From assembly GCA_014381785.1 (NCBI GenBank), contig JACNKZ010000044.1, forward strand, positions 1-64,000: a DNA stretch of 64,000 bases, in the 5' to 3' direction. The translations under genes and the position numbers were made by a program. Within the stretch, counting starts at the first letter, position 1. The number at the start of each line of letters is the position of its first letter. This document shows, piece after piece, positions 1 to 64,000 of this stretch. The stretch comes from Kiritimatiellota bacterium. Its GTDB lineage: Bacteria > Verrucomicrobiota > Kiritimatiellia > Kiritimatiellales > Tichowtungiaceae. The notes beneath the pieces were generated by a model. It was not told the origin of the DNA and searched no databases. It worked only from the letters and a program-made list of their open reading frames with translations.

Positions 1-106
1 CATGCTAAATTCAGATAGCTTTCGGTATTTGCAGGCGGGACGCCTGCGGTACGTATCGCAGGCGTCCCGCCTGCCTTGTCCCGAAACCAAACTGAAATTG
101 GTATCA

Positions 107-170
107 GACAGGATGACAGGATCGCCTGGATGAGAAAATTAAATCCTGTCCATCCCGTTATCCTGTCAAA
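107..170. repeat. Inverted-pair repeat of the GACAGGATAACAGGAT family
   Basis: Left GACAGGATGACAGGAT; right ATCCCGTTATCCTGTC (reverse complement GACAGGATAACGGGAT). Confidence 0.7.
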
Positions 171-205
171 AAAAACGGGCGAGCCCCCGCAAAGCCTTCA
201 TATCA

Positions 206-511
206 CTAAAGCTCGTCGAGGATTCCATAAAAGTCGGAAATCGACTCCATCGATTTTTTCATCAGAACCAGCGAGACCCAGGTCAGCAACAGAACCACCA
301 CCGTCCAGATGATCTTTTTGCGGCGGCCCCAGTTCGGATGTATCCAGAAAAGCGGAATCGCCAGCGGGCCTGTGCACAGCACCGCCGTCACCATCGCCCC
401 GGGCCGCAGGTACCACGACACCTTTTTCTTCGGATTGAGGAATTGTCCGCAGTAGCGGCAGAGCACCGCCTCGTCTTGAATCTCCTCCGCACAGAATGGG
501 CACTTTTTCAT
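206..511 (-). CDS. Small zinc-ribbon membrane protein
   Basis: [24 protein letters not shown] zinc ribbon followed by hydrophobic segments. Confidence 0.7.
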
Positions 512-564
512 AGGAGAAAATGTACGCCTGCCCCTCGTCATTTACAACACGACTCTCAGCCGAA

Positions 565-1260
565 TCAGGGTTGAGGCGGCACTCTCGTCATCAGACGCTC
601 GAAAAACTCCGGAACGGGCGCTTCAAAGAACATCCGCTTACCGCTATACGGATGAGCAAATAAAATAGAACGCGAATGTAGCGCCATCCGTTCAAACTTT
701 TTACCTTTCAGTCCGTACTTTATATCGCCGACGACAGGATGGCCCAGTTCCGCGAAATGAACCCGGATCTGGTTTTTGCGGCCTGTCAGCAGATTGATCT
801 CCAGCTCGCTGAATTGATTGTTCTCCCGGACAACGCGGTATTGCGTCTCGGACCATTTACCCTTCGTCTGATCCGTTGAATAGACAAACTGATCATCGTT
901 CTCTGCCAGATAACTGGAAAGGGTTCCCGATTTTTCAGCCAGAGAACCGTGGACGACCGCCCGATATTCTTTCTGAACCTCTTTCCACTGACTTTTGATC
1001 TGCTGCTGCACCTCTTCGGATTTGGCAAAAATCAGCAGGCCGGAGGTTTCACGGTCGAGCCGATGAACCACATAGGCGCGCAGCCTTGATCGCGCGGCCC
1101 CTTTGCGCAGATAGGCAGTCAAAATCCGCTCGGCGGTCCGCGACTCATCGCGGTGAAAGCTCATCGTCAGCAGACCCGGCTCTTTATTGATCACTAGCAG
1201 GTCACGGTCTTCAAACACCACCCGCAGACCTCGAGGAGCATATTTATTGGGTTTTTTCAT
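565..1260 (-). CDS. RluA-family RNA pseudouridine synthase
   Basis: VVHRLDRETSGLLIFAKS, ALHSRSILFAHPYSGK motifs; start chosen at MKKPNKYAPRGL rather than the longer ORF. Confidence 0.85.
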   Translation of the reverse strand: MKKPNKYAPRGLRVVFEDRDLLVINKEPGLLTMSFHRDESRTAERILTAYLRKGAARSRLRAYVVHRLDRETSGLLIFAKSEEVQQQIKSQWKEVQKEYRAVVHGSLAEKSGTLSSYLAENDDQFVYSTDQTKGKWSETQYRVVRENNQFSELEINLLTGRKNQIRVHFAELGHPVVGDIKYGLKGKKFERMALHSRSILFAHPYSGKRMFFEAPVPEFFERLMTRVPPQP

Positions 1261-1317
1261 AAGCGAAAAAGATATCCCTGTTCCCCGCCGTTTACAACCC
1301 ATCGGCGTCCACTTGTT

Positions 1318-1332
1318 TTCCAAAGGTTGGAA
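1318..1332. repeat. Palindrome TTCCAA-AGG-TTGGAA
   Basis: Direct reading. Confidence 0.9.
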
Positions 1333-1441
1333 AAAAGTATGCCCCGGTGGGAAGCCGGGGCGTGGAGCGTTGGAGTACCGGATTATTGGATTACAGAAAT
1401 CCCCAATACTCCACCACTCCCTAAATCCATTATTCCATTCC

Positions 1442-1855
1442 CTATGGATCGAGGTTGGTGAGTTCCTGCGTATCGAGGTCAATACGGCGGTAGTAGCAGT
1501 CGCGCGGCTCCCCGTTTTTGTTTTTGGTGTGGCAGATGCTGCCGCGGTTCGGGCGCACGATGAATAGCAATGAGTTCTGCTCGCAGTTAACGCGGGCTTC
1601 GAGCAGGTCAAAGGTTTCGCCGGAGGTGAGCCCTTTAATCCACAACTCCTGTCGCGAGGAGCTCCACAGCACGAGCATTTTGCGTTTCAGCGATTCTTCA
1701 AACGCCTGCTTATTAATGTAGGCAACCAAAATCACCTCTTTGGTGTCGGCGTGTTGAACAGCAACCGGAATGATGCCCTTGCAGGCGGCAGCGGCTTTTT
1801 CGACCTTATTCCAGTCGAGTTCCAGTTTCAGTCCTTCTTCGAGTTCTTTGCTCAT
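1442..1855 (-). CDS. hisI: Phosphoribosyl-AMP cyclohydrolase
   Basis: VAVQHADTKEVILVAYINKQAFEESLK, LWSSSRQELWIKGLTSGE, NRGSICHTKNKNGEPRDCYYRRI. Confidence 0.92.
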   Translation of the reverse strand: MSKELEEGLKLELDWNKVEKAAAACKGIIPVAVQHADTKEVILVAYINKQAFEESLKRKMLVLWSSSRQELWIKGLTSGETFDLLEARVNCEQNSLLFIVRPNRGSICHTKNKNGEPRDCYYRRIDLDTQELTNLDP

Positions 1856-1970
1856 CGGGGTCTCCTGTTAAAAAGCAAGGATTCCATCCTACGGAAAGCC
1901 CCGGCTTTTGCAACAATTAGAACTCTGAGTTCTCTACATGTGTCATCAAGGATGTAAGAAAATAGGAGAA

Positions 1971-2160
1971 TTTTGACAGGATAACAGGATGGTCTGGGAT
2001 GTCCGTCCTGTTAATCAGGACGCTGTTCTAATGATTCCGAAGCGGCCTGCGCGTTAGTCGGAACTGGTTAGCTTTTGATTTAAGCAAAGGAATGCTGATA
2101 AACAGGATCACTCTAGATCTGTTAAAAAACGATCATGAAAATCCTGTTATCCTGTCAAAA
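1971..2160. repeat. MITE-like element with perfect 20-bp inverted repeats TTTTGACAGGATAACAGGAT
   Basis: 1971-1990 TTTTGACAGGATAACAGGAT; 2141-2160 ATCCTGTTATCCTGTCAAAA. Confidence 0.85.
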
Positions 2161-2185
2161 AAGAAGCTGATCTGCGCGACTAAAA

Positions 2186-3217
2186 TCAGCGGCGTTTGCG
2201 GCGGGAGGGAACAGAGAGCGTTCCATTAAAAAATTCAATAATGTGCCCTTTTTCGACCATCCAGCGGATCGGATTGAGGATTTGGTGGGCCTCGGCGGAA
2301 TCTTTGTCCGCGCCGGGACGCAAGCCTTCGAGAAGCTGCTGACGGGTGGAGCCGGGATGGTCGCCCAGAAACTCGAGCACGAGCCGTATATTCTCCACCG
2401 TCGCGTCCGGCGCGATCGGGTCGGGTTTGACTGCGGTGACGAAGTTGATGTTTTTACCCGCCTTAAAGGTGTAGAGGTGCAGGTGGCGGAAGGCGGCGCG
2501 CAGTGCGAAGGCGAGGGAAATCGGGAAGCGGCTCTCTTTCTGCCAGGCTTCGCGCACCATGCGGATCAGGTTGTAGTCTTTGATCTTGCGGGCCAGTGAG
2601 GACGGAAGCACCGCACGGGTGACTTCTTCAATTTCGGTGTCGGCAATGTGGGTACGCACGTAGTCTTCGGCCTGCACCAGAGAAAATTCTTTGGCCTGAT
2701 CGCCCTCTTTGAGGCGATAAACCGTTTTCTTTGAAGACTCCTGCTTCCACTGCTCGATCAGCTCTTCGTCACGAACCGTCTGCACCTTTTCTTTAAAGCG
2801 GTCGAAGGACATGCCGGCGTAGCGGGTGCGGTGGATTTCAGCCAGGCGTTCGCTGTAGCTGTGATGGTTGGGCGGGCCGACCAGAATGCCATCAATTTTT
2901 CCAATCATTGGAAAAACACCGGCCGGCGGCTCAGTTTCGAGCTCTTCTTTGACAAAGAAATCTTCCAAATGCTCGTCGAGCAACTGACGCAGAAGCACCT
3001 CGCGGTCGGTGGCAACCATTTTGGACCGTTTGCCCTGATAGAGCTTAAAGCCTTCCGGCGCGCCCTGCACCTCGAGCTTCACCAGGTGGCCGCGCGGGTC
3101 GGAAAGGAAGATGTGGGCGAGGTCGATCAGCGGATAGGCGCGTTTGGAATGGTGAATCTGACGGACCAGAGACGCCAGCCGTTCCTGCTCAGGAAGAAAA
3201 CGGATTTCGACCGGCAA
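2186..3217 (-). CDS. Conserved hypothetical protein; open frame continues upstream into an Arg/Asp/Pro-rich repeat
   Basis: ORF track; frame stays open through 3217-3550 encoding RRDDARAP repeats. Confidence 0.6.
   Translation of the reverse strand: MPVEIRFLPEQERLASLVRQIHHSKRAYPLIDLAHIFLSDPRGHLVKLEVQGAPEGFKLYQGKRSKMVATDREVLLRQLLDEHLEDFFVKEELETEPPAGVFPMIGKIDGILVGPPNHHSYSERLAEIHRTRYAGMSFDRFKEKVQTVRDEELIEQWKQESSKKTVYRLKEGDQAKEFSLVQAEDYVRTHIADTEIEEVTRAVLPSSLARKIKDYNLIRMVREAWQKESRFPISLAFALRAAFRHLHLYTFKAGKNINFVTAVKPDPIAPDATVENIRLVLEFLGDHPGSTRQQLLEGLRPGADKDSAEAHQILNPIRWMVEKGHIIEFFNGTLSVPSRRKRR
2899..2913. repeat. Palindrome TTCCAA-TCA-TTGGAA inside the 2186-3217 ORF (FPMIGK)
   Basis: Direct reading. 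Confidence 0.9.
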
Positions 3218-3603
3218 CTCAATGTGCTGCGGACGCGGAGTAAACTCCCGGCGCGGTGCGCGTGCATCATCACGGCGCGGCGCGCGTGCATCATCCCGGC
3301 GGGGCGCGCGCGCGTCATCACGGCGGGGCGGACGACGATCGGAGGAACGCGGCGGCCCATCCCGGCGGGGGCCACTCCGGTGCTCGCGACGGGGCGGGCG
3401 ATCATCAACCTGGTAATGATTTATTGCGGGTTCTTTTTTGGCCCATTTCGGAACAAAGTTTAAGTCGAGGAGGATGTCCTCGTCGGGGCGGCCGCTATTC
3501 TTCGGCGGAGTCGTTTTTTCAGATATGGCGAAACCTTTTGCTTTAGAAGTTCATTAGTATACGCTTTCCACGGTTTCGGAAAGTAAAAACCTGTTAGAGA
3601 CTT

Positions 3604-5319
3604 ATGAATAACCCAACTGTGGAAGAAGACGATTTAGAAAAATACTCCTCGGCGATCACGCTGTCGGACATGGAAATCTTTGTTTTCCCCGAGCTGCTCT
3701 ACGCGTTGCTGCTGGCGAATGTTATGAGTCCGCGCGTCTGGGCATGGCTCGACGATCCGTGGTTCGCCAAAATCGACACGATGTCGCCGTCAAAAAAAAT
3801 CAACCGCCTCAAGCAGTACATTATTGATCACTATGAGTTCAATCTGGATCTCGACACCTGGGGCTTGACCGATCAGGAAAGCGAAATGAAGCGCTTTGAA
3901 CCCTTCATGAGCCGTGAAACCATCAGCGACTCCAACGCCCTGTTCGGCTATCAGGGAGACAAACACTACTTCGACCTCGATATCCGCCGCCATTTCGGTC
4001 TCGAAAAATATAACGACACCGCGATCCCGTACTGGAAAACGGAAACCGTCGAGGCGATGGACGCCTTTGCCCGGAAAGACGAATACCGGGTCGGTGCCGG
4101 CGAGTGTGTTTCCCTTTCGACGCTCTACGCTGCCGCGCTTTTCATCATCTGCAAAGTTCCGCTCGAAGACATTTTCCTGATGGCCACCCCGCTCCACTCG
4201 CAGAATTTCATTGCATACAACGACGGCTTTTTAACCAACAATCGGCGGATCGTCACCAAGAACATGTGGTTCAACGGAACGGAGCTGACCGACAAAGCGC
4301 AGCGCGCGTTGCGTAACGAGCGAATTACCATGGTGATGAACAACACCGGCATTGTGCACTGCATCTACGACGAGATGAGCATGGAGCCCGCGGAATACGA
4401 GCGCTTCAAAAGACAGGTCGGTGACTACCTCTCCACGCCCATCACCTTTGAGATCCTCGCCAACTTCCTGCGCCAACATTCTCAATTCCAGAAATGCTTC
4501 CAGATCTGCCACGACTATCACGGCAAAAAACGCTGGATCCCCGCCGAACGCGCCTACGCCTACGAACACGCCGGGCCGTTCAAGGTCAGTGACAACACCC
4601 GCGACAAGCTTCTCGAAGAAATCGACAGCGACGAGTTCTACTGCGACCCCCTGCCCAAGCGCATCTGCATGCCGAAACTCGAAGAATTCTTCAAAGACAA
4701 TCCGATCCTCCACTACGATGCCGAAAGCATGGCCGAGCTGGGTAAAAAACTCGAATGCCGTAACGCGCAGAAAAACGAAATGCTCGCCGCACTTGCCGAT
4801 TTCGTCCATCTGGAACCCGAGTTTCCAACCCTTGGGAAAAAAGTGTCCAAGCCTTGGAAAAAGATCGAACTAACAGCGGAAATGGGCCGCGACGAGGTGA
4901 TCAAAACTATCGAATCGATCCGGGATGAAAATCCCTCAGCCGATCTGGCTTTCTATTCTCTGCGCGACATGACCCGCTGCGACTGGGCTCCATTCCTTAA
5001 AGCCGCGCTCGAGCGCAATCCGGCCTGCATCCAAGCCACCAAAGAACTGAGCGACGACGAACTTTTCCAAACCTTGGAAAAAATGAATTCCGAGTCGATC
5101 TATGACGGCCCGCGCCTCGCCCAGCCCGATGAAATCTGGAACTTCCAGACCGGCGACGGCCTTGAAAAAGCCATCCTGCTGGCCGATGTCTGGAAAACCC
5201 GCCACCCGGATGAAATCATCGAACTGGACGTCCAGACCGGCCGCGCGCACATGACTCTGGGGACAAAAACCATTTCGTTCGAATCGAATAAAGGGCTAAC
5301 CCGCTCATGTCATCTATAA
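3604..5319 (+). CDS. Hypothetical protein with possible transglutaminase-like Cys/His core
   Basis: Long ORF; GECVSLSTLYAAALF followed by ATPLHSQNF resembles the transglutaminase core Cys/His layout. Confidence 0.6.
   Translation: MNNPTVEEDDLEKYSSAITLSDMEIFVFPELLYALLLANVMSPRVWAWLDDPWFAKIDTMSPSKKINRLKQYIIDHYEFNLDLDTWGLTDQESEMKRFEPFMSRETISDSNALFGYQGDKHYFDLDIRRHFGLEKYNDTAIPYWKTETVEAMDAFARKDEYRVGAGECVSLSTLYAAALFIICKVPLEDIFLMATPLHSQNFIAYNDGFLTNNRRIVTKNMWFNGTELTDKAQRALRNERITMVMNNTGIVHCIYDEMSMEPAEYERFKRQVGDYLSTPITFEILANFLRQHSQFQKCFQICHDYHGKKRWIPAERAYAYEHAGPFKVSDNTRDKLLEEIDSDEFYCDPLPKRICMPKLEEFFKDNPILHYDAESMAELGKKLECRNAQKNEMLAALADFVHLEPEFPTLGKKVSKPWKKIELTAEMGRDEVIKTIESIRDENPSADLAFYSLRDMTRCDWAPFLKAALERNPACIQATKELSDDELFQTLEKMNSESIYDGPRLAQPDEIWNFQTGDGLEKAILLADVWKTRHPDEIIELDVQTGRAHMTLGTKTISFESNKGLTRSCHL
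4823..4859. repeat. Two adjacent degenerate palindromes of the TTCCAA-N3-TTGGAA family
   Basis: TTCCAACCCTTGGGAA and GTCCAAGCCTTGGAA, read as FPTLGKKVSKPWKK. Confidence 0.8.
5065..5079. repeat. Palindrome TTCCAA-ACC-TTGGAA inside ORF (FQTLEK)
   Basis: Direct reading. Confidence 0.9.
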
Positions 5320-7616
5320 CATCCCCCGAACTGCTCGCACCCGCCGGAACACCCGAAGCCGCCTGGGCCGCGCTTGCGTACGGAGCGGACGCCGTCTACG
5401 CCGGACTGCCCCGCTTTTCGGCCCGCGCCAAAGCTGCCAACTTCACCTGCGAAGCGCTCGATGAACTCATCGGATACGCGCACCACCTCGACCGCCGCGT
5501 CTACATCACCTTCAACACCCTCGTCCAACAGCACGAACTCGGCACGGCGCTCGACACGCTCGCTCAAATTCGCGACCTCCATGCCGACGGCGTGATCGTT
5601 CAGGATATGGGCGTCGCCCATTTGATCCGCAACAACTTTCCGCAGCTACGGCTGCATGCCAGCACCCAGCTTGCGGTGCACAACCTCGCCGGAGCCAAAC
5701 AGCTCGCCGAACACGGTTTTAAACGCGTCGTCCTCGCGCGCGAACTCAGCCTCAAACAGATCGCTCACATCAGCCGCGAATGCGGCATCGAAACCGAGAC
5801 CTTCATCCACGGCGCACTCTGCTATTCCTACAGCGGACTCTGCCTCTTCTCCTCGCACCTGCTCGGCCGCAGCGGCAACCGCGGCCACTGCGCCTACTGC
5901 TGCCGCCAGCCCTTCCGCACCGAAAACGGCACCGAAAACCTCCCGTTTTCCATGAAAGATTTCACCGCCGCCGCCCACCTGCACGAGCTGCTCGACGCCG
6001 GCGTCCGCTCCCTCAAAATTGAAGGCCGCATGAAAGGCGCGCATTACGTCGCCGCCGTCACCGACTTCTACCGCAGCCTGCTCGGAGGCGATTCCGCCAA
6101 CTCCGCGCAACGCCTCGCCGACATCCAGACCATCTTCGGACGCCCCTCCACCGGCCTCTACTTAACGGACGAGGAAGAATTCCCGATCGATCCGGTTAAC
6201 GCCGGACATCACGGCGCGCTCATCGGCACCGTTCAGGAAACCCGTCCGGGCGGCTGGCTTATTTTTAAAAGCAACCGCGCGCTGGGAAAACACGATGGAC
6301 TGAAAGTCGAAACACCCGGCGAAATCTTCGCCTACGGCTTTGCCGCCAACGACCTGCGCCTGCTCTCCGACCCCGAAACCAAACGCCGCTTCGAGCTGCC
6401 CGCCGACACAGAGATTGCAGTCCGGCTTCCTCCGGATGCACCGCCTATTAAAAACGGCACGCTCATCTACTGCTCCATCTCTCAGGAAGTTCGCCAGCGC
6501 TACAGCTTTTCCGCCCCGCGCCCCGGTCAATACCGCCAGCGCCGCCCCGTCGATATCCATGTTTTCCAAACATTGGAAAAAATGGATATCACCGCCAGCG
6601 CCGACGGCATCCAAACCACGCACACCCTGCCTGGACCGTTCGAACCCGCCAAACAACCCGAAAAATCAGCCGCCGCCATCCAGACGTGTTTTGAAAAACT
6701 CGGCGACACCAGCTGGCGGCTCGGCGACCTGACCTTTGCGGAAAACTCCGTTGCGGTTTTTGTCCCCGTCTCGGTGCTGAACGGTGCCCGCCGCCGACTG
6801 ATCGAGGACTTTTCCAATGTCTGGAACCGACAGCGTCGGGGCACAGAAGAAAAGTTCCAAACATTGGAACTTTTCCAAAAAACAAACTCCACGGAATCTG
6901 TTTTTTGGTCGGTGAAATCGAGAAGTTTCCAACCATTGGAATCTATCGACGAGTTCGTTTTGGAGATGAATCCGAAACAACCGGAAGAAACCGAAAAAGC
7001 GGCGGCTTTTTATGCGGACAAACTCCGGCTGGCCCTGCCCGTCATTATTCGCGACGACGACGTGGAGGCGTTCAAAACATTGATCGATCAGTTTCCAGAC
7101 ATTGGAAAATGGGAAGCGGCCAATGTCGGCGGGCTTCACCTCCTGAACGGCAGACAGGATATCACGGCGGACTGGCCGCTCTACACGCTCAACGCGCAGG
7201 CCGCGCTGCAATGGCGGGAACAGGGTGTTCAGCACATGGTGTTGTCGCCCGAAGATCAGGCGGAAAACCTCTCGGCACTCATCCAGGAACTGGGTGATGC
7301 CGCCATCATCCCCGTCTACCAGCATACGCCGCTGATGATCTCCGCCACAAAACCGGCGGCGGACGGCCACGAGCTGATTGACCGCTCGAACCGCGCTTTC
7401 CGCGTCGAGCCAAACGGCAGGGAATTTGTTTTAGTGAACGAAGTGCCCTTCTCGCTCGCCGGAAAACTCGACGAACTGCAGGCCGCCGGCGCGCGGCGCT
7501 TTCGCATCGATTTGTGTTACGGAACCAATGCGGATGCCAAAAAGATTGTGGGGGATTTCATCTCCGGCCGCCGCGTCCCCGGACATACCGGAAACGTGGA
7601 CCGCCACCTCCAATAG
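5307..7616 (+). CDS. Peptidase U32 family protein
   Basis: LLAPAGTPEAAWAALAYGADAVYAGL, VARELSLKQIAHI, FIHGALCYSYSGLCLFSSHLLGRSGNRGHCAYCCRQPF. Confidence 0.9.
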   Translation: MSSITSPELLAPAGTPEAAWAALAYGADAVYAGLPRFSARAKAANFTCEALDELIGYAHHLDRRVYITFNTLVQQHELGTALDTLAQIRDLHADGVIVQDMGVAHLIRNNFPQLRLHASTQLAVHNLAGAKQLAEHGFKRVVLARELSLKQIAHISRECGIETETFIHGALCYSYSGLCLFSSHLLGRSGNRGHCAYCCRQPFRTENGTENLPFSMKDFTAAAHLHELLDAGVRSLKIEGRMKGAHYVAAVTDFYRSLLGGDSANSAQRLADIQTIFGRPSTGLYLTDEEEFPIDPVNAGHHGALIGTVQETRPGGWLIFKSNRALGKHDGLKVETPGEIFAYGFAANDLRLLSDPETKRRFELPADTEIAVRLPPDAPPIKNGTLIYCSISQEVRQRYSFSAPRPGQYRQRRPVDIHVFQTLEKMDITASADGIQTTHTLPGPFEPAKQPEKSAAAIQTCFEKLGDTSWRLGDLTFAENSVAVFVPVSVLNGARRRLIEDFSNVWNRQRRGTEEKFQTLELFQKTNSTESVFWSVKSRSFQPLESIDEFVLEMNPKQPEETEKAAAFYADKLRLALPVIIRDDDVEAFKTLIDQFPDIGKWEAANVGGLHLLNGRQDITADWPLYTLNAQAALQWREQGVQHMVLSPEDQAENLSALIQELGDAAIIPVYQHTPLMISATKPAADGHELIDRSNRAFRVEPNGREFVLVNEVPFSLAGKLDELQAAGARRFRIDLCYGTNADAKKIVGDFISGRRVPGHTGNVDRHLQ
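6552..6590. repeat. Extended palindrome with GATATCCAT/ATGGATATC outer arms around TTCCAA-ACA-TTGGAA
   Basis: GATATCCATGTTTTCCAAACATTGGAAAAAATGGATATC inside the U32 gene. Confidence 0.9.
6812..6941. repeat. Three TTCCAA-N3-TTGGAA family palindromes inside the U32 gene
   Basis: 6812 TTCCAATGTCTGGAA, 6855 TTCCAAACATTGGAA, 6927 TTCCAACCATTGGAA. Confidence 0.85.
7093..7107. repeat. Near-palindrome TTCCAG-ACA-TTGGAA inside the U32 gene (FPDIGK)
   Basis: Direct reading. Confidence 0.75.
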
Positions 7617-7680
7617 ACAAAAGTCGACGCATCGGCACAGCAATTGCTACATATATCAACATCTGACACGGAGGTTGAAT

Positions 7681-8019
7681 ATGAAATCTGTTTACACTGC
7701 GGCCTGCGCCGCGCTTGCCCTTATTCTTTTGAGCGGATGCGCCATGATTCCCGGCGGAGTCGCCCCGTCCAATACACCGATTAACGGCCGAAATTACACC
7801 GAGCTGGGCTACGCCAAAGAAACCGACAGCCGGATTTACCTGCTGGGACTACTGCCTATTTCGGGATCGAATACGATTCGCGATGCAATCGAAGAAGCCA
7901 TTGATTCGAAGAACGGCGATGCGCTGATCAACATCACGGTTGAAACCTATGGTCAGTATTGGATTTTGTGGTCCCGTGTCGCCACCCGTGTTGAAGGAAA
8001 TGTAATTCGTTTTTATTAG
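7681..8019 (+). CDS. Small lipoprotein
   Basis: MKSVYTAACAALALILLSGCAM lipobox. Confidence 0.8.
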   Translation: MKSVYTAACAALALILLSGCAMIPGGVAPSNTPINGRNYTELGYAKETDSRIYLLGLLPISGSNTIRDAIEEAIDSKNGDALINITVETYGQYWILWSRVATRVEGNVIRFY

Positions 8020-8086
8020 CTTTGAGAAAAAGTCCAACTCCAGGATTGCGCTGATCTCAAAAAGTGAGAGGATGCCCCGCGTTACG

Positions 8087-8121
8087 GAAGGGCCTGAACA
8101 GGTTTCAGGCCCTTCTTTTTT
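8087..8121 (+). terminator. Rho-independent terminator
   Basis: GAAGGGCCTGA...TCAGGCCCTTC followed by a T run. Confidence 0.75.
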
Positions 8122-8142
8122 ATTTTTGAGCGGAGATTTTAC

Positions 8143-9687
8143 ATGTTAGATTTTTTTCAGAAGAAGCGCGGAACGTTTAAAAACGATGTTTTATCGGGAA
8201 TTACGGTGGCGCTGGCGCTGGTGCCGGAAGCGGTCGCCTTTTCCTTTGTAGCGGGTGTCGAACCGCAGGTCGGGCTGTTCTCCGCCTTTATCGTCGGGTT
8301 GATCGCCGCCACCTTCGGCGGGCGTCCGGGCATGATTTCCGGCGCAACCGGTGCAATTGCCGTGGTGATCGCCCCGCTGGTGGCGAGCCACGGCGTGGAA
8401 TATCTGTTTGCCGCCATTGTGCTGGCGGGCATCATCCAGATCGTGATCGGTCTGTTGCGCTGGGGTAAATTTATTCGCCTGGTTCCGCATCCGGTGATGC
8501 TCGGCTTTGTAAACGGACTGGCCATCATCATTTTTCTTTCCCAGTTTGAGGCATTCAAAACGGAGAATGCGGACGGCCATCACGCATGGATTACCGGTGC
8601 TCCGCTGCTTGTACTTTTCGGACTGATCGCGCTGACCATGGCGATCACTCACTTTCTGCCCAGACTAACCAAAGCCGTTCCGGCGGCACTGGCAGCGATT
8701 GTGATCTGCACCCTCGCCGCGATGGGTCTGGAGCGTCTTGGCCTGCACACCCCGACGGTCGCCGAAATGGCCGGCGGCTCGCTGGCCGGCGGCTTTCCGC
8801 CCCTGCGCATTCCGGATATCCCGCTCGATTTTGAAACGCTGAAAATTCTCTTCTCCTTCGCACTGCCGGTGGCGGCGGTCGGCCTGATCGAATCGCTGAT
8901 GACGATGACGTTGATCGACGAAATTACCGAAACGCGCGGACGTGGCAACCGCGAGTGTATCGGTCAGGGCTCCGCCAACATTCTGAGCGGCCTGTTCGGC
9001 GGCATGGGCGGTTGCGCAATGATCGGGCAGTCGATGATCAACATCAGCTCCGGCGGGCGCGGGCGCACCTCCGGTATCGCCGCCGCGGTCGGCCTGCTGC
9101 TGTTCGTCCTGTTCGGCGCCGATCTAATCGGACACATTCCGACCGCCGCGCTGGTCGGGGTGATGTTTATGGTGGTGATCGGCACCTTTGAATGGACCAC
9201 CTTCCGCATCCTGCACAAAATTCCGAAATCCGACACGCTGATTATTCTGGCGGTATCCATCATTACCGTCTTCACCAACCTGGCGGTGGCGGTGGCGATC
9301 GGCATCATCATCAGCGCACTGGTGTTTGCCTGGGAAAAAGGCAAAAAGATCGACTGCACAACCTATCTGGATGAGCACGACACAAAGGTCTACAAACTCA
9401 ACGGCGCGCTGTTTTTTGGTTCGGCGCACAGCTTTAACGAACTGTTCACTCCGGCAGACGATCCAGACGAAGTGGTGATCGACTTCATGCGCTCACGCGT
9501 CTACGACCACTCGGCTCTCGATGCGGTTCACAAGCTGACCGAAAAGTATGCCGCTGCCGGCAAACGCCTGCATCTGCTCAATCTAAGTAAAGAGTGCCTA
9601 ACCCTGCTCGGCAACGCCGAGGGCGTGGTGGAGGTGAGTGTAATTGAAGACCTCGACTGGCACTTGGCAGTTGATGAGCTGGCATAG
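8143..9687 (+). CDS. SulP-family anion/sulfate permease with STAS domain
   Basis: VLSGITVALALVPEAVAFSFVAGVEPQVGLFSA plus C-terminal STAS-like region. Confidence 0.9.
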   Translation: MLDFFQKKRGTFKNDVLSGITVALALVPEAVAFSFVAGVEPQVGLFSAFIVGLIAATFGGRPGMISGATGAIAVVIAPLVASHGVEYLFAAIVLAGIIQIVIGLLRWGKFIRLVPHPVMLGFVNGLAIIIFLSQFEAFKTENADGHHAWITGAPLLVLFGLIALTMAITHFLPRLTKAVPAALAAIVICTLAAMGLERLGLHTPTVAEMAGGSLAGGFPPLRIPDIPLDFETLKILFSFALPVAAVGLIESLMTMTLIDEITETRGRGNRECIGQGSANILSGLFGGMGGCAMIGQSMINISSGGRGRTSGIAAAVGLLLFVLFGADLIGHIPTAALVGVMFMVVIGTFEWTTFRILHKIPKSDTLIILAVSIITVFTNLAVAVAIGIIISALVFAWEKGKKIDCTTYLDEHDTKVYKLNGALFFGSAHSFNELFTPADDPDEVVIDFMRSRVYDHSALDAVHKLTEKYAAAGKRLHLLNLSKECLTLLGNAEGVVEVSVIEDLDWHLAVDELA

Positions 9688-9849
9688 GGGAATTGGAATA
9701 CTGGATTGATGGAGCATTGGAATGGTGAAAACATCTTTTCTGCATCATCCCCTTAATACTCTACGAAGGACTTTCTCCACTTCTGGGTGAGCGGCGATTC
9801 GCCGCATCAAAATGAATTCCCTAGGCAGAGGTTAGCGCGGCATAATCGG

Positions 9850-10689
9850 TCATACGAACGCTTTCAATTTTTTACGCAGTTCATCCCGAATCGGCTCGGA
9901 TTGTTCGAAAATTTGATCGGCTTTGTTGAATTCGAGGATGCGTATGCCGCGCAGGTCGGGCTTAAGGTAAATATCCGGCGGATCACGGCGCAGCTGCTCG
10001 GCAATCAATGAGGACTGTACGATATCGAAGCTACCCAGTGTGGCGTCAAAAAAGTCCAGCTTCTTCAACGGTTTCTCAAGCGAACCGATCACATCCACTG
10101 CGATCACTACATCGCACTGTTTGTGAAGTAGATTATACGGCAGCGGATTCACCAGACCGCCATCCACCAGCAGTTTGCCGTCACGCTCCACCGGCGAAAA
10201 CACCCCCGGAATCGCTATGCTGGCCCGCACCGCCGACAGCAGGTCACCGGAGCGGAACACCGTCTCGGTGCCGGACAAATAGTCAGTGGTGGAAATGCTT
10301 AATGGGATCTCCAGTTCCTCAAACGCGCTGCACTCCATTGATTCCGCGAGGAACTGGATGATTTTTTCGCCCTTAATCAACGACCCTCGGTGAAACGACG
10401 GGTCGATCATCCCGACCCATTTGAGCAAGTCCTTGCGTGTCAGCACATCTTTGATGTTTTCCACATCGCGTAACATCAACCGATCAACCAGTGTGCGGAT
10501 TTCGGAACCGGACAGGCCGGAGGCGTACAGCGCGCCCATGATGGAGCCGATGCTGGTTCCGGAAATCGCGGACGGACGGATCCCCAGCTCGTCGAGGGTT
10601 TCGAGCACATGAATATGCGCCAGCCCGCGCGCGCCCCCGCCGCCCAGCGCCAGCCCGATCTTCTTCGGTTTTTTATGAAACAGTTTCAT
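9850..10689 (-). CDS. Patatin-like phospholipase / RssA-like
   Basis: IGLALGGGGARGLAHIHVLE, GTSIGS, VDGGLVNPLP. Confidence 0.9.
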   Translation of the reverse strand: MKLFHKKPKKIGLALGGGGARGLAHIHVLETLDELGIRPSAISGTSIGSIMGALYASGLSGSEIRTLVDRLMLRDVENIKDVLTRKDLLKWVGMIDPSFHRGSLIKGEKIIQFLAESMECSAFEELEIPLSISTTDYLSGTETVFRSGDLLSAVRASIAIPGVFSPVERDGKLLVDGGLVNPLPYNLLHKQCDVVIAVDVIGSLEKPLKKLDFFDATLGSFDIVQSSLIAEQLRRDPPDIYLKPDLRGIRILEFNKADQIFEQSEPIRDELRKKLKAFV

Positions 10690-10700
10690 AAGATTCTTCT

Positions 10701-11531
10701 GACAGGATAACAGGATCAACAGGATTTCCTAATTAATCACGGTCAACATTTAGAAAAATGACAGTGAAAAACACCATTATATAGCTCCCCAAAACCGACG
10801 ACACAGGATAGGCCCAATAAGCAACGTCTGACACTGGACAATTTAAAACCCGGCTTAAAGGGAAGGTGAAACAAAACAGGAAAATACCAATCACAATGCT
10901 AAGGATGATGCTATACCCAAACAGAAGCCACCACCGACCTTTCACTACCCGACAGCTATAACAAATAGCTTTAAATCCCCTTTGGTCTCTCAAAACCACT
11001 GCTTGCATAGTGAAATAAAAACAAACCGTCATCGCTATAAAGGCGAACATCCCTGCGAACTCAAGAAAAACTAACCAAGAAGGAGATGAATCGGCTCCCC
11101 ATGAAACGATCCGGGGAGCACGCGATAAAAACATCAAAACTGACTCGATTAAATGAACCCAAAAAGCCAACCAGAAATACTTCCTCAATGACTCAAAAAG
11201 AACTGTCCAGCAAACAGTCAATCCATTCACGAAGCGTTCTACAATTGTAATTGAAAAAACGCCGAACAAATAACCGAACAGACTGCCCAGTATATTTTTT
11301 GAATACGCCTCGACCATCAAATTATCCGTCTCAGGCAAAACAGAAAATAGCAGGTAGTCCGCAACTCTCACCAGCAACCCCGCCACTAGGCTAAACACCA
11401 AAATATATTTAATATTTGAATAAAACACCTTCCAGCTAACCGAAAAAGTCTCACCAAAACCCAGTTTTCGATCATATATGTCCGGTATCATTCAATGCTC
11501 CTATCCTGTCGATCCTGTTATCCCGTCAAAA
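10701..11531. mobile_element. Putative single-gene cassette bounded by about 30-bp inverted repeats
   Basis: 10701 GACAGGATAACAGGATCAACAGGAT; 11502-11531 ATCCTGTCGATCCTGTTATCCCGTCAAAAA (reverse complement TTTTTGACGGGATAACAGGATCGACAGGAT); encloses one AT-rich ORF. Confidence 0.5.
10733..11491 (-). CDS. Hypothetical multi-pass membrane protein
   Basis: Several hydrophobic segments; no family recognised. Confidence 0.65.
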   Translation of the reverse strand: MIPDIYDRKLGFGETFSVSWKVFYSNIKYILVFSLVAGLLVRVADYLLFSVLPETDNLMVEAYSKNILGSLFGYLFGVFSITIVERFVNGLTVCWTVLFESLRKYFWLAFWVHLIESVLMFLSRAPRIVSWGADSSPSWLVFLEFAGMFAFIAMTVCFYFTMQAVVLRDQRGFKAICYSCRVVKGRWWLLFGYSIILSIVIGIFLFCFTFPLSRVLNCPVSDVAYWAYPVSSVLGSYIMVFFTVIFLNVDRD

Positions 11532-12542
11532 ACTCTCCTGCACAGGATCAGGATAACGGTATTCTTTTCCCTGGTAGTTGGTCAAAAGAATGTCGGCACC
11601 ATCGCGACGCAGGATGGTATCGGGGTGCATGACAATTTTTCCGCCGCCGCCGGGCGCGTCGATGCAGAAGTTCGGTAACGCGAGTCCGCTCACCCTGCCC
11701 TGCAGTTCTTTCATCAAATCAAGCCCCTTTTGAACCGGCGTGCGGAAGCTCGACGAGCCGAGCACCGGATCGCACTGAAAGAGGTAGTACGGCTTCACCC
11801 GGTTTTGGAGCAGGCCGTAAAACAGATCCGCCAGCGTGTCGGCATCGTCATTAATTCCTTTCAGCAGAACCGTCTGACTGACCATCGGCACACCGGCGTC
11901 AGCGAGTGTGTCGAGCGCACGGACGGCTTCGTCCGTCAGTTCCGCCGGATGAATGAAGTGCAGCTGAAGCCAGATGCGATATTTCGCCAACATCGCCGCC
12001 AACTCCGGCGTGATGCGTTCTGGCATCACCGCTGGAATTTTTGAACCCAGCCGGATGTTTTTCACATGCCCGATTCCCCGAAGGTTGGAAAACAGATCCT
12101 CCAATTCGTCATCAGGAAGTGTTAACGGGTCACCGCCGGAGATCAGCACGTCGCGAATTTCGATGTGCGTTTCCAAATATTGGAAGCAGGCTGAGCCTGC
12201 ACCCTCATATTTTCCCAACCCTTGGAAGCAGGCTGAGCCTGCACCCTCGCTTTTTTCCAAACCTTGGAAACCGCCGCCGATCAACCGTCCGCGAGTGCAG
12301 TACTGGCAGTGGACGGCGCAGTCGAGGGTGGCAAGCAGCAGGACCTTATCGGGATAGGTGTGGATGAGTCCGCGGCACGGGCTGTGCTGTTCTTCCCCTA
12401 GCGGGTCAGTGAGCTCACCCGGCGCGGGGGTGCGATCATCGGACGGAAGCACCGTTCGGCGCAGGGGATGGCTCGGTCCGAGGGAATCGAGTAAATGCTT
12501 ATAATGCACCGGTAAAAACCAATTTTGGAGCTCGTGTGACAT
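11526..12542 (-). CDS. KamA-family radical SAM protein (EpmB / lysine 2,3-aminomutase-like)
   Basis: LLATLDCAVHCQYCTRGRLIGG radical SAM CxxxCxxC; DVLISGGDPLTLPDDEL; contains a repeat-derived insertion. Confidence 0.85.
   Translation of the reverse strand: MSHELQNWFLPVHYKHLLDSLGPSHPLRRTVLPSDDRTPAPGELTDPLGEEQHSPCRGLIHTYPDKVLLLATLDCAVHCQYCTRGRLIGGGFQGLEKSEGAGSACFQGLGKYEGAGSACFQYLETHIEIRDVLISGGDPLTLPDDELEDLFSNLRGIGHVKNIRLGSKIPAVMPERITPELAAMLAKYRIWLQLHFIHPAELTDEAVRALDTLADAGVPMVSQTVLLKGINDDADTLADLFYGLLQNRVKPYYLFQCDPVLGSSSFRTPVQKGLDLMKELQGRVSGLALPNFCIDAPGGGGKIVMHPDTILRRDGADILLTNYQGKEYRYPDPVQESF
12171..12269. repeat. Composite repeat: three TTCCAA-N3-TTGGAA palindromes separated by two identical GCAGGCTGAGCCTGCACCCTC units
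   Basis: 12171-12185, 12213-12227, 12255-12269 with 42-bp period; inter-palindromes at 12186-12200 and 12228-12242. Confidence 0.9.
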
Positions 12543-12629
12543 AAAGGGCAGTATAATTAAATTGCAGGCTCACTTCTATTCAAATTATGATCCGGCCGTT
12601 CTTAATGAAAGGGACAGGGAGATTTTTAG

Positions 12630-15113
<2,484 letters not shown>

Positions 15114-15148
15114 CCGCCCGCGATGTTCCAACCATTCGAAAAGCAGGA

Positions 15149-16228
15149 TTACTCCGCGCCGGCGACACGGCGGATTTCCTGCTGACGGATGGCCTCTTCA
15201 TGAATGGACTGCATCAGTTGCAGAACAAAACTCTCGGAGAGGTCCATTCCGGCGCCCTTGGCGACGCGGTCATCAACAATTTCCTGCCAGCGATGCGGCT
15301 GGAAGGTGGATACGTTCTGTTCCATTTTAAGCGCACCCATTTTGCGAACGACCTCCATGCGCTGACTGAGCACGTGAAGAAGCTGGCTATCGAGCCCGTC
15401 AACGGTCTCGCGCAACTCGCTTATGCGGCTGGCGAAGGCGGCGCTGTCGCTCTGCTCGTGCGAAAGCTTGAGGTCTGCAATCAAATCGAAAAACTGCTGC
15501 GGAGTGAGCTGTTGTTCGGCATCGCTCAGGGCGACCGTCGGATCGGGATGAACTTCGAGCATCAACCCGTCGAACAGCAGATCCAGCGCCTCCTGCGCAA
15601 TGGCGGGGATCAACTCACGCTTGCCGCAAATATGGCTGGGATCGCAGATCATCGGCAGCTCCGGCATGCGCCGTTTCAGCTCAATCGGCGCCTTCCAGTT
15701 CGGGGCGTTGCGATAGCGCGTCTCGAGCTCGGAACTGAACCCGCGATGAATCGCGCCCAGCCGGGTGATCCCGGCATTGGCAAGCCGTTCGATGGCCCCC
15801 ATCCAGAGGCCGACATCGGCATTCATCGGATTTTTCACCAGAACCGGAATATCGGTTCCGCGCAGCGCGTCGGCAATGGCTTGAACAGAAAACGGGTTCG
15901 TGGCGGTTCGCGCACCGACCCAAAGAATATCCAGACCATATTCCAGACAGGCCTCCACATGAGCGGGCTCGGCCACTTCCGTTCCGATCTTCAGCCCGGT
16001 TTCCGCACGGGCCTGATCCATCCACGCCAGCCCTTTCAAGCCGACGCCTTCAAAGGAACCGGGACGGGTGCGCGGCTTCCAGATGCCCGCGCGCAGAAAA
16101 CTCACCCCGCCCGAAGCCAGCGCTTTGGCGGATTCTAGAACCTGCTCGCGGCTCTCCGCGCTGCACGGCCCGGCCGCGAGGAACATGCGATCCATGGGGA
16201 AGCCCCACTCGTTTAAATCCGCTTTCAT
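15149..16228 (-). CDS. Bifunctional 3-deoxy-7-phosphoheptulonate synthase / chorismate mutase
   Basis: FLAAGPCSAESREQVLESAKAL, VLVKNPMNAD; C-terminal chorismate mutase region. Confidence 0.88.
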   Translation of the reverse strand: MKADLNEWGFPMDRMFLAAGPCSAESREQVLESAKALASGGVSFLRAGIWKPRTRPGSFEGVGLKGLAWMDQARAETGLKIGTEVAEPAHVEACLEYGLDILWVGARTATNPFSVQAIADALRGTDIPVLVKNPMNADVGLWMGAIERLANAGITRLGAIHRGFSSELETRYRNAPNWKAPIELKRRMPELPMICDPSHICGKRELIPAIAQEALDLLFDGLMLEVHPDPTVALSDAEQQLTPQQFFDLIADLKLSHEQSDSAAFASRISELRETVDGLDSQLLHVLSQRMEVVRKMGALKMEQNVSTFQPHRWQEIVDDRVAKGAGMDLSESFVLQLMQSIHEEAIRQQEIRRVAGAE

Positions 16229-16264
16229 ATGCGCAGTCTATCGCGCCGAAGATCCGCCCGCCAG

Positions 16265-16292
16265 ATTAAGATTAAGATTAGGATTAAGATTG
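16265..16292. repeat. Short hexanucleotide tandem repeat (ATTAAG)n
   Basis: gattaagattaagattaggattaagattg. Confidence 0.7.
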
Positions 16293-16318
16293 AGAACAGG
16301 GAGTGCTTAAATCCGGAC

Positions 16319-17068
16319 ATGAATTTTATCTATGCCGCTGAACTGAAAAAAACACTCCGCTGCTACGGCCATTTTTATCGGCTGAACGTGGCGGGCACGG
16401 AGCCCCTGCTCTGCCGCAGCATGCTGGAAATCACCTCCCTGCCGCGCGAAGCCGTCGGTGCGGGTAGCGAACCCGCCAACCTGTTCAGTGGACTGAAAGG
16501 AAACCATACCTTGCAAGGTATGGTTCAAAGCCTGCCCGATGCCGTAGTCATCATGATGAACCCCGGCTCGTCGCGCCCGATAGAAAAGGGCGACACGGAC
16601 AGTCTGCTCACCATGCCCCTGCCGGAACACTTTAAAAAACCGCTCGTGCTGACGCAGCCGGACAACACGCAATACCAACTGATGCGCATCATGGTTTCCA
16701 AACAGTGGAGTCACATCCGCATCCTGAACATTTCCGACATCCGCGATCCGAAAAGCACCAGCTTTATCGCCCGCACCAAGGCGCTCGACGGTATTTTCGG
16801 AGGCGAAGCGCACAGCCTTTTTTCCACGGTTCGGAAAAATGAGCGCGAGCAGATGCTTAAACGGAAACCCGGGGCCCCCTTCATCCTCGGCTGGGGTCAG
16901 GACGCCGGGCTCATCCCGCTGGCGAAGCAGTGTCTCGACTGCATTGAAGGCGAACACATTGTCACCGTGCCCGCGGAGAGCAACCCCATCCTGACCGCCC
17001 ATCCCAGCCCGATGATGCAGGATAAAAAAGAGGCCTGGCTCGACGACATCCTCGCCGCGCTCGGCTGA
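16319..17068 (+). CDS. Hypothetical protein, possibly DUF1643-like
   Basis: DAVVIMMNPGSSRP motif; complete ORF. Confidence 0.55.
   Translation: MNFIYAAELKKTLRCYGHFYRLNVAGTEPLLCRSMLEITSLPREAVGAGSEPANLFSGLKGNHTLQGMVQSLPDAVVIMMNPGSSRPIEKGDTDSLLTMPLPEHFKKPLVLTQPDNTQYQLMRIMVSKQWSHIRILNISDIRDPKSTSFIARTKALDGIFGGEAHSLFSTVRKNEREQMLKRKPGAPFILGWGQDAGLIPLAKQCLDCIEGEHIVTVPAESNPILTAHPSPMMQDKKEAWLDDILAALG
16500..16525. repeat. Perfect 26-bp palindrome GAACCATACCTTGCAAGGTATGGTTC within coding sequence
   Basis: Direct reading; no central spacer. Confidence 0.95.
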
Positions 17069-17171
17069 GTTTCCAAAGCCACACCCGCCTGCAACGCTGC
17101 CTGCCCGAAACACTGCGTGTAACGCTGTAGGCGGGTAGCACTGCGGGCAGGGCGTGGCGGCACATCTGTTT

Positions 17172-17186
17172 TTCCAAGCATTGGAA
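17172..17186. repeat. Palindrome TTCCAA-GCA-TTGGAA preceded by GTGGCGGCACATCTGTT
   Basis: Direct reading. Confidence 0.9.
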
Positions 17187-17294
17187 ATTTATGACGCCAC
17201 CGGCGTTAAATAAAATTAAACTTTTCCAGACCCCCTATGTGCCAATGAAAGTGAGACACGAAAGTGAAACACAAAGGGCGCATAGGAGAAATAA

Positions 17295-18275
17295 ATGGAA
17301 CAAGTGAAACAGGATGCCTCCGGGGCCATGGGCCCGGAGGCGGCGAGCCGCTCGGCTGAAGTGCCGGCGGTGGGTCGTAAACGCAGACATAGCGAGGCGT
17401 ACAAGCTTCGTATTCTTGAACAGGCCGATGCGTGTAAGCGCGGCGAACTTGGTGCCTTACTTCGGCGCGAAGGTCTGTATCATTCCACGATCATCAAATG
17501 GAAAACGTGGAGGGATACGATGGCTGACAAAGGGTTCACACCGGAACAGGACAAAAAGGCAATGCGTAATGAGCTGGCGAAACTCCAGCGCGAAAACAAG
17601 CGCTTAAAGCTGAAGGTTGAAGGTTGAGCGGCAAGACGCGATGCTTGAGCTCCAAAAAAAGCCTTTCGCATCTTGGACTTGATGCCCCCGGGCGACGGGA
17701 ACGGAGGGAAGAGCTGATGGCTGTTGCCCAACGCAATGAGGATGAGTTTACGGTCAAGGAGTTGTGCAGACTCTTGGGGATTAGTCGTTCAAGCTGGTAT
17801 CGCTCCCGAACACCAAAGGAGCCGGATCGGCGACGGCCTCCGCGAAAGCTCTCGGACGCTGAACGCGCCGGGGTGCTGAGCCTGCTCAATAGCGAGAAGT
17901 TCCAGGACGAAGCGGTTCCGAGCGTTCATGCCAAGCTGCTTGATGAGGGTAAATATCTCTGCTCGCAACGCACGATGTACCGCATTTTAAAGGCGGAGAA
18001 GCAGGTTCGGCAACGGCGGCATGAGCGGGAGCACCCCGTCTATCAGAAGCCGGAGCTTCTGGCGACCGGGCCCAATCAGGTCTGGAGCTGGGACATCACC
18101 AAGATTAAAGGGCCGAAGAGCTGGATCTTCTACGACCTGTATGTGGTCATCGATATTTTCAGCCGCTGTATCGTGTCGTGGTGTATTACAGAATATGAGT
18201 CCGGCGAGCAGGCGCGAGCCTTAATCGGCTCGGCCTGTGCGCGGCAAGGCATCGAACGCAACCAGCTGACAGACC
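17295..18275 (+). pseudogene. Degenerate IS3-family insertion sequence (orfA + truncated orfB)
   Basis: OrfA HTH and orfB HTH_21/rve motifs (GPNQVWSWDITKIKG, YDLYVVIDIFSRCIVSW). OrfA is stopped by a 7-bp AGGTTGA duplication; orfB similarity ends after NQLT. Confidence 0.75.
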
Positions 18276-18304
18276 AAAAACCTCCTCTTAACAAAACGCT
18301 AAGT

Positions 18305-18319
18305 TTCCACACATTGGAA
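18305..18319. repeat. Degenerate palindrome TTCCAC-ACA-TTGGAA
   Basis: Direct reading, at the truncated end of the IS. Confidence 0.7.
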
Positions 18320-18662
18320 CCTCTGCGTTTTTTGCGTTCTTTCGCGGCTAAAAATTGTCCCATCCGTGTTCATTCGTGGTTAAAAATATTTCTCCGTACG
18401 CAATGCGCGGGCAGACAGGCAGGATGCCTGTCCTACTTTTGGGAAAGTGCGCCATTTTGTCGCACAGGTTGGGGTGAGTGGGACAGACCGGGTCATAAAG
18501 TGCCGCATGTTGCGGTATAAATTTAAAACGAATATTTTATAAACTACTATCGATTAACAACTAACAACAACCAACCACTAAAGCGGCACGGGTCGTGCTA
18601 TTAGAAGGCGTAATTCGACCGAAATGCGTCGAAAACGGATTTATAAACGAAAGGAATAGAAA

Positions 18663-20579
18663 ATGGCTGCGAAATCAAAAGTTTTAGGAATCGACCTAGG
18701 GACCACCAACTCCTGTATGGCGATTATGGAAGGTGGCGAGTCCACTGTGATCCCGAACGCCGAGGGCGGTCGCACCACTCCGTCGGTGGTGGCATTTACT
18801 AAAGGCGGCGAGCGTCTGGTCGGTCAGGCCGCGAAACGTCAGGCCGTGACCAACTCGGCCAATACGATCTTCTCGGTGAAGCGGTTCATGGGACGCAAGT
18901 TCAATGAGGTTGAACACGAAATCCACCTCGTTCCCTATAAGGTAATTAAAGCCAAAAATGGCGACGCCCACATCGAAGTAAACGGCAAAACCTACGCCCC
19001 GCCGGAAGTCTCCGCGATGATCCTGCAGAAAATGAAAGCGGATGCGGAAGCCTATCTCGGCGAAACGATCACACAGGCCGTGATCACCGTCCCGGCCTAC
19101 TTTAACGACTCTCAGCGTCAGGCCACCAAAGACGCCGGCAAAATCGCCGGCCTCGACGTGCTGCGCATTGTCAACGAGCCGACCGCCGCCACCCTCGCCT
19201 ACGGTCTCGACAAGACCAACGAGGAAAAAGTGGTGGTCTACGACCTCGGGGGCGGAACCTTCGACGTCTCGATCCTCGATATTGACAACGGCTTCTTCGA
19301 AGTGAACGCATCCAACGGTGATGGTCACCTCGGCGGAGACGACTTTGACCAGGCGGTGATTGACTGGCTCGTTGAAGAGTTCAAAAAAGAACAGGGCGTC
19401 GATCTGTCCAAAGACCCGATGGCGTTGCAGCGTCTGAAAGAAGCCGCTGAAAAAGCGAAATGCGAACTGTCCAGCTCGCAGAGCACCGACATCAACCTGC
19501 CGTTCATCACCGCGGACGCCTCCGGCCCGAAACATATGAATGTTGCGCTGAGCCGCGCCAAATTCGAGCAGCTGGTCGACAGCCTCGTCGATCGCACGAA
19601 GAAACCGGTTCAGGACTGTATGCGCGATGCCAAAGTTTCCTCCGGCGATATCCATGAAGTGATTCTGGTCGGCGGATCGACCCGTATTCCGCGCGTTCAG
19701 GAAATCGTTAAAGAGTATTTCGGACAGGAGCCGCACAAGGGTGTGAACCCGGACGAAGTGGTTGCCGCCGGCGCCGCCATTCAGGGCGGAATTCTCTCCG
19801 GCGACGTGAACCAGAACGTGGTTCTGCTCGACGTCACCCCGCTGAGCCTCGGTATCGAAACGCTCGGCGGCATCTCCACCCCGCTGATCGAACGCAACAC
19901 CACCATCCCGACCAAAAAGAGCGAGGTGTTCTCGACGGCAGCCGACAACCAGCCCGCCGTGGATATCCACGTGCTGCAAGGTGAGCGCAAAATGTCCAAA
20001 GACAACAAAACCATCGGACACTTCCAGCTCGACGGCATCCCGCCAGCGCCGCGCGGTGTGCCGCAGGTTGAAGTGACCTTCGATATCGACGCCAACGGCA
20101 TCCTGAGCGTGAAAGCCAAGGATCTCGGCACCGGCAAAGAGCAGCACATCACCATTACGGCTTCCAGCGGTCTATCCGACGACGAAGTCGAACGGATGGT
20201 GAAGGATGCCGAAGCCCACGCCGCCGAAGACGAGCAGGCGAAAGAAAAAATCGATCTGCGCAATCAGGCCGACCAGGCGGTCTTCCAGACCGAGAAGTTC
20301 ATCAAGGAAAACGGCGACAAACTCGACGACGCGAAAAAGGCGGAAGCTGAAGCCGCGATCGAGCCGGTCAAAGAAGCGCTGAAGGCCGATGACGACGAGC
20401 AGATCAAGTCGGCGATGGAAAAACTGAACGAAGCCATGCAGGCCGCCGCTACGGAAATGTACGCCAAAGCCCAGCAGGAAGCTCCGCAAGAGGCCCCTGC
20501 CGCTGAAGAACCGGACGGTGAAAAACAGGCCGATGGCGACGTGATTGATGCCGACTACAAAATGGACGATGACAAGTAG
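18663..20579 (+). CDS. dnaK: Chaperone DnaK (Hsp70)
   Basis: [33 protein letters not shown], full length. Confidence 0.98.
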
Positions 20580-20587
20580 AACCGTAG

Positions 20588-20693
20588 AAGAAGAGAATTT
20601 ACAGAATGATGGACAGCAGAATCATTTTTAACAGCCAATGGCTTCCTATGATTTTGCCGATAATGATTTTGTAAAATTCTCTCCTGCTTAAAT
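20588..20693. repeat. Long imperfect inverted repeat between dnaK and groES (GAATGAT/GCAGAATCAT family)
   Basis: agagaatttacagaatgatggacagcagaatcat ... atgattttgccgataatgattttgtaaaattctct. Confidence 0.7.
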
Positions 20694-20756
20694 GCATTTA
20701 AACTAATGCGGCAGAGAGGCTCTGCTGTAAGAGATAAACCCCAAGAAGGAGAAGCA

Positions 20757-21044
20757 ATGAAGATTAAACCATTAGGTGACCGTGTGCTGGTCGAACCGAT
20801 GAAGGAATCGGAAGTGAAAAAAGGCGGAATCATTATTCCTGACACCGCAAAAGAGAAGCCGCAGGAAGGCGTGGTTGTTGCGCTCGGAACCGGCAAGCTG
20901 GATGACGATGGCAAGAAAGTGCCCTTCAACGTCAAAAAAGGCGATGTGGTTCTGATGCCGAAATACGGCGGAACCGAAGTCAAAATGGGCGGCAAGGAAT
21001 ATCAAATCATGCGCGAAGAAGACATTCTCGCTGTGATCGGCTAA
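20757..21044 (+). CDS. groES: Co-chaperonin GroES
   Basis: [38 protein letters not shown]. Confidence 0.97.
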
Positions 21045-21073
21045 CCCCTCTAACTTTTAAGGAGATATAAATT

Positions 21074-22705
21074 ATGGCTAAACAAATGAAATTTGATGTA
21101 GAGGCCCGCGACGCAATGCTCAAGGGCGTTGAAAAGCTGACAAAAGCGGTCGCAGTGACCCTCGGCCCGAAAGGCCGCAACGTGATCATCGACAAAAAAT
21201 ACGGCTCCCCAACGGTCACCAAAGACGGTGTGTCGGTTGCTAAAGAAATTGAACTCGACGATCCCTTTGAAAACATGGGCGCGCAGATGGTTCGCGAAGT
21301 CGCCAGCAAAACCAGCGATATCGCCGGTGATGGAACCACGACCGCGACCGTTCTGGCCGAAGCGATCTATCGCGAAGGCATCAAGAACGTTACCGCCGGC
21401 GCCAACCCGATGAGCCTCAAACGCGGTATCGATAAAGCGACCATCGAGCTGGTCAAGGCCCTCGAAAAGCTGAGCAAAAAAGTGAAGTCCAACGATGAAA
21501 TCGCGCAGGTCGGAACCATTTCCGCCAACGGCGACGAAGAAATCGGACGAATCATTGCGGAAGCAATGGCTGCAGTTGGCGAAGAAGGACCGATCACCAT
21601 CGAAGAGTCAAAGTCGATCGAAACCAGCCTGGAAGTTAAAGAAGGCATGCTCTTCGATAAAGGCTACCTCTCCCCCTACTTCGTGACCGACGCCGAAGCA
21701 ATGGAAGTGGTGATGGAAGATCCCTACATTCTCCTGTTCGAGAAAAAGATCTCCAACCTGCAGGACATGCTCCCGCTGCTCCAGAACGTGGCGAAAACCG
21801 GCAAACCGCTGATGATCATCGCGGAAGATATCGAAGGCGAAGCGCTTGCGACCCTCGTAGTAAACAAACTGCGCGGAACCCTCAACGTCTGCGCCGTGAA
21901 AGCCCCCGGCTTCGGCGATCGCCGCAAAGCGATGATGGAAGATATTGCCATTCTCACCAATGGTAAGTTCATCACCGAAGATCTCGGCATCACGCTCGAA
22001 AGCGTAACGCTCGATGACCTCGGTTCCGCTAAACGCGTCACCGTAGGCAAAGATGAAACCGTCATCGTCGACGGGGCTGGCAAAAAGGTCGACATCAACG
22101 CCCGCGTTGAGCAGATCAAACGTCAGGCTCAGGAAACCACGTCGGACTACGACCGTGAAAAACTTCAGGAACGTCAGGCCAAACTCAGCGGCGGTGTCGC
22201 CGTCCTGAACATCGGCGCAGCGACTGAGTCCGAAATGAAAGAGAAAAAAGACCGCGTTGAGGACGCACTGCACGCCACCCGTGCGGCAGCAGCCGAAGGG
22301 ATTGTTCCCGGCGGAGGCGTTGCCCTCATTCGCGCTCAGAAAGCTCTCGATAAGCTCGTGCTCGAAGGCGACGAAGCCGTCGGCGCCGACATTGTTCGGA
22401 AAGCCTGCGAAGCTCCGCTTCGTCAGCTGGTCAGCAACGCCGGTATTGAAGGCGCGATCGTTGTGCAGGAAGTGAAAAAAGCCAAGCAGACCTGGGGTTA
22501 CAACGTGGCCACCGGCGAATACGTCGATATGGTTGCGGCCGGCATCATTGACCCGACCAAAGTGACCCGTTCGGCTCTGCAGAATGCAGCCAGCATCGCC
22601 GGCCTGCTTCTGACCACCGAATGCATGATCACTGATCTGCCGGCAAAGGACGCTCCTGCCATGCCTGATATGGGCGGCATGGGTGGAATGGGCGGCATGA
22701 TGTAA
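21074..22705 (+). CDS. groEL: Chaperonin GroEL
   Basis: Full-length GroEL ending in [10 protein letters not shown]. Confidence 0.98.
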
Positions 22706-22725
22706 GCCGTTCGGCGCCTAAGCCT

Positions 22726-22761
22726 GAAAAGCCCCGATTGCGGATGCGATCGGGGCTTTTC
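22726..22761 (+). terminator. Rho-independent terminator after groEL
   Basis: GAAAAGCCCCGATTGCGGATGCGATCGGGGCTTTTC. Confidence 0.8.
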
Positions 22762-22917
22762 AGTGGAGTGCTGGAATACGGGAGTGATGGAGTACTAATT
22801 TTCGCCCCATTAACCCGCAATTCCTTTACCCCATTATTCCAGTTCCCCGTGTTGACTCGCTCTGCCCTAAACCGTATAGTCCCACGCTTTTACACCTTTG
22901 AGAAGGGGATCTATTTT

Positions 22918-23184
22918 ATGAACTTTGAATATCTGACCAAAGCCCAAGAGAAAATCGGCAACGTGCCAACACTGGTTAATCTGGTTTCGTACCGCACCCG
23001 CCAGCTCAACCACGGCGCCCGCCCGATGGTTAAACCCGACCATCCGGAACAGGACAACCACGACATCGTTCTCAAGGAAATTGTCGAAGGCAAGCTGACC
23101 GTTGAAATGGGCGTCGAGCCGCCGAGCGATATCTTTGGCAACTTTGATGCTCCTAAAGAAGACGGCCCCTCCGTGATCCTCTAA
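22918..23184 (+). CDS. rpoZ: DNA-directed RNA polymerase omega subunit
   Basis: PTLVNLVSYRTRQLNHGARPMV resembles the omega core. Confidence 0.7.
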   Translation: MNFEYLTKAQEKIGNVPTLVNLVSYRTRQLNHGARPMVKPDHPEQDNHDIVLKEIVEGKLTVEMGVEPPSDIFGNFDAPKEDGPSVIL

Positions 23185-23209
23185 GACCACCCGGACTTGT
23201 CCGCGAAAG

Positions 23210-23237
23210 GAACGGCCCTACCGGCCGTTCTTTTTTT
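23210..23237 (+). terminator. Rho-independent terminator
   Basis: GAACGGCC-CTACC-GGCCGTTC followed by T run. Confidence 0.8.
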
Positions 23238-23274
23238 ATATCCCCACTCAAACATTCTGTGTTTCAATCATCCT

Positions 23275-23754
23275 ATGAGCTCGAAGAAAAAAAAATCCGG
23301 CAGCACATCCGGCGTAATGGCCACCAACCGCAAGGCCCGTCGGGATTTTCATGTGCTGGATGATCTCGAGGCCGGTATCGAACTGCGCGGCACCGAAGTG
23401 AAATCGATCCGGCAGGGCCACGTGCGAATTGATGAAGCCTACGTTCAGGTTAAAGACGGACAGGCGGAGCTGCTGCAGATGACCATCCAGCCCTACGACC
23501 ACGGCAATATCTCCAACCACGAACCGACCCGCCCGCGCCGCCTGCTAATGCACAAAAGCGAAATCCTGCGCCTTGAGAGTAAAATCAACGAAAAGGGCCT
23601 CACCCTTATTCCGCTCAAGATCTACCTCAAAAAAGGCATGATCAAAGTGAAGATCGCGCTGTGCAAAGGGAAAGACGCGGTCGACAAGCGCGAGACCCTC
23701 AAAAAGAAAACCGCTGACATGGAAGCCCGCCGCGCCATGCGCAACGCCCGATAG
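23275..23754 (+). CDS. smpB: SsrA-binding protein SmpB
   Basis: NRKARRDFHVLDDLEAGIELRGTEVKSIRQGHVRIDEAYV. Confidence 0.95.
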   Translation: MSSKKKKSGSTSGVMATNRKARRDFHVLDDLEAGIELRGTEVKSIRQGHVRIDEAYVQVKDGQAELLQMTIQPYDHGNISNHEPTRPRRLLMHKSEILRLESKINEKGLTLIPLKIYLKKGMIKVKIALCKGKDAVDKRETLKKKTADMEARRAMRNAR

Positions 23755-23868
23755 CCGCTTAGACTATTGCATAGGCACTCACTAATTTAATAAATTACTC
23801 TCGCAAAGTGAAATCCGAATACTTTGCGACTTAAGAGAACGAAGTGAACGAGCGAGAGATAACACGTC

Positions 23869-24264
23869 ATGAGACATCACAAAGCCATGGAATGGGAAAA
23901 AACGCTCAAGGGCGTGTTCGATGAGATCGACCGCGAGCTGGAGGCGCAATACGACGAACAGTGGCCATTGCACCCTTCCCGTCCGGAAGAAGGCACCACC
24001 TCCAATCCGGAGCAGGACGGTCTGTTTAATGTCGGCGCGGCCTTCTCCGCCGGGATTGGTTCGGAATACGGCCCGGGCTACACGGTGGAAATACGAATTT
24101 CAACGCTCAAAAATGTGCCGGCAGATGTACGCGCGAAGATTAAAGCACAGGTTTTCCAAACCTTGGAAAAAAAGCTTCCGGCGGCCTTTCCCGGCAAGGA
24201 TCTTCGGGTATCGGATGATAACGGAATGATCCGGATCCACGGTGACCTGAGCCTGGACGAATAG
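23869..24264 (+). CDS. Hypothetical protein carrying a palindrome-encoded FQTLEK
   Basis: ORF 131 aa; palindrome at 24154-24168. Confidence 0.5.
   Translation: MRHHKAMEWEKTLKGVFDEIDRELEAQYDEQWPLHPSRPEEGTTSNPEQDGLFNVGAAFSAGIGSEYGPGYTVEIRISTLKNVPADVRAKIKAQVFQTLEKKLPAAFPGKDLRVSDDNGMIRIHGDLSLDE
24154..24168. repeat. Palindrome TTCCAA-ACC-TTGGAA in ORF
   Basis: Direct reading. Confidence 0.9.
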
Positions 24265-24419
24265 CGTCCTGATGGACGCGGAATAAGGGAATACCGGATT
24301 ATTGGATTGCCGGGGTACTTTGCGGTCAGATACCGCATGCAACAGATTCCTCACCCAAATCATGGTCACAAACTCATTGATCCAGACTTCCACCATTCCC
24401 TTAGACCGAACGACGGCGT

Positions 24420-24794
24420 CTAAAAGCTTTCACTCCAGACCGGCGTGCCATTGATTTCAAAAAAGAGCTCTTTGGAGTCGGCGCTCCAGCGAATCGCCGC
24501 CTTGCGCTGCTCTGCGCTGTCACCTTTATATTCCGGCAGATAAAGCTGCGTGTGCCAGAAGCGGCGGGTGCGGGTGGAGATTTTATAGCCCGGATCAGAA
24601 TAATAGAAAACGTGCTGCAACCGCGCCTCACGGCTTCCATCCGGCGCGCTGATCCGCTGAACCACTTCGGTCGGCGGGGTTAAAATCCGGAAGGCGATAA
24701 ACAGCACAAACCCCATCAGCGCCAGAAAACCGATGACCCGTCCTTTCGGCATCCCGGTAAACATGCTGTGTTTGCGGAACCGATCCATTCTCAC
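24420..24794 (-). CDS. Hypothetical single-pass membrane protein
   Basis: N-terminal TM segment; overlaps rseP start by 4 bp. Confidence 0.6.
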   Translation of the reverse strand: MRMDRFRKHSMFTGMPKGRVIGFLALMGFVLFIAFRILTPPTEVVQRISAPDGSREARLQHVFYYSDPGYKISTRTRRFWHTQLYLPEYKGDSAEQRKAAIRWSADSKELFFEINGTPVWSESF

Positions 24795-26185
24795 TCCTCT
24801 TCAATCGGAGCGGGCTCATCCACCTGCTCCGTCTGACCGGAGATCAGGTTGCCAAAAAATTTCTTAAACTGGAATTTGCGATCGATGTCGTTGAGGGTGA
24901 CAAGAAGCATGGCGCCGATCAGCAAAATCGCGCAGAGGTTGATCAAAACCGCCTGAACCTTTGCGTTCACCTTGCGGCGGGTGATTCCCTCCCACAGAGC
25001 AAACAGAATATGTCCGCCGTCGAGCACTGGGATCGGTAGCAGGTTCAACAAAGCCAAGTTAATATTGATCAGTCGAATCAGCCCGAGGGTCGTCCACAGC
25101 CCGGCTTTAATCGCCATCATCAGCATGCCTAAAATTCCCACCGGGCCCTGCAGATTCTTTGCCACTTTGCCTGACTCGGACGGAGTGATCAGCCCCTTTA
25201 GAACCCGGCTGATCATGGATGCATCACTTTTGAGCTGATCCATTGGGCGAACCCGGAAACTACCCAGACTCACCCCGATCATGACCCGGTCATATTCTTC
25301 GTTGTACTCCGGGGTAAGGAACAGCGGAATATTCCGACCGTCCCGCTCCACAACAATGGACACTTCTTTGCGAGGCGCACCCTGAACCGCTTCGACAAAC
25401 TGATACCAACCGATAATCTGAGCTCCTTCAAACTGAACAATAATGTCATCGGCAAGCAGTCCCGCACGATCCGCCGGCGACTCTGGGGTTACGGTTCCAA
25501 TCAGGCAGGGAATGGCCTGATCGACGCCGCTCACGATCTGCCCGGTCTGTTCAACGTCATCGGCAACTTCTACTTGAACGGTTTTCGTTGCATTCGATGT
25601 AAGTAGAGTGAGGTCCACGTTGTTCTCGGTTTCACCGAGAAGGCTTTCCACCATAAAATCGTACCAGGATTGGACCGACTTACCATTTACCGCGATGACG
25701 GTGTCGCCGGGACGCACCCCGGCCGCATACGCCGCCGAGCTTTCATCAACCAGTCCGACCACGGCGGCCGTATCTTCCAGAATCGGCTGATCCGAACCGA
25801 GAAAAATGATCCAGGCCAGCACCACCGCGAAAAGTATATTTCCGACGGGGCCGCACACTGCGACGGCGATTTTTTTCCACGGCGAAACCGGAGGAAACGC
25901 CACATGCTCTCCACCCTGAATGCGCTCCATGCCTTCCGGATCGAGTTGGGGCAGTGAAACGTAGCCGCCAAACGGGATCCAACCGATTTTATAGACGATG
26001 CCGTCTTTCTCGCATTGCCAGATGGCTTTTCCGAAGCCTATAGAGAATATAAGGACCTTTAAGCCGTTTTTGCGGGCGACAATAAAGTGGCCGAACTCAT
26101 GGACAAACACGGTGATTCCAAACAGAAACAGCGCAAGAAAAACACTGTACGTTACCGTCCAGGCGGAATGAAGCAAGTCGAGCAT
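24791..26185 (-). CDS. rseP: RIP metalloprotease (site-2 protease) RseP
   Basis: FVHEFGHFIVARKNG (HExxH), PDZ repeats, NLLPIPVLDGGHI. Confidence 0.93.
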   Translation of the reverse strand: MLDLLHSAWTVTYSVFLALFLFGITVFVHEFGHFIVARKNGLKVLIFSIGFGKAIWQCEKDGIVYKIGWIPFGGYVSLPQLDPEGMERIQGGEHVAFPPVSPWKKIAVAVCGPVGNILFAVVLAWIIFLGSDQPILEDTAAVVGLVDESSAAYAAGVRPGDTVIAVNGKSVQSWYDFMVESLLGETENNVDLTLLTSNATKTVQVEVADDVEQTGQIVSGVDQAIPCLIGTVTPESPADRAGLLADDIIVQFEGAQIIGWYQFVEAVQGAPRKEVSIVVERDGRNIPLFLTPEYNEEYDRVMIGVSLGSFRVRPMDQLKSDASMISRVLKGLITPSESGKVAKNLQGPVGILGMLMMAIKAGLWTTLGLIRLININLALLNLLPIPVLDGGHILFALWEGITRRKVNAKVQAVLINLCAILLIGAMLLVTLNDIDRKFQFKKFFGNLISGQTEQVDEPAPIEEE

Positions 26186-26192
26186 AGGAAAC

Positions 26193-27041
26193 CTAGTTTA
26201 AGAAAAGCTGAATGTAGATATACATGAAGGGTGCGGTAAACAGCAGACTGTCGATCATGTCGAGCATCCCGCCCATGCCGTGCGCAATTGCGCCGGAATC
26301 TTTCACATTAACTGCCCGCTTAAAGAGCGATTCGACCAGATCGCCGAGGGTTCCAATGATTGGAAGCACAACGCCCAGAATCAGTGTGTGATAGAACGGG
26401 AAATTATACGGGCCGAGCATGCCGTCATTGAGAACCCACCAAGTGACTCCAACGACACAGGAAAAGAGAATACCACCGAACAGCCCTTCCCAGCTTTTCT
26501 TTGGTGAAATGGCCGGGGCCAAACGATGTTTTCCGAATTTGGAGCCGACAAAGTACGCCCCGGCATCACCCCACTTGACCGCCAGCAGAAGATAGAATGC
26601 AACTCGCACGGGTTGAGCGGGATCACCCGCCAGATAGAGCCGCACAAAAAAGCTCCAGAAAAAAGCGACATAAACAAAGCCGAACAGGGTTCCGAGCGCA
26701 TTACGAATCGCCAGACGCGCATCTGAATGATCAGTCAGTAGGCGGAAAAAATTCACAATCAGAATAAGTAGCAACAGAGCCCACAGCGGCTCATCGCTCC
26801 GAGGTTGTTGAAGGGAAACCCACCACGTCATCGCAACAAATACAAGCCCGCTGATCATTCCCATCTTTTTGGATGCGGGCATATCGCCCATCGCCATCAA
26901 TGCGTAAATTTCATGCATGGCCAGACCGCAAATCGCCAACAGCACCAGCAGAGCAATGGGATTTCCGGCGGGAACAAACATCACTGCCGTCATAATCACT
27001 GCGGCAATACTCAGCCCCAAAATAATCCGTTTTTTATCCAT
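26193..27041 (-). CDS. cdsA: Phosphatidate cytidylyltransferase
   Basis: SPKKSWEGLFGGI, GDLVESLFKRAVNVKDSGAIAHGMGGMLDMIDSL. Confidence 0.93.
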   Translation of the reverse strand: MDKKRIILGLSIAAVIMTAVMFVPAGNPIALLVLLAICGLAMHEIYALMAMGDMPASKKMGMISGLVFVAMTWWVSLQQPRSDEPLWALLLLILIVNFFRLLTDHSDARLAIRNALGTLFGFVYVAFFWSFFVRLYLAGDPAQPVRVAFYLLLAVKWGDAGAYFVGSKFGKHRLAPAISPKKSWEGLFGGILFSCVVGVTWWVLNDGMLGPYNFPFYHTLILGVVLPIIGTLGDLVESLFKRAVNVKDSGAIAHGMGGMLDMIDSLLFTAPFMYIYIQLFLN

Positions 27042-27050
27042 AAAGTTCCT

Positions 27051-27815
27051 TTATTGCGTCACAACCCCGCCAAAACGTCGGCCTCGTTTCCCAAAACTTT
27101 CCAGTGCCTGGAAAAATTCTTTCTCACGAAAGTCGGGCCAATAGGTCTCCGTAACATACAGCTCAGCATACGATAGCTGCCAAAGTAAAAAATTACTCAA
27201 GCGGAGTTCCCCGCTCGTCCGAATCATCAGTTCGGGATCGGGCACGTCCGGCAGATACAAATGTTGCGCCACCGTCTCTTCCGTCACTGTTTCCGGATCA
27301 AGCTCCCCGGCCGCCGCCTTACGGGCAATGGCCTTAGCTGATTCCGCGATTTCCTTGCGACTGCCATAGCTTAGCGCGACGATCAGTGTGCGCTCGTAGC
27401 CCTTCTCGGACTGCTTCATCAGTTTGATAAGCCCTGCCTGAACCGCTTTCGGCAAACGATCCACCTCGCCCATCACCCGCAGCCGGATTTTATTTTTTAA
27501 AAGCTCCCGGGCGTGCTTCTGCATAAACGTGGCCAGCAGCGTCATTAACCCGTCAACTTCGTCTTTAGGGCGGTTCCAGTTTTCAGTGCTGAAGGCATAG
27601 AGCGTCAGATAGTTGACACCGCTCTCTTTGGCGGCTTTAAGGACAGCCAGAACGGACTGCGCCCCTTCTTCATGGCCCTTGAGCCGCGGCAGACCGCGTT
27701 CATTCGCCCAGCGGCCGTTGCCGTCCATAATGACGGCAACGTGCTCGGGAACTTTTTCAAGCTTTGGAATTTCAGGTTTCAAATTTCGAGTTTCAAGTTT
27801 CACCCCAATCGTCAA
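27051..27815 (-). CDS. uppS: Isoprenyl transferase (undecaprenyl diphosphate synthase)
   Basis: HVAVIMDGNGRWANERGLPRLKGH; RTSGELRLSNFLLWQLSYAELY. Confidence 0.95.
   Translation of the reverse strand: MTIGVKLETRNLKPEIPKLEKVPEHVAVIMDGNGRWANERGLPRLKGHEEGAQSVLAVLKAAKESGVNYLTLYAFSTENWNRPKDEVDGLMTLLATFMQKHARELLKNKIRLRVMGEVDRLPKAVQAGLIKLMKQSEKGYERTLIVALSYGSRKEIAESAKAIARKAAAGELDPETVTEETVAQHLYLPDVPDPELMIRTSGELRLSNFLLWQLSYAELYVTETYWPDFREKEFFQALESFGKRGRRFGGVVTQ
27099..27113. repeat. Variant palindrome TTCCAG-TGC-CTGGAA near the uppS C-terminus
   Basis: Direct reading. Confidence 0.6.
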
Positions 27816-29089
27816 TCCAAGACAATCGTGCTTGCTCGCTTCGGCCCGACGGAAAGAATGCTGACCGGAACACTAGTCAGTTCTTCGAGCCATTTGATAT
27901 ATTTTTTAGCCTGTTCCGGAAGCTCTTCCATGGAGGTGCATCCGGTGGTCGGACAGTTCCAGCCCTTAAACTCTTCGTAGACCGGTACGCAGCGCGACAG
28001 CTTGCCGATGCTGGCCGGAACCGTGTCAATGCGCTCGCCGTCGCACTCATAGTGCGTGCAGACCTTGATGGTCTCGAAGCCGTCGAGCACGTCGAGCTTC
28101 ATCAGCGCCCAGTGGTCAATGCCGCCAATCATGGCAGAGTAACGGGCAACAACCGCGTCGAACCAACCACAGCGGCGCGGACGGCCGGTGGTGGCGCCAA
28201 ATTCATTACCGACTTTCGCCAGCTGTTTGCCGTCGTCGTCGAACAGTTCCGTCGGGAACGGCCCCTCGCCCACACGGGTGGTGTAGGCCTTCACAATACC
28301 GATCACATCGTCGATGGAATGCGGCGGAACGCCCGCGCCGGCGGATACGCCGCCCGCACCGGTACTTGAGGAGGTAACAAAGGGATAGGTACCGAAATCG
28401 ACGTCGAGCATCACGCCCTGTGCGCCTTCGAAGAGAACATTCTGTTTCTCGTCGCGGATGGCGGCGTTGAGTAGCGGAAGCGTGTCGCAAATGAACGGCT
28501 TGAGGTATTCAAAAGCGGGTGCGTATTCAGCCACCAGCTCATCGGCGTCGAGCGCGGGCGCGCCGAGCACGGCCAGCATGCCGTTTTTGGCTTCAATGCG
28601 CTCACGGAACATGGCTTCAAAATCGTCTTCGAGCACATCGCCCATACGCAGGCCGCTACGGTCGGCCTTGTCGATGTAGGCCGGTCCGATGCCGCGCTTG
28701 GTGGTACCGATCTTTTTGCCGGTTGCCAGCTTGGCTTCTTTCGCGCCGTCGAGCTCTTTGTGGTATTGGAGTACCAAATGGGCGCGGTCGCTGATAAACA
28801 GGCGGCCATCAATCGAGATCCCGCGTTTTTCGAGATCCTGCAATTCATCGACCAGACCGATCGGATCGACCACCAGACCGTTGCCGATCACGCACTTGGC
28901 GGTCGGTCGAAGAATGCCCGACGGCGCGAGGTGCAACACGTATTTCTGATCGCCCACTTCCACGGTGTGGCCGGCGTTGTTACCGCCCTGATAGCGCACC
29001 ACCCAGTCGGCTTTTTCGGTGAGTACGTCGATGACCTTGCCCTTGCCTTCGTCGCCCCACTGCGACCCGATTAAAACTGTATTAGCCAT
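27812..29089 (-). CDS. purA: Adenylosuccinate synthetase
   Basis: MANTVLIGSQWGDEGKGKVIDVLTE start; GGNNAGHT. Confidence 0.96.
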   Translation of the reverse strand: MANTVLIGSQWGDEGKGKVIDVLTEKADWVVRYQGGNNAGHTVEVGDQKYVLHLAPSGILRPTAKCVIGNGLVVDPIGLVDELQDLEKRGISIDGRLFISDRAHLVLQYHKELDGAKEAKLATGKKIGTTKRGIGPAYIDKADRSGLRMGDVLEDDFEAMFRERIEAKNGMLAVLGAPALDADELVAEYAPAFEYLKPFICDTLPLLNAAIRDEKQNVLFEGAQGVMLDVDFGTYPFVTSSSTGAGGVSAGAGVPPHSIDDVIGIVKAYTTRVGEGPFPTELFDDDGKQLAKVGNEFGATTGRPRRCGWFDAVVARYSAMIGGIDHWALMKLDVLDGFETIKVCTHYECDGERIDTVPASIGKLSRCVPVYEEFKGWNCPTTGCTSMEELPEQAKKYIKWLEELTSVPVSILSVGPKRASTIVLD

Positions 29090-29254
29090 TTCTCTAAATT
29101 CCTTATCACTTGAGGTTTCCCCAAAGGCGCAGAGAGTAAACCACCCCGCCCGACGGGTCAAGCCACGGCGTGGATACAAGACAATCCATACACAATCTGC
29201 CAAATTACGTACTGGATCGAAAAAGAAATAAAAAATCCCGTCCGCCGGACAGGA

Positions 29255-29989
29255 TTATCTGCTGACTTGGAGACGGTAATATACACGGGAATTACCAGTC
29301 GGAAGTCCCAACTCAATCGTCTTTTTATGGTCTTCGGTCAGCCCTTCAGCGATGACCGTCCATTCGCTGGACAGAAGATCAGTACAGGCTTCAACCGCAT
29401 AAGTGCAGCCCGGCTGAGCATCCCAACTCACGTAGTCAATCGTCGGGTCGGAATTTTTAACGGAACCTTTACCGTGACTTGTAGTTAACTCTAAAACAAG
29501 AGAGGAAGCGGCGTCATCCGGATCTGTAAGGGCCAGAAGTTCGTCGCCGTTGGTCATTCCATCATTATCAGAATCTTCCAATGCCCATGCGCGCCAAGCC
29601 TTATATACCTTCCCCCAATTTAAAGACTCAAGCCTGTCAGACTCGACATGGGAAAGAACCTCTGTCAAAAAATCCGGGTTGTCGCTGAGCCAATTGATGA
29701 TCTCGTCAGCCTCATACTCACCTAGGTTTATGCCCGAAGCGAACTCTGGATTGCTCTTCACATTTGTCTTCAGGAACTGTTTAAGAGAGTCCGTGAGTGT
29801 TTTCTGTGTCGCCTGCTCAGAGTTTCCGGGCTGGCCCGCTGTATCAGATTTAGCTGTCCAGTTTCCTGCAGAATTCTGACTGTTTGTGTTCGCGCCAGTC
29901 GCCATTGAAACAGATGCCGTTGTCTGGAGCAGCAACGCGACGAGCGCCACTTTCCATTTTAACGATGAACTTTTTGTTAACTGTTTCAT
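29255..29989 (-). CDS. Exported protein, tandem paralog 1 (calcium-binding-like DxDNDGMTNGDE)
   Basis: Signal peptide MKQLTKSSSLKWKVALVALLLQTTASVSMA; DSDNDGMTNGDELLALTDPDD. Confidence 0.75.
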   Translation of the reverse strand: MKQLTKSSSLKWKVALVALLLQTTASVSMATGANTNSQNSAGNWTAKSDTAGQPGNSEQATQKTLTDSLKQFLKTNVKSNPEFASGINLGEYEADEIINWLSDNPDFLTEVLSHVESDRLESLNWGKVYKAWRAWALEDSDNDGMTNGDELLALTDPDDAASSLVLELTTSHGKGSVKNSDPTIDYVSWDAQPGCTYAVEACTDLLSSEWTVIAEGLTEDHKKTIELGLPTGNSRVYYRLQVSR

Positions 29990-30005
29990 TATGGTCCCAT
30001 AGAAA

Positions 30006-30020
30006 GCACGAGGTGTGCCA
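30006..30020 (-). promoter_or_regulatory. Sigma-54 (-24/-12) promoter-like motif, copy 1
   Basis: Minus strand TGGCACACCTCGTGC. Confidence 0.6.
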
Positions 30021-30229
30021 TCGCTTGAAAAACGGTTATTTCCTAAGGAAATGGCTGTTTTCAAAATCGGCCGGCTCGGCAGTGGCGGTAAAAAGTACAG
30101 GTGGCGCATTTCAACACAGTAAAAATTGCATGCCCGTTGCCGTTGATCTGCCGCATTACATTCAGTTAGCTAAATGATTGGAGGGGCAGATAAATGGAAA
30201 AAGTAAAAAAGCCCGTCCGCCGAACAGGA

Positions 30230-30928
30230 CTACCTGCTGACGTTGACACGGTAGTATGCACGGGATTTAGTTGCCGGAAGTTTCCACTCGATCACCTGAT
30301 CTCCGGTCAGCCCTTCAGCGAGGGTCGTCCATTCGCCGGACATAAGATCATCACAACCTTCAACCGCATAGGTGCAGCCGGACTGAGCATCCCAGCTCAA
30401 AAGGTCAGCCCCGTCGGTTTTGACTAATTTTAAGGTAACACTGGACGTGTTATCATCTGGATCCGTAAGCGCGAAAAGTTCGTCGCCATTGGTCATTCCA
30501 TCATTATCAGAATCCTCCAACGCCCATTCGCGCCATCCCTCATAGGCCTGCCACCAATCTAACGTATCAAGATTTCCAGATGCGACATGCGACAGAAACT
30601 CAGGTAGAAAATCCGGCTTGTTGCCAATCCAGTTGATTATCTCGTCAACCTCATACTCACCCAGATTGATACCCGAAGCGAATTCAGGATTATTGCGTAC
30701 GTTTTTATCCAGGAAGCGTTCAAGAGACTTCGCGATTGCTTTCCTTAGCGCCTGCTCAGAGTTTCCGGGCTGTCCCACTTTATCAGTTTGGGCTGTCCAG
30801 TTCTGTGCAGAGTTCAGAGTGTTGGTGTTGGCGCCAGCGGCCATTGAAACAGATGCCGTTGTCTGGAGCAGCAACGCGACGAGCGCCACTTTCCATTTTA
30901 ACGATGAACTTTTTGTTAACTGTTTCAT
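30230..30928 (-). CDS. Exported protein, tandem paralog 2
   Basis: Near-identical signal peptide and C-terminal domain to neighbours. Confidence 0.75.
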   Translation of the reverse strand: MKQLTKSSSLKWKVALVALLLQTTASVSMAAGANTNTLNSAQNWTAQTDKVGQPGNSEQALRKAIAKSLERFLDKNVRNNPEFASGINLGEYEVDEIINWIGNKPDFLPEFLSHVASGNLDTLDWWQAYEGWREWALEDSDNDGMTNGDELFALTDPDDNTSSVTLKLVKTDGADLLSWDAQSGCTYAVEGCDDLMSGEWTTLAEGLTGDQVIEWKLPATKSRAYYRVNVSR

Positions 30929-30944
30929 TATGGTCCCATAGAAA

Positions 30945-30959
30945 GCACGAGGTGTGCCA
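30945..30959 (-). promoter_or_regulatory. Sigma-54 promoter-like motif, copy 2
   Basis: Minus strand TGGCACACCTCGTGC. Confidence 0.6.
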
Positions 30960-31168
30960 TCGCTTGAAAAACGGTTATTTCCTAAGGAAATGGCTGTTTT
31001 CAAAATCGGCCGGCTCGGCAGTGGCGGTAAAAAGTACAGGTGGCGCATTTCAACACAGTAAAAATTGCATGCCCGTTGCCGTTGATCTGCCGCATTACAT
31101 TCAGTTAGCTAAATGATTGGAGGGGCAGATAAATGGAAAAAGTAAAAAAGCCCGTCCGCCGAACAGGA

Positions 31169-31903
31169 CTACCTGCTGACGTTGACACGGTAGTATGCAC
31201 GGGATTTAGTTGCCGGAAGTTTCCACTCGATCACCTGATCTCCGGTCAGCCCTTCAGCGAGGGTCGTCCATTCGCCGGACATAAGATCATCACAACCTTC
31301 AACCGCATAGGTGCAGCCGGACTGAGCATCCCAGCTCAAAAGGTCAGCCCCGTCGGTTTTGACTAATTTTAAGATGACACTGGACGTGTCATCAGCCGGA
31401 TCTGTAAGGGCCAGAAGTTCGTCGCCATTGGTCATTCCGTCGCCATCCGAATCTTCCAATGCCCATTCGCGCCATCCCTTATATACCGGCCACCAATCTA
31501 AAGACTCAAACTTGTCTAAAGACTCAAGCTTACCAGACACGACAATGGCAAGTAGCTCTGATAAAAAATCCGGCTTATTGCCGAGCCAATTGATGATCTC
31601 GTCAGTCTCATACTCACCTAGATTTATACCCGACGCGAACTCTGGATTGTTCCTCACGTCTGTATCCAGGAACTGTTCAATAGCCCTCGCTATTGCACTC
31701 TTTATGACCTGCTCAGAGTTTCCGGGCTGTCCTGCGTTATCTGAAGGAGAAGAAGAATCGTCTTGGGCTGCCCAGTTCTGTGCGGAATTCTGACTGGTTG
31801 TGTTGGCGCCAGCCGCCATTGAAACAGATGCCGTTGCATGAATCAGCAACGCTACTAGCGCCACTTTCCATTTTAACGATGAACTTTTTGTTAACTGTTT
31901 CAT
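31169..31903 (-). CDS. Exported protein, tandem paralog 3
   Basis: Same architecture; more diverged upstream region. Confidence 0.75.
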   Translation of the reverse strand: MKQLTKSSSLKWKVALVALLIHATASVSMAAGANTTSQNSAQNWAAQDDSSSPSDNAGQPGNSEQVIKSAIARAIEQFLDTDVRNNPEFASGINLGEYETDEIINWLGNKPDFLSELLAIVVSGKLESLDKFESLDWWPVYKGWREWALEDSDGDGMTNGDELLALTDPADDTSSVILKLVKTDGADLLSWDAQSGCTYAVEGCDDLMSGEWTTLAEGLTGDQVIEWKLPATKSRAYYRVNVSR

Positions 31904-31919
31904 TATGGGTCCACAGAGA

Positions 31920-31934
31920 GCACTAGGCGTGCCG
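31920..31934 (-). promoter_or_regulatory. Sigma-54 promoter-like motif, copy 3
   Basis: Minus strand CGGCACGCCTAGTGC; same GG-N10-GC spacing. Confidence 0.6.
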
Positions 31935-32108
31935 CTGGATAAAAACTGGGTAATTCATAAGGAAACAGCTACTTTCCAAATCGAACGCCTTGACGCTGAC
32001 AGTAAAAAATACTGACAACGTATTTTACACAGTAAAAATTGCATACCCGTTGCGGTTGATCTACTGTATTACCTACATTCAGTTGGCTACATGTTGGAGG
32101 GGCAGATA

Positions 32109-33452
32109 ATGAAAAAAGGAAAAATACTCGTTGTCGATGATGACCACCTCATCACCACTATGGTAGAAAAAGTACTCTCCGCTGCCGGAATGCACGTCGT
32201 TTCATGCGGCGATTGCGAAAGCGCACTGACAACGATTAATGAATCGTTCTCGGCCGTACTGATGGATCTAAGTCTGCCGCGGATGGATGGCATTCTGGGC
32301 ATTATGGCAATAAAGGATCAATTCCCAGACATGCCTTGTCTGGTTATCTCCGCTGAAGAGGATGTGCGCAGAGCGGTTGCCTCGATGAGTGCCGGCGCAA
32401 GCGACTATCTGCGAAAACCAATCGACCATGAAGAACTGGTCATGCGGGTCCATCACGCGATTGAAACCGTAAGGGCCAGTATTGAAAACCAAGTTTTCCG
32501 GAATTCAATGAATCAGTCCGATGCAGAAGAAAGCTGGATCGGGGTCTCACCGAAAAGCTTACATGTCCTGGAGAGAGCACGACAGATTGCCAACTCTGAC
32601 GCCACCGTACTCATCACGGGAGAGACCGGAACCGGCAAATCCCTCCTCGCCCGCTATATCCACTCGATCAGTGCCCTATCCGACAAACCGTTTGTGTCGG
32701 CCAGTATCGCCTCTCTTCCCGCCAACCTCATTGAATCCGAGCTGTTTGGTCATGAAAAAGGAGCCTTTACCGGTGCTGCCTGCGAGAAACCAGGGCGCGT
32801 TGAGATTGCCAAAGATGGAACGATTTTTATGGACGAAATCGGCGAGATGCCGCTTTCGCTTCAACCGAAAATCCTGCGAGTTCTTCAGGAGCGCGAATTC
32901 GAACGCGTCGGCGGCACCCAAACCCATAAAATGTCGGCACGTGTAATCGCCTGCACCAACCGCGACCTGCGCCGGATGTGTGAAACCGGCAGATTCCGTC
33001 AGGACCTGTACTTCCGAGTCAGCGTACTGCCGATCGAAATTCCGCCGTTACGTGAACGTCCGGATGATATCGAAGCGCTGATCGACCGCTTTATCGCACA
33101 CCTTTCAGCAAAAACCGGTCAGGGTAAATCACTGACCCCGGACGCGCGCAATGCGCTGCTTAAATATCATTGGCCGGGCAATGTGCGCGAGCTTCAAAAC
33201 GTGCTTGAGTGTGCATTCACACTTTCACCCGGAGCATCCATTCCGTCCAACCAACTCAACTTTCTGTTTGACTCTCCCGCCGAGATCGTTGCCTCCACAT
33301 CGCTGGCCGGCAGGACGTTGGCCGAAATTGAAAAGCTGGCAATCGAACAGACACTCGACTCGTGTGACGGCAACAAGGCCCATGCCGCCCGCACTCTTGG
33401 CATCAGCGAAAAAAGCATCTACAACAAAATGTCCCGGGCCGGATTGCGATAA
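32109..33452 (+). CDS. NtrC-family sigma-54-dependent response regulator
   Basis: Receiver (VVDDD, MDLSLPRMDG), AAA+ GETGTGKS and ESELFGHEKGAFTGA, C-terminal Fis-type HTH. Confidence 0.95.
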   Translation: MKKGKILVVDDDHLITTMVEKVLSAAGMHVVSCGDCESALTTINESFSAVLMDLSLPRMDGILGIMAIKDQFPDMPCLVISAEEDVRRAVASMSAGASDYLRKPIDHEELVMRVHHAIETVRASIENQVFRNSMNQSDAEESWIGVSPKSLHVLERARQIANSDATVLITGETGTGKSLLARYIHSISALSDKPFVSASIASLPANLIESELFGHEKGAFTGAACEKPGRVEIAKDGTIFMDEIGEMPLSLQPKILRVLQEREFERVGGTQTHKMSARVIACTNRDLRRMCETGRFRQDLYFRVSVLPIEIPPLRERPDDIEALIDRFIAHLSAKTGQGKSLTPDARNALLKYHWPGNVRELQNVLECAFTLSPGASIPSNQLNFLFDSPAEIVASTSLAGRTLAEIEKLAIEQTLDSCDGNKAHAARTLGISEKSIYNKMSRAGLR

Positions 33453-33470
33453 CCCCTCACGACTGCATAA

Positions 33471-33504
33471 AAAAGCGCCCTCCGAAATTTCGGAGAGCGC
33501 TTTT
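33471..33504 (+). terminator. Rho-independent terminator after the regulator
   Basis: AAAAGCGCCCTCCGAAATTTCGGAGAGCGCTTTT. Confidence 0.85.
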
Positions 33505-33510
33505 CGTGTT

Positions 33511-33703
33511 TTCCAAGGCTTGGAACCCTTAAGCGGGTGCAGCCTCAGCCTGCTTCTAACCATTTGGAAGAAACCTCTGAAAAACTTCCAACCATTGGAA
33601 AATATCTGCACGCGTCTATGCACTGGACAAAAAAGGCGCCCCGCCGAGGCGGAGCGCTTTCATATTTTCCAATGGTTGGAAGAATTTCTTCCAAACCTTG
33701 AAA
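33511..33703. repeat. Cluster of five TTCCAA-N3-TTGGAA family palindromes plus a GCAGCCTCAGCCTGC unit
   Basis: Palindromes at 33511-33525, 33554-33569 (variant), 33586-33600, 33667-33681, 33689-33703 (variant). Confidence 0.9.
33629..33661 (-). terminator. Terminator hairpin downstream of pckG
   Basis: Minus strand GAAAGCGCTCCGCCTCGGCGGGGCGCCTTTTTT. Confidence 0.7.
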
Positions 33704-33704
33704 A

Positions 33705-35516
33705 CTAGGCTTTCAGACGAGCTTCGAGCTTACCGAGCTGTTCCGTCATCTTCGCCGGGAGTTTGTCGCCGAACTTAGCGAGGTACTCTTTGGCGTTTTC
33801 AACGGTTTTCAAGAAGGCTGCGTTGTCAACTTTCATCAACTCAGCCCAATCTTCATCGGAGACGTCGAGACCTTCGAAGGAGAAGTCCTCTTTCTTCGGC
33901 ATCATACCAATCGGCGTTTCGTTGGCGCCGACTTTGCCTTCGACGCGGTCGCACATCCATTTAAGGACGCGGGAGTTTTCGCCGAAGCCAGGCCACAGCC
34001 ATTTGCCGTCATCCGTTTTACGGAACCAGTTCACGTAGAAACATTTCGGAGCTTTGTCGCCGAGCATTTCACCCATGTCGAACCAGTGCTGCATGTAGTC
34101 GCCGGCGTGGTAGCCGATGAACGGAGTCATGGCGAAGGGATCGAAACGAAGCTTCGCGCCAACGTCGAGGGCGGCGGCGGTCGGCTCGGAAGAAGCGGTT
34201 GCACCCATGTAGACACCCTGCTCGAAGTCGAAGGCTTCGTGAACGAGCGGCATAACGGACGTGCGTTTTCCACCGAATACGAAGATATCGATCGGAACAC
34301 CGGCCGGATCTTCCCAGTCGGGACAGATCACCGGACAATGGTCGGCACGCGCGGTGAAGCGGCTGTTCGGGTGAGCGCCAAGGATCTTTTTGCCGTCAGC
34401 GTCTTTCATGCCCGGTTTCCACGGGTTGTTTTTCCAGTCGGTTCCGCCTTCGCACTCAACGCCCATGTCTTCCCACCAGACGTCTTTGTCTTCGGTGACA
34501 ACCACATTGGTGAAGATCGCGTCGCGGGCGCAGCTGGCGAGAGCCATCGGATTGGAGTACTCAGCGGTACCCGGGGCCACACCGAAGAATCCGGCTTCCG
34601 GATTAATCGCGTAAAGGCGTCCGTCTGCGCCGGGTTTCATCCAGGCGATATCGTCACCGATGGTTTCCACTTTCCAGCCCGGCACGGTGGACTGAAGCAT
34701 GGCCAGATTGGTTTTACCACAGGCAGACGGGAACGCCGCTGCGATGTGGAATTTTTTGCCTTCCGGGTTGGTAAAACGGAGGATGAGCATGTGCTCAGCC
34801 ATCCAGCCTTCGCGGCCGGCCATTGCGGAAGCAATACGCAGGGCGAGACATTTTTTGCCGAGCAGCGCGTTTCCGCCGTAACCGGAACCGAAGGACCAGA
34901 TCAGGTTTTCTTCCGGGAAATGAGCAATGTATTTCTTTTCGATTGGAGCGCAAGGCCAGCGAACATCTTCCTGACCGGGCTCGAGCGGAGCGCCAACTGA
35001 ATGCAGGCAAGGGATAAAGTCGTCTTCTTTTTCGATCAGACGCAGCACGTCAGTGGTGACGCGGGTCATGATGTGCATATTACAGACAACGTAACCAGAG
35101 TCCGTGATTTCGATGGCGTTTTTAGCGATCGGAGAACCAACCGGGCCCATGGAAAACGGAATGACGTACATCGTGCGGCCCTTCATGCAGCCGGCGTACA
35201 GACCTTTCATGGTCTCTTTGAGTTCATTCGGATCAATCCAGTTGTTGGTCGGTCCGGCATCTTCTTCTTTTACAGAAGCGATGTAGGTGCGGTTCTCGAC
35301 TCGAGCCACGTCAGATGGGTCGGAGTTGAATGCAAAACTGTTCGGACGTTTTTCTTCATTCAGTTTAATTGCAGCGCCGCTTTCGACCATTTCGACCATC
35401 AGGCGATCATATTCTTCGGTCGATCCGTCACACCAAACCACCTGGTCCGGGGTACACATCGCTTTTACTTCTTCTACCCAAGCGAGCAGCTTGGCGTTTG
35501 TTGTAGGTGCACTCAT
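33705..35516 (-). CDS. pckG: Phosphoenolpyruvate carboxykinase (GTP)
   Basis: [45 protein letters not shown]. Confidence 0.97.
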
Positions 35517-35704
35517 GTTGCTTTCCTCCTGTTAAGTTACTTATTCTGAAATCCGGTTAAATTGTGGGGTAAAATGGAGAAACAGACCGGCCATGTCAAC
35601 CCATGAACGGTTAAAATTATGAGCGCGCGGGTTACATTTGTGTTATTCTAACCTGCACTCAACTCAAAGCACCCAATGTTAGAGGCGTAACAACCGATTT
35701 GTTC

Positions 35705-36349
35705 TCAAACAACTTGAGATTTGCCATTACGTCGTAGAAGCCACGCGCCAAATCCGCCGAGACCGAAAAGAAGAATCGTGGCTGGCTCGGGAACAACAGT
35801 AAAACTTGATGAAATAAAATCCACACCGAAGCTTTCAAACACTCCTGACGCCGGATCCTCATTTCCACCAATGCCCACAATCCGAATTTCAGCAGAATTG
35901 TCAAATGATGACCAGTCTGTTCCCCAAACGAAAACCCCTGCATCCAAGGTCTCTCGGAAATCAACCATAGAACCATTGGACCACATTTCCACCCGGAAAA
36001 CATCCGGCCCATTACCACCACCTAGTACAGAAAACCAGATGCCATTCATTGTCATCGTGTTGTCCGAATTTCCATCCAAAAGAGAAAAGCTAAAATAATC
36101 TCCACTCTGATAACTATCCATCCAAAGAGTGTTCCAAGTATCTACATGAAATACATTGCCTGAAGATAGGTTAAGATCACTGACATAAGGTAGTCCAGAT
36201 GGAGCTGGTAATGTTCCTCCTGGCCCTGATAATTGGGGAGTTAGGGTTGCATCATAGCCAACATTAAATGTTTCCCCAAACAACAGGCCTGCAAAGAACA
36301 CAGTAAGAAACAGGGCGACTTTGACCGAAATCAATTGAAAGGTAACCAT
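35705..36349 (-). CDS. PEP-CTERM sorting-domain protein
   Basis: C-terminus VVPEPATILLFGLGGFGAWLLRRNGKSQ. Confidence 0.85.
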   Translation of the reverse strand: MVTFQLISVKVALFLTVFFAGLLFGETFNVGYDATLTPQLSGPGGTLPAPSGLPYVSDLNLSSGNVFHVDTWNTLWMDSYQSGDYFSFSLLDGNSDNTMTMNGIWFSVLGGGNGPDVFRVEMWSNGSMVDFRETLDAGVFVWGTDWSSFDNSAEIRIVGIGGNEDPASGVFESFGVDFISSSFTVVPEPATILLFGLGGFGAWLLRRNGKSQVV

Positions 36350-36353
36350 ATCA

Positions 36354-36941
36354 TTAAACTTCCTGTTGCTTTCGTTGGCGACGCAAAAGCCACGCGCCAA
36401 ACCCGCCAAGACCGAAAAGAAGAACTGTTGCTGGCTCGGGAACTTGCGTGTAAGTCCCTACTATAACGCCTCCACCCAATGCTGTAGCACTGTCAGACAC
36501 AACCAGTCCAGACGCAGTATACGTTAGAGAAACCCAACCGTAGTAATCATCGTTATCTGGAGAGTCCCAGCTATTATCTTCCCAATAGGCGAAATATTTA
36601 GTTTCATTCAGTGAAAAGTTTTGAATGCTAAAAGAGGGATCGATTCCATTGTTTGAAACTAAAGGTGTTTGGGAATTGGCATATTGAGGAGTAAATTCTA
36701 ATCCTTCAGATGCGGAATATAACCCATATTCATAAGCAATAAGATAATAGCTGAAATTATAAGTCCCTCCCCCCATGTCAGACACCTGAACACCTAGACC
36801 TCCTGTAGAAATAAGCATGTCCGAATCGGCATCCCAACTTATCAACTCTGCATCGGCAACAATTATATCGGCGATACATGAAGAAGAAAAGATTTTGAAG
36901 GTCAGTACCAAAAAACAAATAGCACATATTTTCCAGTTCAT
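36354..36941 (-). CDS. PEP-CTERM sorting-domain protein
   Basis: C-terminus QVPEPATVLLFGLGGFGAWLLRRQRKQ. Confidence 0.85.
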   Translation of the reverse strand: MNWKICAICFLVLTFKIFSSSCIADIIVADAELISWDADSDMLISTGGLGVQVSDMGGGTYNFSYYLIAYEYGLYSASEGLEFTPQYANSQTPLVSNNGIDPSFSIQNFSLNETKYFAYWEDNSWDSPDNDDYYGWVSLTYTASGLVVSDSATALGGGVIVGTYTQVPEPATVLLFGLGGFGAWLLRRQRKQQEV

Positions 36942-36972
36942 ATATTACCTCTCATAACTTTAGGTTTAGCCG

Positions 36973-39900
36973 TCAGCGCAAATTCAAAGGGATTTCATCA
37001 TAGATAGAAAGGTCTATCTCCGTCAGGGAATATCCCCCGTTCTGATTCATTACAGCATTGATTTCGCTTTTAAATGAAGTCAACGAAGAGCCGCTTCCTC
37101 CAAAACCTCCGACCCATAAAGTCAAAAGAATCGGCTCGCCATTTAGAATCACGAATCCTGGGTTTCCTGAATCACCGGAAATTAATCCCGATAAATCATA
37201 GAAATTTGTGCGAGCGCCATATTGAGGATACCGGAAGCTTGTGCTTGCCATTCCATACTCATTAAGAGTCCCAGCTCTATATAAGTCGTGAGTCAGCGCT
37301 TTTTCTTCCTGATCAAGACATAACCCTGGAATGTGGATGTCGATTTTTCCTAAATAATTAGTAAAGTTGTCAGGAAAAATCTTTACAAAACTGAATCGGT
37401 TTGTTGGCACATCCTCTTCAAATACTGCCACTGTTAGGTCTGCATGATTTGTGGCTATATGATGAATTGATTCAATAGTCGCAGTATATACACCATTGGT
37501 TTGATCTACAAAACGCACCTGACTCCCCGCGTCGACAATAAATGGATATGGAGTCCAGAGGTGGTTTACAAATATTGCATGTCTTGGACTGATTAGTGTT
37601 CCGGCACCTCGCTTGCCCATATCGTCATTCCAAGGGCTGCAACTTGTCAAATCAATGTCAGCCGCCCAACAGTTGGTATTTCTCAGATAAATACCAGAGG
37701 TGTGGTCTTGAGTTGAATAGATCAATATAGACTCTGACCGTTCTTTTCCCGCAATACGGCTATCCACAGCCTGCATGGCATCTGCGACGGCATAGTTGTT
37801 AGTGTTATAGCTTGCGGGATCAAACTGTAAACGATACTCCCACATGTTGTCGATCCAGTCATTGTCCGGATCAGCAAATGCATCTGATTTATTTGTCCAA
37901 CTAAGATTGTTTTTCTGTTCCCAGAAATCCACGATACCGTCTTGATCAAAATCACAGTTAGCTAATGACAGCTCTACTTCTACTTCAGTAACTATTCCAG
38001 TCACAGTCAACATCATGTCGGGCGTTGACAATTCACCGGTGTCGTGAAGCTGGTTGGTATTCATGTCGTTAAACAGATGAACCCAAAGCGGCCCGGCCTC
38101 ATCAACATGAATCTGAGCAAACTCAAATGCATTGGTAGACGTTACGTTGGTCGAGATCAGCACGTTGTCTCCGATTGGCCCGCTGGCGATAGATACACCA
38201 ACCGGGTCAGCAAACGACGTGTCGTTCGAAACAATCCCGGAAATTGTGACAATATAATCGGCCGCATCATTCGGATCGGTGCTGGCATAATATTCACTCC
38301 AATCATCAATACCGTCTCCATCGCGGTCTTTTACACTAAAATGGCATGTAACTATGCGGCCGGTGGCAACAACGTTTTGCTGATATAGCGGCTCGGAGCT
38401 GTCGGGGATTCCGTTCGTATTAAAATCACAAAACAGCTGAACCCACAGAGAATTTTGTTCATTGATTTCGTAGTCGGCAAACTCAAATTCGCCGGAGGCA
38501 ACATTGGTTGAGACAGTGGCATTCCAAACCATGGATGTATGCGAGCAGCAGGCAAACATTGAGACGTTGGTTGCGAGCAGGTTGGTCACGCTGCCGGTAA
38601 TCGTCAGCATGTAATTGAGCGCATTGGTTGCCGAGGTTCCGTCAGCCACTTCAGTCCCGTCAGGAATGGAATCGCCATCCGTATCTGCATTGTACATGTC
38701 GGTGAAGTAAACGGTGGCCTCTTCGAAATCGGACAGGCCGTCATGGTCGCTGTCGCCTGCACTGAAATTGCCGTATTCGTCGGCTCCGATATCTGGAGCC
38801 AGATCACGCTCCTGTCCTTCAAAGTCGTACCATGTCAACGTCGTTCCGGCATAATTCATACCCGGCGAGTTGGTTGTTTGGTGCGCACCAACAGAAGCCA
38901 GCATCGCATTGGTTATGTAGAGGTTGATTGCATAATCCGGCGGGAACCATGATGGGAATTTCGGCATAATCGAGTCCGACATTTGCACATCGTATTCGAC
39001 GCCGTTTTCTCTTCTGACAAAGCATTCCGCATTGGTTGCTGCAAATGATTCATCCCAGAGCGTATTGGCAATCTCTACCAAAATCGGATCAAGTGCTCCG
39101 CCAATATTGCCAGAGGTTGACTCGAACTGTATGCCATAGGAATAGGGTTGAGCCGAAAAGTTCTGGAATGTGCAGTTAACGATTTTCAGCGGCGAGCTAT
39201 CCACAGCATAAATTCCGCGCAAAGGTACGGATGCTCCCTGCGTTCCTCGAAAAACGCAGTTGTTGAAAATTACCGGATCAACATGGGCATGGCGACAGAA
39301 ACAACCGATGTTTACCTCGCTGGTGCCCAGCTCAAACGTTACACCGTCAAAGAAGGGAGCCGCACCCGGGCCTTCGAACGGGCGGCCATTCCCCAGCCAA
39401 AATCCGATCTGATATCGACTCGTCTCGTTCATTTCCAACCTCAGCCCGCGAATAATCGTTCGGTTGTCCTGCGCCTTGTCCAACATAAATGCCGCAGGGC
39501 CGTCAGCGTTCAAATTACCGGTATATTCAATGATGGACGTGCGATTTGTTCCCCAGCCATCTGACATGATCATAACAGGATGATCTGGAAAAAACAGTCC
39601 TGTATTGGTTCTTCCCCCGTATGAGCCTTCTGTCAGCTCAATCACAGAATATGCTTCGGAAGCGGCAAACGCTTCTTTGATTGATGCATAGGTATTGGTC
39701 GCAATAGTATTGGTCGGATTAACGTATATTTTTGTTACCGACTGGCTGTCGTTGGTTTGAGGATTCGTCCCGTGAAAATATTCATACACATTGGGCAGCA
39801 TATCGTGATCGGGATCGGCAATTTGGTCAGACAGAGAAATTGGGTTTAGGCCATTATTGATCTCCCATGCGTCCGGAATAAAATCGCCATCACTGTCTGC

Positions 39901-40779
39901 TTCATCAGGAGATGTTTTGTAAATATATATTTCTTGGGCGTCACAAATACCGTCAGAATCTGTATCAAGGTCCATATTCCCTGCGACAAAGAAACCTCTA
40001 ACAGCTGACGGAATATTCCACACCGCCGGATTAGTGCTCACCGGTTGCAAATTCTGAACCGCAACGGACCAATTGCTGGACGAAAGGCTGGGGATCGAAT
40101 AAATCTCCACTCGATTGGTAAATCCTTCGGGCGCATAAACCATCAATTGTGTGCCGTCTATTTGCAGCGTCAAGTTTTCCACAGTCAGCGGCGCTGACAT
40201 CGTCGTCATCACTGGAGCTATCAAGCTTAATGACTGTTGCGTAACGGCCAGATCCGATTCGAAAGAAGACTCATCCCGCAATTCTACATTCAGTAAGATC
40301 TGGCGAGGAGACAGCTCGCTGATCAAATAGTGATCCAGACTGTCGGTTTCGGAATATTCTTTGAATGACGGAGCTTTATACACGGCCAGTTCCTGAAAAT
40401 TTGTTGCGGAAGCAATGACAATTTCCTGATTCTGAAGATCTTCAAAAATCATCACCTGCATCGGCAAATTCTTGGCCAGTGTACTTTCCGATGAAACGTA
40501 CAGAACATCATCAGAGGCAACGCTCCATAGATTCTCCTGAAACGACCAGTCCTCATTTTGTATCATTGAAAAAATCTGTTCTGCAGACATAGAAAGAGGC
40601 AGAGGAGGAACTAAACTTCTTCTTTCAAGGTAGATATCCAACAAATCCTGAAACCCGGTTATTGTCTGGCAATCCACTACTTTGTCGATGGGTTCGAGGG
40701 TTGTTGCCGCCAACATTAAACACAGCAAACACCCAAAGAAAGAAAAGACGACGCTTCTTTTTATGTGAATATTTTTCAT
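36973..40779 (-). CDS. Large secreted multidomain protein: beta-helix-like region, TSP3/EF-type repeats, C-terminal trypsin-like domain
   Basis: DLDTDSDGICDAQEI, DSDHDGLSDFEE, DRDGDGIDDWSEYY repeats; C-terminal GTLISPRHAIFVNHL, HADLTVAVFEE, ISGDSGNPGFV. Confidence 0.7.
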   Translation of the reverse strand: MKNIHIKRSVVFSFFGCLLCLMLAATTLEPIDKVVDCQTITGFQDLLDIYLERRSLVPPLPLSMSAEQIFSMIQNEDWSFQENLWSVASDDVLYVSSESTLAKNLPMQVMIFEDLQNQEIVIASATNFQELAVYKAPSFKEYSETDSLDHYLISELSPRQILLNVELRDESSFESDLAVTQQSLSLIAPVMTTMSAPLTVENLTLQIDGTQLMVYAPEGFTNRVEIYSIPSLSSSNWSVAVQNLQPVSTNPAVWNIPSAVRGFFVAGNMDLDTDSDGICDAQEIYIYKTSPDEADSDGDFIPDAWEINNGLNPISLSDQIADPDHDMLPNVYEYFHGTNPQTNDSQSVTKIYVNPTNTIATNTYASIKEAFAASEAYSVIELTEGSYGGRTNTGLFFPDHPVMIMSDGWGTNRTSIIEYTGNLNADGPAAFMLDKAQDNRTIIRGLRLEMNETSRYQIGFWLGNGRPFEGPGAAPFFDGVTFELGTSEVNIGCFCRHAHVDPVIFNNCVFRGTQGASVPLRGIYAVDSSPLKIVNCTFQNFSAQPYSYGIQFESTSGNIGGALDPILVEIANTLWDESFAATNAECFVRRENGVEYDVQMSDSIMPKFPSWFPPDYAINLYITNAMLASVGAHQTTNSPGMNYAGTTLTWYDFEGQERDLAPDIGADEYGNFSAGDSDHDGLSDFEEATVYFTDMYNADTDGDSIPDGTEVADGTSATNALNYMLTITGSVTNLLATNVSMFACCSHTSMVWNATVSTNVASGEFEFADYEINEQNSLWVQLFCDFNTNGIPDSSEPLYQQNVVATGRIVTCHFSVKDRDGDGIDDWSEYYASTDPNDAADYIVTISGIVSNDTSFADPVGVSIASGPIGDNVLISTNVTSTNAFEFAQIHVDEAGPLWVHLFNDMNTNQLHDTGELSTPDMMLTVTGIVTEVEVELSLANCDFDQDGIVDFWEQKNNLSWTNKSDAFADPDNDWIDNMWEYRLQFDPASYNTNNYAVADAMQAVDSRIAGKERSESILIYSTQDHTSGIYLRNTNCWAADIDLTSCSPWNDDMGKRGAGTLISPRHAIFVNHLWTPYPFIVDAGSQVRFVDQTNGVYTATIESIHHIATNHADLTVAVFEEDVPTNRFSFVKIFPDNFTNYLGKIDIHIPGLCLDQEEKALTHDLYRAGTLNEYGMASTSFRYPQYGARTNFYDLSGLISGDSGNPGFVILNGEPILLTLWVGGFGGSGSSLTSFKSEINAVMNQNGGYSLTEIDLSIYDEIPLNLR

Positions 40780-40944
40780 ACCGGAACCTGTTTTTAGACA
40801 GAGATAAATTTATTGTCGTTTCTACAGAGAAGCTAACTCACAAACAAGAGCAAACCTTTGTAAACCTTTGTAAACCAAAGTTAACCACGGATGTTGTTTG
40901 TATCACGTTGCCTATAGCTATTCTTTCCCCAAGGAAATCAGCTA

Positions 40945-41145
40945 TGACAAAACCAGTTTTCTCCAAAAAAAGACGCATCTGTTCAGGTTCGCATGTCCAG
41001 CGAACTGAAAGCTGATTTATTAAAAGTTTCCAAAGAATATAACGACACCCCGGCCGGGCTGGCACGATTCCTTGTCGAACGCTTTGTTGAAGAACATAAA
41101 AAGCATGGTCGTCTATCTTACCCCCCGACATTCCGATCCAAATAG
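40945..41145 (+). pseudogene. Ribbon-helix-helix-like small protein with apparent frameshift at A7
   Basis: MTKPVFSKK (frame 1) joins DASVQVRMSSELKADLLKVSKEYNDTPAGLARFLVERFVEEHKKHGRLSYPPTFRSK (frame 2) at 40966-40972. Confidence 0.5.
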
Positions 41146-41184
41146 CTCGCCCTCACCCGTTTCCTTTTCCTATTCTCGGCGGTT

Positions 41185-41832
41185 ATGGAAATTGAACTCA
41201 TCACGGTCGGTCCTTTCGAGGTCAACTGCGCGGTCATCTGGGGAGAAGCAAAGCAGGCCCTCATCATTGATCCCGGCTACGACGCCGCCGACATCGGAGC
41301 CGTCCTGCGGGCCAACGGACTTACGGTTGCCGCAACTCTGCTGACCCACGGCCACGCCGACCACATCAACGCCCTAAATGAGCTACACACCGCTCACCCC
41401 GCCCCGGTTTATCTGCACGCCGCCGACGAAAAATGGGCCTTCAGCGAAAAAAATCAAATTCCGCCCTATTATCCCGTCCCAGTAAAACCCACTGACGAAA
41501 TAAATAATCCGTGCCCCAACGCAGTTGGTTCCAAACCTTGGAAAATTTCTGACCTTAGTTTCCAAGCATTGGAAACGCCGGGCCACACACCGGGCGGCGT
41601 CTGCTATTGGTTTAAGGCCGCAGGCATCTGTTTTACCGGCGACACCCTCTTTAAAGGCTCATGCGGCAGAACCGACCTGCCGGGCGGCGATGCGCGTACA
41701 CTCACCGCCTCGCTCAAAAAACTGGCCGAAACGCTGCCGCCCGAAACCCGGATTGTCGCGGGTCATGGTGAAGAAACCACCATGGGCCACGAACTGGCGA
41801 CCAACTTTTATCTTCAGCGCTTCCAGTCATAA
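41185..41832 (+). CDS. MBL-fold metallo-hydrolase (glyoxalase II-like)
   Basis: LLTHGHADHINAL, ETPGHTPGGVCYWF, CFTGDTLFKGSCGRTDLPGG. Confidence 0.9.
   Translation: MEIELITVGPFEVNCAVIWGEAKQALIIDPGYDAADIGAVLRANGLTVAATLLTHGHADHINALNELHTAHPAPVYLHAADEKWAFSEKNQIPPYYPVPVKPTDEINNPCPNAVGSKPWKISDLSFQALETPGHTPGGVCYWFKAAGICFTGDTLFKGSCGRTDLPGGDARTLTASLKKLAETLPPETRIVAGHGEETTMGHELATNFYLQRFQS
41529..41574. repeat. Two perfect palindromes in the MBL-fold gene (frames SKPWK and FQALE)
   Basis: 41529-41543 TTCCAAACCTTGGAA; 41560-41574 TTCCAAGCATTGGAA. Confidence 0.92.
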
Positions 41833-41975
41833 TACCCAATTCACCGATTGAAAATTTTTACCACCCATTCACTTCGTTCATTAGAGAGAACATCCGGGAA
41901 AGTCGGAGAGTGGGTTCCCCTCTGTATACCTCGGCTGTTTCCTCTAGCGTAGCGGGTGGTAAAAAGCTGACATAT

Positions 41976-42074
41976 TTCCAAGGGTTGGACGTCGTGAACT
42001 GCAACGGACGCATATTTTTCCAATCATTGGAAAGCCACAGCGTGGCGGCACAGATGTTTTTCCAAACATTGGAA
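41976..42074. repeat. Intergenic cluster of palindromes with GTGGCGGCACAGATGTT linker
   Basis: 41976 TTCCAAGGGTTGGAC, 42018 TTCCAATCATTGGAA, 42060 TTCCAAACATTGGAA. Confidence 0.88.
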
Positions 42075-42102
42075 ATTCGTGCCCATTCGTGTGCATTCGT
42101 GG

Positions 42103-42801
42103 TTAACACTTCTTTTTGAGTAGCTTCTGAAACGCCTCACGTAGTGCGGAAACCGTAAAGGCTTCGGTTTCGACTTTGGTGAAGCGCCGCCCGATGTGCA
42201 TCGGGTGGTGCGAATCGGAAAAACGAACCACCGGCCAGCGCTCCGCACCGGGCGGTGGCTTGGGAGCGGTCACTTCAACTGCGTCGTACGGCAGATCGGG
42301 CAAAAACCCGAGTTGCGAGATAGCTCCCAGATATTCGCGATCGATGTGCGACGGAATACAGAGCGCCCCTGCCTCCAGCGCCATCGGCACCAGGTCGAAA
42401 AATGAGATACTGGTCGCCGCAAAAAGAAGTTTTTCGGCAAACCCGGTCACCTCGCCATCCACCGTCACAATCGGCTGCTGCCCAAACCGATCGGGATCGT
42501 TGGGGACATTCATAATGGAATCATAAATCATCCGGCCGAATTCAAGCGCGGGCTCGAGGCGATCGAATAGACAGAGCGTATGCACCTCTTCTTCCGATGT
42601 GGCTTCCAATCCGTAGAGGCACGGCATGTCCGCCTCGACGCAGGCGTTGTGAAAGGCGGGCAGGTTTTCCACACATCCGTGATCGGTCAGCGCGATACAG
42701 TTAATCCCCGCCGCCTTCGCACCCGCCACAATCGCACGCGGACTCATCTCCAGCGCCGCGCACGGCGACAGGCACGAATGAATGTGGAAATCAATGTTCA
42801 C
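42103..42801 (-). CDS. PHP-domain phosphoesterase-like protein
   Basis: MNIDFHIHSCLSPCA; ALTDHGCVEN; IPSHIDRE. Confidence 0.88.
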   Translation of the reverse strand: MNIDFHIHSCLSPCAALEMSPRAIVAGAKAAGINCIALTDHGCVENLPAFHNACVEADMPCLYGLEATSEEEVHTLCLFDRLEPALEFGRMIYDSIMNVPNDPDRFGQQPIVTVDGEVTGFAEKLLFAATSISFFDLVPMALEAGALCIPSHIDREYLGAISQLGFLPDLPYDAVEVTAPKPPPGAERWPVVRFSDSHHPMHIGRRFTKVETEAFTVSALREAFQKLLKKKC

Positions 42802-42812
42802 TTAAGGAACCC

Positions 42813-42897
42813 CTTAAACCACGAAATACACGAACCACACGAAAGCCGGTTACGCATTGTAAAAAATCCTTTCGTGTATTTTGTGTGTTTCGTGGTG
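42813..42897. repeat. CACGAAA-family inverted pair without ORF (MITE-like)
   Basis: aaaccacgaaatacacgaaccacacgaaag ... ctttcgtgtattttgtgtgtttcgtggt. Confidence 0.8.
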
Positions 42898-42923
42898 AAA
42901 AATCAGAACCCTATCAATTGAGT

Positions 42924-43253
42924 TTACCTGCCAAGTGCTTTCGCGAGTTTAACAGTCGCTTCAAACTGATTGTCCGGCGTGCTGAACAATGCAATACCTT
43001 CGGCCGCGGCGGCTGCGACCACATCATCGGCGGCGGCGCGGCCATGGCAGAAAATTACGGCGGCGGCTCCAGAAAGCGAGGCGACTGCAATGGTGTTTTT
43101 ATGCGCCTGAATGGTGATCAGCACCTGCCCCTCTTTCAGATTAGCCATCACATCGCTGAGCAGGTCCGAGGTATAGCCCCCTGCAAAATCCACATCTTCA
43201 AACTCATCCTGTAAACAACTGAAACCGAGAGATTCAAGCTCACTAATTTTCAT
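42924..43253 (-). CDS. DRTGG-domain protein
   Basis: Short DRTGG-like domain (GYTSDLLSDVMAN) in hydrogenase-linked context. Confidence 0.7.
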   Translation of the reverse strand: MKISELESLGFSCLQDEFEDVDFAGGYTSDLLSDVMANLKEGQVLITIQAHKNTIAVASLSGAAAVIFCHGRAAADDVVAAAAAEGIALFSTPDNQFEATVKLAKALGR

Positions 43254-44175
43254 TGGACCGCTCCTTTTCTAAATAGATAATCGCTTTAACCATGGTTCCC
43301 ATTTCCACACCGGACTGAATTTCAAACTCGTCCACTACGCGCTTGGCGTTGGGCAGTCCCATTCCGGCACCGAAGCCCTGCGAGCGGATCCAGTCGTTGG
43401 CGGTGGAAAAGCCTTCCGTCATCGCCTCGTCCACATCGGGGATGCCGGGGCCAAAATCGTTGGCGGTGATGCGCACCCGCCCGTCATCAATCAGCACGGT
43501 AAAGGTTCCGCCGTGCGAGTGGGCCACAATATTGATTTCCAGTTCGTAGCTGGCAATGGCAGCGCGGCGGATCACCTTCGGCGAAATGCCGCGCGCCTTC
43601 AGTTGCTTTTTCAACTCGGCCGAGGCGCGGCCCGCATGCTCGAAGTCGTAACGGGCAAGCCGATAGACCCTGTGAAACACTTTGTTCTCGCCGGTTATCT
43701 TCATCTGCCCTCCGATCTCCTCCAGCTCGTCGAGCTGACGCGACAACTCGCGAATGAGTGCCAGATTGATATTGCGCGGCGTAATGATGCCGACCAGCTC
43801 GTTTTTATGGTCCACCACGGGAAACCGGCGAAATGAATGCTTGCTGAAGGCGGACATGGCGAAGGTCACCGGAACTTCATCGCTCAATGTCTGCACATCG
43901 GAAATCATGTGCCGGGACACTTCATCATCCATGTGTCCATCGACAAACGCGTTCATAATGTCGTTCATACTAATGATGCCGACCACATGGGCATCGTCGA
44001 CGACCGGCACCCCGCTGATACCGTTGTTCTTCATAATGGTCTGCACGTCGCGCATGGTGCACGTTCGCGTGACGGCGAAAATCTTGCAGGTCATCACATC
44101 GCGCACCTTCAGTCCGTAGGCCAGCTCCTGAATGCGAAGCGCGGAGTCATCGAGTTGGAGCGGAACGTCATTCAT
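43243..44175 (-). CDS. CBS-domain + RsbW-like ATP-binding protein
   Basis: Two CBS-like repeats and GHKL features (NDFGPGIPDVDEA, GFGAGMGLPNAKRVVDEF). Confidence 0.85.
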   Translation of the reverse strand: MNDVPLQLDDSALRIQELAYGLKVRDVMTCKIFAVTRTCTMRDVQTIMKNNGISGVPVVDDAHVVGIISMNDIMNAFVDGHMDDEVSRHMISDVQTLSDEVPVTFAMSAFSKHSFRRFPVVDHKNELVGIITPRNINLALIRELSRQLDELEEIGGQMKITGENKVFHRVYRLARYDFEHAGRASAELKKQLKARGISPKVIRRAAIASYELEINIVAHSHGGTFTVLIDDGRVRITANDFGPGIPDVDEAMTEGFSTANDWIRSQGFGAGMGLPNAKRVVDEFEIQSGVEMGTMVKAIIYLEKERSNEN

Positions 44176-44513
44176 GAAACCTCCAGTAGCTTGCCGAGCC
44201 GGACGCACGCCTCGAACTTGGTCACCGTGCTACGGAACAACGGCAGTTCCTGCTGGCGCGCCGCCGCCTCCATGCCGGGCGGGGTCTGGCGCCGATGCAC
44301 CAGAATTATCGCATTGGCTCCAACGAGCGAGGCGGTGCGTACCACTTGAGGCGAGGTTAATGACGTCAGTAAAAGCTGTTCATCACCCTCACTCACCAAA
44401 ATGTCGCTGATCAGGTCCGAGGCGAAAATATTAGAGCATTCCAGCTCTTCCCAGCCGCTCGGCGCATACAGCGGCGAGGCATCCAGTGCGTCAATAACTT
44501 GCTTTAAATTCAT
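44172..44513 (-). CDS. DRTGG-domain protein
   Basis: CSNIFASDLISDILVSEGDEQLLLTSL; overlaps the ATPase start by 4 bp. Confidence 0.7.
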   Translation of the reverse strand: MNLKQVIDALDASPLYAPSGWEELECSNIFASDLISDILVSEGDEQLLLTSLTSPQVVRTASLVGANAIILVHRRQTPPGMEAAARQQELPLFRSTVTKFEACVRLGKLLEVS

Positions 44514-44595
44514 GGCGCTATCTCTATGGCACCCGCCCGGTGATTGGAAGTTTATTAAAACGAAAAAGGAAACCCCGCAGATTCTGTTGCCGACC

Positions 44596-45093
44596 CTAGA
44601 GAACGGGAACCGGTTTCGTGACCGGAACAATCAGTACGCTGCAGAGCGCTTTGCGCAGAACCGCTTCTGTAACACTGCCGATCAGCATCTTGCGGAGTAT
44701 CCCGTGCCCATGCGAGCCGACCACGATCATGTCGACGGCGAGCTCTCGGGCTTTTTCAACAATCAGCTCCGCGGCATCACCCTTCAGCAACATTGCCCGC
44801 GCATCCACACCGTCCTTGCGCATCCGGGCGGAAATATTCAGCAGCGACTGGTGCTCCCGCCTGTATTCCTCGGCGCACAGGGTTCGTGCCATTTCCACAT
44901 CGCCCGGCGACGCGCTAATATATTCGGAAGAAAAATCATAAAACTGCGTGGACTCATACGCAGCTTGGAGCGCATCGGATGTGACATGAACGACATAGAT
45001 CGTACCGCCCAACTCTTTGCCCAATTCCAAGGCCTGATTAACCAGCCGCCCCGTTCCCTCAGAAAAATCAACCGCCACAAGAATTTTCTTCAT
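44596..45093 (-). CDS. Universal stress protein UspA family
   Basis: ILVAVDFSEGTGRLVNQAL; IVVGSHGHGILRKMLIGSVTEAVLR. Confidence 0.9.
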   Translation of the reverse strand: MKKILVAVDFSEGTGRLVNQALELGKELGGTIYVVHVTSDALQAAYESTQFYDFSSEYISASPGDVEMARTLCAEEYRREHQSLLNISARMRKDGVDARAMLLKGDAAELIVEKARELAVDMIVVGSHGHGILRKMLIGSVTEAVLRKALCSVLIVPVTKPVPVL

Positions 45094-45284
45094 GATGCCC
45101 TCCCCCTTTAACCCTGTGGAGTTATTCTATTCCTGCCATGCAGATGCGCAAGTCATCAATTCACCCATACAGCAGCCTTAAGGGACACCACCATTACCTA
45201 AGGAATCATATGATGTAAAAGGCGAGTTGTGATCGCTACAGGTTTTCCCATGCATTGAAGCCCATTGCATTGGCACGCATCAAT

Positions 45285-45395
45285 TTCCCAAACCTTGGGG
45301 AAAAAACAGATGCCCCGACGCAGTCGGTTCCAAATATTGGAAATTCGCGTTCATTCGTGTGCATTTGGTGGTTCAAACTTTTCCAAGCATTGGAA
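45285..45395. repeat. Cluster of TTCCAA-N3-TTGGAA palindromes with ACAGATGCC linkers upstream of UspA
   Basis: 45285 variant TTCCCAAACCTTGGGGAA; 45328-45342; 45381-45395. Confidence 0.85.
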
Positions 45396-45426
45396 AACAC
45401 AGATGCCGACGGTTTGAACCCGGTCT

Positions 45427-46053
45427 TTATTCTTCACGGTCGGCGAACTGGATCTGGTAGAAGAGTTTTTCGAACTCCTGCTCAATGTTGATGTTGTGAA
45501 TAAGGCAGGTGTCACTCCCCCTTAGAGGAATGGGGGCAAAATTGACGACGCCGCGGATCTCGGTTTTCATGAGTGAGTCGAGAATCGACTGGGCGGAGGG
45601 CTCGGGCACGGTGAGCACGGCAAGCTTAATTCCGTTTTTGGCGATGTACTCTTTCATCTTACTGACATGCAGAATCGGAATGGGCGCATCGGGGGCCAAC
45701 AAGGCGGGTTCACTGTCGAATCCGGCCACCACACGGATGCCTACCCTTGGAAACCCGTTGTAGTTCATCAGTGCGCGGCCCATTTTTCCGCAGCCGACAA
45801 TGATGATTTTCTGTTTTTTGTCTTTGCCGAGAATGACGTTGAGCTTTTTAAGCAGAACTTCCAGCTGATAGCCTCCCCGCTTGTTACCGGTAAGATCGAA
45901 CATGGAAAAGTCCTTGCGCACAAGCGACGGGGAAACCCCGACGGCATCGGCCAGGTTATCCGAAAAGACCCGCACGAAGCCCAGACCCTTCATTTTCTGC
46001 ATGACGTTCCGGTATTTTAACAACCGGTTGATGACTTCTTCATTTGTCCTCAT
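45427..46053 (-). CDS. rex: Redox-sensing transcriptional repressor Rex
   Basis: HTH + Rossmann: VSPSLVRKDFS, GYQLEVLLKKL, IIVGCGKMGRALMNY. Confidence 0.92.
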   Translation of the reverse strand: MRTNEEVINRLLKYRNVMQKMKGLGFVRVFSDNLADAVGVSPSLVRKDFSMFDLTGNKRGGYQLEVLLKKLNVILGKDKKQKIIIVGCGKMGRALMNYNGFPRVGIRVVAGFDSEPALLAPDAPIPILHVSKMKEYIAKNGIKLAVLTVPEPSAQSILDSLMKTEIRGVVNFAPIPLRGSDTCLIHNINIEQEFEKLFYQIQFADREE

Positions 46054-46114
46054 AGGCGCTTTAAAACCATTTATATGACACTTTTGTGACATCTTTTAGA
46101 CCATTTGGCGCATT

Positions 46115-46131
46115 TAATGTCAAACACATTA
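46115..46131. promoter_or_regulatory. Inverted repeat TAATGT-N5-ACATTA between rex and hydC
   Basis: taatgtcaaacacatta. Confidence 0.4.
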
Positions 46132-46224
46132 CCTACATGCGATCTAAAGTAACAAAAGCATAACATTTTAGTTGCCAGCAATTTAAGGTGGGGTACCCTG
46201 CCCGCATAAATTTTGGAGGAAGCT

Positions 46225-46695
46225 ATGTCGAATAATAAATTAACCGCTGAACTAATCAGCTTTATTGAAGAGTGGAAAGAGAAGCCGGGCAACCTCATTA
46301 TGGTTCTGCACCGAGTGCAGGCGCATTTCGGGTATATCCCGCGTGAAACCGCCTTCGAAGTCGCTGAGCTACTGGATGTTCCGGTCGCGAAAATCTACGG
46401 CGTAATTACGTTCTATCACCTGTTCCGACTGACCAAGCCGGGTCGCAACCAGATTGCGGTCTGCATGGGAACCGCCTGTTACCTTAAAGGGGGCGAGGAT
46501 CTGATTCTTGAATTCGAGCGTCTGCTCGGCGTCGGAATCAACACCGTCACCGAAGACGGCGAGTTTTCGGTCGAAGCGGTTCGCTGCATCGGCTGCTGCG
46601 GACTGGCCCCGGTGATGACGGTGAACGGCGAAGTCTTCGGCGATGTAAAAAACAAGGACTGCAAAAAGATTCTCGACCAGCTCAAGGGCAAATAA
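46225..46695 (+). CDS. hydC: NuoE-like [2Fe-2S] subunit of hydrogenase
   Basis: VQAHFGYIPRETAFEVAELLDVP, GVITFYHLF, CMGTACYLKGG, VRCIGCCGLAPVM. Confidence 0.93.
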   Translation: MSNNKLTAELISFIEEWKEKPGNLIMVLHRVQAHFGYIPRETAFEVAELLDVPVAKIYGVITFYHLFRLTKPGRNQIAVCMGTACYLKGGEDLILEFERLLGVGINTVTEDGEFSVEAVRCIGCCGLAPVMTVNGEVFGDVKNKDCKKILDQLKGK

Positions 46696-46696
46696 A

Positions 46697-47257
46697 ATGC
46701 ACGCGACGCTCTGCGATTTGATGATGGATCTGGTTCAAAACTCCGTAGAGGCCAACGCCACGGAGATTGAGCTGACCCTTACGCAAGCGCAGGGAAAGGT
46801 TGAGTTCAGCGTGAAGGACAACGGAAACGGCATGAGCAAAGAAACACAGGATAAGGCAGTCGACCCGTTCTACAGCGACGGGAAGAAGCATGCGCACCGA
46901 CGCGTCGGCCTTGGTCTGCCCTTCTTGCTTCAGACCGCCGATGCCGTCGGCGGCAAGGCCACAATCCTTTCGGAGGAAGGCCGCGGCACGCTGATTCAGT
47001 TCTGCGCCGAGGCGAAGCATGTAGATCTGCCGCCGGTCGGCAATGTGGCATCCGCCGCCACCATGATGCTCTCGCAGCCGCTGGCGGGCGACCTGAAGAT
47101 TGTGCGCAGCACCGACGTGGACAGCTACACCCTTACCCGCGGCATGCTGGCCGACGTGCTGGGCGACCTCAACGATGCACAGAACCTGACGCTGATGAAA
47201 ACCTATATTGAATCCCAGGAAGAAAATTTAGAAAAGACAGGAACAAGCTATGAGTAA
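46697..47257 (+). CDS. GHKL ATPase-like protein of the hydrogenase operon
   Basis: LVQNSVEANATEIE, DNGNGMSKETQDKAVDPFYSDGK, RRVGLGLPFL. Confidence 0.85.
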   Translation: MHATLCDLMMDLVQNSVEANATEIELTLTQAQGKVEFSVKDNGNGMSKETQDKAVDPFYSDGKKHAHRRVGLGLPFLLQTADAVGGKATILSEEGRGTLIQFCAEAKHVDLPPVGNVASAATMMLSQPLAGDLKIVRSTDVDSYTLTRGMLADVLGDLNDAQNLTLMKTYIESQEENLEKTGTSYE

Positions 47258-47654
47258 ATTAACATTAGATGATCTGCGCAAACTGCGCGACGAAAAGAAA
47301 AAGGCGATGACCCAGCGTGAAAGCGGCGCGGGAAAACGCGGCGTGGTGACCATTGGCATGGGAACCTGCGGAATCGCAGCTGGCGCCAAAGGCGTATTCG
47401 ACGCATTTCTCGATGAAATGGATAAAGCGGGCATCAGCGACATCTCCATCCGGCAGACCGGCTGCATGGGACTGTGCTTCTCCGAGCCGACCGTGGAAGT
47501 GGCCACCGCCGACATGCCGCACGTTGTGTACGGCAATGTCGACGAAGAAACCGCCCGCCGCATCGTTCGCGACCACCTGGCGGGCAACGCGCTGGTGAGC
47601 GACCACATTTTTGACAAACCCTCGGTGGACATCATCGAAAAGGGAGAAAAATAA
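47250..47654 (+). CDS. Thioredoxin-like [2Fe-2S] protein
   Basis: GMGTCGIAAGAKGVFDAF, QTGCMGLCFSEPTVEV. Confidence 0.88.
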   Translation: MSKLTLDDLRKLRDEKKKAMTQRESGAGKRGVVTIGMGTCGIAAGAKGVFDAFLDEMDKAGISDISIRQTGCMGLCFSEPTVEVATADMPHVVYGNVDEETARRIVRDHLAGNALVSDHIFDKPSVDIIEKGEK

Positions 47655-47656
47655 TC

Positions 47657-49435
47657 ATGGCATACAAAAACTATATTCTGGTCTGCGCAGGTACCGCCTG
47701 CGAATCCAACAAAGGCAAGGCGCTCTACGAAGCACTCGGAAAAGAGATTGCGTCCGCCGGCATCGACACCGAAGTGCAGCTCGTTAAAACCGGCTGCTTC
47801 GGCTTCTGCGGCGAAGGCCCCATCGTGAAGATCCTTCCCGACGAGAGCTTCTATGTCAAAGTCGGCCCGAAAGACGCCAAAGAGATCATCAACGAGCACA
47901 TCATCAAAGGCCGCAAGGTCGAACGCCTCCTCTATAAGGAGCCCGGCGCAGAAACCGCCAGCGAGGATATCGGCTTCTACCACAAACAATTCCGCATCGT
48001 GCTGCGCAACTGCGCGGTCATCAACCCGGAGATCATCGACGAATACATCGCCCGCGACGGCTATGGCGCGCTCGAAAAAGCGCTGTTCGACATGACCCCC
48101 GATGATGTCCTTCAGGAAATCAAGGACTCCGGCCTGCGCGGCCGCGGCGGCGCAGGCTTCCCGACCGGCACCAAATGGGGCTTCTCCAAAGCAGTTAAAG
48201 CCGACCAGAAATACATCGTCTGTAACGCCGACGAAGGTGACCCCGGCGCCTACATGGACCGCTCCGTCCTCGAGGGCGACCCCCACTCCGTTCTCGAAGC
48301 CATGGCCATCGCCGGCTACACCATCGGCGCCGATAAAGGCTTCATCTACATCCGTGCGGAATATCCGCTGGCCATTGACCGCCTCAATCTGGCCATCAAA
48401 CAGGCCAAAGAATACGGCCTGCTCGGCGAAAAGATTCTCGGCACCGACTTCTCCTTCGACATTGAGCTGCGCCTGGGCGCCGGCGCCTTTGTCTGTGGCG
48501 AAGAAACCGCCCTGCTCGCCTCCATCGAAGGCAAACGCGGCATGCCCGTTCCACGCCCTCCCTTCCCCGCCGTCAAAGGCCTCTGGGGCAAGCCGACCGT
48601 CATCAACAACGTCGAAACCTGGGCCAACATTCCGGTTATCCTGCTCAAAGGATCCAAATGGTTCAGTAGCATCGGCACCGCAACCTCCAAGGGAACCAAG
48701 GTGTTCGCGCTGACCGGAAAAATCAACAACACCGGGCTGATCGAAGTGCCGATGGGCACCACGCTGCGTGAAATCATTTATGATATTGGCGGCGGCATCG
48801 ACAGCGGCAAGCCGTTCAAAGCTGCGCAGACCGGCGGCCCGTCCGGCGGATGCATCACGCCCGACTTCCTCGACACTCCCATCGACTACGAAAGCCTCCA
48901 GGCAATCGGTTCGATGATGGGCTCCGGCGGAATGATCGTAATGGACGAAGATGACTGCATGATCGACGTCACCAAGTTCTACCTCGAATTCACCGTGGAT
49001 GAATCCTGCGGAAAATGCGCCCCCTGCCGCATCGGCGGACGCACCTGCTACAACATCCTCGACCGCATCAGCAAGGGTCAAGGCGAAATGGAAGACCTTC
49101 AGAAACTGAAGGATCTTGCCCTCGCCATGCGCAAAGCCTCGCTCTGCGGACTCGGGCAGACTGCGCCCAACCCGGTCATGTCCACGATGAAATATTTCGA
49201 AGAGGAATACCTCGCGCATATCAACGACAAGAAGTGTCCGGCCGGAAAATGCAAAAACCTGCTCACCTACACCATCAACGACAAGTGTGTTGGCTGTACG
49301 GCCTGCGCCCGCGTCTGCCCGGTGAACTGCATTGAGGGCGAAGTGAAAAAACTGCACGTCATCAACCAAGCTACCTGCATCAAATGCGGACAGTGTTTCA
49401 CGACCTGCAAGTTCGCCGCCATCGACCGCGTCTAA
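47657..49435 (+). CDS. hydB: NuoF-like NADH-binding subunit of bifurcating hydrogenase
   Basis: GLRGRGGAGFPTGTKWGF, CNADEGDPGAYMDRS, C-terminal 2[4Fe-4S]. Confidence 0.95.
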   Translation: MAYKNYILVCAGTACESNKGKALYEALGKEIASAGIDTEVQLVKTGCFGFCGEGPIVKILPDESFYVKVGPKDAKEIINEHIIKGRKVERLLYKEPGAETASEDIGFYHKQFRIVLRNCAVINPEIIDEYIARDGYGALEKALFDMTPDDVLQEIKDSGLRGRGGAGFPTGTKWGFSKAVKADQKYIVCNADEGDPGAYMDRSVLEGDPHSVLEAMAIAGYTIGADKGFIYIRAEYPLAIDRLNLAIKQAKEYGLLGEKILGTDFSFDIELRLGAGAFVCGEETALLASIEGKRGMPVPRPPFPAVKGLWGKPTVINNVETWANIPVILLKGSKWFSSIGTATSKGTKVFALTGKINNTGLIEVPMGTTLREIIYDIGGGIDSGKPFKAAQTGGPSGGCITPDFLDTPIDYESLQAIGSMMGSGGMIVMDEDDCMIDVTKFYLEFTVDESCGKCAPCRIGGRTCYNILDRISKGQGEMEDLQKLKDLALAMRKASLCGLGQTAPNPVMSTMKYFEEEYLAHINDKKCPAGKCKNLLTYTINDKCVGCTACARVCPVNCIEGEVKKLHVINQATCIKCGQCFTTCKFAAIDRV

Positions 49436-49452
49436 TAATCTGGAGAACCCCC

Positions 49453-51201
49453 ATGGAAATGATCGAACTTAAAATTAACGGAATCCCGGTCGCTGTAACT
49501 CCGGGAACCACCATCCTTGATGCGGCCAACCAGGTCGGCGTCAAGATCCCCACCCTCTGCTTCCACCACGACCTTGAGCCGTGGGCCGCCTGCGGCATCT
49601 GCGTGGTCAAAGCAGAAGGCTCCCCCAAAATGCTGCGTGCCTGCGCAACAGCCGTCGCGCCGGGAATGAACGTCATCACCCACGATGCGGAAATTGTCGA
49701 TGTGCGACGCACCGTGCTGGAGTTAATCCTCTCAACACACCCGAACGACTGCCTTCGCTGCGGTCGCAACGGAAACTGCGAACTACAGACCCTGTCTGAA
49801 GAATTCGGTATCCGTGAAGTGCCTTACGAACAGCGCGTCAACGAAATCCCGATCGATAACACCACCGGATCCATCGTGCTGAACCCCGAAAAATGCATCA
49901 AATGCGGACGTTGTGCCAAAGTCTGTCAGGACATGCAGGGCGTATGGGCTCTCGAATTCATCGGCCGCGGTGACGACACGCGCATCGCGCCTGCTGCCGA
50001 TGTTACGCTCGACGAAAGCCCCTGCATCAAATGCGGACAGTGCTCTGCACACTGCCCCGTCGGTGCCATCTACGAAAATGACCAGACCAAACAGGTCTGG
50101 AGCGCCCTCAAAGAAGGCGAAAAGCACTGCGTCGTTCAGATCGCCCCGGCCGTCCGCGTCGCCATCGGCGAAGCCTTCGGCATGGAACCCGGCGCATTGA
50201 TGACCGGTCAACTCTACTCGGCTCTGCGCCGCCTCGGCTTCGACGCCATCTTCGACACCAACTTCAGCGCCGACCTCACCATCCTCGAAGAAGGATCCGA
50301 GTTCGTGAAACGCTTCACCGAAGGCGGCGTGCTGCCGCAGATCACCTCCTGCTGCCCGGCGTGGACCGACTACATGGAGAAATATGCGACGGACTTCATC
50401 CCGAACTTCTCGTCGGCGAAATCCCCGCAGCAGATGCTCGGCGCCATGGCCAAAACCTACTACGCCGAACAGTCGAAAGTGGAAGCCAAAGACATGTTCG
50501 TCGTGTCCATCATGCCCTGCACCGCCAAGAAATTCGAAGTCTCCCGTTGTGAAACCATGGGTGCCTCCGGATTCCAGGATGTCGACGTGGCTCTCACCAC
50601 CCGTGAACTGGCCCGCATGATCAAACAGGCTGGAATCGACTTCACCAACCTGCCGGAAGAAGAAGCCGACAGCCTGCTCGGCGAATACACCGGTGCCGGA
50701 ACCATCTTCGGAGTCACCGGAGGGGTGATGGAAGCCGCGCTTCGCTCCGCCTACTATCTCATCACCAAAGAAGACCTCGAAGACGTCAACTTCATGGACG
50801 TCCGCGGAATGGAAGGCGTGAAAGCCGCTGAGATCGACATCAAAGGCACCAAGATTCGTGTCGCGATCGCCCATCAGATGGGTAACGTTGAAGCATTGCT
50901 CAACGAAATCCGCGATGCCGAAAAAGCCGGTAAAGAGACGCCCTACCACTTTATCGAAGTGATGGCCTGCCGCGGCGGATGTATCGGTGGTGGCGGACAG
51001 CCCCACGGCGCGACCGACGAAATTCGGGCCAAACGGACCGCAGGAATCTACTCGGACGATGAGAAGAGCGTACGCCGCTGCTCGCATCACAACCCGATGA
51101 TCACCAAAATCTACGAGGACTTCCTGGGCGCACCGATGAGCCACAAAGCGCACGAATTGCTGCACACCGGGTATCAGGAACGCGAAGTTTACAAAAAATA
51201 G
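49453..51201 (+). CDS. hydA: [FeFe]-hydrogenase catalytic subunit
   Basis: ITSCCPAWTDYMEKY, FVVSIMPCTAKKFEV, MACRGGCIGGGGQP H-cluster motifs. Confidence 0.97.
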   Translation: MEMIELKINGIPVAVTPGTTILDAANQVGVKIPTLCFHHDLEPWAACGICVVKAEGSPKMLRACATAVAPGMNVITHDAEIVDVRRTVLELILSTHPNDCLRCGRNGNCELQTLSEEFGIREVPYEQRVNEIPIDNTTGSIVLNPEKCIKCGRCAKVCQDMQGVWALEFIGRGDDTRIAPAADVTLDESPCIKCGQCSAHCPVGAIYENDQTKQVWSALKEGEKHCVVQIAPAVRVAIGEAFGMEPGALMTGQLYSALRRLGFDAIFDTNFSADLTILEEGSEFVKRFTEGGVLPQITSCCPAWTDYMEKYATDFIPNFSSAKSPQQMLGAMAKTYYAEQSKVEAKDMFVVSIMPCTAKKFEVSRCETMGASGFQDVDVALTTRELARMIKQAGIDFTNLPEEEADSLLGEYTGAGTIFGVTGGVMEAALRSAYYLITKEDLEDVNFMDVRGMEGVKAAEIDIKGTKIRVAIAHQMGNVEALLNEIRDAEKAGKETPYHFIEVMACRGGCIGGGGQPHGATDEIRAKRTAGIYSDDEKSVRRCSHHNPMITKIYEDFLGAPMSHKAHELLHTGYQEREVYKK

Positions 51202-51345
51202 AAAATCACATACATTGATCTGAGTTTTCTGCGGTAAGGGGCACGGCCCTGAGCTTAGGCGAACGGAACAGACTGAAGCAGGATGCACCATCGGTGGTTC
51301 CTGCCGCAAAACGCTCCGCCGCAGAAATGCCGCGGGGCGTTTTTG

Positions 51346-51415
51346 TTGTAGGACACGCTTCCCGCAGGGAGCGTGTACACAGGCTCCCCGAAAAACGGGG
51401 AAGCCTGTCCTACAA
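51346..51415. repeat. 70-bp element with perfect inverted ends TTGTAGGACA/TGTCCTACAA
   Basis: Direct reading; internal hairpins. Confidence 0.8.
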
Positions 51416-51435
51416 AATACAGCGAAGGAGAGAAG

Positions 51436-51687
51436 ATGGATAAGAGACTGGGGTTTGTAGGAATTATTATTGAAAATCGCGACGCAAATGCGACAGCGGT
51501 CAATGAACTGCTCGGACAGTTCGGAGGAATTATCGTTGCCCGCACCGGCGTGCCGTACGAAAAACGCGCCTGCTCCGCCATCACCCTCATCGTCGATGCC
51601 TCCACCGACGAGCTCGGCGTTCTCACCGGCAAGCTAGGCAGCCTGCCCGGCATCTCCGTCAAATCCATGCTGAGCAAAAATGGATAA
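51436..51687 (+). CDS. TM1266-like iron-only hydrogenase system regulator
   Basis: RLGFVGIIIENRDANATAVNELLGQFGGIIVARTGVPYEKR. Confidence 0.85.
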   Translation: MDKRLGFVGIIIENRDANATAVNELLGQFGGIIVARTGVPYEKRACSAITLIVDASTDELGVLTGKLGSLPGISVKSMLSKNG

Positions 51688-51690
51688 ATA

Positions 51691-52133
51691 GAACCACGAA
51701 ATACACAAAATACACGAAAGGGAAACACTCATGAATATTATCCATCAGGAGGAAGGGTACAAAATCAACGGCGCATGTTTTGAGGTCTACAAGGACAAAG
51801 GATGTGGGTTCCTGGAAGATGTTTATCAGGAATGTCTCGAAGTCGAATTTGAAGAACAAGGAATTCCCTTTGAAGCACAGCATCCCCTTAAACTCGAGTA
51901 CAAGGGGCGAATCCTCCGAAAAAAATATATCCCCGACTTCATCTGCTTCGGAAAAATTATTGTTGAAATCAAGGCAGTAAAAGAAATCACCGATGAACAT
52001 CGGGCGCAGGTTCAAAACTACTTGAAAGCAACCGGCTACAAACTGGGCCTGATCATCAACTTTGGCCATTACCCCAAAGTTCAAATTGAACGAATCGCGA
52101 ATTAACTTTCGTGTATTTTGTGTGTTTCGTGGT
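51691..52133. mobile_element. Putative GxxExxY gene cassette bounded by about 30-bp near-perfect inverted repeats
   Basis: Left AACCACGAAATACACAAAATACACGAAAGG; right ACTTTCGTGTATTTTGTGTGTTTCGTGGTT. Confidence 0.6.
51731..52105 (+). CDS. GxxExxY-family protein
   Basis: GFLEDVYQECLEVEFEEQGIPFEAQHPLKLEYKG; YIPDFICFGKIIVEIKAVKEI. Confidence 0.9.
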   Translation: MNIIHQEEGYKINGACFEVYKDKGCGFLEDVYQECLEVEFEEQGIPFEAQHPLKLEYKGRILRKKYIPDFICFGKIIVEIKAVKEITDEHRAQVQNYLKATGYKLGLIINFGHYPKVQIERIAN

Positions 52134-52139
52134 TAAAAA

Positions 52140-53462
52140 ATGAAAACGAGAATAAAAAAAGATTTTCTAGGTGAAGTGAAGCTCCCGGCGGACTGCCCGT
52201 GGGGAATCCATACAGCGCGTGCCCTGGATAATTTTCCAAACCTTGGAAAAAGCGTCAACCCGCGCCTGCTGACCGCCTACTTTCAGGTAAAGAAAGCCTG
52301 CGCCCTCACCAACAAAGAGCTCTGCTTCCTGTCCAACGCAGATGCAATCATCGAAGCCTGCTCCCTGCCCCCTGCTCCCTGCCCCCTGCCATCCCTCCAA
52401 GGCGGCGCTGGCACTTCGACAAACATGCTAGTTAATGAATTGATTGGCCGCAAAGCAAACGCTCATCCCATCGAAGAGGTTAATCTCCACCAGTCCACCA
52501 ACGACACCTACCCGACCGCGCTGAAGGTCGCCGCCATCAACGGCGTACGCGAACTGAGCGCTGCCTTCGCCGCGCTGCAGGGAGTTTTCCAAGAACTAGA
52601 AAAACAGCACGCAAATCTTCCAATCCTTGGAAAAACCGAGCTCGTCGACGCCGTGCCGCTGACGCTTGGTGCGCAGTTTGCCTCTTTTGCCGAAGCCTTT
52701 GCGCGCGACCGCTGGCGCACCTTTAAGTGCGAAGAGCGGCTCAGAACCGTCAACCTCGGCGGCACCGCCATCGGCACCGGGCTGACCGCCCCGCGCAGCT
52801 ATATTTTCCTCGTTGTCGAAAAACTGCGCGAAGTGACCGGGCTCGGCCTCAGCCGCGCGGAAAATATGGTGGAGGCCACCGCCAACGCCGACTGCTTTGT
52901 CGAAGTCTCCGGAATCCTGAATGCCGCCGCGGTCAATCTGATCAAAATCAGCGACGACCTGCGCCGCCTCTCCATGCTCGGGGAAATCAAACTGCCCGCC
53001 GTGCAGGCCGGCTCATCCATCATGCCCGGCAAAGTCAATCCGGTCATTCTGGAAAGCGTCATGCAGATCGGTATCAAAGTAAAAGCCAACAACGCCATTG
53101 TCAGCGACTGCGCTGCACACGGCTCACTGCAGATCTGCGAGTTTATGCCCTTACTGGCCGACGCCCTGCTCGAATCGATCGACCTGCTCATCGCAGGCGC
53201 GAACATGCTGGCCAAACACGCCGCAAACATTGAGGCGGATCAAGGAACGTGTCTGGAACGTCTGTATGCTAGCCCCGAAATCATCACCGCCTTCATTCCG
53301 CAACTCGGCTACGACCGCTGCACGGAACTGGTGAAACAAGTTAAAGCACAGGATCAATTAACCGTTAGAGGATTTTTAGAACAGGAATTGGGAAAAGAAA
53401 TCGTCGAAAGAACTCTCGCGCCCCAGAATTTAATGGCTCTCGGCTACCGCAAAGAGAATTGA
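52140..53462 (+). CDS. aspA: Aspartate ammonia-lyase / fumarase superfamily
   Basis: HQSTNDTYPTALKVAA, GGTAIGTGL, GSSIMPGKVNPVI. Confidence 0.88.
   Translation: MKTRIKKDFLGEVKLPADCPWGIHTARALDNFPNLGKSVNPRLLTAYFQVKKACALTNKELCFLSNADAIIEACSLPPAPCPLPSLQGGAGTSTNMLVNELIGRKANAHPIEEVNLHQSTNDTYPTALKVAAINGVRELSAAFAALQGVFQELEKQHANLPILGKTELVDAVPLTLGAQFASFAEAFARDRWRTFKCEERLRTVNLGGTAIGTGLTAPRSYIFLVVEKLREVTGLGLSRAENMVEATANADCFVEVSGILNAAAVNLIKISDDLRRLSMLGEIKLPAVQAGSSIMPGKVNPVILESVMQIGIKVKANNAIVSDCAAHGSLQICEFMPLLADALLESIDLLIAGANMLAKHAANIEADQGTCLERLYASPEIITAFIPQLGYDRCTELVKQVKAQDQLTVRGFLEQELGKEIVERTLAPQNLMALGYRKEN
52234..52248. repeat. Palindrome TTCCAA-ACC-TTGGAA in aspA (FPNLGK)
   Basis: Direct reading. Confidence 0.92.
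52618..52632. repeat. Palindrome TTCCAA-TCC-TTGGAA in aspA (LPILGK)
   Basis: Direct reading. Confidence 0.92.
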
Positions 53463-53604
53463 ACCACGAAACACACAAAGCACTCGAATAAATGCAACTA
53501 TCTTGGCCACAAAAAGACACAAAAAAAGAGGCGGCTTATAGGCCGCCCCGACCAGAATCTGTTTTGTGTTTCTTGTGGCAAAATCCGATCCTAATTAGTA
53601 ACCA

Positions 53605-54813
53605 ATGAAAACGACACCAAAAAGTTTACGACTGCACATCGCTCTGTTCGGCAGAACGAATGTCGGCAAGTCCAGCTTCCTGAACCTGATTACAGGTCAG
53701 GATGTTTCGATTGTCTCCGAACAGCCGGGCACCACCACCGATGTGGTTGAAAAGACGATGGAGCTGCTCCCCATCGGCCCGGTAGTTTTCATCGATACCG
53801 CCGGGCTCGACGACAAAACGGTGCTCGGTGGAAAGCGTGTTGAAAAAACGGAGAAGGTATTCGACCGCGCCGATGTCATTCTGCTGATTTGCGAAGGCGA
53901 TCAGTTTGGAGAATTTGAGCAGGCCGTGACGGCCCGCGCAGAAGAAAAAAACATCCCTGTCATTAAAATTGCTAACCAGGCTGATCTGTCCGATTCATCC
54001 GATCCGTCCTGTCTGCCCTGCAACTCGACCGACCTGACTTCTCGCGAAACCGTGCTCTCTCAACTTAAAACCCGCCTGCTGGATGTCTGCCCCGACGAAT
54101 TCATTCAGCCGCCGCCGCTGGTGGGAGATCTGGTGCGGCCGGGCGGCATTACCGTGCTGATCGTACCGATCGATCTGCAGGCTCCCAAGGGCCGGCTGAT
54201 CCTGCCGCAGGTTTCGACCATCCGCGATGCGCTCGATAACGACGCCGCCGCACTGGTGGTGAAGGAGCGCGAGTACACACATATGCTCGATCAGCTTAAA
54301 ACCCCGCCCGATCTGGTGATCTGCGATTCGCAGGTCGTTTTAAAAATGGTCGGCGACACCCCAAACAACATTCCCTGCACCACCTTTTCGATTCTCTTCG
54401 CGCGCCTCAAAGGCGACCTGCCGAAGTTTGCCGCTGGCGCGGCGGCCATCGACAAGCTGAAAGACGGCGACAAGGTGCTGATTGCCGAGTCGTGCAGCCA
54501 CCACGCAGCGGAAGATGATATTGGACGGGTAAAAATCCCGCGCTGGTTGCGGCAGTACTGCGGTTGCGAGTTGCAGATCGATGTCTATGCCGGGCGCGAC
54601 TTCCCCGACAACCTGAGCGAATACAGTCTCGTCGTGCAATGCGGCGGCTGCATGCATAACCGCCGTGAAATTCTATCGCGCATCGAAAAGTGCGAGGCGG
54701 CGGGCGTGCCGATCACCAACTACGGACTTTGCATCGCGCAAACTCAGGGCGTTCTCAAGCGAGTACTCTCCCCTTTCCCCGCCGCGCTGGATGCCTACGA
54801 AAGAACACTATGA
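53605..54813 (+). CDS. hydF: [FeFe]-hydrogenase maturation GTPase HydF
   Basis: LFGRTNVGKSSFLNLITGQDVSIVSEQPGTTTDVVEK; CGGCMHNRREI. Confidence 0.95.
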   Translation: MKTTPKSLRLHIALFGRTNVGKSSFLNLITGQDVSIVSEQPGTTTDVVEKTMELLPIGPVVFIDTAGLDDKTVLGGKRVEKTEKVFDRADVILLICEGDQFGEFEQAVTARAEEKNIPVIKIANQADLSDSSDPSCLPCNSTDLTSRETVLSQLKTRLLDVCPDEFIQPPPLVGDLVRPGGITVLIVPIDLQAPKGRLILPQVSTIRDALDNDAAALVVKEREYTHMLDQLKTPPDLVICDSQVVLKMVGDTPNNIPCTTFSILFARLKGDLPKFAAGAAAIDKLKDGDKVLIAESCSHHAAEDDIGRVKIPRWLRQYCGCELQIDVYAGRDFPDNLSEYSLVVQCGGCMHNRREILSRIEKCEAAGVPITNYGLCIAQTQGVLKRVLSPFPAALDAYERTL

Positions 54814-56219
54814 AAATTGATACCACAGGTCTGAAAAGTTTTATCCCCGAAGAGGGTATTTTCCAAACATTGGAAAATATGAAAAACCCGTCTGCGGAAC
54901 GGGTGCGGGAAATCATCGCGAAATCTCTGGATAAAAATCGGCTCGATCCCGAAGAGATGGCGGTGCTGATCAATGCCGAGGACCCGGCGCTGGTGGAGGA
55001 AATCTTTGAGGGCGCGCGTGAACTGAAAAAGCGCATTTACGGCAATCGCATCGTGCTGTTCGCCCCGCTTTACATCGGCAACGAATGCGTCAACAACTGT
55101 CAGTACTGCGGATTTCGCTGCACCAACAAAGAAGTCAGCCGAAAAACACTGACCCTCCCCGAGCTCGACCGCGAAGTCGAAGCGTTGGTCGACCGCGGCC
55201 ACAAGCGGCTGATTCTCGTTTACGGCGAACACCCCAAATACGGCGCACAGTTTATCCACGACACAGTCAAAGAGGTGTACGGCATCAAAAAAGGAAACGG
55301 CGAAATCCGGCGCGTCAACATCAATGCCGCGCCGCTGGATGTAGCGGGCTTCAAGCTGGTCAAATCAGCGGGCATCGGCACCTATCAGATTTTCCAGGAG
55401 ACCTATCATCAAGCAACCTACAAAGAGATGCACCCCTCCGGCCCCAAAAGCGACTTCCTCTGGCGTCTGCACGGACTCGACCGCGCACAGCAGGCGGGCA
55501 TTGACGATATCGGCATCGGCGCGCTGATGGGACTGTTCGACTGGAAGTTCGAAACCATGGCCCTGCTCCATCACACCATCCATCTGGAAGAAAAATTCAA
55601 CGTCGGTCCGCACACCATTTCGTTTCCGCGCATTGAGCCAGCCATCGGCACCGAGCTGTGCGACCGTCCTCCGTATGAAGTGAACGACTACGACTTTAAA
55701 CGACTGGTCGCCATCCTGCGCCTTGCGGTGCCCTACACCGGGCTGATTCTCACCTGCCGCGAGTCGGTCGAACTGCGCAATGAAATCATTCAGTTCGGGG
55801 TTTCGCAGATTGATGCGGGGTCGAACATCGGGATCGGCGCCTACTCGCAGGAGGATGAGGAAGCCTACAAAAAGAGCCAGTTTGTCCTCAACGACGGCCG
55901 CTCGCTCGATCAGGTCATCCGCGAGCTGTGCGAGGCCGACTTTATCCCCAGCTTCTGCACCGGTTGCTACCGCCTCGGCCGCACCGGCGAGCACTTTATG
56001 GAATTCGCCATTCCCGGCTTCGTGAAGCGCTTCTGCACCCCTAACGCCATATTGACCTTCCTCGAATATATGGAAGACTACTCGTCTCCCGACACCAGAA
56101 AGTCCGGCATGAAACAGATCGAACGCGAGCTCGAACGCATGCCCGACGGCGACCCAAAAACCCAACTGCTTGAGCGAATTGAACAGATCAAAAATGGCGA
56201 TCGTGACCTGTACTTTTAA
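54810..56219 (+). CDS. hydG: [FeFe]-hydrogenase maturation radical SAM HydG
   Basis: LYIGNECVNNCQYCGFRCTNKEVSRKTL; CTGCYRLGRTGEHFMEFA. Confidence 0.95.
   Translation: MKIDTTGLKSFIPEEGIFQTLENMKNPSAERVREIIAKSLDKNRLDPEEMAVLINAEDPALVEEIFEGARELKKRIYGNRIVLFAPLYIGNECVNNCQYCGFRCTNKEVSRKTLTLPELDREVEALVDRGHKRLILVYGEHPKYGAQFIHDTVKEVYGIKKGNGEIRRVNINAAPLDVAGFKLVKSAGIGTYQIFQETYHQATYKEMHPSGPKSDFLWRLHGLDRAQQAGIDDIGIGALMGLFDWKFETMALLHHTIHLEEKFNVGPHTISFPRIEPAIGTELCDRPPYEVNDYDFKRLVAILRLAVPYTGLILTCRESVELRNEIIQFGVSQIDAGSNIGIGAYSQEDEEAYKKSQFVLNDGRSLDQVIRELCEADFIPSFCTGCYRLGRTGEHFMEFAIPGFVKRFCTPNAILTFLEYMEDYSSPDTRKSGMKQIERELERMPDGDPKTQLLERIEQIKNGDRDLYF
54861..54875. repeat. Palindrome TTCCAA-ACA-TTGGAA in the hydG N-terminus (FQTLE)
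   Basis: Within perfect TATTTTCCAA/TTGGAAAATA arms. Confidence 0.92.
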
Positions 56220-56318
56220 TTGCCACGAAAACAAAAAAATACACAAAAATAAAATTCCAACCCGTTTCCTTTTCGTGACTTTTGGTGTTTTTTGTGGCCA
56301 TGACTATTTGAGGTTAAA

Positions 56319-57416
56319 ATGATTAAACAAATTTTAGAAAAAGTGGATCAGAGCGCAGAGCTTACTCCGGACGAAATCCGGGCGCTGTTGGGAATCAGCG
56401 ACCCCGAAGAACTGCAGGCTCTGTACGACTGCGCCTATCGGGTGAAAGAACGCGAAGTCGGCAAGGTGGCCTATTTCCGCGGCATCATTGAGTGCAGCAA
56501 CATTTGCGTGAAGGACTGCTACTACTGCGGCATCCGCAAGAGCAACCAAAACGTCGAACGCTTCCAGATGGATGAAGAGGAAATCATTCGCGAAGCACTC
56601 TGGTCGTATGAAAACGAATACGGCTCGGCTGTGATTCAGGCCGGAGAACGAAAAGACCCGGCATTTATCGACATGATCGAGCGGGTGGTCAAAACCGTGA
56701 AGGAAAAGACCAACGGTAAACTAGGCATCACGCTGTCGCTCGGCGAGCAGACGGAGGAAACCTACCGCCGCTGGCGCGAGGCGGGCGCGCACCGCTACCT
56801 GCTACGCATTGAAACCACCAGTCCCGAGTTGTACGCAAAACTTCACCCGGAAGATCACGACCTTGAAGAGCGCAAGCACTGCCTTGCCCTGTTGAAGAAA
56901 ACCGGTTGGCAGGTCGGCACCGGCGTCATGATGGGATTGCCCGGCCAAACGAGCGAAGACCTCGTCAACGACATCCTGTTCATGAAGGAATTTGATGTCG
57001 ACATGATCGGCATGGGCCCCTACATCCCGCACCGCGACACCCCGATGGGAAAAGAAATTCCGCCCTACACGGACGAACAAAAACAAACGGCGCTCACCCT
57101 CGGCCTCAAAATGATCGCGGTGACGCGCATTGTGCTCAAGGACATCAACATCGCCGCCGCCACCGCCCTGCAGGCGCTGGAACACACCGGCCGTGAAATG
57201 GGCCTCAAGTGCGGCGCCAACGTCATTATGCCCAACGTCACTGAAACGGAATTCCGCCCCAGCTACACACTCTACGACAACAAGCCCTGCACCGACGAAA
57301 ACTCATCCATGTGCCGCGGCTGCCTGACCGCCCGCATCACCGGCATCGGCGAAACTATTGGCTTCAACGAATGGGGCGACTCCCCGCACTACGCAAAACG
57401 TAACGCACACGGGTAA
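56319..57416 (+). CDS. hydE: [FeFe]-hydrogenase maturation radical SAM HydE
   Basis: GIIECSNICVKDCYYCGIRKSN; TGVMMGLPGQTSEDLVNDI. Confidence 0.95.
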   Translation: MIKQILEKVDQSAELTPDEIRALLGISDPEELQALYDCAYRVKEREVGKVAYFRGIIECSNICVKDCYYCGIRKSNQNVERFQMDEEEIIREALWSYENEYGSAVIQAGERKDPAFIDMIERVVKTVKEKTNGKLGITLSLGEQTEETYRRWREAGAHRYLLRIETTSPELYAKLHPEDHDLEERKHCLALLKKTGWQVGTGVMMGLPGQTSEDLVNDILFMKEFDVDMIGMGPYIPHRDTPMGKEIPPYTDEQKQTALTLGLKMIAVTRIVLKDINIAAATALQALEHTGREMGLKCGANVIMPNVTETEFRPSYTLYDNKPCTDENSSMCRGCLTARITGIGETIGFNEWGDSPHYAKRNAHG

Positions 57417-57460
57417 TTATTCGTGAACATTCGTGTAAATTCGTGGTTAACTCTCCTCCT

Positions 57461-58681
57461 ATGAATATTCACTTCATCGGGATCGGCGGATGCGGGATGA
57501 ACGGGGTCGCGCAACTGGCGGCGCACGCCGGACAGACCGTCTCCGGCTCCGACCGCGCGATCGGGCTCGAAATTTTCCAGACATTGGAAAAACAGGGAAT
57601 CACCATCGTTCCGCAAGATGGCTCCGGCATCACCAAAGAGACCGATTTCGTCGTCTACAGCACTGCCATTGAAAACGACAACCCCGACATAGTTCGCGCG
57701 CACGAACTGGGCATCCCCCTCCTGCATCGCGCCGAAATGCTGGCGAAGCTTTGCGAAGGCAACCAGATCATCGCCGTCGCCGGCACAGCGGGCAAATCAA
57801 CCGTTACCGGATTGCTCGGCCATATTTTCCAAACATTGAAAAAAGATCCGACCGTCTATTGCGGCGCAGACATCAATAACTTCGAGTCATCCGTTCGTTT
57901 TGGAAAATCTGATCTTTGGATCATTGAGGCGGATGAGAGCGACAAATCGCTCCTGAGCTTTCATCCAGAACACGCCATCATCACCAATATCGCCGAGGAT
58001 CACTTCTCGCTGGATGAGCTTCACCGGCTCTTTACTCAATTTGAGTCTCAGGTGTCGGGTGTCGTGGTTAAAACCCCGGAGTTGTTTAACTGTTCAACGA
58101 CTCTTCCGGGAAAACACAACGTTGAAAATATTAACAACGCCCTGACGCTGTGCAAGGCGCTCGGGCTCGACATGCCCAAATGCATAGAGGCTATTTCGAC
58201 CTTTAAAGGCATCGAGCGGCGGCTCGAACGGATCGGCGACAAGGTGATCGACGACTTCGCGCACAGCCCGATTAAAATCGCGGCGGCCCTGAAAGCGGTT
58301 TCCGGCGAGTTTAAGATGTTCAATGCGGTTTGGCGTCCGCATGGATTCACCCCGCTTTTCCAAGGTTTGGAAGGATTCATCGAGGTTTTTTCCAACCATT
58401 GGAAAACCCACTCTGGCAACCTCTTCATCCTGCCGGTTTATTACGCGGGCGGAACGGTGGAAAAGAAAATCACCTCGGAGCAGTTTGTCGAAAAGCTCTG
58501 TGCGGCGGGCGTTCCGGCGAAATACGTCAAAAATCTGTATCCAGTAGAGAATAAAAAGGGTGGAGGCTCAGCCTCCTTGGAAAAACTTCTTTTAACCGAA
58601 GCGCTCCCGGTACTGGTGATGGGTGCGCGCGACCCTGAGCTGCCGAAGTTTGCCCGCAGGCTTGCGTCAAAGCTCTGCTAA
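57461..58681 (+). CDS. Mur ligase family protein (Mpl/MurC-like)
   Basis: MNIHFIGIGGCGMNGVAQLA; VAGTAGKSTVTGLLGH; HNVENINNALTL. Confidence 0.85.
   Translation: MNIHFIGIGGCGMNGVAQLAAHAGQTVSGSDRAIGLEIFQTLEKQGITIVPQDGSGITKETDFVVYSTAIENDNPDIVRAHELGIPLLHRAEMLAKLCEGNQIIAVAGTAGKSTVTGLLGHIFQTLKKDPTVYCGADINNFESSVRFGKSDLWIIEADESDKSLLSFHPEHAIITNIAEDHFSLDELHRLFTQFESQVSGVVVKTPELFNCSTTLPGKHNVENINNALTLCKALGLDMPKCIEAISTFKGIERRLERIGDKVIDDFAHSPIKIAAALKAVSGEFKMFNAVWRPHGFTPLFQGLEGFIEVFSNHWKTHSGNLFILPVYYAGGTVEKKITSEQFVEKLCAAGVPAKYVKNLYPVENKKGGGSASLEKLLLTEALPVLVMGARDPELPKFARRLASKLC
57575..58404. repeat. Four TTCCAA-N3-TTGGAA family palindromes within the Mur ligase gene
   Basis: 57575 (TTCCAGACATTGGAA), 57837 (TTCCAAACATTGAAA), 58358 and 58390 (perfect). 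Confidence 0.85.
58562..58576. repeat. Palindrome GGAGGCTCAGCCTCC within the Mur ligase gene (GGSASL)
   Basis: Direct reading; related to GCAGGCTCAGCCTGC units. Confidence 0.8.
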
Positions 58682-58721
58682 GTTTAGATTATGCGCCCCT
58701 TTTTAACCCGGAGTTTGTCTA

Positions 58722-59288
58722 ATGATCAAAGCAGCAGATTTGAAGAAGTCGTCCGTGATCGAGATCGATGGTGTGCCGCACACGGTCGAAAACATCACCC
58801 AGAGCGCGCCGACCGCGCGCGGCGGCAACACGATTTACCGCGTCCGTTTCCGCAATGTGACCACCAAAGCGAAGGTCGATAAAAGCTATAAAGGCGGCGA
58901 CGCACTGCAGGAGGCCTATTTTGACAAAAAAGAGGTTCAGTACCTCTACAAAGAAGGCAACCGCTACACCTTCATGGATTTAGAAAACTACGACCAGTTC
59001 GAGTTATTCGAAGAGGACATTGAAGCCGCCCTTCCTTTTCTTATCGAAGATATGGAAGGAATCATTGCGCTGATTTCCGACGGACAGGTTCTAACGATCT
59101 GCATGCCGCCGACCATTGAAATGGAAATTATTGAATGCCCGCCGTCGATGAAGGGCGCCTCCGCCACGTCGCGCACCAAGCCGGCCACCCTCTCCACCGG
59201 ACTAATCGTTCAGGTTCCGGAATACATCGCCCCTGGCGACGTCATCAAAGTCGACACCGAAGGACGCAAATATCTCTCAAGGGCGTAA
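58722..59288 (+). CDS. Elongation factor P-like protein (YeiP/EfpL type)
   Basis: PTARGGNTIYRVRFRNV and KGASATSRTKPATLSTGLIVQVPEYIAPGD resemble YeiP. Confidence 0.85.
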   Translation: MIKAADLKKSSVIEIDGVPHTVENITQSAPTARGGNTIYRVRFRNVTTKAKVDKSYKGGDALQEAYFDKKEVQYLYKEGNRYTFMDLENYDQFELFEEDIEAALPFLIEDMEGIIALISDGQVLTICMPPTIEMEIIECPPSMKGASATSRTKPATLSTGLIVQVPEYIAPGDVIKVDTEGRKYLSRA

Positions 59289-59369
59289 GAAAAGGAGTCA
59301 AATGTCATAAAGTCGAACGTCCGACTTTCGACCTTTGACGTGTAGACCTTAAGACGACAGAAAGAAACC

Positions 59370-60758
59370 ATGTTCAAAATCTACAACACGATGTCCCGCT
59401 CGCTGGAGGAACTGATTCCTCTGGAAGACAACCACGTGCGGCTCTACACCTGCGGGCCGACGGTCTACAACTACGCGCACATCGGCAACTACCGCGCCTA
59501 CATGTTCGAAGATCTGTTGCGCCGCTGGATTCAGTACAAAGGATTCAAAATCACGCAGGTTCAGAATCTGACCGATGTGGATGACAAAACGATCCGCGGC
59601 TCCCGCGAAAGCGGCAAGGCGCTGCGCGACTACACGCAGACCTACAAAGATACTTTCTTCGAAGACCTCAAGGTACTGAACATCGAACCGGCCGAGCACT
59701 ACCCCGCCGCGACCGACTGCATCCCCGAAATGATTGCGCTGATCGAAAAGCTGTTCGAAAAAGGGCTGGCCTACAAGTCCGACGACGGCTCGGTCTACTT
59801 CCCGATCGACAAGTTTGCTGAATACGGAAAACTCGCCCGCCTCGACCGCGCAGGCATGCGCGCCGGCGCGCGCGTTGACCAGGATGAATACGACAAAGAC
59901 AACGCCGCCGACTTCGCCCTCTGGAAAGGCTATGTCGAAGAGGACGGCGAGGTCGTCTGGGACTCCCCGTGGGGCAAAGGCCGCCCCGGCTGGCATATCG
60001 AGTGCTCCGCCATGAGCCAGAAATATCTAGGCAAAACTTTTGATCTGCACTGCGGCGGCGTCGACAACATCTTCCCGCACCACGAAGACGAAATCGCCCA
60101 GAGCGAAGGCGCCAACGGCTGCCTTTATTCCAAATACTGGATGCATAACGCCCACCTGCAGGTCGAAGGCAAAAAGATGTCCAAATCCGAAGGCAACTTC
60201 TTCACCCTGCGCGAGATTTTAGAAAAAGGCTACACGGGCCGCGAAATCCGTTATGAGCTGATCGGCACCCACTATCGCAAAAGCCTCAACTTTACCTTTG
60301 ATTCGCTCAACGCCAACCGCGCCGCCCTCGCCCGCCTCGACGACTTCTACGCCAAACTGCAAGAATACATCGGCACCGAAGCCGAAGCTGGCGAACTACC
60401 TAGCTGGGCTGTAGAAATGGAAACACGCTTTGCCGCCGCGCTCGACGACGACCTCAACATCGCCGGAGGCCTCGGCGCGCTGTTCGACGGCGTCCATGCG
60501 GGAAATAAAGCCTTCCCTATGGATCCGAAAGAAGCGGCGGCCGTTTCCAACCTTTGGAAAAAACTGGACACCGTTCTCGGCTTCCTTGAGCCGCCCAAAG
60601 AAGAGGTTCCGTCCGAACTGATCGAAATGGCCGAAGCGCGCGCCGAAGCCAAAAAGAACAAGGACTGGGCCGAAGCCGACCGCCTGCGCAACGCCGTCGC
60701 CGCCGCCGGATGGATCATCCAGGACACGCCCTCCGGCCCGAAACTTAAGAAAGCTTAA
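59370..60758 (+). CDS. cysS: Cysteinyl-tRNA synthetase
   Basis: YTCGPTVYNYAHIGNYRAYMFEDLL; HIECSAMSQKYLG; KMSKSEGNFFTLRE. Confidence 0.96.
   Translation: MFKIYNTMSRSLEELIPLEDNHVRLYTCGPTVYNYAHIGNYRAYMFEDLLRRWIQYKGFKITQVQNLTDVDDKTIRGSRESGKALRDYTQTYKDTFFEDLKVLNIEPAEHYPAATDCIPEMIALIEKLFEKGLAYKSDDGSVYFPIDKFAEYGKLARLDRAGMRAGARVDQDEYDKDNAADFALWKGYVEEDGEVVWDSPWGKGRPGWHIECSAMSQKYLGKTFDLHCGGVDNIFPHHEDEIAQSEGANGCLYSKYWMHNAHLQVEGKKMSKSEGNFFTLREILEKGYTGREIRYELIGTHYRKSLNFTFDSLNANRAALARLDDFYAKLQEYIGTEAEAGELPSWAVEMETRFAAALDDDLNIAGGLGALFDGVHAGNKAFPMDPKEAAAVSNLWKKLDTVLGFLEPPKEEVPSELIEMAEARAEAKKNKDWAEADRLRNAVAAAGWIIQDTPSGPKLKKA
60545..60559. repeat. Palindrome TTCCAA-CCT-TTGGAA in cysS (SNLWK)
   Basis: Direct reading. 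Confidence 0.92.
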
Positions 60759-61444
60759 AGATCGGGAACGGTTTCGGGAATGAGCTGGCCGGTCGGGCTG
60801 ATTTTGAAGACATAGATGAGGCCGGGCTTGAGCTTCTTATACACCGCATTGCCGTAGACGGCTTTGATGCCATGTCGTTCAAGTGCTTCCGGATCGTTGG
60901 CGAGATTCCAAATGGCCGACCAGAATGTTTTCTGATCTTTCATCCGCAGGCGGGAAAGCAGTCCGGCGTAACGGGCCGGTTCCGCGCCCGGCTCTTCGAT
61001 GGAAAATCCGGCGGCCGGAGCCTGATTGTCGCCGTAGACCCGCCGCCAGAGATAGAGCGAGCGCTCTTTGCCGTCAATAACGGCCTCGCTCGAAAAGGTG
61101 ACGATCAGCGCGTCGAAGTGAACAACGTCGCCGTCGATCTCGACCTCTTTCTGAAGAACCGTTTCAAGCGGGTTTCCGCGAGCGGTTTCCACAAAACGTA
61201 TGGTTGAGTAGAGTCGTCCTTCACGAAATTCCTGTTTCAGGACTTTAGCGTAACCGATCTGCTCTTCCTGTGTGAGCGTGGCAATGGCCCGCTTGAGCTG
61301 TTTGTTTTCACCAAGTAAATCGTGAACTGTTTTGGTGCCATAAAAGAGCGTGCCGGAAACAAAGACCACAGCGACCAACGCCAACAGTCCAAGAATCGTT
61401 CGAATCACTTTTTTCATGGTCACAGGATACCCTTTCCTGCCCAC
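60755..61444 (-). CDS. Hypothetical membrane-anchored protein
   Basis: N-terminal TM helix; coiled region; no family recognised. Confidence 0.6.
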   Translation of the reverse strand: MGRKGYPVTMKKVIRTILGLLALVAVVFVSGTLFYGTKTVHDLLGENKQLKRAIATLTQEEQIGYAKVLKQEFREGRLYSTIRFVETARGNPLETVLQKEVEIDGDVVHFDALIVTFSSEAVIDGKERSLYLWRRVYGDNQAPAAGFSIEEPGAEPARYAGLLSRLRMKDQKTFWSAIWNLANDPEALERHGIKAVYGNAVYKKLKPGLIYVFKISPTGQLIPETVPDL

Positions 61445-61569
61445 GAATCTGCACGAATTTCAACGAATGTTTTTTATTCGTGTTTATTTGTGTGATGAAC
61501 AGGCAGTTCTCCTGTCTCTTCACTTTTTTCGTGTCTTTCGTGTCTTTCGTGGTTTACCTTCTTGTGCTT

Positions 61570-62214
61570 ATGAAAGGTAAATTTATTACTCTAGAAGGCC
61601 CCGAAGGTTCGGGGAAATCGACGCAGGCGCAGATGATGATTCGCCGTCTGAGCGGGGTCGGTATTGAAGCGATGTACACCCGCGAACCGGGCGGCACGGC
61701 GCTGGGCGAGGAAATCCGCAACATCCTGCAGCACAATCAAGCCGGTGAAGCGCCCTGTGAGCGCGCTGAGCTGCTGCTGTTCGAAGCCAGCCGCAACCAG
61801 CTGGTCGAAAAAGTGATCCGCCCCGCTCTCGAAAAAGGCACCTGGGTGATCTGCGACCGCTTTATGGACTCCACCACCGCCTATCAGGGTTACGGCCGCG
61901 GTCTGCCGGTCGATGACGTGAAAGCGATCCACCAGTTTACGATTAACAAAGTAGCGCCCGACCTGACTCTGCTGCTTGACCTCAGCGTTGAAACCGGTTT
62001 CAACCGTATCGCCCAGCGTTTCCTTGAACTCGGCGAATCCGCTGACCGCTTTGAACAGGAGGAGCGCGCTTTCCATGAACGCGTGCGACGGGGCTATCTA
62101 ACCCTGGCCGAGGAGGAACCGGAGCGCTTCCGCATCGTCGATGCCTCGCAGGATCCGGAAACCGTCTCCGCCGCCATTTGGAATATAATCAGCACACTAC
62201 TAGAGAAAGAATAG
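61570..62214 (+). CDS. tmk: Thymidylate kinase
   Basis: GKFITLEGPEGSGKSTQAQMM; TREPGGTALGEEIR; CDRFMDSTTAYQGYGRG. Confidence 0.96.
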   Translation: MKGKFITLEGPEGSGKSTQAQMMIRRLSGVGIEAMYTREPGGTALGEEIRNILQHNQAGEAPCERAELLLFEASRNQLVEKVIRPALEKGTWVICDRFMDSTTAYQGYGRGLPVDDVKAIHQFTINKVAPDLTLLLDLSVETGFNRIAQRFLELGESADRFEQEERAFHERVRRGYLTLAEEEPERFRIVDASQDPETVSAAIWNIISTLLEKE

Positions 62215-62278
62215 GCAGAATGATTTGTAGGCAGAATGATTTCAGGACACGCTATCCCTGAATACGAATTATTCTGCC
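62215..62278. repeat. GGCAGAATGAT-family inverted repeat between tmk and holB
   Basis: ggcagaatgatttgtaggcagaatgatttc ... gaattattctgccc. Confidence 0.75.
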
Positions 62279-62295
62279 CGAACTCTAGATTCACC

Positions 62296-63237
62296 ATGAA
62301 TGAAGCATCGAATCAGTTTGAAACCGCCTGGAAAGGCATCGAGAAAAGCTGGAACGCCGGCCAGCTCGCGCACGCCTATCTGTTGCAGGGCGCGCCGCAC
62401 GGCGCGGCACTGCGCTTTGCCGACAAACTGCTCAACCTGATTTTCGACAACCACCCGCAAGTGGCGACTCGCGCCCATCCCGATATTGCGTGGCTGGAAC
62501 CGCAGAGCAAAAGCCGCCAGATTCTGATCGATCAGGTGCGCGACGATTTGATCCGGCCCTTCTCGCAGACCTCTTTTTCCGGAGGATGGAAAGTCGGGGT
62601 AATCCTCAATGCCGACCGGATGAATACCATGGCCGCCAACGCCCTGCTCAAAACGTTGGAAGAGCCCCCGCCGAAAAGCCTGCTGCTGCTGATCACCGAT
62701 GAACCGCAAAGCCTGTTGCCGACCATTTCCTCGCGCTGTCAGCGCATCGCACTCACTGCGGAGGACGATGAAGTTTCCAAACATTGGAAAGAGCCGCTGT
62801 TCGATATTCTCTGCGAGCTGCCGCCGGCGAGCACGCCGGAAGCCGGTCTACTGACAGGACGGTTGATCTGTATTCTCAATGAACTTAAAAAAGAGTTTGA
62901 GGAGGATGAATCGGAGGGAATTTCGGACGAACTGACAGCCAAAGAGGCCAAAGATCTGCTCGGGGCCCGCTCCACCGCGCGACTGATTGAGGCGCGCGCC
63001 GAAATTTTGCGAATGATCCTCCACTGGCAACGCGACGTGCTGATGCTGGTGCTGGAACAGGGCGAAGAGACCCTGCACTTCCCGGAAGCCAAAGAGGCAC
63101 TGGCGCATCAGGCTCTGGTCTGCACCCGTGCGGAGGCGCTGAAACGGATTACCGCCGTGGAAACAGCCGCCCGCCAGCTCGACCGCAATCTGCCCGCCGA
63201 ACTGGTGTTTGAGAGTTTCTTTTCAGAATTAACGTAG
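62296..63237 (+). CDS. holB: DNA polymerase III delta' subunit
   Basis: LAHAYLLQGAPHGAALRFA; AANALLKTLEEPPPKSLLLLITD; LLPTISSRCQRI. Confidence 0.88.
   Translation: MNEASNQFETAWKGIEKSWNAGQLAHAYLLQGAPHGAALRFADKLLNLIFDNHPQVATRAHPDIAWLEPQSKSRQILIDQVRDDLIRPFSQTSFSGGWKVGVILNADRMNTMAANALLKTLEEPPPKSLLLLITDEPQSLLPTISSRCQRIALTAEDDEVSKHWKEPLFDILCELPPASTPEAGLLTGRLICILNELKKEFEEDESEGISDELTAKEAKDLLGARSTARLIEARAEILRMILHWQRDVLMLVLEQGEETLHFPEAKEALAHQALVCTRAEALKRITAVETAARQLDRNLPAELVFESFFSELT
62775..62789. repeat. Palindrome TTCCAA-ACA-TTGGAA in holB (SKHWK)
   Basis: Direct reading. Confidence 0.92.
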
Positions 63238-63304
63238 GACAGGCTTCTAGCCTGTCTACCCCTAAAAAGCGAACCTACTGCAGACAGGCTGGAAGCCTGT
63301 CCCA
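63234..63304. repeat. GACAGGCT-N-AGCCTGTC palindrome pair
   Basis: GACAGGCTTCTAGCCTGTC and AGACAGGCTGGAAGCCTGTCC. Confidence 0.8.
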
Positions 63305-63309
63305 CTTTT

Positions 63310-63762
63310 TCAAGAACGGAGATGCTTCACGAGTGCCTGCAGGGCCAGTGTGTAGCCGAATCCTTTGAAACCCATGATCTGTCCGATGCAACCGGCAGCT
63401 GAGAGGCTTTTGTGACGGATTTCCTCGCGGGCGTGGGTATTGCTTAAATGAACCTCTACCGCCGGAACCACATCGGCCACCGCTTTAATGGCATCGGCCA
63501 CACCGAGACTGGTGTGCGTCAGCGCAGCGGGATTAATGATGATGCCGTCAAACGCACCACGGGTTTCCCCGATACGGGTGATGAGATCGCTCTCGGCATT
63601 GCTCTGAACAAATTCCAGCTCCACACCGCCGAGGGTTTCGGCGCAGGCGGTTAGATCCTTCGCAATGGAGTCGAGCGTTTCAGTGCCGTACACATCCGGC
63701 TCGCGTGTACCGAGCAGGTTGAGATTCGGGCCGTTCAGAACAAGTATTTTGAGTGCTTTCAT
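63310..63762 (-). CDS. aroQ: 3-dehydroquinate dehydratase, type II
   Basis: LVLNGPNLNLLGTREPDVYG; IINPAALTHTS; VEVHLSNTHAREEIR. Confidence 0.95.
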   Translation of the reverse strand: MKALKILVLNGPNLNLLGTREPDVYGTETLDSIAKDLTACAETLGGVELEFVQSNAESDLITRIGETRGAFDGIIINPAALTHTSLGVADAIKAVADVVPAVEVHLSNTHAREEIRHKSLSAAGCIGQIMGFKGFGYTLALQALVKHLRS

Positions 63763-63801
63763 GAGAAGGGTTTTATCACAATTCTGATGAATATCAAGAA
63801 A

Positions 63802-63878
63802 TGGTGGGCGATGAGGGATTCGAACCCCCGACCCTCTCGGTGTAAACGAGATGCTCTAACCAGCTGAGCTAATCGCCC
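63802..63878 (-). tRNA. tRNA-Val (TAC)
   Basis: Minus GGGCGATTAGCTCAGCTGGTTAGAGCATCTCGTTTACACCGAGAGGGTCGGGGGTTCGAATCCCTCATCGCCCACCA; cloverleaf, anticodon TAC, encoded CCA. Confidence 0.95.
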
Positions 63879-63930
63879 TAAAAAGGAAGCGCAGAGAATA
63901 CTGAGATTCCGGCGGGTGTCAAACTGGTTT

Positions 63931-63971
63931 TTCCAATGTTTGGAAAATAGATGGGTGCAGGCTCAGCCTGC
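63931..63971. repeat. Composite: TTCCAA-TGT-TTGGAA followed by GCAGGCTCAGCCTGC
   Basis: 63931-63945 and 63957-63971. Confidence 0.9.
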
Positions 63972-64000
63972 TTCCAAGAATTTAAAGGTTTTGAGGTGGT

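Follow-up and report, generated by a model that had tools for sequence, protein, structure and literature searches.

How are three neighbouring genes for exported proteins switched on in a Kiritimatiellota bacterium, and is the divergently oriented gene for a sigma-54 activator beside them responsible? The three genes, here c1, c2 and c3, lie on the minus strand of a stretch of 64,000 nucleotides that was analysed as a whole (the window). A first-pass annotation of this DNA had proposed that each gene is preceded by a sigma-54 promoter and that the divergent regulator controls the array, and had warned that transcription would begin only about 5 nt before the ATG. Transcription from sigma-54 promoters is RpoN-dependent and starts 10–14 nt downstream of the GC, and the binding sites for activators at such promoters are located about 80–200 nt upstream. 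A literature search found no paper pairing Kiritimatiellota with sigma-54. Francke et al. 2011 (PMC3162934) have argued for a broad link of sigma-54 to the cell exterior; the sites described here, often before pilin, pilus assembly or exported-protein genes, are in keeping with it, although that work concerns general trends across genomes and not this arrangement or lineage. Here we investigate the array, its regulatory regions and the neighbouring regulator; their features are collected in Table 1.

Table 1. Features of the c1–c3 array and its neighbour (window positions)
Feature	Position	Strand	Remarks
Intrinsic terminator after c1	29234..29256	-
c1, exported protein, 244 aa	29255..29989	-	ORF; weak Pfam TSP3_bac match under cut-off
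Regulatory region of c1	29990..30176	-	homologous to G000:C37:2419-2598 before type IV pilin gene
Sigma-54 -24/-12 box of c1, TGGCACACCTCGTGC	30006..30020	-	predicted start ~29994, 5-nt leader
Palindrome ATTTCCTTAGGAAAT	30038..30052 (c1); 30977-30991 (c2); 31953-31965 (c3)	.	degenerate in c3
Exact direct repeat, 534 bp	29901..30434 (copy 1); 30840-31373 (copy 2)	.	spans an intergenic region and the adjoining gene ends
Intrinsic terminator after c2	30212-30228	-
c2, paralog, 232 aa	30230..30928	-	ORF and sequence comparison
Regulatory region of c2	30929..31115	-	identical to that of c1
Sigma-54 box of c2, TGGCACACCTCGTGC	30945..30959	-	same as that of c1; within the 534-bp repeat
Intrinsic terminator after c3	31151-31167	-
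c3, paralog nearest the regulator, 244 aa	31169..31903	-	ORF and sequence comparison
Regulatory region of c3	31904..32092	-	common to the divergent regulator
Sigma-54 box of c3, CGGCACGCCTAGTGC	31920..31934	-
Orphan response regulator / sigma-54 activator	32109..33452	+	receiver, AAA+ with GAFTGA, Fis-type HTH

Results and discussion

Three paralogs in a lineage-specific segment

The three paralogs noted in the first-pass annotation are present as open reading frames. Their first 20 residues are the same and they share one signal peptide (MKQLTKSSSLKWKVALVALL...); at the protein level c2 is 84% and c1 69% identical to c3. Behind its signal peptide c1 has a single TSP3-like Ca-binding motif and a C-terminal beta domain. 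There is just one DSDNDGMTNGDE-type TSP3-like motif in each of the proteins, which score 15.9–17.4 bits against TSP3_bac (PF18884), where the Pfam cut-off is 25 bits. The C-terminal region of about 95 residues, ending in ...YYRVNVSR or ...YYRLQVSR without a PEP-CTERM tail, is matched in 80 of 97 related genomes; outside this region those genomes contain no relative of the protein besides partial extensions of the C-terminal matches. In many proteins of the class the C-terminus, or the part close to it, consists of a TSP3-like motif and a beta domain that ends in F/YYRVxV (L006-L024, C-terminal ~95 aa), and this module may serve in sorting or anchoring. A structure model of c3 has a mean pLDDT of 65 overall, its N-terminal part being of low confidence, and a fold search with this model gave no PDB match at E < 0.001 and weak Ig/FN3-like matches only.

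An intrinsic terminator follows each gene, so that each looks like a separate transcription unit. No ortholog of the cluster of c1–c3 and regulator was found among the 97 relatives, which matched the C-terminal part and contained regulators of about 40% identity only. In the complete genome of a congener (G009), pckG and purA are adjacent with about 170 bp between them, and the 4.6-kb segment with c1–c3 and the regulator is absent; the segment has thus either been inserted in this lineage or lost in that of G009. Two genes for PEP-CTERM-like proteins and one for a 1268-aa TSP3-containing exported protein, between pckG and an MBL-fold gene (window 35705-40779, minus strand), are also missing from the corresponding place in G009. 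The PEP-CTERM-like proteins, taken with the overall make-up of the genome, would fit a Kiritimatiellota-like member of the PVC group.

The -24/-12 boxes

At c1, c2 and c3 alike, GG and GC are 10 nt apart in a TGGCAC...TGC context, and the gap from box to ATG is 16 nt. The boxes and their spacing are real, as first annotated, but they are not three independent observations of a retained motif: the boxes of c1 and c2 both lie inside the perfect 534-bp repeat and count once, and only that of c3 differs. The 15-mers of c1 and c3 are identical at 12 of 15 positions, a value that 45% of windows in the intergenic region equal or exceed. We therefore do not use the c1–c3 comparison alone as evidence, since box conservation is not above the regional average. 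The plain pattern TGGCAC-N6-TGC was likewise set aside, being at chance level in the genome (13 matches, against 13 in the control). The sigma-54 weight matrix applied in the box scan served as a rough guide only.

For the extended box TGGCAC-N6-TGCTTT the genome gave exactly four matches and the reversed control none, a count in which c1 and c2 are only partly independent of the TTT extension, as this was picked after the other two sites had been seen. Those two precede a pilin gene beside a PilR-like regulator (contig C18) and a gene for an exported protein (contig C8). Across 14 genomes of the genus, this one included, there are 16 matches compared with 5 in the control. Most of the 16 lie ahead of a pilin, PilB-like, exported-protein or other gene; among the matches in promoter position are pilin genes, PilB-like genes and one gene for an exported protein. 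The genome has a single rpoN, which contains the activator-interacting domain (Sigma54_AID, 46.1 bits; cut-off 23.8). Elsewhere in the window, sigma-54-like boxes stand 64 nt ahead of dnaK (18584-18601, plus strand) and some 500 nt ahead of a gene for a SulP-type transporter (7633-7648, plus strand); these may be chance matches. A two-ORF IS3-like transposase pair is located upstream of dnaK (17295-18520, plus strand).

A regulatory region shared with a pilin gene

A DNA search with the regulatory region of c1 (about 170 bp) found one more copy in the genome, on contig C37 (G000:C37:2420-2590), with 69% identity (E 6e-9). This copy precedes a type IV pilin gene, 66% identical to the C18 pilin. 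There are two tandem copies of the type IV pilin at this place (L205, 1990-3053), and the shared promoter is at the second; the first seems to have neither an in-frame start codon nor the shared promoter.

When the regions of c1, c3 and C37 are aligned, 11 of the 15 columns of the box are invariant; of the 37 flanking columns, 9 are (Fisher p 0.0015, a value from a small sample and for a window defined by the finding itself). Further islands of conservation are TTTAGCYAACTGAATG, AATTTTTACTGTG, GTAYTTTTTA and AGCYRTTTCCTTAGGAA. The conserved blocks sit at about -100 to -175; the first three, as they stand in the regulatory region of c1, are candidate activator sites. The core of the palindrome is kept at the C37 pilin promoter as well. 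Short palindromes of another kind, TTCCAA...TTGGAA, are seen repeatedly in the genus where terminators lie between genes (window 33470-33700; L165 ~11750-11850).

In the whole genome only four places match the composite TTTCCTTA-N(22-24)-GGCA-N7-TGC, namely c1, c2, c3 and C37, and a sequence model of the regulatory region recovers the same four with strong scores. As promoter samples go these are few, four copies of which two are identical; all four point into genes encoding pilins or exported proteins. In congeners the promoter model gave matches (best E 0.002) that were treated as chance, the top three being beside genes without a visible link to pili or secretion.

It is the extended box and the fourth regulatory region before a pilin gene that rescue the sigma-54 reading. 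Together with rpoN and the occurrence of the extended box at pilin and pilus genes of the genus, they support the original promoter call.

Which activator?

The gene beside the array does encode a sigma-54 activator, as had been annotated: its receiver, its GAFTGA-containing AAA+ (sigma-54 interaction) domain and its Fis-type HTH make up the plan of the NtrC family. There is no adjacent kinase gene. In domain order and GAFTGA the protein resembles activators of the NtrC/AtoC/ZraR type, but it falls far under every equivalog cut-off. Its best family matches are the models for AtoC (378.1 bits, cut-off 714), NtrC (377.9, cut-off 558.6) and PrsR (TIGR02915; 359.4, cut-off 502.6). The best relatives in the 97 genomes searched are only about 40–42% identical, and plasmids gave generic matches only, with less than 60% identity.

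Two known systems invite comparison. At PilR/RpoN-dependent pilA promoters the box likewise stands before pilin genes beside an activator with receiver, AAA+ and Fis-type domains, and the c1–c3 region is homologous to that of a pilin gene. Unlike the targets of PilR, however, c1–c3 are not type IV pilins, as they start with an ordinary signal peptide instead of a pilin N-terminus; in addition the activator lacks a neighbouring kinase gene, and a leader of only about 5 nt is predicted. The PrsK/PrsR-RpoN control of PEP-CTERM proteins (TIGR02915) is similar in that a sigma-54 activator adjoins genes for exported proteins, and PEP-CTERM-like proteins are encoded near the array (window 35705-36941). 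It differs in that the regulator here is under the PrsR cut-off and c1–c3 are without the PEP-CTERM tail.

Could a working sigma-54 promoter be served by another activator, such as the PilR-like protein of contig C18, while the divergent neighbour regulates itself alone or a different set of genes? A pilin gene is driven by the homologous region, the PilR-like regulator adjoins a sigma-54-type pilin promoter, and the genome has three or more further genes for strong sigma-54 activators and seven sigma-54 activator domains above 100 bits, all of which would fit. Yet the upstream blocks of C37 have no detectable counterpart at the C18 pilin promoter, which has the box in common, so c1–c3 and the C37 pilin probably share an activator other than that of the C18 pilin. 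Moreover, the neighbour belongs to the same inserted segment and its 5' region is part of the duplicated unit. We regard control by another activator as unlikely. That the divergent regulator controls the array, as first suggested, is plausible in view of their common lineage-specific segment, the divergent orientation and the conserved upstream blocks.

A very short predicted leader

The warning about the transcription start is borne out: the predicted leader is about 5 nt at c1–c3 (predicted starts about 29994, 30933 and 31908), compared with 82 nt at the homologous C37 pilin promoter (predicted start about base 2600 of C37). This is not fatal to the sigma-54 reading, since other sigma-54-type sites of the genus also lie close to the start codon. 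At two PilB-like genes of other congeners the GC is just 22–23 nt from the ATG, with predicted leaders of about 10–12 nt, and short leaders may be a habit of the genus. In sampled DNA, Shine-Dalgarno cores (AGGA, GGAG or GAGG) precede 47 of 130 start sites and 8 of 130 controls; no such core is present upstream of c1–c3. Because the signal peptide is conserved, inspection gives no good alternative start for these genes. A leader this short suggests direct fusion of a pilin-type promoter to a new ORF, with a nearly leaderless mRNA as the outcome. The type of switch is ordinary, and it is the very short predicted leader that is unusual.

A leader of normal length would result if the promoter of the c genes were elsewhere upstream and an operator were formed either by the GCAC-N5-GTGC dyad, as which the c1–c3 box can also be read, or by the TTTCCTTAGGAAA palindrome. 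The chance-level count of the plain sigma-54 pattern is compatible with this. However, the box at C37 (GGCATACCTCCTGC) lacks the dyad and keeps GG-N10-GC. Furthermore, a scan for -35/-10 elements gave no more promoter-like sites than shuffled sequence and none on the minus strand of these regions, and the extended box fits the pilin promoters of the genus. We consider an operator improbable.

Origin of the array

The 534-bp repeat takes in an intergenic region with its promoter, flanked by the 3' end of one gene and the 5' end of the next. The 5' end of c2 is that of c1, its 3' end is nearly identical to that of c3 and its middle is unlike either; a one-crossover hybrid of c1-like and c3-like genes was rejected, as it accounts for the ends and not for the middle. 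Between c1 and c2 the middles differ with dN 0.19 and dS of about 0.65, so the exact repeat beside them was probably homogenised by recent recombination; an assembly error could also lie behind it. Positive selection on the protein middles is unsupported overall, dN being near or over dS in short stretches only.

Ahead of c1 and c2 the intergenic DNA retains the old Shine-Dalgarno sequence and start codon of the regulator, which would place the beginning of the duplicated unit within the 5' end of the regulator. The remnant reads as a 77-aa ORF (window 30194-30427 and 31133-31366, plus strand), in antisense orientation over the ends of c2 and c3 (3' in both), where a duplicated regulator promoter could give rise to antisense RNA. 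Tandem duplication probably enlarged the array, in units that each extended from the regulator 5' end through the terminator of the target gene. Later recombination would have equalised the promoter and gene ends of adjacent copies as the middles diverged.

Is the repeated region of about 170 bp simply a leftover of this duplication, with no regulatory role and a box that matches by chance? The c1 and c2 copies being one recent repeat and the average conservation of the c1–c3 box would suit such an explanation, but the conservation islands of the three-way alignment, the extended box (4 against 0) and the orientation of all four regions into exported-protein or pilin genes make it very improbable.

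Conclusions

We put at roughly two-thirds the probability that c1–c3 are separate units driven by sigma-54, with the divergent regulator as their likely activator and a regulon in common with the C37 pilin. As read from the DNA, sigma-54 RNA polymerase would switch on each gene separately from its own GG-N10-GC box, 16 nt ahead of the ATG. The orphan regulator would act from the blocks about 100–175 nt upstream of the predicted start. The same regulatory region would drive the C37 type IV pilin gene, and the secreted proteins and this pilin would probably constitute one small cell-exterior regulon. The triplet was probably built by borrowing a pilus promoter. More tentatively, a lineage-specific gene for a secreted protein may have captured a sigma-54 pilin promoter and its enhancer region very close to the start codon, yielding near-leaderless, activator-gated mRNAs from a unit that was multiplied and homogenised while its middles diversified, with expression alongside the pilus; we think this fuller account possible, with the odds against it. 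If it is true, variable secreted proteins are co-expressed with a pilus subunit.

Nothing here is outside known kinds, and what is worth testing is the promoter in common with a pilin gene and the short leader. The near-leaderless prediction offers a sharp test of the minimum leader for a sigma-54 transcript, and the extended box provides a sequence-derived sigma-54-type consensus for a genus. The array is also a compact case, open to testing, of the way in which new secreted proteins may enter a pilus regulon that already exists, via a borrowed promoter.
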